Shown: positions 1-49,126 of the stretch, in pieces
Numbering within the stretch: position 1 is the stretch's first letter
Layout: the number at the start of each line of letters is the position of its first letter
Source of the DNA: Flavobacteriales bacterium
GTDB lineage: Bacteria; Bacteroidota; Bacteroidia; Flavobacteriales_F; PHOS-HE28
Assembly: GCA_020852835.1 (NCBI GenBank)
Contig: JADZAC010000024.1
Coordinates: 1-49,126, forward strand
Direction of reading: 5' to 3'
DNA length: 49,126 bases
Position numbers and translations under genes: made by a program
The notes under the pieces: generated by a model
Database searches by the model: none
The model's input: the letters and a program-made list of their open reading frames with translations, nothing else
Told to the model about the DNA's origin: nothing

Positions 1-5
1 GGCTG

Positions 6-644
6 GTGCTGACGCAGTTGGCGAGCTGGTGGTTCCTCGCGCTGGCCGCGGCCGGCGCGTTCGGTCCCGGGCTGCTGCGCGAGATGGGACTGCTGCACGA
101 CCAGGACGAGTTCCAGCAGCGCGCGGCCCGGCGTGCGGGCTACCACGCCTACCTCGCGACCGGCGCGATCCTGGTCCTGGTCTACGCGTACACGCGGGCC
201 GGGAACGCGATCCCCTCGCCCGAGGAACTGTCGGGCTTCTATCTGGCGCTGCTGGCCTTCGCGTGGATGTTCAGCTCGCTGTTCTCGTACTGGGGCGCGC
301 GTCGCACTGCGTTCATCATCCTGCTCGTGTTCGGAATCGCGTGGGCCGTGTTCAACATCTGGAGCAACCTGCAGCAGCCGGTCACCATGCTCATGCAGCT
401 GCTCATCACGACGGCGCCGTTCTTCGTGCTGGCGTTCGCGTCGCGGCGCTGGCCGCGCGCGGCGGGCGCGGGGCTGCTGGCGCTCTCGGCGTTTTTCCTG
501 TTCGTGTACTTCCGCGGGGGCGCCAACCTGCCCCTGGTGGTGAAGGCCCAGACCGCGGTGCTGTTCGCCGGTCCGCTGCTGACGAGCGGATTCGCGCTGG
601 CGGGCTCGCGGTCCGACGATGATGCGGCGGGCGAAGCGGCCTGA
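6..644 (+). CDS. Polytopic membrane protein of unknown function, possibly 5'-partial
   Basis: This reading frame encodes about 212 residues and is almost entirely hydrophobic, with about seven likely membrane segments (near residues 5-25, 47-63, 75-97, 102-120, 130-147, 153-172 and 183-200). Loops are short and the C-terminus is acidic (SRSDDDAAGEAA). I recognise no catalytic motif or named family. The first possible start is GTG at 6, but the frame is open to the left edge, so the N-terminus may lie outside the window. Base composition (very GC-rich, GCG and CTC codons) matches the next gene up to about 1850 but not the rest of the window. A strong hairpin at 766-794 separates it from the downstream gene, so it probably ends a separate transcript. 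Confidence 0.6.
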   Translation: MLTQLASWWFLALAAAGAFGPGLLREMGLLHDQDEFQQRAARRAGYHAYLATGAILVLVYAYTRAGNAIPSPEELSGFYLALLAFAWMFSSLFSYWGARRTAFIILLVFGIAWAVFNIWSNLQQPVTMLMQLLITTAPFFVLAFASRRWPRAAGAGLLALSAFFLFVYFRGGANLPLVVKAQTAVLFAGPLLTSGFALAGSRSDDDAAGEAA

Positions 645-765
645 CGGGAAACCCCTCGGTCGACCGATCAGCCCTGCTTCTGTCCGCCGCGCCTCATTCC
701 ACCCTTGCATCGAGCGGCCGTATCGCCGACTTTCCCGGCGATCGAGCCACCTCGCGTTCCGATGG

Positions 766-794
766 CGGCCGCCTCCCCCCGAGGGAGGCGGCCG
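766..794 (+). terminator. GC-rich perfect hairpin, possible terminator
   Basis: A 12-bp perfect stem (CGGCCGCCTCCC paired with its complement) encloses a 5-nt loop at 778-782. It lies between the membrane-protein gene and the likely start of the deoxyhypusine synthase-like gene. No T-tract follows on either strand, so a termination role is inferred from position and stem strength only. Confidence 0.4.
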
Positions 795-861
795 TAGGAC
801 GCCCGCGGCTCGGCGTGCGCCCCGTTTCGCGGTCTTCCTCGCGCACGTTCGGAGCCCGATC

Positions 862-1902
862 GTGACCGTTCGTTCCAAGGCCGCCGCTGCCGTGCCGCCC
901 CGCCGGGGACCCGTGTCCCGTTTCATGGAGACGCACTACCGGCACTTCAACGCCGCCGCGCTGGTGGATGCCGCGCGCGGATACGAGACGCATCTGGCCG
1001 AGGGCGGCAAGATGGTCGTCACGCTGGCCGGCGCCATGTCCACCGCCGAACTGGGCCGCTCGCTGGCCGAGATGATCCGCCGCGACAAGGTGCACGCCAT
1101 CGTGTGCACGGGCGCCAATCTGGAAGAGGACATCTTCAACCTGGTCGCGCACGACTACTACGAGCGCGTGCCCAACTACCGCGACCTGACGCCCGCGGAC
1201 GAGCAGGCGCTGCTCGATCGTCACATGAACCGCGTGACCGACACGTGCATTCCCGAGATGGAAGCCATGCGCCGCATCGAGGCCGTGGTGCTCGAGGAGT
1301 GGGTGAAGGCCGACAAGAAGGGCGAGCGGCTGTTTCCGCACGAGTTCATGTACCGCATCCTTCGCGGCGGCAAGCTCAAGGAGAGCTACCAGATCGATCC
1401 GAAGAACTCATGGATGCTGGCGGCGTGCGAGAAGAACCTGCCGATGATCGTGCCCGGCTGGGAGGACGCGACGCTCGGCAACATGTACGCCGGCCACGTG
1501 ATCTCGGGCGACGTGAAGAACGTGCACACCGTTCGCACGGGCATCGAGTACATGATGGAACTGGCCGAGTGGTACACGAAGAACGCGAAGCCGCTTCACA
1601 AGGGCAAGCGCGACGGCATCGGCTCGATCGGCTTCTTCCAGATCGGCGGCGGCATCGCGGGCGACTTCCCGATCTGCGTGGTGCCCATGCTGCACCAGGA
1701 CCTGCAGCGCGAAAACGTCCCCTTCTGGAGCTACTTCTGCCAGATCAGCGACAGCACCACCAGCTTCGGCAGTTACAGCGGTGCGGTGCCCAACGAAAAG
1801 ATCACCTGGGGAAAGCTCGACATCGGCACCCCGAAGTTCATCATCGAGAGTGATGCTACTATTGTGGCGCCTTTGGTCTTCGCCTACATCCTGGACAAGT
1901 AA
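862..1902 (+). CDS. Deoxyhypusine synthase-like protein
   Basis: The product (346 aa from GTG at 862) resembles the deoxyhypusine synthase family, which transfers a 4-aminobutyl group from spermidine in an NAD-dependent reaction. Visible family features are HFNAAALVDAARGYE near the start, VTLAGAMSTAELG, CTGANLEEDIFNLVAH, and the C-terminal ITWGKL, whose Lys matches the catalytic lysine of the eukaryotic enzyme. Bacteria generally lack eIF5A, and bacterial members are thought to act on other amines (for example homospermidine formation), so the substrate is not known here. The frame is open from 619, but similarity only begins near GPVSRF, so I chose GTG 862; GTG 892 or 913 are alternatives. 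The gene is foreign in style up to about 1850, while its last 18 codons, including the first TTG, look like the downstream genome. Confidence 0.8.
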   Translation: MTVRSKAAAAVPPRRGPVSRFMETHYRHFNAAALVDAARGYETHLAEGGKMVVTLAGAMSTAELGRSLAEMIRRDKVHAIVCTGANLEEDIFNLVAHDYYERVPNYRDLTPADEQALLDRHMNRVTDTCIPEMEAMRRIEAVVLEEWVKADKKGERLFPHEFMYRILRGGKLKESYQIDPKNSWMLAACEKNLPMIVPGWEDATLGNMYAGHVISGDVKNVHTVRTGIEYMMELAEWYTKNAKPLHKGKRDGIGSIGFFQIGGGIAGDFPICVVPMLHQDLQRENVPFWSYFCQISDSTTSFGSYSGAVPNEKITWGKLDIGTPKFIIESDATIVAPLVFAYILDK

Positions 1903-1914
1903 GAACCGCTCATC

Positions 1915-2313
1915 ATGCAACGCCTGATCCGCTCCTTCAACACCCTTACGGACGAGCTGCGCGACAAGCTGCAGGAACAATACCCTGACGGCATCGACAA
2001 CAGCCACATCCGCACCATGAACACGCCCAAGGGCGAAACCCTCCGCGTGATCGAACTGCGCACCCCCGACGCCCTCTACCTCATCAAGATCAACGCCGAG
2101 AGCCGCGGCGAGATCGATGAATTCCTCGATCAGGACGGCGGCGGCGAAGACCGCGACAGTGAGGGAATGGAGGGCGTGGACGGACTGGAAGGCGGTGACG
2201 AGGAAGAGGAGGAAGAAGAAAATGACGCCCCCCCCGCCGACGGGGATGACGAGGAGGATGACGAGGATGCCGGTGCAGGGGCGGACGACAGCGACGACGA
2301 CGACGAAGATTGA
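1915..2313 (+). CDS. Small protein with a long acidic tail, unknown function
   Basis: The product has 132 residues in two parts. Residues 1-75 form an ordinary folded-looking region (MQRLIRSFNTLTDELRDKL at the start, then a hydrophobic stretch ALYLIKIN). Residues 76-132 are almost entirely Asp, Glu, Gly and Ala and are probably disordered. I do not recognise the family. Acidic tails of this kind occur on proteins that bind basic partners or metal, but nothing here shows which. It begins 12 bp after the deoxyhypusine synthase-like gene and 12 bp before the VOC gene, so the three could be co-transcribed. Its codon use is that of the main genome. Confidence 0.7.
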   Translation: MQRLIRSFNTLTDELRDKLQEQYPDGIDNSHIRTMNTPKGETLRVIELRTPDALYLIKINAESRGEIDEFLDQDGGGEDRDSEGMEGVDGLEGGDEEEEEEENDAPPADGDDEEDDEDAGAGADDSDDDDED

Positions 2314-2325
2314 TCTTGTGCCCAA

Positions 2326-2745
2326 ATGCTCCACGGACGATTCCACTTGGCTTTTGCCACCACCGACATCAAGCGCGTGAAGGCCTTCTACGGAGGCTTG
2401 CTGGGGTGCACCGAGGGCCGCAGTGCGGACACGTGGGTGGATTATGACTTCTTCGGCCACCAGCTCACCATCCAGCAGGTGCCGGTCATCACCAAGGCGG
2501 CGCGCACCTACAACCCCGGGAGCCAGATCCCCAGCGACCATTGGGGCATTGTGCTCGACATGGCCGACTGGCGCAAGATGCGCGACAAGTGCAAAAAGCT
2601 CGGCGTGCGCTTCTTCATCGAACCGCAGCTGGTGATGAAGGGCCAGCCCGGCGAGCAGCACAGCTTCTTCATTGAAGACCCCGACGGCCACGCCATTGAG
2701 TTCAAGGCCTTCGAGAACCCGGAAAGCCTCTTCCGCAAAGGGTGA
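2326..2745 (+). CDS. VOC (glyoxalase/bleomycin resistance/dioxygenase) superfamily protein
   Basis: The 139-residue product has the single vicinal-oxygen-chelate domain. It opens with FHLAFATTDIKRVKAFYGGLLG, a typical first beta-alpha unit with a histidine metal ligand, and ends with FFIEDPDGHAIEFKAF, where the Glu is the usual last metal ligand. HWGIVLDM in the middle supplies another likely ligand. Such proteins bind a divalent metal and act as lyases, dioxygenases or thiol transferases; the substrate cannot be read from the sequence. It is probably cytoplasmic, having no signal peptide. It starts 12 bp after the acidic-tailed gene, suggesting one transcript. Confidence 0.85.
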   Translation: MLHGRFHLAFATTDIKRVKAFYGGLLGCTEGRSADTWVDYDFFGHQLTIQQVPVITKAARTYNPGSQIPSDHWGIVLDMADWRKMRDKCKKLGVRFFIEPQLVMKGQPGEQHSFFIEDPDGHAIEFKAFENPESLFRKG

Positions 2746-2832
2746 ACGCAGCGGCCCGTGGAGGCCTGCGGGCCGGCACGGCCGTTCAGGTGTTTGTTTG
2801 CTGCCTACCTTGCCGGTGGCAATGGCAGCCAC

Positions 2833-3504
2833 ATGTTGCACCCTTCCGAAACCTTGATCCGCTTGGCGTTGGCCGCGCTTTTCGGCGCCTTGATCGGCCT
2901 GGAGCGCGAACGCAAGGACTGGACCGCCGGCATGCGCACCCACATGATGGTCTGCACCGGCTCCTGCCTGATCATGCTCGTTTCCGCCTACGGCTTCAAC
3001 GACGTGCTCAACCGGCCCAACGTGGCCTTGGACCCCTCGCGCGTGGCGGCACAGGTGATCAGCGGCATCGGCTTCATCGGCGCCGGAACCATCCTCTTCC
3101 TCAAGCAGGGCGCCATCCGCGGCCTCACCACCGCCGCCGGTTTGTGGACCGTGGCCGCCATCGGCCTGGCCACGGGCGGCGGCATGTACTTTGCCGCAGG
3201 CGCCACCACCCTGATCGCCTTGGTGATCCTGTGGGCCTTGCAGCCCCTGGAACGCATGTTCGACCGCCGCTTCAAGCAGCTCACCCTCCGCCTGGTCACC
3301 AAGCCCGATGCCGACGACAGCGCATTGCTGCAACTCCTGATGGGCCAGCCTGGGATCCACGTGCGCGCCTTTGTGCGCGAGCGCACGGACGAAGGGTGCG
3401 CATACCAGCTGCACTTCGACCCGCTGCATGAGGAAGCGATCAACCACCTGGTGGAACAAACCCGGAACGACCCCGCCGTGAAGGAAGTCTCCTGGAGCCG
3501 GTGA
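2833..3504 (+). CDS. MgtC/SapB family membrane protein
   Basis: The product has 223 residues from ATG 2833. The first ~140 residues carry the MgtC/SapB signature: LALAALFGALIGLERERKDWTAG, RTHMMVCTGSCLIML, and ISGIGFIGAGTILF followed by GLTTAAGLWTVAAIGLATG. This gives about four to five membrane helices. The C-terminal ~80 residues form a soluble domain. Proteobacterial MgtC inhibits the F-ATPase and supports growth at low magnesium; the role of the Bacteroidota homologues is not settled. The frame is open from 2758, but the family motif begins right after ATG 2833, so I chose that start. Confidence 0.85.
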   Translation: MLHPSETLIRLALAALFGALIGLERERKDWTAGMRTHMMVCTGSCLIMLVSAYGFNDVLNRPNVALDPSRVAAQVISGIGFIGAGTILFLKQGAIRGLTTAAGLWTVAAIGLATGGGMYFAAGATTLIALVILWALQPLERMFDRRFKQLTLRLVTKPDADDSALLQLLMGQPGIHVRAFVRERTDEGCAYQLHFDPLHEEAINHLVEQTRNDPAVKEVSWSR

Positions 3505-3595
3505 GCCGTATTCCGCAACGCAACGCCCGGCCCGTCGGCGCCCTGCACTTTTCAAAAGTTATCCACGCATTCCAAGGCCCGCAGGCCCAACGGGG

Positions 3596-3603
3596 TACTT
3601 TCG
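3596..3603 (+). promoter_or_regulatory. Probable -7 box for transketolase N-subunit gene
   Basis: The octamer TACTTTCG lies 29 bp before the ATG at 3633 and fits the Bacteroidota -7 form TAnnTTTG with one change. I could not find a good TTG at the -33 position, so this is a partial match. Confidence 0.4.
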
Positions 3604-3632
3604 CGGGGCCAAATCCGCAGTACCGCACCCGC

Positions 3633-4508
3633 ATGAACGCCACCCCTGCCGCCACCGCGCAGAACGCTGCCGTCGATGAACTGAGATCCACCGCCAGCCA
3701 AGTGCGCCGCGACATCGTGCGCATGGTGCACGCCTGCCAAAGCGGCCACCCCGGCGGCTCGCTCGGCTGCACGGACTTCCTTGTTGCACTGTACTTCCAG
3801 GTCATGCGCCACGACCCCGCCAACTTCACCATGGACGGCATCGGCGAAGACCTCTTCTTCCTCAGCAATGGCCACATCAGCCCGGTGTTCTACAGCGTGC
3901 TGGCCCGCAGCGGCTACTTCCCCACGGCCGAACTGAACACCTTCCGCAAGCTCGATTCGCGCCTGCAAGGCCACCCCACCACCCACGAAGGCCTGCCCGG
4001 GGTGCGCATGGCCAGCGGATCACTGGGCCAGGGCCTCAGCGTGGGCCTGGGCGCCGCGCTGGCCAAAAAGCTCAACGGCGACCCCTCGCTCATCTTCACC
4101 CTGCACGGCGACGGCGAACTGCAGGAAGGCCAGATCTGGGAAGCCGCCATGGCCGCCGCCGCGAAAAAAGCGGACAACCTGATCGCCACCGTGGATTGGA
4201 ACGGCCGCCAGATCGACGGCGATGTGGACCAAGTGATGCCCCTGGGCGACCTGCGCGCCAAGTGGTCCGCCTTCGGCTGGGAGGTGCTGGAAATGGACGG
4301 CAACGACATGGGGGCCGTGCTGCACGGCTTGAACGACGCCATCAGCCGCACCGGCAAAGGCAAACCCGTGATGATCCTCATGCGCACCGAAATGGGCCGC
4401 GGCGTGGATTTTATGGAAGGCAGCCACAAGTGGCACGGCATCGCCCCCAGCGATGAGCAACTGCAGGCGGCCTTGAAGCAACTGCCCGAAACCCTTGGCG
4501 ACTACTGA
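3633..4508 (+). CDS. Transketolase, N-terminal subunit
   Basis: The 291-residue product is the thiamine-diphosphate-binding half of transketolase (pentose phosphate pathway, transfer of two-carbon ketol units). Key motifs are RRDIVRMVHACQSGHPGGSLG near residue 20, LSNGHISPVFYSVLA, and the ThDP/Mg motif HGDGELQEGQIWEAAM ending in VDWN. Its length fits the N-terminal subunit of split transketolases. The frame extends upstream to 3501, overlapping mgtC, but that extension has no family similarity; ATG 3633 follows a -7-like box. The C-terminal half is at 6059-7012, with a secreted VWA gene between them, which is an unusual arrangement for two subunits of one enzyme. Confidence 0.92.
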   Translation: MNATPAATAQNAAVDELRSTASQVRRDIVRMVHACQSGHPGGSLGCTDFLVALYFQVMRHDPANFTMDGIGEDLFFLSNGHISPVFYSVLARSGYFPTAELNTFRKLDSRLQGHPTTHEGLPGVRMASGSLGQGLSVGLGAALAKKLNGDPSLIFTLHGDGELQEGQIWEAAMAAAAKKADNLIATVDWNGRQIDGDVDQVMPLGDLRAKWSAFGWEVLEMDGNDMGAVLHGLNDAISRTGKGKPVMILMRTEMGRGVDFMEGSHKWHGIAPSDEQLQAALKQLPETLGDY

Positions 4509-4569
4509 TCCCGTGAACCCCAGATGCGCGCTCTGCAGGATCGGCACGCTTTTGTCGGCCTGGTCCGGC

Positions 4570-6012
4570 ATGCGCAATGAACTGACCACGGAACGTGGCC
4601 CACGGACCGTACGGGGCGGCCATGGGTTCCGCGTGCGCCCGCACCTGGTGGCACAGGCACTTGCCGCCCTGCTTTTCCCCGTGCTGCTGCACGCACAGCA
4701 ACAGGAAGATCCCGACAGGCTCACCCGCATCCTCTTCGTGGTGGATGCCAGCAACAGCATGAACGCCTTCTGGGGCAACGAACCGCGCATCACCGTGGCG
4801 CGCCGCGTACTGCTGGAAGCGTTGGCCCCGTTGGAGAAAGTGCCCAACCTGGAACTGGCCTTGCGCCTCTACGGCCACCAAACGCGCATTGAACCCGGAA
4901 AGCAGGATTGCGACGACACCCGCCTGGAGGTGCCTTTCGCCAAGGGCAACACCCGGGCCATCCAATCCAAAATGAACGAGGTGCGCTGCCTGGGCACCAC
5001 GCCCATTGCGCGCTCCCTCGAAAAGGCCGCTGCCGACTTCCCGGACAACACCGCGCGGAACGTCATCATCCTCATCACCGATGGCATCGAAGCCTGCGAT
5101 GAAGACCCTTGTGCCGTAAGCCGAGCCCTGCAAGCCAAAGGCATCATCCTCAAGCCGTTCATCATCGGCATCGGCATCGATGAGGCCAACAAGTACAGCT
5201 TGAAGTGCGTGGGCAACTATTTTGACGCGGGCACCCCCGAAACCTTTGACCGCGTGATGCGCGTGGTGATCGACCAAGCCTTGGGGGCCACCACCACCCA
5301 GCTGCTCTTGCTCACCGACGATGGGCTGCCCACGGAAACCGACATGCCCGTCACCTTCTACGATCAGCGCACCGGTGAGCTGCGCTACGACCTGGTGCAC
5401 ACCATGAACCTGCGAGGGGTGCCCGACACCCTGCAGATCGACCCGGTATACACCTACCGCATTGTGGCCCATACCGTGCCGCCCAGCGTGAAGGAAAACG
5501 TGGTGCTGGAGCCGGGCCGCCACAACGTGATCGCCCTGATGGCAGGGCAGGGCACCTTGGAACTGCGCATCGAAGGAGCGGTGACCGCCGAAGCCCCGGT
5601 GCCGTGCATCGTGCGCCAACAGGGCCGCGCCGAAACGCTCAATGCCCAACCAATGAACACCGCCCAGCGCTACCGCACCGGCACCTACGACCTGGAGGTG
5701 CTCACCTTGCCGCGCCTGGCCATTCCCGATGTGGTGATCCGCCAGGGGCGCACCACCCCCGTCAGCATTCCGCGCAGCGGCACGATCAATGTGGCGGCCA
5801 CCGAGCCGGGGCCCGGGGCCATCTTCCTCAAGAAGGGAAACGAACTCCTGTGGGTCGTGGACCTCGACCCCCGCATTTCCAAGAACCAGTTCAAACTGCT
5901 CCCCGGTGATTACCGCGTGATCTACCGCAGGAACAGCGCCCGTGAAACCGTCTTCACCGTCATCAAGGATTTCACCGTGGCCAGCGGCAGGGCCGTCAGC
6001 GTGGAACTTTGA
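4570..6012 (+). CDS. Secreted von Willebrand factor A domain protein
   Basis: The product has about 480 residues. After a basic N-terminal stretch comes a hydrophobic segment ([18 protein letters not shown]) that looks like a signal peptide. The VWA domain follows, with the MIDAS metal site visible as DASNS (in [13 protein letters not shown]) and [13 protein letters not shown] about 100 residues later. The C-terminal 230 residues look like several beta-sandwich repeats of unknown family. The start is uncertain: ATG 4495 overlaps the transketolase gene by 14 bp, ATG 4570 gives a shorter n-region, and GTG 4633 is also possible. It sits between the two transketolase halves in the same direction (61 bp after, 46 bp before) and is probably co-transcribed, though a functional link is not obvious. 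Confidence 0.8.
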
Positions 6013-6058
6013 GCATGCACCGACACCACCGATCACCAGATACCAGCCTCCCCCTACC

Positions 6059-7012
6059 ATGACCTCCTACCCCGTACTCGATAAAAAGGACACCCGCAGC
6101 GGCTTCGGCGAAGGCCTGTTGGAAGCGGCCAAGCTGGACGACCGCGTGGTGGCCCTCTGTGCCGACCTCACCGGCTCGCTGAAGATGGACGCCTTCGCCC
6201 AGGAATTCCCCGAGCGCTTCTTCCAGGTGGGCGTGGCCGAAGCCAACATGATGGGCATGGCCGCCGGCATGACCGTGGGCGGCAAGATCCCCTTCACCGG
6301 CACCTTCGCCAACTTCAGCACCGGCCGCGTGTACGACCAGATCCGCCAGAGCATTGCCTACGCCGGCAAAAACGTGAAGATCTGCGCCAGCCATGCCGGC
6401 CTGACCTTGGGCGAGGACGGGGCCACCCACCAGATCCTGGAGGACATCGGCCTGATGCGCATGCTGCCCGGCATGGCCGTGATCGTGCCCGCCGACTTCA
6501 ACCAGACCAAACAGGCCACCATGGCCATCGCCGAACATGAAGGGCCGGTCTACCTGCGCTTCGGCCGCCCCAAATGGCCCGTGTTCATCCCCGCCGACAT
6601 GCCCTTCGAGATCGGCAAGGCCCAGGTGCTCAGCCCCGGAAAGGATGTCTCCCTGATCGCCTGCGGCCACTTGGTGTGGAACGCCCTGCAAGCTGCTGCT
6701 GCCTTGGAACAGCAAGGCATCAGCGCCGAAGTGATCAACATGCACACGATCAAACCATTGGACCAAGGCGCCGTCCTATCCTCCGTTGGCAAGACCGGAT
6801 GCGTGGTGACCTGCGAGGAACACAACCGCCATGGAGGGCTCGGCGATGCCGTGGCGCAGGTGCTGGCCTTGCACCACCCGGCCCCGCAGGAGATCGTGGC
6901 CGTGAACGACAGTTTCGGCGAAAGCGGCACTCCGGACCAACTGCTCAAGAAGTACGGCCTGGACACGCCGGACATCGTGGCCGCCGCCCAGCGCGCCATC
7001 AGGCGCAAATAG
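6059..7012 (+). CDS. Transketolase, C-terminal subunit
   Basis: The 317-residue product contains the pyrimidine-binding and C-terminal domains of transketolase ([27 protein letters not shown] at the start, [17 protein letters not shown] with the catalytic Glu, [15 protein letters not shown], and [24 protein letters not shown] near the end). It would pair with the product of 3633-4508 to make a full ThDP enzyme with the active site at the interface. The frame runs back to 5942 inside the VWA gene; ATG 6059 ([17 protein letters not shown]) fits family N-termini. A sigma-factor gene starts 22 bp after its stop. Confidence 0.92.
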
Positions 7013-7034
7013 CCCCGCACGGGCCGCATCGCCG

Positions 7035-7619
7035 ATGAACGACCCCGACGATGCCCGACTGATCGCCCTCTTCCGAAAGGAGGAAAGCCGCCATTACGCA
7101 TTCAACCTCATCGTGCGCAAGCACCAGCGGCGGCTTTACGGCTTCATCCGCCGCATGGTCACCGACCCGGATGAAACACAGGACGTGCTCCAGAATGTAT
7201 TCATCAAAGCCTGGACCGGGCTGGACCGCTTCCGCGAAGACGCCCAGCTCTTCAGCTGGCTCTACCGCATCGCCCACAACGAAAGCATCAGCCACCTCAA
7301 GCGCATGCGCCGCGGCCTGTTCGTGCGCGATGCCGCCGTGCACGAACGCCTGACGGCTTCCTTGGACCACAGCGAGCATTTCTCCGGCGACGCCATCCAA
7401 CGGAAATTGCAACGCGCCGTAATGAACCTGCCGCCCAAACAACGCGCCGTGTTCACCATGAAGTACTTTGAGGAAATGAAATACGAGGACATGAGCCGCG
7501 TGACCGGCACCAGCGTGGGCGCCCTCAAATCCAGCTTCCACCTGGCCGTGAAAAAGATCGAGCAGGCCCTGGCCACACCGGATCAAACCTTGCCCCCGGT
7601 AGCGCGTCAAACCTCCTGA
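7035..7619 (+). CDS. ECF-type RNA polymerase sigma factor
   Basis: The 194-residue product has sigma region 2 near residues 25-95 (DPDETQDVLQNVFIKAWTGL, then FSWLYRIAHNESISHLKR) and region 4 near residues 130-185 (LPPKQRAVFTMKYFEEMKYEDM, with a helix-turn-helix continuing through TGTSVGALKSSFHLAVKKI). There is no region 1 or 3, as in ECF sigma factors. The following two genes start 5 bp and then 2 bp after the preceding stops, so it probably heads a three-gene operon with a membrane protein that may be its regulator and a periplasmic Spy-like protein. Confidence 0.9.
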   Translation: MNDPDDARLIALFRKEESRHYAFNLIVRKHQRRLYGFIRRMVTDPDETQDVLQNVFIKAWTGLDRFREDAQLFSWLYRIAHNESISHLKRMRRGLFVRDAAVHERLTASLDHSEHFSGDAIQRKLQRAVMNLPPKQRAVFTMKYFEEMKYEDMSRVTGTSVGALKSSFHLAVKKIEQALATPDQTLPPVARQTS

Positions 7620-7624
7620 ACGCC

Positions 7625-8065
7625 ATGGAACCCGTAACCGAGCACAATGACCTGCGCCGCATCGCCCCGATGCTCGCCGATTTGCCCCGGCACGATCCCT
7701 TTGTGGTGCCTGCCGGCTTCTTTGATCAGTTCCCCCACCAAGTGCAAGCCCGTGCGGTGAAACCAGCCCGCGCCAAAGCGGGGGCTTGGCTCCGGCGTGG
7801 CGCGATAGCCGTGCCCGCCATGGCCTTGGTGCTTACGGTCCTGCGCCTCTTCCTCCCGGCTCCCCTCCCGCCACCCCGCCAGCCGCTCGCCGATGGCCAG
7901 CTCATCGACGCCCTCGCCGAGGACATGGATACATACGAGATCCTCGAAACCGCTCCAGGCGATGCATGGCCAGAGCTCGGCCAGGTCACCGTGCAGCTCA
8001 CCCCGGAAGAAGCGTTGGACTATGTGGAGACCCACCAGATCGACCTCAACGAATACCTCTACTGA
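7625..8065 (+). CDS. Single-pass membrane protein downstream of ECF sigma factor, possible anti-sigma factor
   Basis: The product has 146 residues with one membrane helix near residues 58-76 (RGAIAVPAMALVLTVLRLFL). The cytoplasmic part contains DPFVVPAGFFDQFPHQVQAR, a pattern I associate with Bacteroidota proteins encoded next to ECF sigma factors. The outer part is acidic and ends LDYVETHQIDLNEYLY. Position (5 bp after the sigma gene) and topology suggest a membrane-bound sigma regulator, but I see no zinc-binding HxxxCxxC motif, so this is an inference. Confidence 0.7.
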   Translation: MEPVTEHNDLRRIAPMLADLPRHDPFVVPAGFFDQFPHQVQARAVKPARAKAGAWLRRGAIAVPAMALVLTVLRLFLPAPLPPPRQPLADGQLIDALAEDMDTYEILETAPGDAWPELGQVTVQLTPEEALDYVETHQIDLNEYLY

Positions 8066-8067
8066 CC

Positions 8068-8544
8068 ATGTCCTCCACCGCCCTCAAACCGCTCCTTGCC
8101 ATCGCCCTGTGCCTGTTCTCCCCACAGGCCTTCACCCAGGATGACGGCCCGGCCATACCCGCCGAAAAGCTCCAGGAGATCAAGGCGCAGAAAAGCGCGT
8201 ACATCACCCAACAGCTCAACCTCACCACGGAAGAGGCGCGCATCTTTTGGCCCATCTACGACAAGTACCAGGCAGAGATCGAAGCCTCACGCGGAAAGGA
8301 ACGGGCCTTGCGCCGGGAGCGCCGCGCCCTGACCGTGCTGACCGATGAACAGGCATCCAAGGCCATCGCCGATGAACTACAGGCCGAACAAATGCAACTG
8401 GACCTGCGGAAACGCTACGCGGAACAGTTCAAACAGGCCATCGGGCCGGTAAAGACCCTGAAGCTGGGCGAAGCGGAAAGAAGTTTCAACCGCGAACTGC
8501 TCAAGCGCATCCGCAACCGCGCTCCGGCAGTCGGCACTCCTTGA
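8068..8544 (+). CDS. Periplasmic Spy/CpxP-like protein
   Basis: The 158-residue product starts with a signal peptide (LLAIALCLFSPQAFTQ) and continues as a highly charged, helical protein with many Lys, Arg, Glu and Gln residues. ITQQLNLTTEEARIFWPIYDKYQAEIE resembles the Spy/CpxP-like 'sensor of ECF-regulated stress' proteins found in Bacteroidota, where LTxEEAxxFWPxY is a common form. It would act in the periplasm as a chaperone or stress sensor. It starts 2 bp after the membrane-protein gene, so the three form one operon. The specific function is inferred. Confidence 0.75.
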   Translation: MSSTALKPLLAIALCLFSPQAFTQDDGPAIPAEKLQEIKAQKSAYITQQLNLTTEEARIFWPIYDKYQAEIEASRGKERALRRERRALTVLTDEQASKAIADELQAEQMQLDLRKRYAEQFKQAIGPVKTLKLGEAERSFNRELLKRIRNRAPAVGTP

Positions 8545-8659
8545 TGCGCCCATACCGGAGCGCTCCCGGCCAAAGCCCCGCCCCCGCATCCGCCCAACTC
8601 ACGGCAACGGGCCGCTGGCCCCAAGCTATCTTGCCCGGCCACTGCAGCTCCAACGCCCC

Positions 8660-9313
8660 ATGGCCGACCACCGATCTGACGACCGCTTCCGCCTGCCGCA
8701 GGCCGTGCCCTTGATGCAAAAGGCCATGGATATCCGGGAACTGGTGGAACACATCCTGGAGGCCGCACCCGAAGCCAAGCCCGATGCGCAAGCCCGGATC
8801 AGCCGTAAAAAAAGGCGCGAGGAAGAATTGCGGCGCGAAGCGCTCCAGGACCAGATCGACGAGATGTACGGCGCCTCCATGCTCATCCCTGCCAAGATCG
8901 CCGGGGCCGAGGGCGGCGACCTCTACGACATCCGCATGGAGAACGCCGCCTTGATACGCAAGGCCGCGCGTGAACTCGTCGTCGGCTTGCGCGGGCTGGA
9001 ACTCTTCGGCTACGATGAGCAACCCTATTTCGACCTCCTGCGCACCGAGATCGAAGCGTTCCGCAAGCTCTTTGTGGCCTGGGTGCAGGCATTCGACATC
9101 AACCGCTTCATCACCGACGACTGGGGCCTCTTCAATCCCCCCGGAGTAAACCCCGGCGACAACCTCATCGGCAACATAGGCCATGGCGATGAGCACGACG
9201 GGGATGACCTCGGCGACCTGTTCAACGACCAGGACGGCAGCGGCCCGTTCGACAGCCCGGAGGGGACCGATCCTTTTGGCAGTGACGACGAAGACGACGA
9301 TCTCCCGTTGTAG
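8660..9313 (+). CDS. Acidic protein of unknown function
   Basis: The product has 217 residues and no signal peptide or membrane segment. Residues 40-75 are charged and probably helical (RISRKKRREEELRREALQDQ). The middle part contains AARELVVGLRGLELFGYDEQPYFDLLRTEIEAFRKLFVAWV, which looks like a folded helical domain. The last 60 residues are acidic and rich in Gly and Asp, ending DDEDDDLPL. I do not recognise the family. A -7-like TATCTTGC at 8627-8634 suggests its own promoter with a short leader. Confidence 0.7.
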   Translation: MADHRSDDRFRLPQAVPLMQKAMDIRELVEHILEAAPEAKPDAQARISRKKRREEELRREALQDQIDEMYGASMLIPAKIAGAEGGDLYDIRMENAALIRKAARELVVGLRGLELFGYDEQPYFDLLRTEIEAFRKLFVAWVQAFDINRFITDDWGLFNPPGVNPGDNLIGNIGHGDEHDGDDLGDLFNDQDGSGPFDSPEGTDPFGSDDEDDDLPL

Positions 9314-9360
9314 CCGGTGCCCTTCCTCATCCGCCGCCACGGATCACCGAGCTTTGCCCC

Positions 9361-10545
9361 ATGCCCGACCTGAAAACCGCCTTTGCCCATAACCTGGCAC
9401 AAACCAGTCCTTTCCCCATCGCCTTGGACATAGTTCGGGCGGAAGGATGCCACCTGTTCGCCCGCGACGGCAAACGCTATTTGGACCTGGTGGCCGGCCT
9501 GGCCGTGAACAACACCGGGCACCGCCACCCCAAGGTGATCGCGGCGATCAAGGAGCAATTGGACCACTACCTGCACGTGATCCCGTACGGCGAATTCATC
9601 CAGGAGCCGCAAGTGCGCTACGCGGCACGGCTCACCGGCTTGCTGCCCCGCGGGCTGGACAGCGTGTACTTCGTGAACAGCGGTACCGAAGCCAACGAGG
9701 CCGCGCTGAAACTGGCCAAGCGCGTCACGGGCCGCACGCGGCTGATGGCCTGCCACAAAAGCTACCACGGCAGCACACACGGTTCGTTGAGCATCACCGG
9801 CAACGAGGAGAAGAAATACCGCAACCGCCCGTTGTTGCCCGATGTGCAGTTCATCACCTTCAACTCCGCGGATGAGCTGGGGCGCATTGATGAGCAATGC
9901 GCCGCCGTGGTGGTGGAAACGATCCAAGGCGATGCGGGCGTACGGATCCCCGATGCACCCTGGATGCAAGCATTGCGCAAGCGGTGCTCGGAAGTTGGGG
10001 CCATGCTCATCTTCGACGAGGTGCAGACGGGCTTCGGCCGCACGGGCTCGCTCTTCGCTTTTGAACAGTTCGGCGTGGTACCGGACATCCTGGTGCTGGG
10101 CAAGGCCTTGGGCGGGGGCATGCCCATGGGGGCTTTCGTCAGTGCAGGTGAACGCATGGCATTGTTCACGCACGATCCCGTGCTGGGGCACATCACCACC
10201 TTCGGCGGGCACCCGGTGAACTGTGCGGCAGGCATGGCAGCGCTGGAAGTACTGCTTGAGGAGGGCATGGTGGAGAACGCCCGGCGCATGGGCATGCTCT
10301 TCCAGGAATTGCTGGACCACCCGTCCATCTTGGAGGTGCGCGGCACCGGCCTCATGCTGGCCGTGGACCTCGGCGATGCGGAAAAGGTGCAGCGCGTGGT
10401 GCAAGGCTGCTTGGGGCGCGGGGTGCTGGGTTTCTGGTTCCTGAGCTGCCCCACGGCCTTCCGCATTGCGCCGCCGCTGTGCATCACGGAAGTGCAGGTG
10501 CGCGAGGCGTGCGCGGCGATCCTTCAAGAGGTAGGCCAATCGTGA
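9361..10545 (+). CDS. Class III aminotransferase (acetylornithine/ornithine type)
   Basis: The 394-residue product belongs to the PLP-dependent class III aminotransferases. Visible features are VYFVNSGTEANEAALKLAKR (phosphate-binding region), LIFDEVQTGFGRTG (Asp that contacts the pyridine nitrogen), and the PLP lysine K248 in LGKALGGGMPMGAF. The exact amino donor (acetylornithine, ornithine or another omega-amino acid) cannot be fixed. The C-terminus is odd: it ends ACAAILQEVGQS, whereas a second copy of the same coding segment past the Fic gene ends ACAAIRLELERL, which looks more like a native terminus and overlaps convergent lysA. I infer that the present last eight codons were acquired when the Fic segment was inserted. 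Confidence 0.9.
   Translation: MPDLKTAFAHNLAQTSPFPIALDIVRAEGCHLFARDGKRYLDLVAGLAVNNTGHRHPKVIAAIKEQLDHYLHVIPYGEFIQEPQVRYAARLTGLLPRGLDSVYFVNSGTEANEAALKLAKRVTGRTRLMACHKSYHGSTHGSLSITGNEEKKYRNRPLLPDVQFITFNSADELGRIDEQCAAVVVETIQGDAGVRIPDAPWMQALRKRCSEVGAMLIFDEVQTGFGRTGSLFAFEQFGVVPDILVLGKALGGGMPMGAFVSAGERMALFTHDPVLGHITTFGGHPVNCAAGMAALEVLLEEGMVENARRMGMLFQELLDHPSILEVRGTGLMLAVDLGDAEKVQRVVQGCLGRGVLGFWFLSCPTAFRIAPPLCITEVQVREACAAILQEVGQS
10469..10521 (+). repeat. 53-bp direct repeat, proximal copy (in aminotransferase 3' end)
   Basis: Identical over 53 bp to 11391-11443. It starts CGCCGCCGCTGTGCATCACG and ends GCGGCGATC. It lies within the aminotransferase gene and encodes the PPLCITEVQVREACAAI part of the protein. 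The two copies flank the Fic gene, so that 922 bp (10522-11443) form one repeat unit plus cargo. Confidence 0.95.
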
Positions 10546-10609
10546 TCAAGCGAAATTTCGGCACTAGCGTTGTTATATTAGAAGCACGGCCAGAGGCCGA
10601 CCATTTTCC

Positions 10610-11350
10610 ATGGCCTACGAATCACCACTTCTCCATATCCTGCGCCGTGAAAAAGAGGGCCATTACAAAGGGGGATTGTACCACCACGTTCAAATCAAGT
10701 TGGCATACAACACCAACCGCATCGAGGGCAGCAAGCTGTCCGAGGAACAAACCCGGTACATCTACGAGACCAACACACTGCATTTGGAACCTGGTTCAGA
10801 TGCTGCCAATGTGGATGACATACTTGAAACGGTGAACCACTTTAGCTGCTTCGACCACCTGCTGGACATTGCCGATCAGCCATTGTCCGAAGCACACATC
10901 AAACAATTCCACCGGCTCTTGAAGGCGAATACCTCGGATGCCAGGAAGACGTGGTTCAATATTGGCGGTTACAAAACACGGCCCAATGAAGTAGGCGGAA
11001 TGGGAACTACGCTACCTGCCTTGGTGCCACCAGCCATGTCCGCTTTACTGGAAGAATATGGCGTGACGGAGCAGGTAACGGTACAGAGCATCATCGATTT
11101 CCATTTTCGTTTCGAACGGATCCACCCGTTCCAGGATGGCAACGGGCGCGTTGGCAGACTGATCATGTTCAAGGAGTGCCTTGCGCATGGGATCGTGCCC
11201 TTCATCCTTGAGGATGCCCATAAGTTCTACTATTACCGCGGCCTCGCGGAGTATCCGGCAACGCCGGGTTATTTGATCGACACCTGCCTTTCCGCACAAG
11301 ACAAATTCAGGCAGGCCCTGTCCTACTTCCATCCCGAAGAGCAGGGTTGA
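10610..11350 (+). CDS. Fic family protein (AMP-transferase fold)
   Basis: The 246-residue product has the full Fic core motif HPFQDGNGRVGR starting at His172, whose histidine is the catalytic base for transfer of AMP or another phosphate-containing group to a target hydroxyl. Upstream, T35-N-R-I-E39-G40 matches the inhibitory helix motif [S/T]xxxE[G/N]; its position before the Fic core suggests an intramolecular (class II) self-inhibited enzyme. There is no membrane segment and no separate antitoxin gene. Its GC content is visibly lower than that of its neighbours and it lies between two 53-bp direct repeats of the aminotransferase 3' end, so it was probably acquired. The target protein is unknown. 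Confidence 0.9.
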   Translation: MAYESPLLHILRREKEGHYKGGLYHHVQIKLAYNTNRIEGSKLSEEQTRYIYETNTLHLEPGSDAANVDDILETVNHFSCFDHLLDIADQPLSEAHIKQFHRLLKANTSDARKTWFNIGGYKTRPNEVGGMGTTLPALVPPAMSALLEEYGVTEQVTVQSIIDFHFRFERIHPFQDGNGRVGRLIMFKECLAHGIVPFILEDAHKFYYYRGLAEYPATPGYLIDTCLSAQDKFRQALSYFHPEEQG

Positions 11351-11390
11351 TCGTGGCAAATGGCCATCGCTCCTCCTACTCGGCATCCGA

Positions 11391-11443
11391 CGCCGCCGCT
11401 GTGCATCACGGAAGTGCAGGTGCGCGAGGCGTGCGCGGCGATC
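11391..11443 (+). repeat. 53-bp direct repeat, distal copy (after Fic gene)
   Basis: Identical to 10469-10521. Its last two bases (11442-11443) are part of the stop codon of lysA, which is read on the other strand. The match ends sharply at both sides: G versus A before it, and CTTC versus AGGC after it. Confidence 0.95.
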
Positions 11444-11467
11444 AGGCTGGAATTGGAGCGGCTGTAA
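11393..11467 (+). pseudogene. Orphan C-terminal fragment of the aminotransferase gene
   Basis: Read in the aminotransferase frame, this segment gives 24 codons (PPLCITEVQVREACAAI, then RLELERL) and a TAA stop at 11465-11467. It has no start and no upstream domain. It is most simply the original 3' end of the gene at 9361, cut off when the Fic-bearing segment was inserted. Its end overlaps the convergent lysA gene by 26 bp. Confidence 0.8.
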
Positions 11468-12704
11468 CCGTTTCCAGGTCCGCCTCCTCCTGCGTGGCCA
11501 GGAGGTCTTCCAGGCTTTCCCGCCTGCGCACCAGCACGGCTTTCCCGTCTTTCACAAGTACTTCCGCCGGCCGCAAGCGCGAGTTGTAGTTGCTGGCCAT
11601 GCTGTAGCCATAGGCCCCGGCGTTGAGGAAAGCGAGCACATCCCCCTCCTGCACTTCAGGCAGTTGGCGGTCCCAGGCGAAGGTGTCCGTTTCGCAGATG
11701 TAGCCCACCACGGTGTAGATCCGCTTGCGCCCTTCCGGTCTGCTGATGTTGGCAATGCCGTGGTAACTGCCGTAGAGCATGGGCCGGATCAAGTGGTTCA
11801 AGCCGCTGTTCACCCCGGTGAACACCGTGGCGGTGGTCTGTTTCACCAGCGATGCCGAAACCAGCAGCACGCCCGCTTCGCTCACCAGGAACTTGCCCGG
11901 CTCAAACCACAGTTCCACCGGAACCGGGCGCTCCGCATTGAACGCCTGGATGCGAGCGGCAAGGCGTTGGCCCAGATCCTCCACGTCCGTGGCGATGTCC
12001 TCGGGCTTGTAGGGCACTTTGAACCCGCTGCCCAGGTCCAGGAAACGCAGGTTGGGGAACAGGGCAGCACATTCCAGCAGCAGCTCGGCGGCGCGCATGA
12101 ACACTTCCGTGTCCAGGATGTCGCTGCCCGTGTGCATGTGCAGGCCGTCCACGCGCAGCCCGTAAGTCTTCACCACGCGCTCCACATGGCGCAGTTGGTG
12201 GATGCTGATGCCGAACTTGCTGTCGATGTGGCCGGTGCTGATGCGCTCGTTGCCGCCGGCCATGATGTGCGGATTGATGCGTATGCACACCGGTACGCTG
12301 CCTCCGTATTCACTGCCGAACCGCTCCAGCACCGGGATGCTGTCAATGTTGATCTCCACGCCCAGCTTGGCCGCCTGCCGGTATTCCTCAAAGGGCACCA
12401 TGTTGGGCGTGAAGAGGATCTCTTCCGGCTTGTACCCTGCCTTCAGCCCGATCAGCACCTCCTCGATGCTTACCGTGTCCAAACCCAGCCCCAGGCTGCG
12501 GACATGCCGCAGCACGGCCAGGTTCGTCAACGCCTTGCACGCATACATGAAGCGCGTCGGGGTGCCCTTGAACGCCTTCTTGAGCCGTTTCGCCTGGCGG
12601 CCGATCACGACTGCATCATAGACATACACCGGCGTTCCCGCCAGTTCGGCAATGCGGCTTGCCTGCACACCACCGATGTGGTACGCTCCCCCCCGAAGTT
12701 CCAT
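11442..12704 (-). CDS. lysA: Diaminopimelate decarboxylase
   Basis: The 420-residue product catalyses the last step of lysine synthesis, meso-diaminopimelate to L-lysine plus CO2, with PLP. The fold type III barrel shows the PLP lysine K57 in YACKALTN, GLHMHTGSDI, FLDLGSGFKVPY, and the C-terminal ICETDTF and LNAGAYGYSMASNYNSR that complete the active site. Length and order fit LysA; the 'GAYGYSMASNYN' form separates it from arginine or ornithine decarboxylases. The stop codon lies at the end of the distal 53-bp repeat, so the 3' end overlaps the orphaned aminotransferase tail. A TAGCTTCG box about 23 bp upstream of the start suggests an independent promoter. Confidence 0.92.
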   Translation of the reverse strand: MELRGGAYHIGGVQASRIAELAGTPVYVYDAVVIGRQAKRLKKAFKGTPTRFMYACKALTNLAVLRHVRSLGLGLDTVSIEEVLIGLKAGYKPEEILFTPNMVPFEEYRQAAKLGVEINIDSIPVLERFGSEYGGSVPVCIRINPHIMAGGNERISTGHIDSKFGISIHQLRHVERVVKTYGLRVDGLHMHTGSDILDTEVFMRAAELLLECAALFPNLRFLDLGSGFKVPYKPEDIATDVEDLGQRLAARIQAFNAERPVPVELWFEPGKFLVSEAGVLLVSASLVKQTTATVFTGVNSGLNHLIRPMLYGSYHGIANISRPEGRKRIYTVVGYICETDTFAWDRQLPEVQEGDVLAFLNAGAYGYSMASNYNSRLRPAEVLVKDGKAVLVRRRESLEDLLATQEEADLETVTAAPIPA

Positions 12705-12726
12705 GAGTTTTTGTTGTTGAAGGGTG

Positions 12727-12759
12727 CGAAGCTATGGTGCAATGGCACGCATCCGCCAA
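12727..12759 (-). promoter_or_regulatory. Probable lysA promoter
   Basis: On the minus strand, TTG at 12759-12757 and TAGCTTCG at 12734-12727 are separated by 22 bp, close to the Bacteroidota -33/-7 layout. The lysA start codon follows at 12704. Confidence 0.4.
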
Positions 12760-12922
12760 GGGTTTCCGGGGCACTTGGCCTTCCCCGCGAACCACGAACT
12801 GGTCGCCGGTCCCTAATTCGTGGCGAATAGCGCCCGAGGGCGTTGCGGCAATGCCGGTTTCCCGCGTACGCCGATCGGAACAGGTTCCCGAAACACCATC
12901 GCAGGTGCACGACGGGGGCAGC

Positions 12923-13291
12923 TCAATACTGCCCCGTGTTCAGCATCACCAGGGTGCACGCCTCCAGCGTTTCGATGCCGGCAGCATGCGCCGCCCGTTC
13001 GAACGCGGGATTCTCGGCGCCGGGGTTGAAGATGATCCGCTTGGGCTTCATGGCCAGGATGCGTGCTTGCCAAGGTTCCTGGTTGTGGGCGCTGAGGTAC
13101 ATGGTCACCGTATCCACGTGCAGTCCTGCCGGAAGATCTTTTTCAATGTGCACATCCCCCACCCGCCCTTCCTTCAGGCCCACGGCCACCACGGGCAGGC
13201 CATGGGTACGCAGGCTGCGGACGGCCCTGTTGGAATAACGTTCCTCCTTCAGGCTTGCGCCCAGCACCAATGTTGTCTTCTCCATCGCCAT
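12923..13291 (-). CDS. CoA-binding domain protein
   Basis: The 122-residue product is a single Rossmann-like CoA-binding domain. It opens TTLVLGASLKEERYSNRAVRSL, the usual nucleotide-binding strand and loop with the YSN(R/K)A motif, and ends IIFNPGAENPAFERAAHAAGIETLEACTLVML with the GxEN and late Cys of this family. The substrate or partner is unknown. Two starts are possible, ATG 13291 and ATG 13285 (MEKTTLVLG). It starts 10 bp after the epimerase gene and may be co-transcribed with it. Confidence 0.82.
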   Translation of the reverse strand: MAMEKTTLVLGASLKEERYSNRAVRSLRTHGLPVVAVGLKEGRVGDVHIEKDLPAGLHVDTVTMYLSAHNQEPWQARILAMKPKRIIFNPGAENPAFERAAHAAGIETLEACTLVMLNTGQY

Positions 13292-13301
13292 GATCTACCG
13301 G

Positions 13302-14288
13302 CTAGCGCCAGTGTTCCGCATACCAAGGTACGGCTTTATCAAGCCCGGCATCCAGGCCGATCAAGGGCTCGTATCCCAGTTGCCGGCGTGCATGCCCGAT
13401 ATCGGCCAGTGAATCCCGCACATCACCGGGCCGGTCGGGGCCATGGCTCGGCGCCATGGAGGCCACCCGGGGATCGAGGCGTGCCAAACGCTGTTGCAGT
13501 TTGGCCAGCAGTTCGCGCAGGTCGCAGCGCGCCCCGCAGGCAATGTTGTACACCTCACCGGCCCGATGGGGCGGTGCGGCCAAGGCCAGCATAACGGCTT
13601 GAACGGCGTTGCCCACGTAGGTGAAGTCGCGCGTTTGCAGGCCATCCCCGTGCAACAACGGTGCTTCATGCCGCAGCAGCGCGCGGATGAACTTGGGTAT
13701 GGCTGCGGCATAGGCCCCCTCGGGATCTTGCCGCTCGCCGAAGATGTTGAAGAAGCGCAGGCCGATGGCTTCCATGCCGAACATGCGCGCATAGAGGCCG
13801 GCATAGGTTTCGTCCATGGCCTTGGTCACCGCGTAGGGTGAGAGCAAGCCGCCTTCCGTGCCTTCTCGCTTGGGCAGTACCGCACTATCACCGTACACAC
13901 TGCTGCTGCTGGCATATACCAAGCGCTTCAGCCCCAGTGCACGGGCCGCTTCCAGCACTTGGAGAAACCCGGCCAGGTTGGCCTGCTCGCTGTCAAGCGG
14001 GCGGGCTATGGAGCGCGGCACGCTGCCCAAGGCGGCCAAGTGCACTATTGCATCCGCGCCTTTCATGGCCGCATGCACATCGGCCGCGTCGCAGATGTCC
14101 GCCTTGATGAAGCGGAAGTCCTCCCGGGGCCGCAGATGCGCGATGTTGGCCTCGTTGCCCGTAGCGAGGTTGTCCAAGCAGCGCACCTGCGCCCCTGCCG
14201 CCAGCAATGCCTCACAGACGTGTGAGCCGATGAAGCCCGCGCCGCCGGTGACCAGGACAGGGCTATTGCGGCCGGTCGCCCCCATCAC
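13302..14288 (-). CDS. NAD-dependent nucleotide-sugar epimerase/dehydratase (extended SDR)
   Basis: The 328-residue product has the extended short-chain dehydrogenase fold: the NAD-binding GGAGFIGS at residues 15-22, the serine-rich YASSSSVYG, and the catalytic Y152-x-x-x-K156 (in PYAVTKAMDE). LRFFNIFGERQDP and RDFTYVGNAVQA are typical of UDP-glucose or UDP-N-acetylglucosamine 4-epimerases. It probably supplies sugar nucleotides for surface polysaccharide. The exact sugar cannot be read from the sequence. One base separates its stop codon from the rny stop-side boundary region, since rny ends at 14290 on the same strand and lies upstream in transcription. Confidence 0.87.
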   Translation of the reverse strand: MMGATGRNSPVLVTGGAGFIGSHVCEALLAAGAQVRCLDNLATGNEANIAHLRPREDFRFIKADICDAADVHAAMKGADAIVHLAALGSVPRSIARPLDSEQANLAGFLQVLEAARALGLKRLVYASSSSVYGDSAVLPKREGTEGGLLSPYAVTKAMDETYAGLYARMFGMEAIGLRFFNIFGERQDPEGAYAAAIPKFIRALLRHEAPLLHGDGLQTRDFTYVGNAVQAVMLALAAPPHRAGEVYNIACGARCDLRELLAKLQQRLARLDPRVASMAPSHGPDRPGDVRDSLADIGHARRQLGYEPLIGLDAGLDKAVPWYAEHWR

Positions 14289-14289
14289 C

Positions 14290-15837
14290 CTACTTGGCCA
14301 CGGCCATGGACCGCTTCTCGCGGATCACCACCACCTTTACTTGGCCGGGGTAGGTCATTTCATTCTGGATGCGGTCGGCAATGCTCATGCTGATGTTGTC
14401 GGCCTCGCCATCGGTCACCCGTTCGCTTTCCACCATCACGCGCAGCTCGCGGCCGGCCTGGATGGCAAAGGCTTTCGACACGCCGTTGTAGCTCATGGCG
14501 ATGCTCTCCAGGTCCTTGAGCCGCTTGATGTACTGCTCCACGGCCTCGCGCCGGGCGCCCGGGCGTGCGCCGCTGATGGCGTCGCAGGCCTGCACGATGG
14601 GCGAGATCATGCTGGTCATCTCGATCTCGTCGTGGTGGGCGCCGATGGCGTTGCACACATCGGGTTTCTCGCCGTATTTCTCGGCCAGCTTCATTCCCAG
14701 CAAGGCGTGCGGCAGTTCGGGCTCATCCTCGGGCACCTTGCCGATGTCGTGCAGCAGGCCCGCGCGTTTGGCGGCCTTCACGTTCAGGCCCAGTTCCGCG
14801 GCCATGGTGGCGCACAGGTTGGCGGTTTCGCGGCTGTGCTGCAGCAGGTTCTGCCCGTAGCTGCTGCGATAGCGCATGCGGCCCACCATGCGCATGAGTT
14901 CGGTGTGCAGGCCGTGGATGCCCAGGTCGATGCAGGTGCGTTTGCCGATCTCCAGGATCTCTTCTTCGAGGTGTTTTTTGGTCTTGGCCACGATCTCTTC
15001 GATGCGCCCGGGGTGGATGCGCCCGTCCTTCACCAGTTGGTGCAGGGCGAGGCGCGCCATTTCGCGCCGCACCGGATCGAAGCAGCTGAGGATGATGGCA
15101 CCGGGGGTGTCGTCCACCACGATCTCCACGCCGGTGGCCTCTTCCAGCGCCCGTATGTTGCGGCCTTCCCGGCCGATGATCCGTCCCTTGAATTCATCGT
15201 TCTCGATGTGGAAGGTGCTCACCGCGTTTTCCACCGCATGTTCCGTGGCCACCCGCTGGATGGTTTGGATGATGATGCGCTTGGCTTCCTTGTTGGCGTT
15301 GAGCTTGGCTTCTTCCATGGTGTCCTTCACCAAGGCCATGGCCCCGGTGCGCGCCTCGTCCCGCAAGGAATCCATCAACTGCTGCTTGGCATCGGAGGCG
15401 CTGATGCCGCTGATGCGCTCCAGCTGGGCCACTTGCTTTTCATGGGCCCTGTCCAATTCCTGGCGCCGTACTTCCATCCCTTGCAGGCGCTGCTCCAGGT
15501 CCTGCCGTTTGGCTTCCACGGACTTCTCCTTTTGGGCAAGGTCCTGTTGCTGGCGGCTGAGCTGCTGTTCTCGCTGCTTGTGTTTCTCGGCCCCCTGCTG
15601 CAGGCGCTTGTCTTTTTCGCGCGCCTCTTGTTCGTGCGCTTCCTTCATCTGGAGGAACTTCTCCTTGGCTTGCAGGATCTTTTCCTTTTTAATGGCCTCT
15701 CCCTCGGCTTCCGCTTTCTGCAAAATGCCCGTACTGCGTTTCTTCAACAGGCCGTTGAGCACGAAGTACACCACGCCGCCGCCGGCGAGCACGCCCACCA
15801 GCACGCCTATCATTACTGCTACGATGTCAAATCCCAT
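14290..15837 (-). CDS. rny: Ribonuclease Y
   Basis: The 515-residue product is a membrane-anchored endoribonuclease that starts mRNA decay. An N-terminal membrane helix (residues 5-27) is followed by a long charged coiled coil (about 30-150, rich in K, E, Q), a KH RNA-binding domain ([17 protein letters not shown] and [14 protein letters not shown]), and a metal-dependent HD domain ([17 protein letters not shown], then [21 protein letters not shown] and GAHHDEIEM). Length matches the family. It follows zapA by 60 bp on the same strand, an arrangement often seen in Bacteroidota. Confidence 0.95.
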
Positions 15838-15897
15838 TTTTCACTGTTTATTGGTTGCACAGTGAACCATGGGGTCCTTCGGGGAGGGTTCAGGGGA

Positions 15898-16200
15898 TCA
15901 GCCGGCGAGGTCTTTCAGCAACAGGTCCAGTTCGTCAAGCACCGCTTGGTCGATGTTGACAGGCTGGGTTTTGGCCAGGTTCAGCGCCCGGGTGGTCACC
16001 TCCAGGGCGGCCATGGCCAACAGGTCCTGCTTGTCGGTCAGCGGATAGCTGGCCTTCAAGCGGTTGATGCTTTCATTGATCTCGTTTGCCGCCGTACGGA
16101 TGTTTTCCTCTTCATCCGGGTGGATGGTGAGCGGATATGCCCTTCCGGCCAGCTCGATCCGGATCGCTCTTTCCTCGGTGGTGTTCGCTCCTGTGCCCAT
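15898..16200 (-). CDS. zapA: Cell division protein ZapA-like
   Basis: The 100-residue product matches the ZapA fold: a short beta region (AIRIELAGRAYPLTIHPDEEENIRTAA), then a helix (NEINESINRL) and a C-terminal coiled coil (LLAMAALEVTTRALNL). ZapA bundles FtsZ filaments at the division site. I chose ATG 16200 rather than 16224 because it overlaps the upstream stop as TGATG, a sign of translational coupling. It lies between a coiled-coil gene and rny. Confidence 0.8.
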   Translation of the reverse strand: MGTGANTTEERAIRIELAGRAYPLTIHPDEEENIRTAANEINESINRLKASYPLTDKQDLLAMAALEVTTRALNLAKTQPVNIDQAVLDELDLLLKDLAG

Positions 16201-16487
16201 CAGCTGTTCATCAGCGCCAAGCACTGGTCGATTTCCTGCACCAGTTCGTCGATCCTTTCCTTCGTTCCTTCCCGGCTTGGCGCCCCAAAGGACGCTGCCG
16301 CCTTGCGAAGGACCTCGTTCTCCTGTTCCAGTTCCTTGATCCGGGCGCTGAGCACTTCCCGCTCGCGGGCGGCTTGGTGCACACGGCCTTCCGCAGCTAC
16401 CACCGCCACCCTTAGCCGGTGGCGTTCCGCCTGCAGCTGCTTTGCCTCCGTGCGCGCTTTTCCGATGCGCTCCAACAACCTTTCCAT
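16200..16487 (-). CDS. Small coiled-coil protein upstream of zapA
   Basis: The product (95 residues from ATG 16487; 107 from 16523) is almost entirely helical and charged, with heptad-like spacing through ERIGKARTEAKQLQAERHR and ARIKELEQENEVLR. I do not know a name for it. Its stop overlaps the zapA start by one base (TGATG), so the two are probably made together, and a role in division or as a ZapA partner (like ZapB) is a guess from this coupling. Confidence 0.65.
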   Translation of the reverse strand: MERLLERIGKARTEAKQLQAERHRLRVAVVAAEGRVHQAAREREVLSARIKELEQENEVLRKAAASFGAPSREGTKERIDELVQEIDQCLALMNS

Positions 16488-16691
16488 GGCTCTGAACAAA
16501 AGACCGTTATGGTCCACGGACAAAGATAACCGGCCATCGCGGACCCGAGCCGCATTGTTTCCACGCCACCTTGTTCATCGCCGTGCCGCCCGCACCGCCT
16601 ACCAGCCTCTTGGAGGGGGTACCTTGCCGCCCCTTGGCACAGGCGTTGCAACTACGGAACACTTCGGCGCAACCCTCCTAAATCCTTCGCA

Positions 16692-18413
16692 GTGGATCTC
16701 ATCAAGCTACTGTGCATCAGCACATTGTCACTTTTTCATTCCGCCTTGGCCGGCCAATCTGCCCCGCAGTTCCCGGCGCCGCCCATGGACCTGCCCGTGG
16801 AGGTGTCCGGCAACTTCATGGAGCTGCGTTCCAATCATTTTCATTCGGGCATTGACCTGAAGACCAATGGCCGCACCGGCTTGCCCGTAAAGGCGACCGC
16901 TGCGGGCTGGGTGAGCCGGATCAAGATCAGCCCTTGGGGCTACGGCAAGGCCGTGTACATCAGCCACCCTAACGGCTACACCACGGTGTACGGCCATTTG
17001 GACCGGCTCCATGGCAAGCTGGCCTCCACCCTGCTGGATCTGCAATATGAGGCGCGCAGCTTCAGCATCGACAAGTATTTTGCCCAGGGAGAACTGCCCG
17101 TGGCCCAGGGTGAAGTCATCGCGTACAGTGGCAATACCGGGGGCTCCTCCGCGCCCCACCTGCATTACGAGGTGCGCCGCACCGCCGACCAGCACGCCTT
17201 GGACCCGGAGCGCTACGGCATCAAAACCGTGGACAAGGTGCCCCCCGTCTTTTCGGGCATCCGCTTGCAGCCGCTGGACAGTACCGCACGTGTGCGCCCC
17301 TATCCTGCGAATGCCGCCGGCTTTGCGGTGGTGCCGGTGAATGATTCCACCTATGTGCTCAAGCCGGGCACCCGCGTGGCAGCCTGGGGCACCGTGGGCT
17401 TGGAGGTGAACGTCACCGATCGCTACAGCAACAGCAGCAACACCTGCGGCATTCGCACCCTGAGCGTGAGCGTGGACGGGCGCACCGTGTGCACCATCAA
17501 GCTGGAAGAAGCCGATTTCGGATTGCAGCGCTATGCCAATGCGTACATGGACTATGCCCTTTTCAAAGACAACAACATGCACTACAACCGGTGCTACAAA
17601 CTGCCCAACAACCGGCTGGAGGTGTACCAAGGCGAGCGCGACCCCGGGCGCATCAGCGTGCAGCCGGGCAAGGACCACGCCGTGCAGGTGATCGCCACGG
17701 ATGCCACGGGCAACCGCTCCACGCTCACCTTTGTCCTGCAGGGAGCCCAGCCCCAAGAAGCCGCCTTGTGGGCACCTGCCCGCCTCCCCGGGCAACGTTG
17801 TGGGTTTGACCGTCCGGCGGTATTGGAGCAACCCGGCATGCGCTTCAGCCTGCCGCCCAATGCCCTGTACAGCGATACCTACCTCCACACAAGCACGGCG
17901 CCCGCACCGGCCGGGGCGCTTGCCCCGCTGTTCACCCTGCAAGATGAACTCACTCCGTTGCACCTGGCCGGTGAACTGGCCATTGACGTTACCCTGCCCT
18001 TCCCTGCTGACCGGGCCGACAAGCTGCTGCTGGTACGGCAGGTCAAGGGCAAGCCGGTTGCCGAAGGCGGCACCTGGGCCAACGGCCGCATCACGGGCAA
18101 TGTGCGCACTTTGGGCAAGTACACCGTGATGATCGACACCGTGCCCCCGGTGATCACGGCCGTTTCGCTGCCGGCCGACATGAAACATGCGGCGGGGTTC
18201 AAGGTGCGGGTGAAGGACAACCTTTCGGGCGTGGACCAATGGGTGGCGCGGCTTGACGGGCAATGGATCTTGATGGAATACGACCCCAAGGCCAACGTTC
18301 TCGAGCACGCTTTTGATAAATACAGCAACCGCCCCGGGGAACACACCTTGGAACTGGAAGTTTCCGATGAGCGCGGCAACCGCAGCCGCCTCACCCACCG
18401 ATTTACGCGATAA
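16692..18413 (+). CDS. Secreted M23 family peptidase (LytM-type)
   Basis: The 573-residue product starts at GTG 16692 with a signal peptide (LIKLLCISTLSLFHSALAG). The M23 metallopeptidase domain lies in residues 45-190 and shows its zinc ligands in HFHSGIDLK and HLHYEVRR, with VYGHLDRL between. Such enzymes cut peptidoglycan cross-links. The remaining ~380 residues look like beta-sandwich domains (TDRYSNSSNTCGIRTLSVSVD; VSDERGNRSRLTHRF) and may bind substrate. It is divergent from the zapA block, with about 200 bp between the two start regions. Confidence 0.88.
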   Translation: MDLIKLLCISTLSLFHSALAGQSAPQFPAPPMDLPVEVSGNFMELRSNHFHSGIDLKTNGRTGLPVKATAAGWVSRIKISPWGYGKAVYISHPNGYTTVYGHLDRLHGKLASTLLDLQYEARSFSIDKYFAQGELPVAQGEVIAYSGNTGGSSAPHLHYEVRRTADQHALDPERYGIKTVDKVPPVFSGIRLQPLDSTARVRPYPANAAGFAVVPVNDSTYVLKPGTRVAAWGTVGLEVNVTDRYSNSSNTCGIRTLSVSVDGRTVCTIKLEEADFGLQRYANAYMDYALFKDNNMHYNRCYKLPNNRLEVYQGERDPGRISVQPGKDHAVQVIATDATGNRSTLTFVLQGAQPQEAALWAPARLPGQRCGFDRPAVLEQPGMRFSLPPNALYSDTYLHTSTAPAPAGALAPLFTLQDELTPLHLAGELAIDVTLPFPADRADKLLLVRQVKGKPVAEGGTWANGRITGNVRTLGKYTVMIDTVPPVITAVSLPADMKHAAGFKVRVKDNLSGVDQWVARLDGQWILMEYDPKANVLEHAFDKYSNRPGEHTLELEVSDERGNRSRLTHRFTR

Positions 18414-18475
18414 GCTCCATGGGCAACGCAACGAATCCGACAAAAAACGCGTATTACGCCGCAATTCGGCGCGAA

Positions 18476-19180
18476 ATGGCCAAATTCCGCATCTTCCTGC
18501 CCATTGCATCCCTCGCCGTGCTGGTCCTGGCCGGCTGCAGCCGGGCCATGATCGGCGGTGCCGCACAGGAAGGCACGATCGAGTTCGCCATGGCCTTCCC
18601 GGAGCTGGACCCCAACGGACTGATGGCCGATATGCTGCCTGAAAAAGCCGTGCTCAGCTTCAACCACGACCACCAATCCATGGACCTCAGCGCCGGCATG
18701 GGCGTGTTCAAGTCCAGCATGGTGATCAACACCCCGGCACAAGTGGTGGACTACCACATGAGCGTGATGGGCAAGAGCCTGGTGGCCGCCTTCAAGCGGC
18801 GCGACATGGTGGCCCTGAACAAGACCGAGGCGCCCTTGGCCGTGGTGTACACCGCCGCCAGGGATACCATTGCCGGGCTGCCCTGCAAACAAGCCTATTT
18901 GGTTTATGACAAGCTGGGCTCCCCGGAAGCGGAAGTGTGGTACACCGAGGAACTGGACCAAGAAAACCCGAACTGGTACGGGCCGTACAGCGAGATCCCC
19001 GGGGTGTTGATGCGCTACGAAGTGGTGCAGAACAACATACGCATGCGCCTGGAGGCTACCAAGGTAACCTTGGGGCCGGTTGATCCCGCCATATTCCAAA
19101 AGCGGCCTGAGCACCAGGAAGTCAGCCCGGAGGTGCTCTACGGTCAGTTGGACGAGGTGCTGGGCGCGTTCACCAATTGA
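18476..19180 (+). CDS. Lipoprotein, DUF4412/GLPGLI-like
   Basis: The product has 234 residues from ATG 18476 and a lipoprotein signal (LPIASLAVLVLAGC, lipobox LAGC). The mature part contains DTIAGLPCKQAYLVYD, EVWYTEELDQENPNWYGPYSEIPGVLMRYEV, a pattern shared by Bacteroidota DUF4412 and GLPGLI-type proteins, whose role is not known. The frame also runs back to ATG 18419, but the signal peptide begins at 18476. It follows the M23 peptidase by 62 bp. Confidence 0.75.
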   Translation: MAKFRIFLPIASLAVLVLAGCSRAMIGGAAQEGTIEFAMAFPELDPNGLMADMLPEKAVLSFNHDHQSMDLSAGMGVFKSSMVINTPAQVVDYHMSVMGKSLVAAFKRRDMVALNKTEAPLAVVYTAARDTIAGLPCKQAYLVYDKLGSPEAEVWYTEELDQENPNWYGPYSEIPGVLMRYEVVQNNIRMRLEATKVTLGPVDPAIFQKRPEHQEVSPEVLYGQLDEVLGAFTN

Positions 19181-19275
19181 GCCGCGCCGCTCCGCCACCA
19201 CCCTGGCGCGGGCTATCACAACGACCTGTTGATAATAGTAGCGGCCCTGCGGCCGTTCGCCCCGTGGGGTACCGG

Positions 19276-19283
19276 TAGTTTTG
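19276..19283 (+). promoter_or_regulatory. Probable -7 box for ftsK
   Basis: TAGTTTTG is an exact match to TAnnTTTG. It lies 90 bp before the chosen ftsK start. The -33 position has only a weak TTC (near 19256), so the full promoter is not proven. Confidence 0.4.
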
Positions 19284-19365
19284 CTTCGTCCGTACGCGCA
19301 ATGGGCCCTTGGGCCTGCATGCGCGACGGCCGCAATCCGCCCCTGCGGGCAAACTCCCTTTGCTT

Positions 19366-21915
19366 TTGGCCAACGAACGAAAGAACAAACTGCGCGAACA
19401 GCCTGCCGCCGAAGAGGAACAGCAGGCCCGCAAGGCCACGTCCAACAAAGCCAAGCGGGCGGCAGCGGACCAAGGTGCCGGCCGCCTGCAACGCCTGCGT
19501 GAATTCCTGGCCGATGAACGCGTGCACAAGGTGCTCGGGCTGTTCCTGGTGCTGGCTTCCTGCTACCTGCTGGTGGCCTTCACCAGCTACCTGTTCACCT
19601 GGCGCGTGGACCAGGACCTGATGGGCCGCCCGTGGGGCGAGATCTTCCGGCCGGAGGTGCGCGTGGAGAACTGGCTGGGCAAGTTGGGCGCCCTGATAAG
19701 CCACCGCTTCATATTCATCTGGTTCGGCGTTGCCGCATTCGCCTTTGTCCTCTGGGCCTTTTTGGCCGGTGTGCGCCTGGCCCTGCATGCCTGGTTGCTG
19801 CCCGTGGGCAAAACCCTGCGCTGGACCTTGATGGCCATGGTATGGATGCCCACCTTGTTGGGCTTCCTGTTCCCCAAGAACGGCTGGCAGGTGCTGGGCG
19901 GCGGCATAGGCTACGCCATCAACGACCACTTGACCGCATGGCTGGGCACCTTCGGTGCCGGTGCCGCCATCCTGTTCAGCGCGTTGGCGTTCTTCATTTA
20001 CACCTTCAATCCCTCGCTGGCTTGGATCCCTGCTTTGTTCGAACGCAAGCCGCCAACCCCGGCACCGGCCACCACGGACGGGGAGGAGGTGGCGGAAGCG
20101 CCCAAGAACCGCCTGCGGACAACACGGGAAGAGCCCGCACCGGTAATTGTGCCCGCCCCGGAACCGGAAACTGAAGTCAGCCTAAAGCAGGAGGAACCCG
20201 AGGCCGACCAAATTGAGCTGCCGGAAGAACTCTTTGAAGCCCCCCTGGTGGAGGAACTGCTTCCGGAACAGGCAGCCACGGTGCTGTCCTTCGATCCGGG
20301 CAGCATCACCGAAGAAGCTAACGGGTTCAGCGTGGAAGTGAACCAACCCGAGGAAGCGCTCAGCGAAGCCGAAATTGATGCCAAGCTGAAGGAATTCGGC
20401 GAATACGATCCTACGCTCGACCTCAGCAGCTATGTGCCCCCCACCCTGGACCTGCTGGCCGAGCACAGCAGCGGCGAACTCACCGTGACCAAGGAAGAGC
20501 TGGAGGAGAACAAGAACAAGATCGTCTCCACGCTCAACAACTACAACATCGGCATAGACAAGATCAAGGCCACCATCGGGCCCACGGTCACCCTGTACGA
20601 GATCGTGCCCCAGGCCGGGGTGCGCATCAGCAAGATCAAGGACCTGGAGGACGACATCGCGCTGAGCCTGGCCGCGCTGGGCATCCGCATCATCGCGCCC
20701 ATCCCCGGCAAGGGCACCATCGGCATTGAAGTGCCCAACAACAAGCCCCAGGTGGTGAGCATGCGCGCGGTGGTGGCCAGCGAGAAATTCCAGAACAGCA
20801 CCATGGACCTGCCCATCGTACTGGGCAAGACCATCAGCAACGAGACCTTCGTGACGGACCTGAGCAAAATGCCGCACTTGCTGATGGCCGGTGCCACGGG
20901 CCAAGGCAAATCCGTAGGCCTCAACGCCATCCTGGTGAGCCTGCTTTACAAGAAGCACCCCAGCCAGATCAAATTCGTGCTGGTGGACCCCAAGAAGGTG
21001 GAGCTCACCCTGTTCAGCAAGATCGAACGGCACTTCCTGGCCAAGTTGCCCGGCGAGGGCGAGGCCATCATCACCGACACCAAAAAGGTGGTGGCCACCT
21101 TGAACAGCCTGTGCATCGAGATGGATGAGCGCTACGAGCTGCTCAAGGACGCCGAAGTGCGCAACATCAAGGAGTACAATGCCAAGTTCATCAGCCGGCG
21201 CCTCAACCCCGAGCACGGGCACCGCTTCCTGCCCTACATCGTGCTGGTGGTGGATGAATTCGCCGACCTGATCATGACCGCCGGGCGCGAGGTGGAGACG
21301 CCCATAGCCCGCCTGGCCCAGTTGGCGCGTGCCATCGGCATCCACTTGATCATCGCCACGCAGCGCCCCAGCGTGAACATCATTACCGGCACCATCAAGG
21401 CCAACTTCCCGGCGCGCATCGCCTTCCGCGTTACCAGCAAGGTGGACAGCCGCACCATCTTGGATGCCGGCGGCGCCGACCAGCTCATCGGCCGGGGCGA
21501 CATGCTGCTGAGCACCGGCAACGACCTGATCCGGATACAATGCGCCTTTGTGGACACCCCTGAGGTGGAGCAGATCACCGCGTTCATCGGCAATCAGCGC
21601 GGCTATCCCGACGCCCTGCTGCTGCCCGAGGTGCCCACCGAAGAGGGCGAGGGAGGGGCCGACCTGGACGTGGGCGACCGCGACAGCATGTTCGAGGAGG
21701 CCGCACGCGTGGTGGTGCAAACCCAGCAAGGCAGCACCAGCCTGATCCAGCGCAAACTGAAACTGGGCTACAACCGCGCGGGCCGCATAGTGGACCAGTT
21801 GGAGGCCGCAGGCATACTCGGGGCGTTCGAGGGCTCAAAAGCCCGCAAGGTGCTGGTGCCCACGGAGGCCGCGCTGGATGAATTGCTGGGCCAAGAGAAG
21901 GCCGGGGTAAATTGA
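19366..21915 (+). CDS. ftsK: DNA translocase FtsK/SpoIIIE
   Basis: The product has 849 residues from TTG 19366 (MANERKNKLREQ). Four membrane helices lie in the first ~210 residues, then an acidic linker rich in Pro, Glu and Ala (about 215-345), and then the RecA-like motor: Walker A GATGQGKSVGLNAIL near residues 509-523, Walker B VLVVDEFADLIM, and IATQRPSVNIITG. The C-terminal winged-helix gamma domain (LIQRKLKLGYNRAGRIVDQLE) reads KOPS-like DNA signals. The protein pumps chromosomal DNA at the septum and activates dimer resolution. The start is uncertain: no ATG fits, and TTG 19309 would add 19 residues without family similarity. Confidence 0.92.
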   Translation: MANERKNKLREQPAAEEEQQARKATSNKAKRAAADQGAGRLQRLREFLADERVHKVLGLFLVLASCYLLVAFTSYLFTWRVDQDLMGRPWGEIFRPEVRVENWLGKLGALISHRFIFIWFGVAAFAFVLWAFLAGVRLALHAWLLPVGKTLRWTLMAMVWMPTLLGFLFPKNGWQVLGGGIGYAINDHLTAWLGTFGAGAAILFSALAFFIYTFNPSLAWIPALFERKPPTPAPATTDGEEVAEAPKNRLRTTREEPAPVIVPAPEPETEVSLKQEEPEADQIELPEELFEAPLVEELLPEQAATVLSFDPGSITEEANGFSVEVNQPEEALSEAEIDAKLKEFGEYDPTLDLSSYVPPTLDLLAEHSSGELTVTKEELEENKNKIVSTLNNYNIGIDKIKATIGPTVTLYEIVPQAGVRISKIKDLEDDIALSLAALGIRIIAPIPGKGTIGIEVPNNKPQVVSMRAVVASEKFQNSTMDLPIVLGKTISNETFVTDLSKMPHLLMAGATGQGKSVGLNAILVSLLYKKHPSQIKFVLVDPKKVELTLFSKIERHFLAKLPGEGEAIITDTKKVVATLNSLCIEMDERYELLKDAEVRNIKEYNAKFISRRLNPEHGHRFLPYIVLVVDEFADLIMTAGREVETPIARLAQLARAIGIHLIIATQRPSVNIITGTIKANFPARIAFRVTSKVDSRTILDAGGADQLIGRGDMLLSTGNDLIRIQCAFVDTPEVEQITAFIGNQRGYPDALLLPEVPTEEGEGGADLDVGDRDSMFEEAARVVVQTQQGSTSLIQRKLKLGYNRAGRIVDQLEAAGILGAFEGSKARKVLVPTEAALDELLGQEKAGVN

Positions 21916-21949
21916 GCCGGCCACGCTGCGGCACGTGCGCTGCTGCACG

Positions 21950-22369
21950 CTATCCTGCGGTTGCCAGGCCCATCCGCAACTGCTCGTTCAGCCATGCCCG
22001 GGCCGCCGCCTCATCGTGCGTTACCAGGGTGCGGTGTAACTGGGGGAAGGAGGAGAGGTACAAACGCGTGAGCATCTCGATCATGCTGGCCTTGGCCACC
22101 ACCGCCGAGGCCAGCAACTGGCTTTCCCCGCGGTCCGGTTTGCCCTGGTCGCGGCCCATGGCGTTCAGGTTGTAATCCACGTCCGCCGGTATGATCGTCA
22201 GGGTGACGTATGGCCTGCTGCCCATCAACTGCCGCCGTTGGGCCTGCACTTCCATTACGTTCTCCACCTGGAATACCACATTATTGTCATAGTAGATCTC
22301 CAACCAATGAGGTGTAACCACCCGCAACGTGGCAATGCTGGTGCGGTGATCCATCGGCTCCAAGGTCAT
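21950..22369 (-). CDS. Conserved Bacteroidota-type protein of unknown function
   Basis: The product has 139 residues, no signal peptide and no membrane helix. It contains LEIYYDNNVVFQVENVMEVQ, then PYVTLTIIPADVDYNLNAMG and ASMIEMLTRLYLSSFPQLHR, and looks like an alpha/beta STAS- or DUF7793-like protein. I cannot assign a function. ATG 22369 and ATG 22354 (MDHRTS) are both possible starts. It is convergent with ftsK, with 34 bp between the stop codons. Confidence 0.7.
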   Translation of the reverse strand: MTLEPMDHRTSIATLRVVTPHWLEIYYDNNVVFQVENVMEVQAQRRQLMGSRPYVTLTIIPADVDYNLNAMGRDQGKPDRGESQLLASAVVAKASMIEMLTRLYLSSFPQLHRTLVTHDEAAARAWLNEQLRMGLATAG

Positions 22370-22401
22370 GTTGCAGCAGCGTTATTGGTAATAAACGAAT
22401 G

Positions 22402-22409
22402 CCAAAGTA
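22402..22409 (-). promoter_or_regulatory. Possible -7 box for the gene at 22369
   Basis: The minus strand reads TACTTTGG, close to TAnnTTTG, 33 bp before the ATG. No TTG sits at the expected -33 distance. The surrounding stretch (about 22370-22586) is poorer in GC than the rest. Confidence 0.3.
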
Positions 22410-22586
22410 AGCGCTGCGGCCTTGGTTGGCATTCCTTGCACGATGATTGTGATGAACGGTTGAGAACTATTTTTTACGGCAACAACCCTAAGGAACCTGC
22501 AGGAACAGCAGATCAAATTTCACCTAAGTGGCTCTCCCAACCCCATGTTGCCGAAATTTGGTTCTCCTTACCAACACGCCTGCATC

Positions 22587-23588
22587 ATGGACAAGCGCGA
22601 TTTCTTGAAGACCGGAGGATTGCTGGGGCTGGCCTGGATGCTGCCCACCGGCAGGCTGTTCGCCTCCGCCAACAACGCGGCGGGCGGCTGTGTGCTGATC
22701 CCCTCGGAAACACCGGGCCCGTTCCCGCTGGACCTCACGGCCAACCCGTTCTATTTCCGCCAGGATATCCGGGAAGACCGTACCGGTGCGCCCTTGCGCC
22801 TGCGGCTGAAGGTCCTCGGCCTGGAGACCTGCGGCCCCATGCCCAACGTGCGTGTACACATCTGGGCGTGCGATGCCGACGGGGTGTACAGTGGATATCC
22901 CTTCCAACAGGGCGGTCAGAACACCGTAGGTGAAACCTTCCTGCGGGGCTTCCAGATCACCGATGCCGAAGGCGTGGTGGAGTTCCTTTCCATCTTCCCC
23001 GGATGGTACCCCAACCGGGTGTGCCACATCCACTTCAAGGTGCATGTGAACTCCAGTTATTCGGCCGTGTCGCAGCTCACCTTCCCGCAGGCGGAGAAAC
23101 AGGCGGTCTATACCGATAACGCCGCCTTGTACCCCAATGGGCCGGACCCGCTGACGCCCGCCCAGGACGGCATCTTCGATGATGGCTATGCCTACCAGGA
23201 GGCCACGCTCACCTACAACACGGACACCAGCGAGTACGAGAGTTACCTGGAGGTGACCGTGCAAGGCGAAGGCCTGCCCACCGGCCTGCAGGAACTGCGC
23301 AACGCCCGGCAATTCGTGCTGGGCCAGAACCAGCCCAACCCGTTCACGGACCATTGCGTGGTGCCCCTCACCTTGCTTGCACCCGGCGAAGTGACCTTGG
23401 AACTCTTCACCCTGCAAGGGCGAAGCGCTGCGCGGATCGAACAGCGGGGGCTTCCCGCCGGGGAGCACCTGCTCCCGGTGGACCTTGGCGAATTGGGGCT
23501 TGCCCAAGGATCCTATGCCTACCAAGTGGAGGTGCGCAATGCACAAGGCACTTTCCGCGATGTGCGGCTGATGACCTCGGCACGCTGA
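22587..23588 (+). CDS. Secreted intradiol ring-cleavage dioxygenase with T9SS sorting domain
   Basis: The product has 333 residues from ATG 22587. It starts MDKRDFLKTGGLLGLAW, which looks like a Tat signal with KR in place of RR. The central ~190 residues resemble protocatechuate/catechol intradiol dioxygenases: ETPGPFPLD, a possible Tyr ligand in DGVYSGY, and FPGWYPNRVCHIHFKV, with a Tyr and two His that match the Fe(III) ligand set. From about residue 243 the sequence FVLGQNQPNPF followed by a beta-rich repeat (VTLELFTLQGR, GSYAYQVEV) fits a T9SS type A sorting domain, so the protein is probably exported and bound to the surface. Aromatic substrate unknown. Confidence 0.8.
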   Translation: MDKRDFLKTGGLLGLAWMLPTGRLFASANNAAGGCVLIPSETPGPFPLDLTANPFYFRQDIREDRTGAPLRLRLKVLGLETCGPMPNVRVHIWACDADGVYSGYPFQQGGQNTVGETFLRGFQITDAEGVVEFLSIFPGWYPNRVCHIHFKVHVNSSYSAVSQLTFPQAEKQAVYTDNAALYPNGPDPLTPAQDGIFDDGYAYQEATLTYNTDTSEYESYLEVTVQGEGLPTGLQELRNARQFVLGQNQPNPFTDHCVVPLTLLAPGEVTLELFTLQGRSAARIEQRGLPAGEHLLPVDLGELGLAQGSYAYQVEVRNAQGTFRDVRLMTSAR

Positions 23589-23819
23589 GCGGCCGTTGGA
23601 CGTACCTTTTTTGAGCTTCCGGCCCGACCGGATTGCTCCGACGTGGCCTGGCAGGCAATCCTTGGTGCCGGGTTCCGGCCGAAGGTGCCAGTTGAACCCT
23701 CCGCCCAGGCCGGAACGACTGCACGCGTATCCTATGGAGAGCTGGGCGCATCGTACCGCTCATCCGATGACCGCCGGGAAGGATCGGAAGTACACGGCGG
23801 AACTCGCTCATACCGGCAG

Positions 23820-23856
23820 AAAAAACGGATCCCCGCAGGTTTCGGCCTGCGGGGAT
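23820..23856 (-). terminator. Rho-independent terminator of the OmpA gene
   Basis: An 11-bp perfect stem (ATCCCCGCAGG at 23829-23839 with its complement at 23846-23856, 6-nt loop) is followed on the minus strand by a run of six T (23825-23820). It lies just after the OmpA-family stop codon at 23885. The facing gene also ends nearby at 23588. Confidence 0.8.
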
Positions 23857-23884
23857 ACCGGCGTGCGATCCGGTGTGCCGGCTC

Positions 23885-24772
23885 CTATTCCGTACCGTCG
23901 CTGGCCTTCTTCAAGCCTTCCTCGATCATGTGGTAGAACTGGTCCATCTTCGGCAGGATCACAATGCGGATGCGACGGTTGGTGCTGCGGCCCTCGGGGG
24001 TGTCGTTGCTGGCCTTGGGCACGTATTGGCTGCGGCCTGCTGCGGTGATGCGGGCCGGGTCCACGTGGTAGTCGTTCTGCAGCACGCGGGTGATGGTGAT
24101 GGCCCGCGAGGCGCTCAGGTCCCAATTGTCCTTGATGCAATCGCGGCTGATGGGCACGTTGTCCGTATGGCCTTCCACCAGCACCTCCTGATCGGGCTTG
24201 TCGTTCAGCACGGTGGCCACCTTGCCCAGCACTTCCTTGGCGCGCGGCGAAAGCTCGGTGCTCCCGCTCCGGAAGAGCATCTTGTCGCTGAGCTCGATGA
24301 ACACCACGCTCTTCTCCACGTTCACGGTAACGTCCGTATCGTTCAGGTTGCCCAGCGAGCTCTTCAGGCTCACCACCAAGGCCAAGGTCACGGAATCTTT
24401 CTTGTCCAGTGCATCCTGCATGGTGCGGATCTGCAGGTCCTTCTCCTTGATGCTCTCCAACGATTTTTCCAAGTTGGAAGCTTCCTTCGCGCTGAGCGTG
24501 GCCATGTTGCCCACGTTGTTCAGCAGGGCCTGGTTGGTAACGCTCATTTCCTGCACTTGCTCCTTGAGGTGGTCCACGCTGGTTTGCAGGTTGGCGTTCT
24601 TGTTTTCCATGCCCGCTTTGGCGGCGTTGCACTCGGCCAAGGCCCGGTTGGCGGCATCCAGCTTTTCATTGAGCGTTTGGTTGGAAAGCTGGATGGCAGT
24701 GTACTTCTTTTTGGAGACGCACGAGGCCAACAGAGCTATTGCGGCCAACAGCAGAAGCGAATTTCGGTTCAT
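23885..24772 (-). CDS. OmpA family lipoprotein
   Basis: The product has 295 residues from ATG 24772. A lipoprotein signal (LLLLAAIALLASC) is followed by a long charged coiled coil (about residues 25-140), then the OmpA C-terminal peptidoglycan-binding domain (VFIELSDKMLFRSGSTELSPRA, VLVEGHTDNVPIS, NWDLSASRAITITRVLQ, NRRIRIVILP). It should anchor the outer membrane to peptidoglycan, as Pal-like proteins do. ATG 24778 is also possible. A terminator follows. Confidence 0.88.
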   Translation of the reverse strand: MNRNSLLLLAAIALLASCVSKKKYTAIQLSNQTLNEKLDAANRALAECNAAKAGMENKNANLQTSVDHLKEQVQEMSVTNQALLNNVGNMATLSAKEASNLEKSLESIKEKDLQIRTMQDALDKKDSVTLALVVSLKSSLGNLNDTDVTVNVEKSVVFIELSDKMLFRSGSTELSPRAKEVLGKVATVLNDKPDQEVLVEGHTDNVPISRDCIKDNWDLSASRAITITRVLQNDYHVDPARITAAGRSQYVPKASNDTPEGRSTNRRIRIVILPKMDQFYHMIEEGLKKASDGTE

Positions 24773-24928
24773 GATCATGGTGTTGCTGGCACCGAAGGTA
24801 ACCGCCGATCCCGGTGGCGCAGCCGAGGCCGGCCGCCCCCATGCACATCCCATTGTTCACCAAGCAGAGCGGCCATGCACGCAACGGCGTTCCGTGCGGC
24901 CCTTCTTTGCAGTGCAACCCGACCCGCC

Positions 24929-26353
24929 ATGGCCCTCAGCCGCTTCTGGACCTTCATCCTCCTCCTCAGCATCGGCTATGCGCTGGTGATGCTGGCCACC
25001 GGCCGCCAGCACAGCTTGGGCACCTTGGTGAACGGCAGCCAAGGCGACCCGTTGGTAGTGGCCGAGCGGGACAGCGCCGAACTGCGCGGCACCACCTTGC
25101 TGATGGAGCTCCGCGCCAGCGATGAAGGCGTGATGCGCGGCGATACGCTGATCACCTTGGGCAAGGGCGGCATGGTGCGCTACAGCAAGGGCACCCAGGC
25201 AGCGGACGGCCTGTTCGAGACCTGCAAGAACACGGTGATCGACCTGTGGCTGCCGTTGATCGGCTACCTCACCTTCTTCTGCGGCCTGATGAACCTGCTG
25301 GTGGATTCACGCGCCATGGAAAAGCTCGCCCGCTTCCTCTCCCCCATCTTCCGCCGCATCTTCCCCGACCTGCCCGGCGACCACCCCGCCTACGGCTACA
25401 TGACGTTGAACTTCTCCGCCAACTTTCTCGGGCTGGACAATGCCGCCACACCCTTCGGGCTGAAGGCCATGGAAAGCATGCAGGCCAACAATCCCACCCC
25501 GGACAAGGCCACCAACAGCCAGATCATGTTCCTGTGCCTGCATGCCGCAGGCCTCACCCTGCTGCCCACCTCCATCATCGGTTACCGCGCGGCCATGGGC
25601 GCGGCCAACCCCGCCGACATCATGATCCCCATGATCGTCACCAGCTTCGTGGGCACCCTGGCCGCCCTGGTCTTCGTGGCCATCCGCCAGCGCATCAACC
25701 TCATCAACCTCCCCGTGCTCGCCTTCGTGTTCGGCGTGAGCATCACCATCGGCGGCCTCATGGCATACATCAGCGGGCTGGCCGGCGCCGCCAAGTTCCA
25801 CTTCACCGACAACCTCGGCAACGGCCTGCTCCTCTCCATCATCCTGCTCATCGTGGGCTATGCGTTCCTGCACGAGCGCTACTTCAAGGAGAAGGGCACC
25901 AACATGTTCGATTCCTTCATCCACGGCAGCAAGGACGGGTGGACCACCGGCCTGCGCGTGCTGCCCTACATGCTGGCCATGCTGGCCGCGTTGAGCATCT
26001 TCCGCAACAGCGGCCTGATGACCATCGTGATGGGCGGCTTCAGTGCCGTGCTCGCCTTCTTCCATGTGGACCGCGCCATCATCGACGCCGTGCCCGTGGC
26101 CCTGATGCGGCCGTTCAGCGCAGGCGGCGCGCGCGGCTTCATGCTCGATGCCATGAAGACCTATGGTGCCGACAGCCTCACGGGCCAGCTTTCCAGCATC
26201 CTCCAAGGTGCGGCCGAAACCACCTTCTATGTGATCGCCCTCTACTTCGGCGCCGTGAACGTGAAGGATACGCGCTATACCTTGGGCATCATGCTGCTGG
26301 TGGACCTGGTGTGCGTGCTCACCGCCATCGCAGTATGTGTGATCTATTTCTGA
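24929..26353 (+). CDS. Nucleoside recognition (Gate) domain protein, SpmA-SpmB-like fusion
   Basis: The 474-residue product has about ten membrane helices. The first half resembles SpmA (LWLPLIGYLTFFCGLMNLLVDS and FSANFLGLDNAATPFGLKAMESM) and the second half SpmB (DGWTTGLRVLPYMLAMLAALS and LPFSA-like RPFSAGGARGFMLDAM, then QGAAETTFYVIALYFGAVNVKDTRY). In Bacillus the two are separate genes needed for spore dehydration; in Bacteroidota they occur as one protein in non-spore formers, with unknown substrate. ATG 24875 is an alternative start. The residues between the first helix and residue ~100 look extracytoplasmic. Confidence 0.82.
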   Translation: MALSRFWTFILLLSIGYALVMLATGRQHSLGTLVNGSQGDPLVVAERDSAELRGTTLLMELRASDEGVMRGDTLITLGKGGMVRYSKGTQAADGLFETCKNTVIDLWLPLIGYLTFFCGLMNLLVDSRAMEKLARFLSPIFRRIFPDLPGDHPAYGYMTLNFSANFLGLDNAATPFGLKAMESMQANNPTPDKATNSQIMFLCLHAAGLTLLPTSIIGYRAAMGAANPADIMIPMIVTSFVGTLAALVFVAIRQRINLINLPVLAFVFGVSITIGGLMAYISGLAGAAKFHFTDNLGNGLLLSIILLIVGYAFLHERYFKEKGTNMFDSFIHGSKDGWTTGLRVLPYMLAMLAALSIFRNSGLMTIVMGGFSAVLAFFHVDRAIIDAVPVALMRPFSAGGARGFMLDAMKTYGADSLTGQLSSILQGAAETTFYVIALYFGAVNVKDTRYTLGIMLLVDLVCVLTAIAVCVIYF

Positions 26354-26369
26354 TCGCCGCATGGCGATC
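26352..26369. terminator. Short hairpin between convergent genes
   Basis: A 7-bp stem (GATCGCC with GGCGATC, loop GCAT) starts inside the stop codon of the Gate-domain gene and lies before the end of the minus-strand gene. No clear T-tract on either strand. Position suggests a bidirectional terminator. Confidence 0.4.
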
Positions 26370-26373
26370 GCAC

Positions 26374-27042
26374 CTACTCCCGCTCGAATGCAGCGATCTC
26401 GTCCAGCAGGCGCTGCGCGTTGACCAGGCTCTTACCAGTGACGGCACGTTCCATGGCACGGGCCATTTTCGGCCGCTGCGGCCGGCGTGACCAACGGTGG
26501 AACCACCAGGTGCCCAGCAGGCCCAATAGGCCCAGTATGGTACCGGGGAGGAAGAAGCCGGGGGTCAACATGGATTGGTCCGCACCCAGGAGGCCGAACA
26601 CCACGGTGGTGGCGGGCATCCACAGCAGCCACCAGGAAAGGCCGGTGACCATGCCGTTGATGATGTAGAACCGGCGCAGTGTGGCCAACTTCCGTTGCAC
26701 GGCCACCACGGACCGTGCCGGATCGATCTTGCCGATCATGCCCAAAGTGGCCCCGCCGAAGATGATGCAGAGCACCCCGTACGCATGGATGATCACCCCC
26801 ATGGACACCAACAACGGTTCGCCCCGGTGTTGGGTCCAGTAAGCCACACCCATGGACAGCATGCACAGGCCGAAGACCATTTGGAACACCTGGCCCACAT
26901 ACAAAGGCCGAAGGGCGGTGCGCACGCGCTTCCGTTGACGGTCCTTCAGGAAAAATAGGTCAATGGTGTTCCGTTGTTGAAGGCGGCGGTCCAGTGCCTG
27001 CCAGGTGGCTTTCAGTTCATCGAGTTCCATGGCGTGTTCCAT
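26374..27042 (-). CDS. Four-helix membrane protein next to a sigma-factor gene
   Basis: The product (222 residues from ATG 27042; 27030 is also possible) has a cytoplasmic N-terminus (ELKATWQALDRRLQQRN) and about four membrane helices (near residues 50-68, 76-100, 125-150, 160-185), then a basic C-terminal tail. Its start lies 28 bp after the stop of the ECF sigma gene on the same strand, so it is a candidate regulator, like many Bacteroidota membrane proteins in this position. I recognise no named domain. Confidence 0.65.
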   Translation of the reverse strand: MEHAMELDELKATWQALDRRLQQRNTIDLFFLKDRQRKRVRTALRPLYVGQVFQMVFGLCMLSMGVAYWTQHRGEPLLVSMGVIIHAYGVLCIIFGGATLGMIGKIDPARSVVAVQRKLATLRRFYIINGMVTGLSWWLLWMPATTVVFGLLGADQSMLTPGFFLPGTILGLLGLLGTWWFHRWSRRPQRPKMARAMERAVTGKSLVNAQRLLDEIAAFERE

Positions 27043-27069
27043 TGTTGGGTTCGGGGTTGATGGCGTGGT

Positions 27070-27570
27070 TCAGCACGTAGCGCGGATGCGTTGTTTCAAG
27101 CGGCTGATCTTGGTGCCCACATTGCTTTCGCTGATGCCCAGGATCTCAGCGATCTGCTGGTAGCTGTGGTCGTCCAGGTAAAGCAGGAGCAAGGCACGGT
27201 CCAGCTCGTTCTGGGCGGCGATGAAGGTTTGCAGCGCGCTGATGCGCTCTTCGGTGAGCAGTTGGTCGCCGGGATCGTCGGGCAGGTCGTGCAGGTCCTC
27301 ATTGAGTTGCACGGGCCTCATGCCGCGGCGCATTGTGGTTCGAACATGTGAGATGGCCACATTGAGCGCTATGCGGTACATCCACGTCTGGAACGGACGG
27401 TGCCCGTCGTACTTGGCAAAAGCGCGCCAGAGCTGCACCATGATCTCCTGGGCCAGGTCCATCCGGTCATCTGGATCGAAGCAGTAGGTGTTCACGATCT
27501 TGAACACGATGCCCCGGTGCTGTTCGATCAGCAACTTGAACGGTTCGTGCAGGTCCGTGGCTTGGGTCAT
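27070..27570 (-). CDS. ECF-type RNA polymerase sigma factor
   Basis: The product (166 residues from ATG 27570) has region 2 (FDPDDRMDLAQEIMVQLWRAF and FQTWMYRIALNVAISHVR) and region 4 (LLYLDDHSYQQIAEILGISESNVGTKISRLKQRIR). The frame extends to 27702 without similarity. It is followed by a membrane-protein gene that could control it. It differs from the sigma gene at 7035 in sequence and neighbours, so the window holds two separate ECF systems. Confidence 0.9.
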   Translation of the reverse strand: MTQATDLHEPFKLLIEQHRGIVFKIVNTYCFDPDDRMDLAQEIMVQLWRAFAKYDGHRPFQTWMYRIALNVAISHVRTTMRRGMRPVQLNEDLHDLPDDPGDQLLTEERISALQTFIAAQNELDRALLLLYLDDHSYQQIAEILGISESNVGTKISRLKQRIRATC

Positions 27571-27820
27571 GGTTTTCCTTCGGGCTGCTGGATGCTTACC
27601 ATCGATCGCCCGACGGACAGTGATTCGCCGAACATCCCGAAAGATCACAGCTACGCGGAAAATTCCTGGCCCCCGGTGGCGCCGGGCCTGCCAGCAGGAC
27701 ACGGTTCTGTTGGCGCTTCGGGCAAGACATGTTCCCGCCCTTGCGCCCCGTGCCCGATGCAGCGATCTTCATCTTTATCCGGCATGGCGCTGTTCCTTTG
27801 CCTTGAAAGATCACGTGCAC

Positions 27821-28624
27821 ATGCCCGACCATAAGACTTCCTTCGACCTGAACCGCAAGCTGTGGAATGAGCGCGTGCGGCACCATGTCGGCTCCAAGAT
27901 GTACGACATGGAGGGCTTCCTGCAGGGCCGGAATTCCCTGAGCCAAGGCGAGCTGGACCTGCTCGGCGACGTGCGCGACAAGCGCATCTTGCACTTGCAA
28001 TGCCACTTCGGGCAGGATACGCTCTCGCTGGCGCGCATGGGTGCACAAGTCACGGGCCTGGACATTTCCGATGCGGCCATCGCCGAGGCCCGCGACCTGG
28101 CCGCACTTATGGGCCTGGATGCGGAGTTCGTCACGGCCAACGTGCTGGACTTCCAGCCGGCACTGGAGGGACGGTTCGATATCGTCTTCACCAGCTACGG
28201 CGTGCTGGGCTGGCTGCCCGAACTGGGCGGATGGGCACGCAACATCGCGCGCTACCTGAAGCCCGGCGGCAAGCTGGTGCTGGTGGAGTTCCACCCGGTG
28301 CTGTGGATGTTCGACAATGAGCTGCAGCGGGTAACCTACTCCTACTTCAACAGCCAAGTGATAGAAGAAACGGAGCCCGGCACCTATGCCGACCGCGACG
28401 CGGCGATCAACCTCACCTCCCACACGTGGAACCATTCCATCGCCGAAACGGTGACGGCCTTGTTGAACGCCGGGCTGCGCATCGCACACCTGGGCGAGGG
28501 CGATGGATCGCCGCACAACTGCTTCCCCAACACGGTGCAAGACGCCGACGGGCTCTACCGCATCCGGCACATGGAAGGCCTGTTGCCCATCACATTCGCA
28601 GTGGTTGCCTTGCGCAACGCGTGA
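27821..28624 (+). CDS. Class I SAM-dependent methyltransferase
   Basis: The product has 267 residues from ATG 27821 (MPDHKTSFDLNRKLWNERV). The SAM-binding motif I appears as ILHLQCHFGQDTLSLAR, followed by VTGLDISDAAIAEARDLA and the LKPGGKLVLVEFHP post-motif of class I enzymes. The C-terminal half contains a WNHSIAETVTALLNAGL region typical of this Bacteroidota subfamily. The substrate is unknown. It is divergent from the sigma-factor gene, with about 250 bp between the starts and no clear structured element in it. Confidence 0.85.
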   Translation: MPDHKTSFDLNRKLWNERVRHHVGSKMYDMEGFLQGRNSLSQGELDLLGDVRDKRILHLQCHFGQDTLSLARMGAQVTGLDISDAAIAEARDLAALMGLDAEFVTANVLDFQPALEGRFDIVFTSYGVLGWLPELGGWARNIARYLKPGGKLVLVEFHPVLWMFDNELQRVTYSYFNSQVIEETEPGTYADRDAAINLTSHTWNHSIAETVTALLNAGLRIAHLGEGDGSPHNCFPNTVQDADGLYRIRHMEGLLPITFAVVALRNA

Positions 28625-28636
28625 ACGGTACATTTG
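28605..28636 (+). promoter_or_regulatory. Promoter of the first SET-domain gene
   Basis: TACATTTG at 28629-28636 is an exact TAnnTTTG. TTG at 28605-28607 lies 21 bp upstream, and a second TTG at 28610-28612 lies 16 bp upstream. The gene starts at 28656, leaving a leader of roughly a dozen bases. The box begins just after the methyltransferase stop. Confidence 0.6.
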
Positions 28637-28655
28637 CGCCCTTTCAATCCCGAGC

Positions 28656-29147
28656 ATGCCGAGCAAGATCATCAAGCGGAGCTCCAAGATCCATGGCCAA
28701 GGCGTCTTTGCCACGGCCCCCATCAAAGCCGGTGAAGACGTGGTGCAGTACAAGGGCCGGCTGCGCACCCATGCGCAAGTGGACGATGAATACGGCGGGC
28801 AGGACACCGGCCACACCTTCCTCTTCATCCTCAACGAAACCTATGTGATCGACGGGAACATCGGCGGCAACGTGGCCCGCTGGATCAACCACGGCTGCGC
28901 ACCCAACTGCAAGGCCTTCGTGATCGGCCATGAAAGCGGGGACCCCGCCAAGGACAAGGTGGTGATCGAGGCGCTGCGCGACATTGCCGAAGGTGAGGAG
29001 CTCACGTACGACTACGACATCCAGATCGAGGCGCCCATCACTGCCGAGGAGCGCCGCCTGTGGGCCTGCCGCTGCGGTGCGCCCAACTGCTCCGGCACCA
29101 TGCTGAAACCCGCCCGAAAAAGCGGCGCGCGCAACAAGGCGCGCTGA
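28656..29147 (+). CDS. SET-domain protein (first of two)
   Basis: The 163-residue product (ATG 28656) is essentially one SET domain, the SAM-dependent lysine methyltransferase fold of eukaryotic histone modifiers. Family marks are SKIHGQGVFATAPIKAGE, GHTFLFIL, the SAM/active-site knot RWINHGCAPNCKA, and GEELTYDYD. A post-SET-like cysteine cluster follows (CRCGAPNCSGTM). The C-terminus is basic (ARKSGARNKAR). The target protein in a bacterium is not known. A paralogue starts 4 bp-scale downstream (29151), so they are probably one transcript. Confidence 0.87.
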   Translation: MPSKIIKRSSKIHGQGVFATAPIKAGEDVVQYKGRLRTHAQVDDEYGGQDTGHTFLFILNETYVIDGNIGGNVARWINHGCAPNCKAFVIGHESGDPAKDKVVIEALRDIAEGEELTYDYDIQIEAPITAEERRLWACRCGAPNCSGTMLKPARKSGARNKAR

Positions 29148-29150
29148 GCC

Positions 29151-29636
29151 ATGGCCCGCAAGATCATTGTTCGGCGCTCCCCGGTGCATGGCAACGGGGT
29201 GTTCGCCGCCATGGACCTGCCCGCAGGCACGGAACTGATCGAATACAAAGGCCGGCTGATCACCCCCAAGCAGGCCGATCATTGGTACCCTGATGAGATG
29301 GAGACGGGGCACACCTTTCTGTTCACCCTCAATGACCACTGGATCATTGATGCCAACGTGGGCGGCAACCATGCGCGCTGGATCAACCATGGCTGTGAAC
29401 CGAACTGCATCCCGTATTTGCATGAAGACCCCGCCGACCACCGCAAGGATCGCGTGATCATTGAGACGCTCCGCGACGTGAAGGCCGGCGAAGAGCTGAG
29501 CTATGACTACGGCATCAGCTTCCATGTGCCCCATACCGCACGGCTGAAAAGGATCTGGGCCTGCCATTGCGGAGCACCAAGCTGCACCGGCACCATGCTG
29601 GTTACGGCAGACCACGAACGAAATACCCTGCCCTAA
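29151..29636 (+). CDS. SET-domain protein (second of two)
   Basis: The 161-residue product parallels its upstream neighbour through its whole length: SPVHGNGVFAAMDLPAGTEL, GHTFLFTLNDHW, RWINHGCEPNCIPY, GEELSYDYG and a post-SET cysteine set (CHCGAPSCTGTM). The pair is a tandem duplication that has diverged clearly. Only 3 bp separate the first stop from this start. It lacks the basic tail of the first protein, so the two may differ in target. Confidence 0.87.
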   Translation: MARKIIVRRSPVHGNGVFAAMDLPAGTELIEYKGRLITPKQADHWYPDEMETGHTFLFTLNDHWIIDANVGGNHARWINHGCEPNCIPYLHEDPADHRKDRVIIETLRDVKAGEELSYDYGISFHVPHTARLKRIWACHCGAPSCTGTMLVTADHERNTLP

Positions 29637-29691
29637 GGCCTTCAACAGGCCCCAGGCAGCTTGGCACGCCGCTTGCCAATGGTGCCCGAAC

Positions 29692-29699
29692 TAATTTCG
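29692..29699 (+). promoter_or_regulatory. Probable -7 box for lolA-like gene
   Basis: TAATTTCG fits TAnnTTTG with one change, 28 bp before the ATG at 29728. A TTG at 29673-29675 lies 16 bp upstream, slightly short of the usual spacing. Confidence 0.4.
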
Positions 29700-29727
29700 C
29701 GGCCTGCCTCCGCAACAATCCCAGTAG

Positions 29728-30372
29728 ATGAAAAAGCCCCTGCTCCTCCTTGCCGCCCTGTTCCTGGTCCTGCACAGCTTCGCCCAGGACGACCCCAAGA
29801 GCCGCGCCATTGTGGATGCTTTGATCGCCAAGAACAAGACCTACAAAAGCTTCGATGCCGACTTCAGCAGCCGGCTGGTGAACACCGCGAGCAAGCTGGA
29901 CCTGGCCCAGGAAGGCAACCTGAAGGTGAAGGACCGCAAGTTCCGCCTCACGCTCATGGACAACACGGTGATCAACGACGGACAAGCCCTGTGGACCTAC
30001 AGCAAAAAGACCAACGAGGTGAGCATCTCCGACCCCGGTGAGATGGATGAAACCCTGGACCCGGCCAACCTCTTCAACGTGTATGAAAAGGGCTTCAAAA
30101 GCCAGTATGTGGGCGCAAGCACCGATGGCGGCGTAGCCGTGGAAACCATCAACCTCTTCCCCTTGGAGCCCGCCAAAAAGGCCTTCCATACCGTGGTGCT
30201 CACCGTGGACAAGGCCAAGATGGAACCGCGCAAAGTGGTGATGAAGTACAAGGACGGCAACGTGGTGACCTACACCCTGAAGCGGTTCAAGCCCAATGCC
30301 GAGATGGTGGATGCACTGTTCGCTTTCGACAAGGCCAAATACCCCGGGGTGGAAGTGAACGATATGCGCTGA
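29728..30372 (+). CDS. LolA-like outer-membrane lipoprotein carrier
   Basis: The 214-residue product has a signal peptide (LLLLAALFLVLHSFAQ) and the half-barrel LolA pattern: repeated beta strands (NLKVKDRKFRLTLMDNTVINDGQALWTYSKKTNEVSISD) and a final MKYKDGNVVTYTLKRFKPNA. LolA shuttles lipoproteins through the periplasm from LolCDE to the outer membrane. In Bacteroidota it is usually found near ftsK; here it stands between the SET genes and kup, and ftsK is about 8 kb away on the same strand. Confidence 0.82.
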   Translation: MKKPLLLLAALFLVLHSFAQDDPKSRAIVDALIAKNKTYKSFDADFSSRLVNTASKLDLAQEGNLKVKDRKFRLTLMDNTVINDGQALWTYSKKTNEVSISDPGEMDETLDPANLFNVYEKGFKSQYVGASTDGGVAVETINLFPLEPAKKAFHTVVLTVDKAKMEPRKVVMKYKDGNVVTYTLKRFKPNAEMVDALFAFDKAKYPGVEVNDMR

Positions 30373-30417
30373 GCCCGGTGCCTTGGTCCGGCCCGATGCA
30401 CAGCGGCCACCGGCCGG

Positions 30418-30450
30418 TTTGAGCTTTCAACCCCGATCCCCATACATTCG
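30418..30450 (+). promoter_or_regulatory. Probable kup promoter
   Basis: TTTG at 30418-30421 and TACATTCG at 30443-30450 are 21 bp apart, close to the Bacteroidota layout. The kup ATG follows at 30489. Confidence 0.5.
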
Positions 30451-30488
30451 CGCCCTTTTTCAGGCCGACCCCTCCGCCCGCTCCTGCC

Positions 30489-32468
30489 ATGCCGCTCCAA
30501 AAATCCCAGCATCATCGATTGACGTGGGCCGGCATGCTGATGACCCTGGGGATCGTCTTCGGGGATATCGGCACATCGCCGCTTTATGTGTTCAAGGCCG
30601 TGGTGGGGGCCACCGGCCAGATCAGCGAACTCGTGGTGCTGGGCGGGCTCAGCTGCATCTTCTGGACCCTCACGATCCTCACTTCCTTCAAGTACATCTA
30701 CCTTACCCTGCAAGCGGACAACCGCGGAGAGGGCGGGGTGTTCTCCCTCTATGCCCTGGTGCGCCGCTTCGGCAAGTGGCTGTGGCTGCCCGCCATCATC
30801 GGTGCCGCCACGCTGCTGGCCGATGGTTTCCTCACCCCCTCGATCTCGGTATCCTCCGCCATCGAAGGCCTGAGCGGGGTGAAAGCCTTTGAGGATACCA
30901 TTGAGGCCGGCAACACCACCACGGTGCTGGTGGTGGTGGCCATCCTCAGCCTGCTCTTCTTCTTCCAGCGCTTCGGCACCAAGGTGGTGGGCTTCTCCTT
31001 CGGCCCCATCATGCTCATTTGGTTCAGCATGCTGCTGATCCTGGGGGTGTCGCAGATCGTGCACAACCCCCGTGTGCTGGCCAGCGTGAACCCGAAGTAC
31101 GCCATTGACCTGCTTACCAACCACCCCGGCGGCTTCTGGTTGCTGGGCGCGGTGTTCCTGTGCACCACCGGCGCCGAAGGCCTCTACAACGACCTGGGCC
31201 ATTGCGGCCGCCAGAACATCCGCGCCACCTGGACCTTCGTGAAGCTGGCCCTGGTGTGCAACTACATGGGGCAGGGTGCCTGGCTGCTGCAGCACACAGG
31301 CACCGACCTCGGCGAGCAAAACCCCTTCTTCGAGGTGATGCCCGATTGGTTCCGCCTGATCGGCGTGGGCATTTCCACCTTGGCGGCCATTGTGGCCTGC
31401 CAGGCGGTGATCAGCGGCTCCTTCACCCTGATCAACGAGGCCATCACCCTGAACTTCTGGCCGCGCGTTCGCGTGAAGTTCCCCACCGTGGTGCGCGGGC
31501 AGATCTACATCCCCAGCGTGAACTGGCTGCTGTGGGCAGGATGCATGGGCGTGATGTTCTATTTCCGCAGCAGCGCCAACATGGAAGCGGCCTACGGCTT
31601 CTTCATCGTGGTGGCCATGCTGATGACCACCGTGCTGCTCTTCGGCTACATGCGCTTCGTGCGCCGCTGGCAGCTATGGCTCGTGCTGCCCTTGATCGCG
31701 CTGTTCTTCTCGGTGGAGATCGCCAACCTGGTGGCCAACGCGGTGAAGATCCTGCACTACCCGCTGCTGCTGGCCGGGGTGGTACTGATCCTGGGCGTGA
31801 TGTTCATCTGGTTCCACGCCCGGAAGATCATCAACCGCTTCATCGAGTTCGTGCCCCTGACGGACCACGTGCAGGCCCTGCGCAACCTGAGCAACGACAG
31901 CGACATCCCCAAGTACGCCACGCACCTGGCCTACCTCACCAAGGCGGACAACCCCGCGCAGGTGGAGCGGTGGATCGTGCACAGCCTGCTGGCGCGCAAG
32001 GTGAAACGCGCGGACATCTACTGGTTCATCCATGTGAACTACACCGATGAACCCTACACCATGGAGTACCGCATCACCGAGCTGATCGACGACAAGGTGA
32101 TCCGCGTGGACTTCAACCTGGGCTTCCGCGTGCAGCCCCGCATCAACCTGCTGTTCCGCCGCGTGCTCGAGGAGCTGGATGCCGACCACGAACTGGAATT
32201 CCGCAGCAAGTACGAGTCCATCAAGAAAGGCGATTTCCACACGGACATCCTTTACGTGATCACCGAACGGGTGCTCTCGGTGGAGAATGAGTTCAGCTTG
32301 CGGGACGGCTTCATCCTCGATGCCTATTTCCTGCTGAAAGGCCTCTCCCAAGGCGACCGCGAGGCCATGGGCCTGGACCCCAACGTGTCGGTGGTGGAGA
32401 AGGTGCCCTTGGTGATCCAAGCCCCGCGCGAGGTGCCGCTGGTGCGCGTAGGCCGCAAGCAGGCGTAA
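30489..32468 (+). CDS. kup: Potassium uptake protein Kup
   Basis: The 659-residue product is a KUP/HAK/KT family K+ symporter. The signature GIVFGDIGTSPLYVFKAV lies near residue 20 and is followed by about twelve membrane helices in residues 15-430 (FLCTTGAEGLYNDLGHCGRQNIR and NEAITLNFWPRVRVKFPT are typical). The C-terminal ~220 residues form a cytoplasmic domain (DSDIPKYATHLAYLTKAD). The protein imports potassium with protons across the inner membrane. It is convergent with the DnaJ-domain gene. Confidence 0.95.
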   Translation: MPLQKSQHHRLTWAGMLMTLGIVFGDIGTSPLYVFKAVVGATGQISELVVLGGLSCIFWTLTILTSFKYIYLTLQADNRGEGGVFSLYALVRRFGKWLWLPAIIGAATLLADGFLTPSISVSSAIEGLSGVKAFEDTIEAGNTTTVLVVVAILSLLFFFQRFGTKVVGFSFGPIMLIWFSMLLILGVSQIVHNPRVLASVNPKYAIDLLTNHPGGFWLLGAVFLCTTGAEGLYNDLGHCGRQNIRATWTFVKLALVCNYMGQGAWLLQHTGTDLGEQNPFFEVMPDWFRLIGVGISTLAAIVACQAVISGSFTLINEAITLNFWPRVRVKFPTVVRGQIYIPSVNWLLWAGCMGVMFYFRSSANMEAAYGFFIVVAMLMTTVLLFGYMRFVRRWQLWLVLPLIALFFSVEIANLVANAVKILHYPLLLAGVVLILGVMFIWFHARKIINRFIEFVPLTDHVQALRNLSNDSDIPKYATHLAYLTKADNPAQVERWIVHSLLARKVKRADIYWFIHVNYTDEPYTMEYRITELIDDKVIRVDFNLGFRVQPRINLLFRRVLEELDADHELEFRSKYESIKKGDFHTDILYVITERVLSVENEFSLRDGFILDAYFLLKGLSQGDREAMGLDPNVSVVEKVPLVIQAPREVPLVRVGRKQA

Positions 32469-32487
32469 GCCGGCGCCTTGCCCGGGG

Positions 32488-33243
32488 TCAGTTGATGCCG
32501 CGCTGCGCGGAGACGCGTTCCCAAGCTTGCTGCACCTTCCGGAACTTCTCGGCGGCGGACTTCTGCACTTCCTCCCCCAGGTGGGCCACTCGGTCCGGAT
32601 GGTGCTTCATGGCCATCCGCCGGTAGGCCTTCTTCACTTCGTCATCACTGGCCTTGGGGTCCACTTCCAGCACGGTGTAGGCCCCTTCCACGGAGGGCTT
32701 GCCGAACATGGCATCCAACGAGGCCAGGTCCTTGCTGCTGATGCCCAGGTCGGTGGCGATGCGCTCCAGCACGCGCTGCTCGGCGAGCTGCATGGCGCCA
32801 TCGGCGCGGGCCAGCCCGATGAGGTAGTGCATCACCTGCAGCCGCTCGGCATGGGAAAGGTGGCTGCGGATCTGCAGGCACACATCGCGCAGGGGGATCT
32901 CGCGCTTGAGCACGTCGCGCAGCAGGCGCAGCAGCTCGGCGCTGTGCTGGGGACCGAATTGCTGCGCAAAGAAGCGCCGCACGTGCCCGAGCTCGCCATG
33001 GGTCGACCTACCGTCAGCCTTCATCACGGCGGCGGTGAGCACCACCAGGCTCAAGGCCAGGTCGCCGGTGGTGGCATGCCCGGGTTGCTGCCGCCCCGTG
33101 TGTGCGCCGGGCCCTACGCGTTTGGCGGGTTCCTTGGTCTTGTCCATCAAGGCACCCAAGGCAAAGCCCACCACGGCCCCGATGGGCGTGCCGGTGAGCG
33201 CGAAGCCCAGGCTGCCGAAGATCCACTTGTTGTAACCGGCCAT
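32488..33243 (-). CDS. TerB/DnaJ (DjlA-like) co-chaperone
   Basis: The 251-residue product starts with a glycine-rich hydrophobic segment ([22 protein letters not shown]) that may insert in the membrane. The middle (about residues 60-180) resembles a TerB-like helical domain ([19 protein letters not shown] and GLARADGAM). The C-terminal J domain (about 185-250) has the HPD motif in [12 protein letters not shown], needed to stimulate DnaK. This order matches DjlA. It ends the lemA operon (3 bp after the TPM gene). Confidence 0.87.
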
Positions 33244-33246
33244 GCC

Positions 33247-34056
33247 CTACCAGGAACCACCGGCCCCGCCGCCGCCGAAACTGCCGCCGCCGAAGCCGCC
33301 GAAACCGCCGCCACCGAAGCCGCCGCCACCTCCAAAACCGCCGCCGCCGCTGCGGAAACGGCCGCCATGGAAATTGCTGGCCGCATTCATCAGCGCCCAC
33401 GCTGCCCAGAAATCGATGCTGTTGACGCGGGCGTATTTCTTCGTGCGGCGCACGGCCGATGCAATGATGAACACGAAGAACAGCAGGCCCAACAGCACCA
33501 CGATCCATGGGAAAGGTTCCTTCCCGTAGCTCTTCGCATTGATCTCGCCCTTGGCCAACGCCATCAGCACATCGGTGGCCCGCTCCATGCCCCCGGCATA
33601 GTCGCCCTGCCGGAAGTATGGCAGCACTTCTTCCTCCACGATGCGCTTGGCGGTGAGGTCGGGAATGGCCCCTTCCAGGCCATAGCCCACGGCGATGAAC
33701 ACATGGCGGTCACCGGCCACGCCGTTGGGCTTTACCAGGATGAGCACGCCGTTGTCGATCCCCTTCTTGCCCAGGCCCCATTGCTCGCCCAATTGGAAGG
33801 CGAAATCCGACGGCGGATAGCCGCACAGGGTGTCCACCGCCACTACGGCAATGCGGTTGCTCGTTTCCCGTGCGAACTGCACGAGCTTGGCATTGAGGTG
33901 TTCCTCGCCCTGCGCATCCAGGAAGGGCGTGTATTGGAATACCAGCCGGTCCTCGTTGGCGGGTTTCGGCGGAAAGCAGGGATCGGGCTGCGCGGCGAGC
34001 CGCAATGCGGACAAGGCGATGCACAGGCCCAGGAAAACGGTGCGTATCCGGCTCAT
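33247..34056 (-). CDS. Secreted TPM-domain protein (YgcG-like)
   Basis: The 269-residue product has a signal peptide (VFLGLCIALSALRLAA), a TPM domain (LVFQYTPFLDAQGEEHLNAKLVQF, GYPPSDFAFQLGEQWGLGKKGIDNGVLILV), one membrane helix (PWIVVLLGLLFFVFIIASAV), and a long Gly tail (repeated GGGGFGG). This is the usual form of Bacteroidota TPM proteins encoded with lemA. It starts by overlapping the upstream TPM gene as ATGA (4 bp). The function of the family is not established; roles in photosystem repair and envelope stress are reported for distant members. Confidence 0.87.
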   Translation of the reverse strand: MSRIRTVFLGLCIALSALRLAAQPDPCFPPKPANEDRLVFQYTPFLDAQGEEHLNAKLVQFARETSNRIAVVAVDTLCGYPPSDFAFQLGEQWGLGKKGIDNGVLILVKPNGVAGDRHVFIAVGYGLEGAIPDLTAKRIVEEEVLPYFRQGDYAGGMERATDVLMALAKGEINAKSYGKEPFPWIVVLLGLLFFVFIIASAVRRTKKYARVNSIDFWAAWALMNAASNFHGGRFRSGGGGFGGGGGFGGGGFGGFGGGSFGGGGAGGSW

Positions 34057-34502
34057 GCTCCCAAGCTTACTTCGTCGCTGAGCTCGTTGCGGTCATCGCG
34101 TTGGAACGGGAAGTGTTCCCGCAATTTTTCGCCCAGCAGTTCAACGCCTTTGCACAGGCCCTCGCAAAAACGGTCTTCGCGGAACAGGGCCAGCACCTGC
34201 TGGAGCACATCCTGCCAGTAGGCATCGCCCAGCTTGGCATGGATCCCGCTGTCGCCCACCACGGCCGCCTTGCGCCCGGGCACGCTCACATACAGCAGCA
34301 CGCCGTTGCGGTCGCGCGTGTTGGCCATGCCCAGGTCGTTGAAGACGAAGGCGGCGTGGTCGAGCACGTCGTCCATGATGGCCAGGTCGAGGTGCACGCG
34401 GATCTCGCCGCTGGTGCGCTGCTCTGCGTGCCGCACGGCATCGCGCACGCGGGCCAGCTCATCGGCGCTCAGCCAATCCTCGATGTCTACGCGCTGTTTC
34501 AC
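34053..34502 (-). CDS. TPM-domain protein, second copy
   Basis: The 149-residue product is a TPM domain without a signal peptide or tail: VRDAVRHAEQRTSGEIRVHLD, ANTRDRNGVLLYVSVPGRKAAVVGD and LAIMDDVLDHAAFVFNDLGM. It overlaps both neighbours by 4 bp (ATGA), so it belongs to the same operon. It may sit in the cytoplasm while the other TPM protein is secreted, but that is an inference from the missing signal peptide. Confidence 0.85.
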   Translation of the reverse strand: MKQRVDIEDWLSADELARVRDAVRHAEQRTSGEIRVHLDLAIMDDVLDHAAFVFNDLGMANTRDRNGVLLYVSVPGRKAAVVGDSGIHAKLGDAYWQDVLQQVLALFREDRFCEGLCKGVELLGEKLREHFPFQRDDRNELSDEVSLGA

Positions 34503-35086
34503 TTGCCGAAGTTGATGTCGGGCGCGTTCTCCGTGCCTTCCTGGGCCTTGAAGTAGCCTTTCTCGGTGAAGCCGAAGAGGCCGGCCAGCAGGTTGTTGGG
34601 GAACATCTTGATCTTGGCGTTGAAGGCGCGGGCCAGGTCGTTGAACTTGCGGCGCTCCACGCCGATGCGGTTCTCCATGCCTTCATACTGGGCTTGGAAA
34701 TCGCGGAAGGCCGTGGTGGTCTTCAGGTCGGGGTAGCGTTCCACGGTGACCATCAGGCGGCTGAGCGCGCCGCTGAGCTGTTCCTGGGCAGCCTCGAACT
34801 GGGCCATCTTCTCCGGCGTGAGGTCATTGGCGTTGAGCTGGATGCTGGTGGCCTTGGAGCGCGCCTCGATCACCTCGGTGAGGGTGCTCTTCTCAAAATC
34901 CGCGGAGCCTTTGATGATCTCCACGATGTTCTTGGTCTTGTCGGCCCGCAGCTGGTAGGCGTTCTCCACGTTGCTCCACTGGGCGGCCACGCCTTCGTTG
35001 AGGCCCACCATGCCGCGCTGGAAGCTGATGGCCCAGAGCACGATGGCGCCGAGTACAACAAGGAGGATGATGGTGGAACGTTTCAT
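34499..35086 (-). CDS. lemA: LemA family protein
   Basis: The 195-residue product (ATG 35086) has one N-terminal membrane helix (TIILLVVLGAIVLWAISF) and a long helical domain (VENAYQLRADKTKNIVEIIKGS, then VTVERYPDLKTTTAFRDFQAQ and GMENRIGVERRKFNDLARAFN) that is diagnostic for LemA. Its role is not firmly known. It is first in a tight four-gene operon with the two TPM proteins and a DnaJ protein. Confidence 0.92.
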   Translation of the reverse strand: MKRSTIILLVVLGAIVLWAISFQRGMVGLNEGVAAQWSNVENAYQLRADKTKNIVEIIKGSADFEKSTLTEVIEARSKATSIQLNANDLTPEKMAQFEAAQEQLSGALSRLMVTVERYPDLKTTTAFRDFQAQYEGMENRIGVERRKFNDLARAFNAKIKMFPNNLLAGLFGFTEKGYFKAQEGTENAPDINFGK

Positions 35087-35138
35087 GGCTGCGGATCTTG
35101 AGGGGGGTTGGTGGGGAACGATGATGAGGTTGGAAGCA

Positions 35139-35146
35139 CAAAGATG
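35139..35146 (-). promoter_or_regulatory. Possible -7 box for lemA operon
   Basis: The minus strand reads CATCTTTG, one base off TAnnTTTG, 53 bp before the lemA ATG. No good -33 is visible. Confidence 0.35.
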
Positions 35147-35260
35147 CACCGGCCCGGCGATCGGAGCGTGCCCTTCTTGCCGAACGGTCTGCACAACGGA
35201 TGAACGCTACCGGCGGGCCTGGGTGAGCGAAAGCCCTGCTTGGAGATGGGCCCGGCGTGG

Positions 35261-36217
35261 TTATGGCCGGCCGCCTTCACGGAAGATCGCCGTGTGCACC
35301 GCGCCGTCAGTTGCCGCCCAGCCGCGGTACATGCCGGTGCAATTGAAGTCAAGCACCAGGCGGCCATGGCGGTCCACGGCGATCAGCCCGCCTTCACCGT
35401 CCAACGGAGGCAGCTTTTCATGCACCACGATGCGCACGGCTTCTTCCAGCGTGAGGCCCTTGTAGGCCATCAGGGCGTGCACGTCGTGCGCGGCGGCGGC
35501 ACGCAGAAAGGCTTCGCCGTTGCCGGTGCAGCTGATGGCGCATGTTTCATTGTTGGCATAGGTGCCCGCACCGATCACGGGGCTGTCGCCGATGCGCCCC
35601 CAGCGCTTGTTGGTCATGCCGCCGGTGCTGGTGGCAGCGGCCAGGTTGCCGTGCCGGTCCAGCGCCACCGCGCCCACGGTGCCGAACTTCTTTTCGCCCA
35701 TGCTATGGTCCAGGCGCACTTGCTCACTGCCCCGTACCTCCTGCCATTGGTCATGGCGGAACTGGTCGAAGAAGTAGGCATCATCCTCCAGCGGCTGTTT
35801 GTGCAGATGCGCAAACTCGAATGCACCGTGCCCGCTGAGCAGCACATGGTTGCTCTTCTCCATCACCAAACGGGCAAGGCTGACGGGGTTCTTCACGTTC
35901 TGCACACCGGCCACGGCACCTGCGCGCAGGTCCTTGCCCTGCATCACGGCCGCATCCATTTCATGCTTGCCCTGGGCATTGAACACCGAGCCGCGCCCCG
36001 CGTTGAACAGCGGCGTGTCCTCCAGCACGCGCACCGCCACCTCCACCGCATCCAAGGCGCCGCCGCCTTGGGCCAAAACTGCATGGCCGCGCTGCACCGC
36101 GGTGCCCAAGGCCGCCCGATAGGCCGCTTCCTGCTCCGGTGCAAGCACCGACGGGTCCAAGGTGCCGGCGCCGCCATGCACGGCAATGGCCGTATGGCCG
36201 GTGGTCGGGCCCGTCAT
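35261..36217 (-). CDS. Isoaspartyl peptidase / L-asparaginase (Ntn hydrolase)
   Basis: The 318-residue product is a plant-type asparaginase. It begins AIAVHGGAGTLDP, and the autocleavage site is visible as KFGTVGAVALD with the nucleophile Thr180, which becomes N-terminal after self-processing into alpha and beta subunits. PLFNAGRGSVFNAQGKHEMDA and DSPVIGAGTYAN are further family marks. It removes beta-aspartyl dipeptides or hydrolyses asparagine. It has no signal peptide. It overlaps the upstream DUF4920-like gene by 4 bp (ATGA), so they are coupled. Confidence 0.9.
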   Translation of the reverse strand: MTGPTTGHTAIAVHGGAGTLDPSVLAPEQEAAYRAALGTAVQRGHAVLAQGGGALDAVEVAVRVLEDTPLFNAGRGSVFNAQGKHEMDAAVMQGKDLRAGAVAGVQNVKNPVSLARLVMEKSNHVLLSGHGAFEFAHLHKQPLEDDAYFFDQFRHDQWQEVRGSEQVRLDHSMGEKKFGTVGAVALDRHGNLAAATSTGGMTNKRWGRIGDSPVIGAGTYANNETCAISCTGNGEAFLRAAAAHDVHALMAYKGLTLEEAVRIVVHEKLPPLDGEGGLIAVDRHGRLVLDFNCTGMYRGWAATDGAVHTAIFREGGRP

Positions 36218-36696
36218 TCCTTGATCAGCACGCCGTCCGCCTCGAACTTCCAGCTGATCTGCGGTTGGGTGATGGCCGCGATCTCCTCCTTGCTCTTGCC
36301 GGCATCCTCGGCATAGTGGCGCAGCATGGACACGCTGGTCTCCTCCTTGCGGGCACGGCCTTGGAGCACCGCAAGCTTGCCTTCCAGGCCCCCCTTGGGC
36401 ACAAAGAAACCGTAGTCGCGGAAGCGCACCATCATGGGCGTGCCATCGGTCATCTTCACGTTCATCCAGCAGCCCTTCTTGCTGCAGCTCCCCAAGATCT
36501 CCGCAGCCAGCTTCACTCCCAGTGAATCCGTCCGGGCCGCCGCGGCTTCAAACTCGGCCATGCTCATGGCGCCATCCGGGGTGATGGCATCGCCGTAGCT
36601 GGTGTACTTGCCGGTCGGTGCGGCCGCCGTTGCCGGTTCCTGTGCCTGAACGGTAATTGCGGCCGGGGCCAGCAGAAGGAAGAAGAGGTGTTTCAT
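36214..36696 (-). CDS. Secreted DUF4920-like protein
   Basis: The 160-residue product has a signal peptide (LFFLLLAPAAITVQAQ), then SYGDAITPDGAMSMAEFEA and EILGSCSKKGCWMNVKMTDGTPMMVRFRDYGFFVP with a CxxxxC pair. This matches the DUF4920 family of small periplasmic proteins in Bacteroidota, whose role is not known. The Cys pair may bind metal or form a disulfide. It leads the asparaginase gene. Confidence 0.8.
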   Translation of the reverse strand: MKHLFFLLLAPAAITVQAQEPATAAAPTGKYTSYGDAITPDGAMSMAEFEAAAARTDSLGVKLAAEILGSCSKKGCWMNVKMTDGTPMMVRFRDYGFFVPKGGLEGKLAVLQGRARKEETSVSMLRHYAEDAGKSKEEIAAITQPQISWKFEADGVLIKE

Positions 36697-36714
36697 CGGG
36701 GCGTTGTTCGCGTG

Positions 36715-36744
36715 CGAAGGTAAGGGCCGTGCCGCCCCTGCAAA
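36715..36744 (-). promoter_or_regulatory. Promoter of the DUF4920-like/asparaginase operon
   Basis: On the minus strand, TTTG at 36744-36741 and TACCTTCG at 36722-36715 are 18 bp apart. The ATG follows at 36696, leaving a short leader. Confidence 0.5.
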
Positions 36745-36794
36745 CGGCTTGCCGATCCCTGCAGATCAGGGGATAGTATCCCGGTCCTCCCCGC

Positions 36795-36802
36795 CAACTT
36801 TG
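36795..36802 (+). promoter_or_regulatory. Possible -7 box for the gene at 36918
   Basis: CAACTTTG differs from TAnnTTTG at the first base only. It lies 115 bp before the ATG, so the leader would be long. Confidence 0.3.
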
Positions 36803-36917
36803 TGGCAGTCCGTTGGAAATGGTACGGAGCGGGGCCCGCGTGCCGGGCCGCCCGCCTTTCTTTGTCCTGCAGGCACAAGGCCCTTCTCCCCTTGTGCATC
36901 CAGCACCAAGCACCCGC

Positions 36918-37787
36918 ATGAAACTGCTCTCCGCACCGGCCTGTGCACTGTTGTGCGCTTCGCTTTCCGCACAAACCATCCAATACACGGACCTGGGCCC
37001 GTTCGGCGGTGAGGCCGACATGCACTACCTGGCCGACCTGGCCGGCTTTCCCGTGCTGGCCGCCGGTACGGGGCAAACCTGGGACCTCAGCGGCCTCGCC
37101 TTGCTAGCGGCAGGCACCATGCAGTTCCAGCCTGCCGCCGGCACGCCCTACGCCACCACCTACCCGGCGGCCAACTGGACCTGGGTGCACCAGATCACCG
37201 GGCTCGCCACCACCTACAACTATCTGAACATCACCACCACTGGCATTGAGCTGCTCGCGCGCAACGTGCCTGCAGCCACGGTGGACTACAGCGACCCGGA
37301 GCGGGTGATGCAGTTCCCGCTGCCCTTCGGCGCCAGCTTCACTGATGCCTATCAGCACGACGGTGGTTCCGGCAGCGCCACCTGGACTTTCGCCGGCACC
37401 GGCACCCTCATCACCCCCAACACCACCATTACCGACGCCGCCCTGCTTACCTGCGACAACGGCGATGCGGCCATCTGGAACCGAAGCCCCCTGTACCCCG
37501 TGATGATCAAGGATGACAATGACGCCATGTTTTACACGCAGACCAATGTGGGCGTTGCCGAACATGCCGGCAACCCGCTGAAGGTATGGCCCAATCCGTG
37601 CCAAGGACTGCTTTACGCGGCGCACGGAACCGCTGCTGTGCCCTGGCAGGTACAGGATGCCGTGGGGCGGATCGCATGCAGTGGCACCCTGGACCCTTCC
37701 GGGCTGATCGAGGTACAAGCGCTTGCCCCCGGCGCCTATGTGCTCACCGTAGGCCACGCCCCGCCCGTGCGCTTCGTGAAGGAATAA
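36918..37787 (+). CDS. Secreted protein of unknown function with probable T9SS C-terminal domain
   Basis: The 289-residue product (ATG 36918) has a signal peptide (LLSAPACALLCASLSAQ). The middle is rich in Thr, Gly, Ala and Tyr and looks beta-stranded. I see no catalytic motif. The last ~80 residues (KVWPNPCQGLLYAAHG, GRIACSGTLDPSGLIEVQAL, GAYVLTVGHAPPVRFVKE) have the shape of a T9SS type A sorting domain: a VxPNP start, repeated strands, and a GxYxL(t)V...V(K/R)E end. It is therefore probably exported to the cell surface. Confidence 0.72.
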   Translation: MKLLSAPACALLCASLSAQTIQYTDLGPFGGEADMHYLADLAGFPVLAAGTGQTWDLSGLALLAAGTMQFQPAAGTPYATTYPAANWTWVHQITGLATTYNYLNITTTGIELLARNVPAATVDYSDPERVMQFPLPFGASFTDAYQHDGGSGSATWTFAGTGTLITPNTTITDAALLTCDNGDAAIWNRSPLYPVMIKDDNDAMFYTQTNVGVAEHAGNPLKVWPNPCQGLLYAAHGTAAVPWQVQDAVGRIACSGTLDPSGLIEVQALAPGAYVLTVGHAPPVRFVKE

Positions 37788-37808
37788 GCGGGGCAGCCCC
37801 TCCCGGGC

Positions 37809-37921
37809 AATGACGCGCATCCTTGCGGTCGATCGGCACGCGCACAGGCCGCCCCACAGGAGCAACCTCATCCGCCTCTACTCCGGCCCGGTGGCCCACC
37901 AGATCGCCGCAGGCGAAGCGG
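37809..37921 (+). pseudogene. Degenerate copy of the mutL leader and 5' coding end
   Basis: This stretch aligns without gaps to 39286-39398 at roughly 80% identity by eye. It covers the mutL upstream leader (ATGAC then GCGGTCGATCGG) and about the first 20 codons. The position of the mutL ATG reads AGG (37858-37860), so the start codon is lost. Readable codons are NLIRLYSGPVAHQIAAGEA against the intact DIIRLLPDHVANQIAAGEV. Similarity stops around 37921. It is 1.5 kb before the intact gene and shows no other mutL part. Confidence 0.75.
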
Positions 37922-38104
37922 CGGTGCCACCCGCACCTGGCGGGCCACGACCCAGTTGACCGGCCGCGGTCCGCTGCAGATCGGCGGTCGAACGATCTGC
38001 GGGCCATGGCCAACGCACTCCGCACACGGTTCCTCGAACCCGGTACTGTTGCAACACTTGCCCCAATGCGGACCATCTGCGGCTCGCCCACGCATGCGGC
38101 ACGC

Positions 38105-38112
38105 TACTTTCG
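38105..38112 (+). promoter_or_regulatory. Probable -7 box for the gene at 38130
   Basis: TACTTTCG sits 17 bp before the ATG, giving a very short leader, common in Bacteroidota. Confidence 0.4.
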
Positions 38113-38129
38113 TGCACCAACTCCCGCGC

Positions 38130-38552
38130 ATGCATCCCATCCTTCGCAACATCCTGGCCGTGCTGGCCGGCCTGGTGGCAGGCTCCCTGGTGAACATGGC
38201 CCTCATCCACCTCGGTTCCGCCCTGCTGCCTCCTCCTCCCGGGGTTGACGTGAATGATGTGGCCAGCATCAATGCCCACATCGGGGAATACTCGGTGCTG
38301 CAACTGCTGGCCCCGTTCGTGGCGCATGCCCTGGGCACGCTGGCGGGTGCTTTCCTCACGGCCCGCTTGGCGGCCTCGCATCCAATGGCGTTGGCCCTGG
38401 TGATCGGTGCTTTCTTCCTGTTGGGCGGCATCATGGCCGTGCGCATGATCCCGGCAGCGCCGCTCTGGTTCAGCGCACTGGACCTGGTGGTGGCCTACCT
38501 GCCCATGGCTTGGTGGGGAAGCCGGTCGGCCCGTCCGGACCGGATGGATTGA
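38130..38552 (+). CDS. Small four-helix membrane protein, unknown function
   Basis: The 140-residue product (ATG 38130) has about four membrane helices (near residues 5-25, 55-77, 87-108, 112-130). The first loop contains GSALLPPPPGVDVNDVASIN. I recognise no catalytic motif. It looks like a small transmembrane protein of a type common in Bacteroidota. It is followed by a 0.78-kb non-coding region. Confidence 0.7.
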   Translation: MHPILRNILAVLAGLVAGSLVNMALIHLGSALLPPPPGVDVNDVASINAHIGEYSVLQLLAPFVAHALGTLAGAFLTARLAASHPMALALVIGAFFLLGGIMAVRMIPAAPLWFSALDLVVAYLPMAWWGSRSARPDRMD

Positions 38553-38614
38553 GCAGGTACGGCGCTCGACCACCGCGCAAGGGGGCAGGCGGCTTTTCCA
38601 GGGCAACCGCATCT

Positions 38615-38829
38615 AAACTACGGGCCGGCCATCATTCAAACCTGGCTCGATCATGCCTTGCCCCTTAGAGCCTGTTTAGGATCTCTTCAAACTCGTCCTC
38701 CGGTCTCTTTTCCGCCCATGCTTCACCGGAAAATGATCCCGTAGACACCGCTACGCGATGATTTTCCGGCTTCGCCTGAACGAAAAATAGCCACGGAGTC
38801 CTTCGTTCAAGAGATCCTAAACAGGCTCT
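38615..38829 (+). repeat. Dispersed repeat, copy A
   Basis: Bases 38615-38666 match 48955-49006 with 6 differences in 52, and 38667-38786 match 49007-49126 with 1 difference in 120. Weaker similarity continues to about 38573. Copy B runs off the window, so the full extent of the shared unit is not known. Confidence 0.9.
38667..38829. mobile_element. MITE-like inverted-repeat element, complete copy
   Basis: A 163-bp element bounded by perfect 21-bp inverted ends (38667-38687 and 38809-38829, beginning AGAGCCTGTTTAGGATCTCT). Inside are further stems: CCGGAAAAT at 38726-38734 with ATTTTCCGG at 38761-38769, nested CGTAG/CTACG, and TGAACGAA/TTCGTTCA near the right end. It has no reading frame and could not move by itself. 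The GAGCCTGTT end resembles some IS ends, but I could not name a parent. No clear target duplication is seen. Confidence 0.7.
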
Positions 38830-38910
38830 TGGTTGAATGAGCGCGCCCGATCGGCTTTGTACCGGGCTGATCCCGCGCAGTACAAAGGCCAATGCCGTGC
38901 TGAAGGCACG

Positions 38911-38951
38911 GCACACTTCAGCCCATGGCGGTGCCATGGGCTGAAGTGTGC
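38911..38951. repeat. Perfect palindrome, 19-bp arms
   Basis: GCACACTTCAGCCCATGGC at 38911-38929 pairs perfectly with 38933-38951 around the 3-nt loop GGT. It shares the central CCCATGGCGGTGCCATGGG with the next palindrome, while the outer arm bases differ. Confidence 0.95.
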
Positions 38952-39052
38952 GCAGATACGGCAGAGGGCTGTAGGCCCGGAACATCATGAGCCTTGTTTT
39001 TCATTGCCCCGTTCCACCTGGCCTATGTGCGTGGCCTTCAGCCCCGCTCGGA

Positions 39053-39101
39053 CCCGCAACATGCAAGCCCATGGCGGTGCCATGGGCTTGCATGTTGCGG
39101 G
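39053..39101. repeat. Perfect palindrome, 23-bp arms
   Basis: A 23-bp arm (39053-39075, starting CCCGCAACATGCAAG) pairs perfectly with 39079-39101 around the same loop GGT. The inner 9 bp on each side and the loop equal those of the palindrome at 38911-38951. Confidence 0.95.
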
Positions 39102-39334
39102 CCTTTGGCCCTGTGAAGCGGTGCCCGCGGTGCAGCTGCACCAGGCAGGGCTTCGGCCTTGCCAGCCAGCGCCAAGTGCAGGGACAGATCCAACGATCAT
39201 CAAGTTGATCCATTGACCCTCAATGGCCCATGAGGAAGAATTTTATAGGTGCGTTTGCCCTAGCGGCCCTCCCACCCCATTGCCGAATGACCTGCATCTT
39301 TGCGGTCGATCGGCCCGCGCACCGGCCACCCCGC

Positions 39335-41161
39335 ATGAGCGACATCATCCGCCTCCTCCCCGACCATGTGGCCAACCAGATCGCCGCGGGCGAGGTGGTG
39401 CAGCGCCCGGCCAGCGTGGTGAAGGAGCTGCTGGAGAACAGCGTGGATGCCGGCGCCACGGACATCACATTGGTGGTGAAGGATGGTGGCCGTACCCTGG
39501 TGCAAGTGATCGACAACGGGCAGGGCATGGGCCCCACCGATGCCCGCACCAGCTTTGAACGCCACGCCACCAGCAAGATCCGCACGGCCGATGAACTGCA
39601 GACGGTGCGCACCATGGGCTTCCGCGGGGAGGCCCTGGCCAGCATCGCCGCCATTGCCCAAGTGGAGCTGAAAACGCGCCGGGCGGAAGATGAACTGGGC
39701 ACCCGCCTGCTGATCGAAGGCAGCCGCACCATGGCCCAGGAAGCCGTGGCCTGCCCTGCGGGCACCGCCCTGCAGGTGCGCAGCCTGTTCTACAACGTAC
39801 CGGTGCGGCGCCAGTTCCTCAAGAGCGACCCGGTGGAGATGAAGCACGTGATGGACGAGTTCCAGCGCGTGGCCTTGGCCCACCCGGGCATCCGCTTCCG
39901 GCTGGTAAGCAATGAACAGGAGCTCTTCCTGCTGGAGCCCGGCAACGAGCGCCAACGCATTGTGCACCTCTTCGGCCGCAAGTACGATGAACGCCTGGTG
40001 CCCGTGGAGGAAACCACCGACTTCGTGCACGTGGAGGGCTTCATCACCAAGCCGGAGTTCGCCAAGCGCAGCCGCGGTGAACAGTACTTCTTCGTCAACC
40101 GCCGCTTCATCCGAAGCCCCTACCTGGAACACGCCGTGCGCAAGGCCTACGCCGAGCTGGTGGCCAAGGACAACTACCCCGGTTGGTTCCTCTTCCTGGA
40201 GATGGACCCGGCGTGGATCGATATCAACATCCACCCCACCAAGACCGAGATCAAGTTCCGCGACGACCGCGCGGTGTATGCCATCGTGCACGCTGCGGCG
40301 CGACGGGCCCTGGGCCGCTTCAACATCACCCCCAGCATTGATTTCGAACCCGAGCCCGCCCTGCTGAACAGTGCCACGGCCACCGGGCCCGTACAGGGCG
40401 AACCGCCCATCGGCGGCGGCCGTTGGCGCCCGCAGGACCTGCCCGTCACGCCCTCCGTTTCCGGCTGGCAACAATTGTTCGACCTGGGCAACGAGGGCAT
40501 CGGCCAGCGCAATGTGCCGGAACCGGTCCCCTTGCCCGGGCCCGGCCCCGCTCCCAAGGCCAAAGGTGCCCGACCCATGGACCTCGAAGGCACCGGCCAA
40601 CGGCCCGTGTTCCAGATGCTGGGCCGCTACATCCTGGCCCAACTGAAATCGGGTTTCGTGGTGGTGGACCAGCGCCGTGCGCTGGAACGCATCCTTTACG
40701 AACAGGCCTTGCGCGCCCTGCAACAGGGCGGGGGCATCAGCCAAACGCTGCTCTTCCCTGTAACCTTGGAACTGAACGCCCCGGACCACGCCCTGCTCAC
40801 CTCCATACTGCCCGAGCTGAACGCTTTGGGCTTCCAGCTGGAACCGCTGAGCGGCCGCACCGTGGTGGTGAACGGCGTGCCCGCCGAAAGCGGCGATGAC
40901 GATCCCGCCGACCTGTTGGGGCAGTTGCTGGAACAAACCCAGGCCCAGGGCGGCGCGCTGAAGACCGACCGCCACGCCACCCTGGCCCGCAGCATGGCCC
41001 GCAGCGCCGTGCACCAGCCCGCGCAAACCATGGGCGCCGCGCAGATGCACGACCTCATCGACCGGCTCTTCGCCTGCGAAATGCCCTACTACACCCCGGG
41101 CGGCAAGCCCGTGCTGATCACCTACGGCCCACAGGAGCTGGACGAACGTTTCGAACGCTGA
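39335..41161 (+). CDS. mutL: DNA mismatch repair protein MutL
   Basis: The 608-residue product (ATG 39335, MSDIIRLLPDHVANQIAAGEVV) has the GHKL ATPase domain in residues 1-330: ELLENSVDAGAT, IDNGQGM, FERHATSKI and GFRGEALASIAAI. A proline-rich linker follows, then the C-terminal dimerisation domain. MutL couples MutS mismatch recognition to excision. The last ~40 residues hold FACEMPYYTPGGKPVLI, as in Bacteroidota and other MutL. I do not see the DQHAxxE(x)4E nuclease motif (VVVDQRRALERILYEQ is the equivalent region), so the nuclease site may be degenerate. The frame opens at 39230 without similarity. Confidence 0.95.
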   Translation: MSDIIRLLPDHVANQIAAGEVVQRPASVVKELLENSVDAGATDITLVVKDGGRTLVQVIDNGQGMGPTDARTSFERHATSKIRTADELQTVRTMGFRGEALASIAAIAQVELKTRRAEDELGTRLLIEGSRTMAQEAVACPAGTALQVRSLFYNVPVRRQFLKSDPVEMKHVMDEFQRVALAHPGIRFRLVSNEQELFLLEPGNERQRIVHLFGRKYDERLVPVEETTDFVHVEGFITKPEFAKRSRGEQYFFVNRRFIRSPYLEHAVRKAYAELVAKDNYPGWFLFLEMDPAWIDINIHPTKTEIKFRDDRAVYAIVHAAARRALGRFNITPSIDFEPEPALLNSATATGPVQGEPPIGGGRWRPQDLPVTPSVSGWQQLFDLGNEGIGQRNVPEPVPLPGPGPAPKAKGARPMDLEGTGQRPVFQMLGRYILAQLKSGFVVVDQRRALERILYEQALRALQQGGGISQTLLFPVTLELNAPDHALLTSILPELNALGFQLEPLSGRTVVVNGVPAESGDDDPADLLGQLLEQTQAQGGALKTDRHATLARSMARSAVHQPAQTMGAAQMHDLIDRLFACEMPYYTPGGKPVLITYGPQELDERFER

Positions 41162-41994
41162 TGAACATGTACACCGACTCCTCCTCGAGACTGCCCCTGG
41201 TGGTGAAGAACCTGTTGATCATCAATGGCCTGATGCTGTTGCTGAAGATCGCCATGGGCACCGACCAACTGGGGCGCAGCATCCTGGACAATTGGCTCGG
41301 CCTGCACGCCATCGGCTCGCCCGATTTCAAGCCCTGGCAGGTGGTCACCCACATGTTCATGCATGCCGGTCCCTCCAGCGGCCAAGGCTGGTTCATGCAC
41401 ATCGCCTCCAACATGTTCGCCTTGTTCATGTTCGGCGGGCCCATCGAGCGTTTGATGGGGCCCAAGCGCTTCTTCAACTACTACATGCTGTGCGGCCTGG
41501 GCGCCGCCGCCCTGCAGCTCGCCGTGAGCACGGCCGAAGTGCAGCCCACCATCGCCCAACTGCAGTCGCTGGGCGTGGATATCGAGGCGGTGAAAGGCGT
41601 GGTGGCCGCCAGCCACATCTCCCCCGATGAGGCCAACCTGCTACTCAACCAGATCGAGAACAACCACCCGGGCAGCGTGGAGGCCGCCCAAAACCTCTTC
41701 TGGCACTACGCCGGGGTGATGGTGGGGGCCAGCGGCGCCATCTTCGGCATCCTGGTGGCCTTCGGCATGCTCTTCCCCAATGTGGAGCTGATGCTGATCT
41801 TCCTGCCCATACCCATCAAGGCCAAATACTTCGTGGTGCTCTACGGCCTCTTCGAACTCTTCTCCGGCATCAACCAAAAGGCCGGCGACAACGTGGCGCA
41901 CTACGCACACCTCGGCGGGCTCATCTTCGGCTTCTTCCTGATCCGGTACTGGAAAAAAAAGGGCGTATTTTGGGGCAGCGGGGGCTTTCGTTGA
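41161..41994 (+). CDS. Rhomboid intramembrane serine protease
   Basis: The 277-residue product has about six membrane helices and the rhomboid catalytic pair: serine in GASGAIFGILVAFGM and histidine in YAHLGGLIFGFF. MHIASNMFALFMFG supplies the usual HxxxN. An insert of about 70 residues lies between the third helix and the serine helix (TAEVQPTIAQLQSLGVD...), longer than in E. coli GlpG. The ATG overlaps the mutL stop by one base (TGATG), so translation is coupled. Substrate unknown. Confidence 0.92.
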   Translation: MNMYTDSSSRLPLVVKNLLIINGLMLLLKIAMGTDQLGRSILDNWLGLHAIGSPDFKPWQVVTHMFMHAGPSSGQGWFMHIASNMFALFMFGGPIERLMGPKRFFNYYMLCGLGAAALQLAVSTAEVQPTIAQLQSLGVDIEAVKGVVAASHISPDEANLLLNQIENNHPGSVEAAQNLFWHYAGVMVGASGAIFGILVAFGMLFPNVELMLIFLPIPIKAKYFVVLYGLFELFSGINQKAGDNVAHYAHLGGLIFGFFLIRYWKKKGVFWGSGGFR

Positions 41995-42124
41995 CCGTTG
42001 AGGATGAAAGCAGGCTGCGGGCAGCAATGACCTACGGCACGATGCACCGCGATCCATGAGCCGGCCGTCCTTCACCTTCGCCCGATAACAAGCCACACCG
42101 AAGTTTGCAGCGTTCCCCTTTCCC

Positions 42125-43030
42125 ATGTCCATTACAGACGACATCCGGTACCAATGGCGCTCGGGCGGCATGCTCAAGAAGCTGCTCATCGTGAACATCG
42201 CGGTGTTCCTGGCCATCTGGCTGGTGGAACTGCTGGGCTGGCTCTTCAATGCCAAAGGCCTCAGCTACGTGCTCCTTTTCCAGCTCATGGGCACCAGCGA
42301 TCCGGCGCAGTTGCTGCTGAAGCCTTGGACGCCCCTGACCTACATGTTCACCCACCAGGCCCCGATGCACCTTTTCTGGAACATGGTGATGTTCTGGTTC
42401 AGCGGGCAGATCTTCCGCGACATCCTGGGCGACAAGCGGCTGCTGGGCAACTACCTCCTGGGCGGCCTGGCGGGCTACGCCTTCTATGCCTTGGGCGCGC
42501 TGATGCCCGCCCACTTGGCCTTGGCCAGCAACGGCCCCATCCTGGGGGCCTCGGCCGCCGTCATGAGCGTGTTCATCGGCGTGGCCACTTACCGGCCCGA
42601 CATGCTGGTGAACCTGTTCCTGCTGGGGCCCGTGCGGCTGCAATACGTGGCCTTGGCCGTGCTGGCGCTGGACCTGATCGCCATACGCGGCGGCAGCAAC
42701 ACCGGCGGCCACCTGGCCCACTTGGGCGGGGCCCTCTACGGCTTCCTCGCCGCGCGGCAACTGCGCCAAGGCACCGACTGGTCCGGCAGCCTGGTGGACC
42801 GCCTGGAGCGCATCCGCCAATTCTTCCGACGCAAGCGCGGGCCGCGCATGCGGGTGGAGAAGGCACCCGGCCAGCGCCATGGCAACCGCACTGATGCGGA
42901 TTTCAACCTGGCCCGCAAACAAAAGCAGGAGCGCATTGATGCCATCTTGGACAAGATCTCCCGCTCGGGCTATGACAGCCTGAGCAAGGCCGAACGCGAC
43001 TTCCTCTTCAAGAGCGGCAATGAGCAGTGA
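42125..43030 (+). CDS. Rhomboid family protein, second copy
   Basis: The 301-residue product has six helices in residues 15-205. MHLFWNMVMFWFSG holds the HxxxN, GASAAVMSVF the catalytic serine (GxSA), and GGHLAHLGGALYGFL the histidine, so it is probably active. The C-terminal ~90 residues are basic and soluble (RKRGPRMRVEKAPGQRHGN, then KQKQERIDAILDKISRSGYDSLS), like the DUF6576 tail. It lies 130 bp after the first rhomboid and overlaps the next gene by 11 bp. Confidence 0.9.
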   Translation: MSITDDIRYQWRSGGMLKKLLIVNIAVFLAIWLVELLGWLFNAKGLSYVLLFQLMGTSDPAQLLLKPWTPLTYMFTHQAPMHLFWNMVMFWFSGQIFRDILGDKRLLGNYLLGGLAGYAFYALGALMPAHLALASNGPILGASAAVMSVFIGVATYRPDMLVNLFLLGPVRLQYVALAVLALDLIAIRGGSNTGGHLAHLGGALYGFLAARQLRQGTDWSGSLVDRLERIRQFFRRKRGPRMRVEKAPGQRHGNRTDADFNLARKQKQERIDAILDKISRSGYDSLSKAERDFLFKSGNEQ

Positions 43031-44153
43031 GCCCCTGCGCCCGCGACCTTCCCGGTGGCACCGCCCCATCTGGTGGGCCAATGGCCTGGCCGTGGCGGCC
43101 CTGCTCCTGGCCTACCTCGGCACCCGGGTGGACCCGGCGGACTTGTGGCCGCTGGCCTTCTTCGGCATGGCCTACCCCTACCTGCTGCTGGCCAACCTGC
43201 TCTGCATCGCTTGGTGGCTGCTCTTTCGCCGCAGGCGCATCTGGCCATCCCTGCTGGCGATCCTGCTGGGCTGGGGCTTTGTGCGCCAGTACGTGCAGCT
43301 CTGGGGCACCAACAAGCAGCCCGAACCCGTGCACACCCCCTTCACCCTGATGAGCTGGAACGTGCGCCTGTTCGACCTTTACAATTGGACGCACAACCAG
43401 CAGACCCGCGATGAAATGATGGAGCTGATCCGCGTGGAGGACCCCGACATCCTGTGCATGCAGGAGTTCCTCAACGTGGGCCCGGGCAACCCGCTGATGG
43501 TGAAGGACAGCCTGCTCACCGGCTACCGCTACACCCATTGCGCCGACGCCTATACCGTGCATGCCCGCGGCGATCACTACATCGGCATCGCCATCTTCAG
43601 CACCTGGCCCGTGCTGGCCCAAGGCACCATCCACTTCCCCGATGAGCTGAACAACCTATGCCTGTGGGCCGACATAGCCGTGGGGCCCGACACCATCCGC
43701 GTGTACACCGCGCACCTCGCCAGCCTGCGCTTCGGCGACAAGGACTACACCTTCCTGCGAGACCTGGACCAGCGCATGGGCGTAGACTCCATTTCGCGCG
43801 CCGGCGGACGCATCATGGGCCGTTTGAAGGACGGCTTCATCCGCCGGTCGGTGGAAGTGTCCACGATCACCGCGCACATGGCCCGCAGCCCGCACCCCGT
43901 GGTGTACTGCGGCGACCTGAACGATACGCCCATGAGCTACAGCTACAACGAGCTCTTGCGTGCCGGCCTCTCCGACGCCTTTGTGGAAAGCGGCCACGGC
44001 CTGGGCCACACGTACATCGGCGATGCCCCCAGCTTCCGCATCGACCACATCCTGCACGGACCGCAATTCCGCTCCTGGGGGTTCCGCACCTTGCCCGATG
44101 AACTCAGCGATCACCACGCCATCACCTGCGCACTGGGCCTGGCCGCCGATTGA
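43020..44153 (+). CDS. Endonuclease/exonuclease/phosphatase (EEP) family protein, membrane anchored
   Basis: The 377-residue product has three N-terminal membrane helices (about residues 15-90), then the EEP fold: LMSWNVRLFDLYNW, DILCMQEFLNV, VYCGDLNDTPMSYSYNELL, IDHILHG and LSDHHAI, covering the metal and catalytic His/Asp sites. Such proteins cut phosphodiesters or phosphomonoesters; the substrate is unknown. It overlaps the rhomboid gene by 11 bp, so it is the last gene of the mutL group. Confidence 0.9.
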   Translation: MSSEPLRPRPSRWHRPIWWANGLAVAALLLAYLGTRVDPADLWPLAFFGMAYPYLLLANLLCIAWWLLFRRRRIWPSLLAILLGWGFVRQYVQLWGTNKQPEPVHTPFTLMSWNVRLFDLYNWTHNQQTRDEMMELIRVEDPDILCMQEFLNVGPGNPLMVKDSLLTGYRYTHCADAYTVHARGDHYIGIAIFSTWPVLAQGTIHFPDELNNLCLWADIAVGPDTIRVYTAHLASLRFGDKDYTFLRDLDQRMGVDSISRAGGRIMGRLKDGFIRRSVEVSTITAHMARSPHPVVYCGDLNDTPMSYSYNELLRAGLSDAFVESGHGLGHTYIGDAPSFRIDHILHGPQFRSWGFRTLPDELSDHHAITCALGLAAD

Positions 44154-44162
44154 GCCCAGGGC

Positions 44163-45035
44163 CTATCGCGGCTGCGGGAGCGGTTCCACAGCCACCACCG
44201 AGTAGCCCGCCGCCCGCAACTGCGCCAGCACGCCTGCCGGTCCGGCCAGATGCGCGGCCCCGAACGCAAAGAGGTAGGTGCGCCCCCCTTGCAGCAGGCT
44301 GTCCATGCGCGCTGCCATGGTGCGGTTGCGCTCCACGAGCAGTTCCCGGCCCACCACCGACGACACCTCGGTCTTGGACACCAAGGCGGCCAGGCGATCC
44401 AGGTCTTGGGCAGCGTATGCCGCCAACAGCCGGTCCATGTCCTTTCCGCCAATGCCCCCGCGCACGGCGGCGTACAGCATGTCCGCCTGCTCCTGCAACG
44501 GCACCTTGTCCACAGCGGCCAATTGCTCCGCCACGGTTTCCACGCCCAGCACCTCCTTGCCGCGCTCCTTGGCCTTGGCCTGCAGGTAATGGTCCAGCAC
44601 CAGGGCACTGTCGGCACCCATGCTCCGCTCGCTGAGCATCGCCGCCAGGAAAAAAGGCTTCATGCGGTGCATCATGGAGGCCATGGGGCCCAATTCCCCC
44701 TGCAAGGCTTTCTCTACGCGCCTCAGCTTGCCCGGGGAGAGCAGGTCGGAAAGCTCTTTCCCTGCGGGCATCAACAGGGCAGCGGGGGTGATGCCCATGG
44801 AGCTTTCCACCGAAGTGAGGTCCAGCTCACCGGCCACGGCATCCTGCCGATCGATCACATCCAACAGTTGCGGTACCTGGCCGAAGGCACGGGCATCGCG
44901 GCTGTGCACCGTGCCCACCACATAGCTCGGCCGCGCCAGGCCACGCCCTTCGATCTTCCACAGCAGGCCTTGCGCCGCGCCTTGGCCCCACGCCCATGCG
45001 GGCCACAACAGCAGAAACAGTAATGCGGACCGCAT
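44163..45035 (-). CDS. TraB/GumN family protein
   Basis: The 290-residue product has a signal peptide (LFLLLWPAWAWGQG) and the TraB fold: LWKIEGRGLARPSYVVGTVHSRDAR near the start, a helical middle (ALVLDHYLQAKAKERGKEVLGVETVAEQ), and FAFGAAHLAGPAGVLAQLRAAGYSVVAV at the end with the conserved GxxHL motif. Members are proposed metalloproteins or proteases of the periplasm. It is convergent with the EEP gene (9 bp apart). Confidence 0.87.
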   Translation of the reverse strand: MRSALLFLLLWPAWAWGQGAAQGLLWKIEGRGLARPSYVVGTVHSRDARAFGQVPQLLDVIDRQDAVAGELDLTSVESSMGITPAALLMPAGKELSDLLSPGKLRRVEKALQGELGPMASMMHRMKPFFLAAMLSERSMGADSALVLDHYLQAKAKERGKEVLGVETVAEQLAAVDKVPLQEQADMLYAAVRGGIGGKDMDRLLAAYAAQDLDRLAALVSKTEVSSVVGRELLVERNRTMAARMDSLLQGGRTYLFAFGAAHLAGPAGVLAQLRAAGYSVVAVEPLPQPR

Positions 45036-45060
45036 GGCCGCAAGGTAGCGCGGGGCCGCC

Positions 45061-45168
45061 TCAAACCGGCAGGTACGCCACCACCAGCAACACCAAGCCC
45101 ACTAAGGCGCCTATCAGGATGCACAGGCATTTCCCCTGGCTTCGCTCGATGGACGTTCCGTGATGCAT
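45061..45168 (-). CDS. Possible 35-residue membrane peptide
   Basis: From ATG 45168 the frame gives MHHGTSIERSQGKCLC and a hydrophobic tail (ILIGALVGLVLLVVAYLPV), a typical single-pass segment. It lies just upstream of the TraB/GumN gene on the same strand. Reading on to the left, the frame is open to 45597 but without any sign of coding. I cannot tell whether it is translated. Confidence 0.35.
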   Translation of the reverse strand: MHHGTSIERSQGKCLCILIGALVGLVLLVVAYLPV

Positions 45169-45529
45169 GGCCGCGTGCTGCAATTGCAGGCTGAAGACGC
45201 ACAACGGGCGCTTTAGTTGCCCCGCAAACACGGGTGCACCGGAACAGCTACGACCTACTCCTTCAGGGACCGGCCCCTTGGAAATTGGTGGTTCCTTGGC
45301 ACGCGGCCCCAATGAAAATGCGGCGCTGCAACGCCGCAGGAGGTTGTTCGCATCGCGTGGTGCCCAAGGGCGGCGCTTGGACCTTGGACCGCGCCGCCGG
45401 CTGCCGCACAAAGCGCGTGCCCCGCCCATTGCGTTCGCCGCCAGGTGGATACCTTCGCAGCCCCGTACGGGAACACCACGGATGCGCAGGCCGCCGGGTG
45501 TGCCCGCCGCCGGACCATCGCACCCGCCC
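45169..45529. other. Intergenic stretch of 361 bp
   Basis: I see a 6-bp hairpin near 45321-45338 (GCGGCG with CGCCGC) and the mtaB promoter-like elements near 45429-45457. No other gene or RNA is evident. Confidence 0.5.
45429..45457 (+). promoter_or_regulatory. Probable mtaB promoter
   Basis: TTG at 45429-45431 and TACCTTCG at 45450-45457 are 18 bp apart. The ATG follows 72 bp later at 45530. Confidence 0.45.
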
Positions 45530-46870
45530 ATGAGCGCCCCCCGCAAGGCCGCCTTCCATACCCTTGGCTGCAAGCTCAACTTCGCCGAGACCAGCACGCT
45601 GGCCCGATCGCTCGAAGAGGCCGGCTATGCCCGCGTGCGCGAAGAGGAACGGCCGGATGTGTTCGTGCTCAACACGTGCAGCGTGACCGAAAATGCCGAC
45701 AAGGAGTGCCGCCGCATCGTGCGCCGCTTCCGGGGCATCAACCCCGAGGCCTTCATCGCCGTGGTGGGCTGCTACGCCCAGCTGAAGCCCGGCGAGATCG
45801 CCACCATGCCCGGGGTGGACCTGGTGCTGGGGGCCAATGAAAAATTCAACCTCGCCGCACATATCGAACGGCTGGAAGGCCATGGGCACGGACAGGGCGA
45901 GGTGGTGGCCGGGCCCATCAAGGAGGTGAAACGTTTCGTGCCCTCGTACAATGCCAACGACCGCACGCGCACCTTCCTGAAGGTGCAGGACGGCTGCGAT
46001 TACTTCTGCTCCTTCTGCACCATTCCCCTGGCACGGGGCCGCAGCCGCAGCGGTACCCTGGCCGAAACCGTGCAGCAGGCCCGCGCCGTGGCCGCCAACG
46101 GCGTAAGGGAGATCGTGCTCACCGGCGTGAACACCGGCGACTTCGGCCGCGAGCACGGCGAGAACTTCCTGCAACTGATCGAAGCCTTGGACCGCGTGGA
46201 AGGCATCGACCGCTTCCGCATCAGCAGCATCGAACCCAACTTGTGCAGCAACGAGGTCATCGACTTCATCGCGCAGAGCCGCCGTTTCATGCCCCACCTG
46301 CACCTCCCCTTGCAAAGCGGCAGCGATGCCCTGCTGCAGCGCATGCGCCGCCGGTACGACACCGCACTCTACGCCGACCGCGTGGCCCATGTCCGCAGCA
46401 CCATGCCCCATGCCTGCATCGGCGTGGACGTGATCACCGGCACCCATGGCGAAACAGAGACGGAATTCCTGAAAACCCACGCTTTCCTGCGCAGCATCGA
46501 TGTGAACTACCTGCACGTGTTCACCTACAGCGAGCGCGCCAACACCACCGCCGTGCGCATGGACGACAGCGTGCCCATGGAGCTGCGCCGCGACCGCACC
46601 CGCCAGCTGCGCTCGCTCGGCGCCAAGCTCCTGCGCCAATTCCAGGAGAAACACCTCGGCACCGAGCGCCCCGTGCTGTTCGAGCACGGCGAAGATGATC
46701 ACACCGGCGACCGCTGCTTGTACGGCTATACCGACAACTACCTGCGCGTGGCCATGCCCTTTGCCGCGGAACTGGTGAACACCGTCCGCAACACGCGGCT
46801 CCAGGCCATCAACGGCGATGGACACCTCGCCGGCGCCCTCGAGCCGGCCCGCACAGCCTCCCTCGCCTGA
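45530..46870 (+). CDS. mtaB: tRNA (t6A37) methylthiotransferase MtaB
   Basis: The 446-residue product is a radical-SAM methylthiotransferase that converts t6A to ms2t6A at position 37 of tRNA. The UPF0004 domain carries three cluster cysteines, C14 (TLGCKLN), C50 (NTCSVT) and C81 (VVGCYAQ). The radical-SAM cluster is C156-xxx-C160-xx-C163 (CDYFCSFC). A C-terminal TRAM-like region follows from about residue 375. TLGCKLNFAE and GVNTGDFG favour MtaB over MiaB or RimO. ATG 45530 is chosen because similarity starts there, although the frame is open from 45167. Confidence 0.92.
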   Translation: MSAPRKAAFHTLGCKLNFAETSTLARSLEEAGYARVREEERPDVFVLNTCSVTENADKECRRIVRRFRGINPEAFIAVVGCYAQLKPGEIATMPGVDLVLGANEKFNLAAHIERLEGHGHGQGEVVAGPIKEVKRFVPSYNANDRTRTFLKVQDGCDYFCSFCTIPLARGRSRSGTLAETVQQARAVAANGVREIVLTGVNTGDFGREHGENFLQLIEALDRVEGIDRFRISSIEPNLCSNEVIDFIAQSRRFMPHLHLPLQSGSDALLQRMRRRYDTALYADRVAHVRSTMPHACIGVDVITGTHGETETEFLKTHAFLRSIDVNYLHVFTYSERANTTAVRMDDSVPMELRRDRTRQLRSLGAKLLRQFQEKHLGTERPVLFEHGEDDHTGDRCLYGYTDNYLRVAMPFAAELVNTVRNTRLQAINGDGHLAGALEPARTASLA

Positions 46871-46875
46871 CCACC

Positions 46876-48069
46876 ATGTACCCCACCCTCTACCACGCCC
46901 TGCTCGACCTCACCGGCCTGGACTGGCCCGTGCTGAAATTCCTCAACAGCTTCGGCTTCTTCGTGGCGCTGGCTTTCGTGGGCGCCTACCTCACCTTGGT
47001 GGCCGAGCTCCGGCGCAAGGAGCTCCAAGGCTTGATCAAGCCTTCCACCCGCACCGAAACGGTAGGGCTGGGAGCCACCACCGGCGAGCTGGTCACCCAA
47101 GGCCTGGTGGGCTTCATCCTGGGTTGGAAAGGCCTCTACCTGCTGCTGAACACCGCCGAGGCCACCGCCAACCCGCCCGCCTTCCTGCTGAGCGCCAAAG
47201 GCAACCTCCTGGGCGGCATCGCCGTGGCCGCCTTGCTGGCCTGGCTGCTCTGGCGCGAAAAAGAAAAGCACCGCTTGAAAGAACCCAAGGAACAAACCGT
47301 CACCATCCACCCGGCACAGCACGGCGGCAACATCACGCTCACCGCGGCGCTCTGGGGCTTCATCGGCGCCAAGCTCTTCCACTGGCTGGAAAGCCCGCGC
47401 GACTTCTTCGATCTGGTGGCCACCGGAAACGTGGCCGACCTGGTGAGCGGCCTCACTATGTACGGCGGCCTCATCGTGGCCGGCATCATGGTGGTGCGCT
47501 ACTTCAAAAAGAACGGCATGGCCATACTGCCCAGCATGGATGCCGCCGCGCCCGGCCTCATGCTCGCCTATGGCATCGGCCGCCTGGGCTGCCATGTGAG
47601 CGGCGACGGCGACTGGGGCATTGCCAACACCGCCGCCAAACCCGGCTGGCTGCCCCAGTGGCTGTGGAGCTACGACTACCCCAACAACGTGAACGCCGTG
47701 CTGGGGCCCCACCGTGGCGGATACAGCGGCGTGCCCATCACCGACGGCACCTGCTTCGAGGGCTACTGCACCCACCTGGTGCCGGGCGTCTTCCCCACGC
47801 CCCTGTATGAAACCCTCATGTGCCTGCTGCTCTTCGCCGCCCTGTGGGCCTTGCGCAAGCGCATCCGCGTGCCCGGGGTGCTCTTCGCCGTGTACCTCAT
47901 CCTGAACGGGGTGGAACGTTTCCTCATTGAAAAGATCCGGGTGAACGAACTCTTTCTGGGCTCATGGACCCAGGCCGAAGTGATCAGCCTGGCCTTGATC
48001 ATCATCGGTACGGCCGGCTGGGCCGTGCTGCACAACAAGCACAAGCATGCAACTGCAGAAACTCACTGA
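46876..48069 (+). CDS. lgt: Prolipoprotein diacylglyceryl transferase
   Basis: The 397-residue product has about eight membrane helices and the Lgt signature IGRLGCHVSGDGDWG near residue 235 (Arg and Gly residues in the usual places). Lgt attaches diacylglycerol to the lipobox cysteine of preprolipoproteins, needed for the several lipoproteins in this window. The length is larger than E. coli Lgt but normal for Bacteroidota. It starts 5 bp after mtaB and overlaps the next gene by 23 bp. Confidence 0.92.
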   Translation: MYPTLYHALLDLTGLDWPVLKFLNSFGFFVALAFVGAYLTLVAELRRKELQGLIKPSTRTETVGLGATTGELVTQGLVGFILGWKGLYLLLNTAEATANPPAFLLSAKGNLLGGIAVAALLAWLLWREKEKHRLKEPKEQTVTIHPAQHGGNITLTAALWGFIGAKLFHWLESPRDFFDLVATGNVADLVSGLTMYGGLIVAGIMVVRYFKKNGMAILPSMDAAAPGLMLAYGIGRLGCHVSGDGDWGIANTAAKPGWLPQWLWSYDYPNNVNAVLGPHRGGYSGVPITDGTCFEGYCTHLVPGVFPTPLYETLMCLLLFAALWALRKRIRVPGVLFAVYLILNGVERFLIEKIRVNELFLGSWTQAEVISLALIIIGTAGWAVLHNKHKHATAETH

Positions 48070-48847
48070 ACAGGTGGCCTTGCTGAGCCGCCAGGTGGCC
48101 GCTTTCATCCGCACCGAAAGCCTGCGCTTCACCGAGGCCGAGGTGGAGAACAAAGGACTGAACAACCTGGTGAGCTACGTGGACAAACAGGCCGAACAAC
48201 GCTTTGTGGACGGACTGAAGGAACTGCTGCCCGAGGCCGGCTTCATTGCCGAGGAAGGCACCGGCGAACGCACCGGCGGCCTCAACTGGATCATCGACCC
48301 GCTGGACGGCACCACCAACTTCGTGCACGGAGTGCCCTGCTATTGCACCAGCGTGGCCCTCGTGCAAGGTTCCGAGGTGCTGCTGGGCGTGGTGCTGGAA
48401 GTGACCCGCGATGAATGCTTCAGCGCCTGGCAGGGCGGTGGTGCCTGGCTCAATGGAAAGCCCGTCCGCGTTTCCGGCCGCAGCCACCTGCAAGACAGCC
48501 TGCTTGCCACCGGTTTTCCCTACGACGACTTCGGCTTCGAGAGCGAGTACATGGACCTGCTGCGCGAATTGATGCACCGCACCCGGGGCATCCGCCGCCT
48601 GGGCAGCGCCGCCGCCGACCTGGCCTACGTGGCCTGCGGGCGCTTCGAAGCCTTCTACGAGTATGGCCTCAACAGCTGGGACGTGGCCGCCGGCGTGATC
48701 CTCGTGCGCGAGGCGGGCGGCCGCGTCAGTGGCTTCCACCCCACCAAGGATCCCGTGTTCGATGAGGAGATCGTGGCCAGCAACAGCGCCATCCATGAAG
48801 AACTGCTCGAGGTGATCGAACGCAGCTGGCAGCGCCAGGATTCTTGA
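48047..48847 (+). CDS. Inositol monophosphatase family protein
   Basis: The 266-residue product shows all metal-binding motifs of the family: IAEEGTGE (Glu69/70), WIIDPLDGTTNFVHG (D84 and D87) and GLNSWDVAAGVILVREAGG. It may act on inositol-1-phosphate, PAP/3'-phosphoadenosine (CysQ-like) or fructose-1,6-bisphosphate; the sequence does not decide. It overlaps lgt by 23 bp, so the two are co-transcribed. Confidence 0.9.
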   Translation: MQLQKLTEQVALLSRQVAAFIRTESLRFTEAEVENKGLNNLVSYVDKQAEQRFVDGLKELLPEAGFIAEEGTGERTGGLNWIIDPLDGTTNFVHGVPCYCTSVALVQGSEVLLGVVLEVTRDECFSAWQGGGAWLNGKPVRVSGRSHLQDSLLATGFPYDDFGFESEYMDLLRELMHRTRGIRRLGSAAADLAYVACGRFEAFYEYGLNSWDVAAGVILVREAGGRVSGFHPTKDPVFDEEIVASNSAIHEELLEVIERSWQRQDS

Positions 48848-48954
48848 GGGCGGCGTTTGGGGCACGTTGCCGGGCAACCAAAGCTGCTGGTGATCGGTGG
48901 CGGGGCGCCCCCAGTGGCCGGATCACGCCAGCTTCGGCCAGGGTAAACGCACCC

Positions 48955-49126
48955 AAACTACGGGCCGGCCATATTTCAAACCTGGCTCAATTATGCCGTG
49001 GCCCTTAGAGCCTGTTCAGGATCTCTTCAAACTCGTCCTCCGGTCTCTTTTCCGCCCATGCTTCACCGGAAAATGATCCCGTAGACACCGCTACGCGATG
49101 ATTTTCCGGCTTCGCCTGAACGAAAA
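48955..49126 (+). repeat. Dispersed repeat, copy B, cut by the window edge
   Basis: It carries the same 52-bp flank and the first 120 bp of the inverted-repeat element found at 38615-38829. The left inverted end begins at 49007 with a single T-to-C change. The right inverted end lies outside the window. Direction is the same as copy A. Confidence 0.9.

Follow-up and report, generated by a model that had tools for sequence, protein, structure and literature searches.

A 161-bp, non-coding MITE derived from the IS5 family lies nested within a second MITE, which has ISAs1-type ends and is here called element X; the family is new, while its kind is known. The window, i.e. the whole stretch of DNA analysed here, is the entire contig C24 of the source genome (G000:C24, 49,126 bp), which belongs to an assembly of 3.44 Mb in 96 contigs. 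A preliminary description of the window had proposed a MITE-like inverted-repeat element at this position, to be checked by counting copies in the genome and its relatives, by looking for an IS with the same ends and by examining target duplications and empty sites. That proposal is now supported by many copies, shared ends, 3-bp TNA duplications, empty sites that differ by the element plus 3 bp, and IS5-family ISs of two congeners, both broken or partial, which share the 21-bp ends. Very probably, the MITE is an IS1031-like derivative of the IS5 family that resides in another non-autonomous element, itself bearing ISAs1-type ends. An uncultured Flavobacteriales lineage thereby gains two MITE families, one nested in the other, along with candidate partner ISs.

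Ends, extent and fold of the MITE

The MITE is bounded by 21-bp perfect terminal inverted repeats (left, 38667-38687, + strand; right, 38809-38829, - strand), which correspond to 24 bp at 96% identity when extended. Within the whole 49-kb window just three perfect inverted pairs of at least 16 bp occur within 300 bp, one of which is formed by the MITE ends, while a 19-bp pair (38911-38951) and a 23-bp pair (39053-39101) are both located inside X. The left target duplication is TTA (38665-38667, reading CTTA/GAG across the junction), its A being included in the left repeat, and the right one is TTG (38829-38831), which equals TTA with one change and is common to the copy on contig C85. Because the outermost A/T pair of the 21-bp repeats thus falls in the TNA duplication, the element proper is GAG...CTC (GAGCCTGTTTAGGATC...GATCCTAAACAGGCTC, 38668-38828, + strand), 161 bp in length. 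The terminal inverted repeat consensus of the family is GAGCCTGTTYRGGATCTCTT.

The MITE strand folds into a long imperfect hairpin with a predicted energy of -40.7 kcal/mol, as opposed to -17.2 in shuffles (z -8.5). A central stem and loop (CCCGTAG ACACCG CTACGCG region, 38735-38760, + strand) forms a conserved core, around which the outer stem covaries. No transposase is encoded. The preliminary description was therefore accurate with regard to the perfect 21-bp ends, the nested internal stems and the lack of coding capacity, as well as in reporting a second copy at 49007 with one mismatch per 120 bp (49007-49126, 1/120). This second copy belongs to another composite of X and MITE (48939-49126, + strand; X left arm 48939-49007, MITE from 49008) and is incomplete because contig C24 stops inside the element. 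Contig C77 stops at the same element base, the stretch shared by both contigs being exactly the last 127 bp; the common stop looks like an assembler k-mer break at the repeat.

Copies, genomes and spread

The source genome holds eight MITE copies by our searches, two on C24, one each on C85, C77, C20, C58 and C49, and a half copy on C44, a count that includes two copies cut by contig ends. With the MITE as query, matches were obtained in 19 of the 58 genomes searched (own genome counted), all from one genus, and no match in 23 genomes from other families of the class. When the composite of X and MITE served as query, 26 of the 45 genomes searched within the genus were matched. Searches of plasmids and phages returned no match, and named matches to the MITE ends were mostly Flavobacteriales or Bacteroidetes MAGs. 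In total, 71 distinct MITE copies were gathered from this genus of high-GC Flavobacteriales MAGs, 67 of them with usable flanks; in most copies the homology stops at identical bases and the contexts are unrelated. Between the window copy and the copies of other species, identity is 93-99%, compared to 70-80% for mutL of the same species, which points to a recent spread of the MITE between species. A length variant of about 183-188 bp is common to several congeners (L056, L057, L058, L059), and in G005 (L164) nesting is seen again, with a MITE of this type at 706-891 enclosed by an older MITE (594-943).

Target site and insertion at stop codons

Identical flanking 3-mers were found at 22 of 46 copies, every one of them TNA, a number that was reached in 0 of 10,000 shuffles; TNA is present on both sides at 27 of the 46. 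Among 33 copies with a perfect duplication the target reads CTNAG (C in 31/33, T and A in 33/33 each, G in 22/33). As the element starts with G and finishes with C, both junctions rebuild CTNAG (CTNA/GAG...CTC/TNAG).

Classification of the 67 copies with usable flanks places 32 on a stop codon, 31 in intergenic regions and 4 in coding sequence, compared to 34 : 100 : 468 for the CTNAG background, which was taken from 449 kb of the same genus; the classification used genes predicted by a simple codon-usage gene caller. The stop class comprises targets that coincide exactly with the stop of a predicted gene as well as those displaced by one base (TAG within CTTAG). For all copies, the preference for stop over intergenic sites is significant (Fisher p = 4e-4), as is the avoidance of coding sequence (p = 3e-32), although for imperfect duplications the better of the two versions was used, which slightly favours stops. 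Copies with perfect duplications, which are free of this bias, show 18 stop, 13 intergenic and 2 coding insertions (stop vs intergenic, p = 6e-4). When stop codons are compared with sites 2-50 bp downstream, the excess over the CTNAG background is weak (p 0.03-0.06). Of the genes tried, seven are confirmed by Pfam, and the argS, priA and carboxyl transferase domains extend up to the duplicated stop, ending at the last residue or very close to it.

An insertion that hits a stop codon leaves either TAA or TGA, via the duplication, or TAG, composed of TTA and the first G of the element. Since the stop codon is rebuilt at the junction, the gene stays unbroken. A copy may have an effect on the gene that precedes it. 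The stop-codon pattern may be due entirely to selection against insertions elsewhere. A bolder reading, in which the MITE is adapted to harmless insertion, with CTNAG and its terminal G and C rebuilding stops so that it prefers and survives at these sites, and its maintained hairpin then acting as a new 3' end for the gene, seems rather unlikely to us. Literature searches on this stop-codon habit found no description of it in the papers covered, which is not proof of novelty. The pattern offers a simple and testable account of the way in which a transposon can multiply in a genome packed with genes while doing little harm.

Nesting in element X and history of the window copies

Five X copies contain the MITE at the identical spot and in identical orientation (one of them with half a MITE and two cut by contig ends). 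Five further aligned X copies (C54, C42, C85b, C5, C38) are empty, the missing stretch being precisely the MITE plus 3 bp, and thus represent paralogous empty sites. Given the same position and the same orientation, it was probably X that took the MITE along to several sites. Among the five filled copies, however, divergence amounts to 0-1.7% in the MITE vs 7-22% in the surrounding X, and for the ten pairs, which are not independent, the difference gives Fisher p values of 2e-5 to 2e-3. The two window copies differ at 10 of 69 positions in the left X arm vs 1 of 119 in the MITE, which bears out the earlier observation that the inner part is more conserved than the flank. If the MITE had inserted once and X had then spread, this alone would not explain the low MITE divergence, which instead implies conversion or repeated entry; the MITE copies in X would thus have been homogenised or re-supplied.

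With respect to the window copies, the MITE might have arrived in X on several independent occasions, each time at the same CTTAG site, rather than once, ahead of the spread of X. Apart from the divergence values, this would account for the copy on C44, whose X arm groups with X copies such as C42 (4/65 left-arm differences), yet whose half MITE shows no difference from the MITE of the first window copy (C24a). On the other hand, all five MITEs share one orientation, the altered right duplication TTG is common to C24a and C85a, and conversion between MITE copies accounts for the same data. Hence, we regard repeated entry as a possible but doubtful history. That the MITE has diverged so little compared to its host element makes it a clean case for comparing conversion with repeated insertion.

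Covariation of the hairpin and remaining explanations

In a consensus hairpin derived from 36 aligned copies, 94.6% of cells are paired. Changes on both sides occur in 18 of 34 pairs, corresponding to 116 cells, whereas shuffles give 38 and sliding of the partners no more than 23; cells here count sequences rather than events, and a few subfamilies supply most of them. The hairpin is thus maintained by compensatory changes, which exceed what a passively decaying MITE should show and count against a plain-MITE explanation.

These compensatory changes (18/34 pairs; 116 vs 38 cells) would also be expected if the hairpin were a domesticated functional unit, such as an RNA 3'-end structure or regulator, kept by selection rather than by mobility, and the same holds for the location of about half of the copies directly 3' of a stop codon and for the lower divergence of the MITE compared to its host X. 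However, wobble pairs are tolerated in the hairpin in similar numbers on both strands (33 G-T vs 23 A-C mismatches on the + strand), and this asymmetry is not convincing as a sign of RNA function; there is thus no clear sign of one strand acting as RNA. In addition, the presence of the MITE is patchy across congeners, many intergenic sites lie far from stops, terminator-like matches within the hairpin are weak, and palindromic arms can also stay alike via template switching or the spread of a few subfamilies. Taken together, we consider domestication of the hairpin improbable and retain a mobile MITE.

A plain segmental duplication, in which the window copies are alike because a larger stretch was copied, is highly improbable: homology does continue beyond both ends when the window copy is compared with the C85 copy (665 bp at 94%), and beyond the left end for the second window copy (C24b), C77 and C44, as the preliminary description had anticipated for this case, but it does so because the MITE sits within X, which has its own ends and differing outer flanks. 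Most of the remaining copies stop at the MITE ends, lie in unrelated contexts and have TNA duplications, and together with the empty X copies they rule this explanation out.

The host element X

X extends from 38599 to 39261 with the ends CAGGGCAACCGCATCTAA...TATAGGTGCGTTTGCCCT (consensus ends CAGGGCAAACGCATCTAA); it is a non-autonomous element of about 500 bp, or 663 bp including the MITE. At least 11 copies are present in the source genome, and in the composite search of the genus near-full copies were seen only there. A congener carries an ISAs1 transposase (G032:C219; NF033564 at 1e-101) in an IS whose ends match those of X in 16/18 and 17/18 positions. ISAs1 elements generate target duplications of 8-10 bp, and the filled X copy on C85 (C85a) is flanked by a clean 9-bp duplication, AATGCGCCC, which is eroded at other X copies. 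By its ends, X is classed as an ISAs1-type, non-autonomous MITE.

Both perfect hairpins of X (19 bp, 38911-38951; 23 bp, 39053-39101) share a common core, AGCCCATGGCGGTGCCATGGGCT. The sole match in an Rfam scan, to Acido-Lenti-1 (RF01687), is located in an X hairpin arm (38896-38940, - strand), where it overlaps the 19-bp hairpin and barely exceeds the threshold (38.8 vs 37 bits). Some Acido-Lenti-1 matches may be mobile-element hairpins.

In the stretch 39230-39335, the open frame of mutL has its first ATG within X. Because most congeners align to mutL from about codon 33-36, translation probably begins at 39335 instead. At 37801-37934, some 1.4 kb upstream of the gene, its 5' leader and start recur in a decayed copy (IRLYSGPVAHQIAAGEAA vs IRLLPDHVANQIAAGEVV).

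Candidate partner ISs and mobilisation

A 917-bp IS of a congener (G009:C72) has the ends GGGCCTGTTTGGGATCTTTTC / TAGCCTGTTCAGGATCTTTTG, which are the MITE ends with few changes. Its broken transposase matches PF13340 and PF01609 as well as the NCBIfam model NF033580 (IS5 family) at 1e-39; the flanks of this copy, AGA / TAA, form no clean target duplication. The second candidate is a partial IS5-family remnant in another congener (G065:C146), where CTAA is followed by the end GAGCCTGCTCAGGATCTTTTG. Both are thus broken or partial copies from outside the source genome, in which no further end match at up to 3 mismatches and no PF13340 match were obtained. Two further elements were rejected as partners, namely a multi-copy IS5-like element of G024, for which no matching ends were found, and an IS of G012 (PF13340; one end GAACCTGTTTGCG after TTAA), which has just the outermost bases in common with the MITE.

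We propose that the shared 21-bp ends would be bound by an IS5-type transposase acting in trans, which would then place the 161-bp element into a CTNAG target, thereby duplicating TNA; ends, target and duplication are as observed, and it is the action of the transposase that we infer. Since no autonomous partner was found in the source genome, its copies probably move only on arrival of a partner IS.

Comparison with known systems

The target motif of the IS1031 group is TNA, and it is the 3-bp TNA duplication that argues for placing the MITE in this group, the NCBIfam model acting at the level of the IS5 family only. Three-nucleotide insertion sites are common in the IS1031 group (PMC2516522), with which the MITE shares such sites along with a candidate partner IS carrying its 21-bp ends, whereas it differs in being devoid of a transposase. 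The eukaryotic NuwaII group of PHIS transposons, relatives of IS5, uses the target C/TNA/G with a probable 3-bp TNA duplication (PMC4482050), and its likeness to the MITE is one of target choice only. X resembles the ISAs1 family in its ends, which match a congener ISAs1 IS, and in the 9-bp duplication at one copy (C85a), but differs from it in having no transposase, in its length of about 500 bp and in its two perfect hairpins. Compared to MITEAba12 (PMC6382973) and the MITEs of Coxiella burnetii (PMC5896051, reviewed in PMC10969869), the MITE described here is likewise short, non-coding and present in multiple copies across a genus, with terminal inverted repeats in common with a full IS and with target duplications. 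Its ends are different, its 3-bp TNA duplication contrasts with the 9-bp duplication of MITEAba12, and it is set apart from both by a strong covarying hairpin and by frequent insertion exactly at stop codons.
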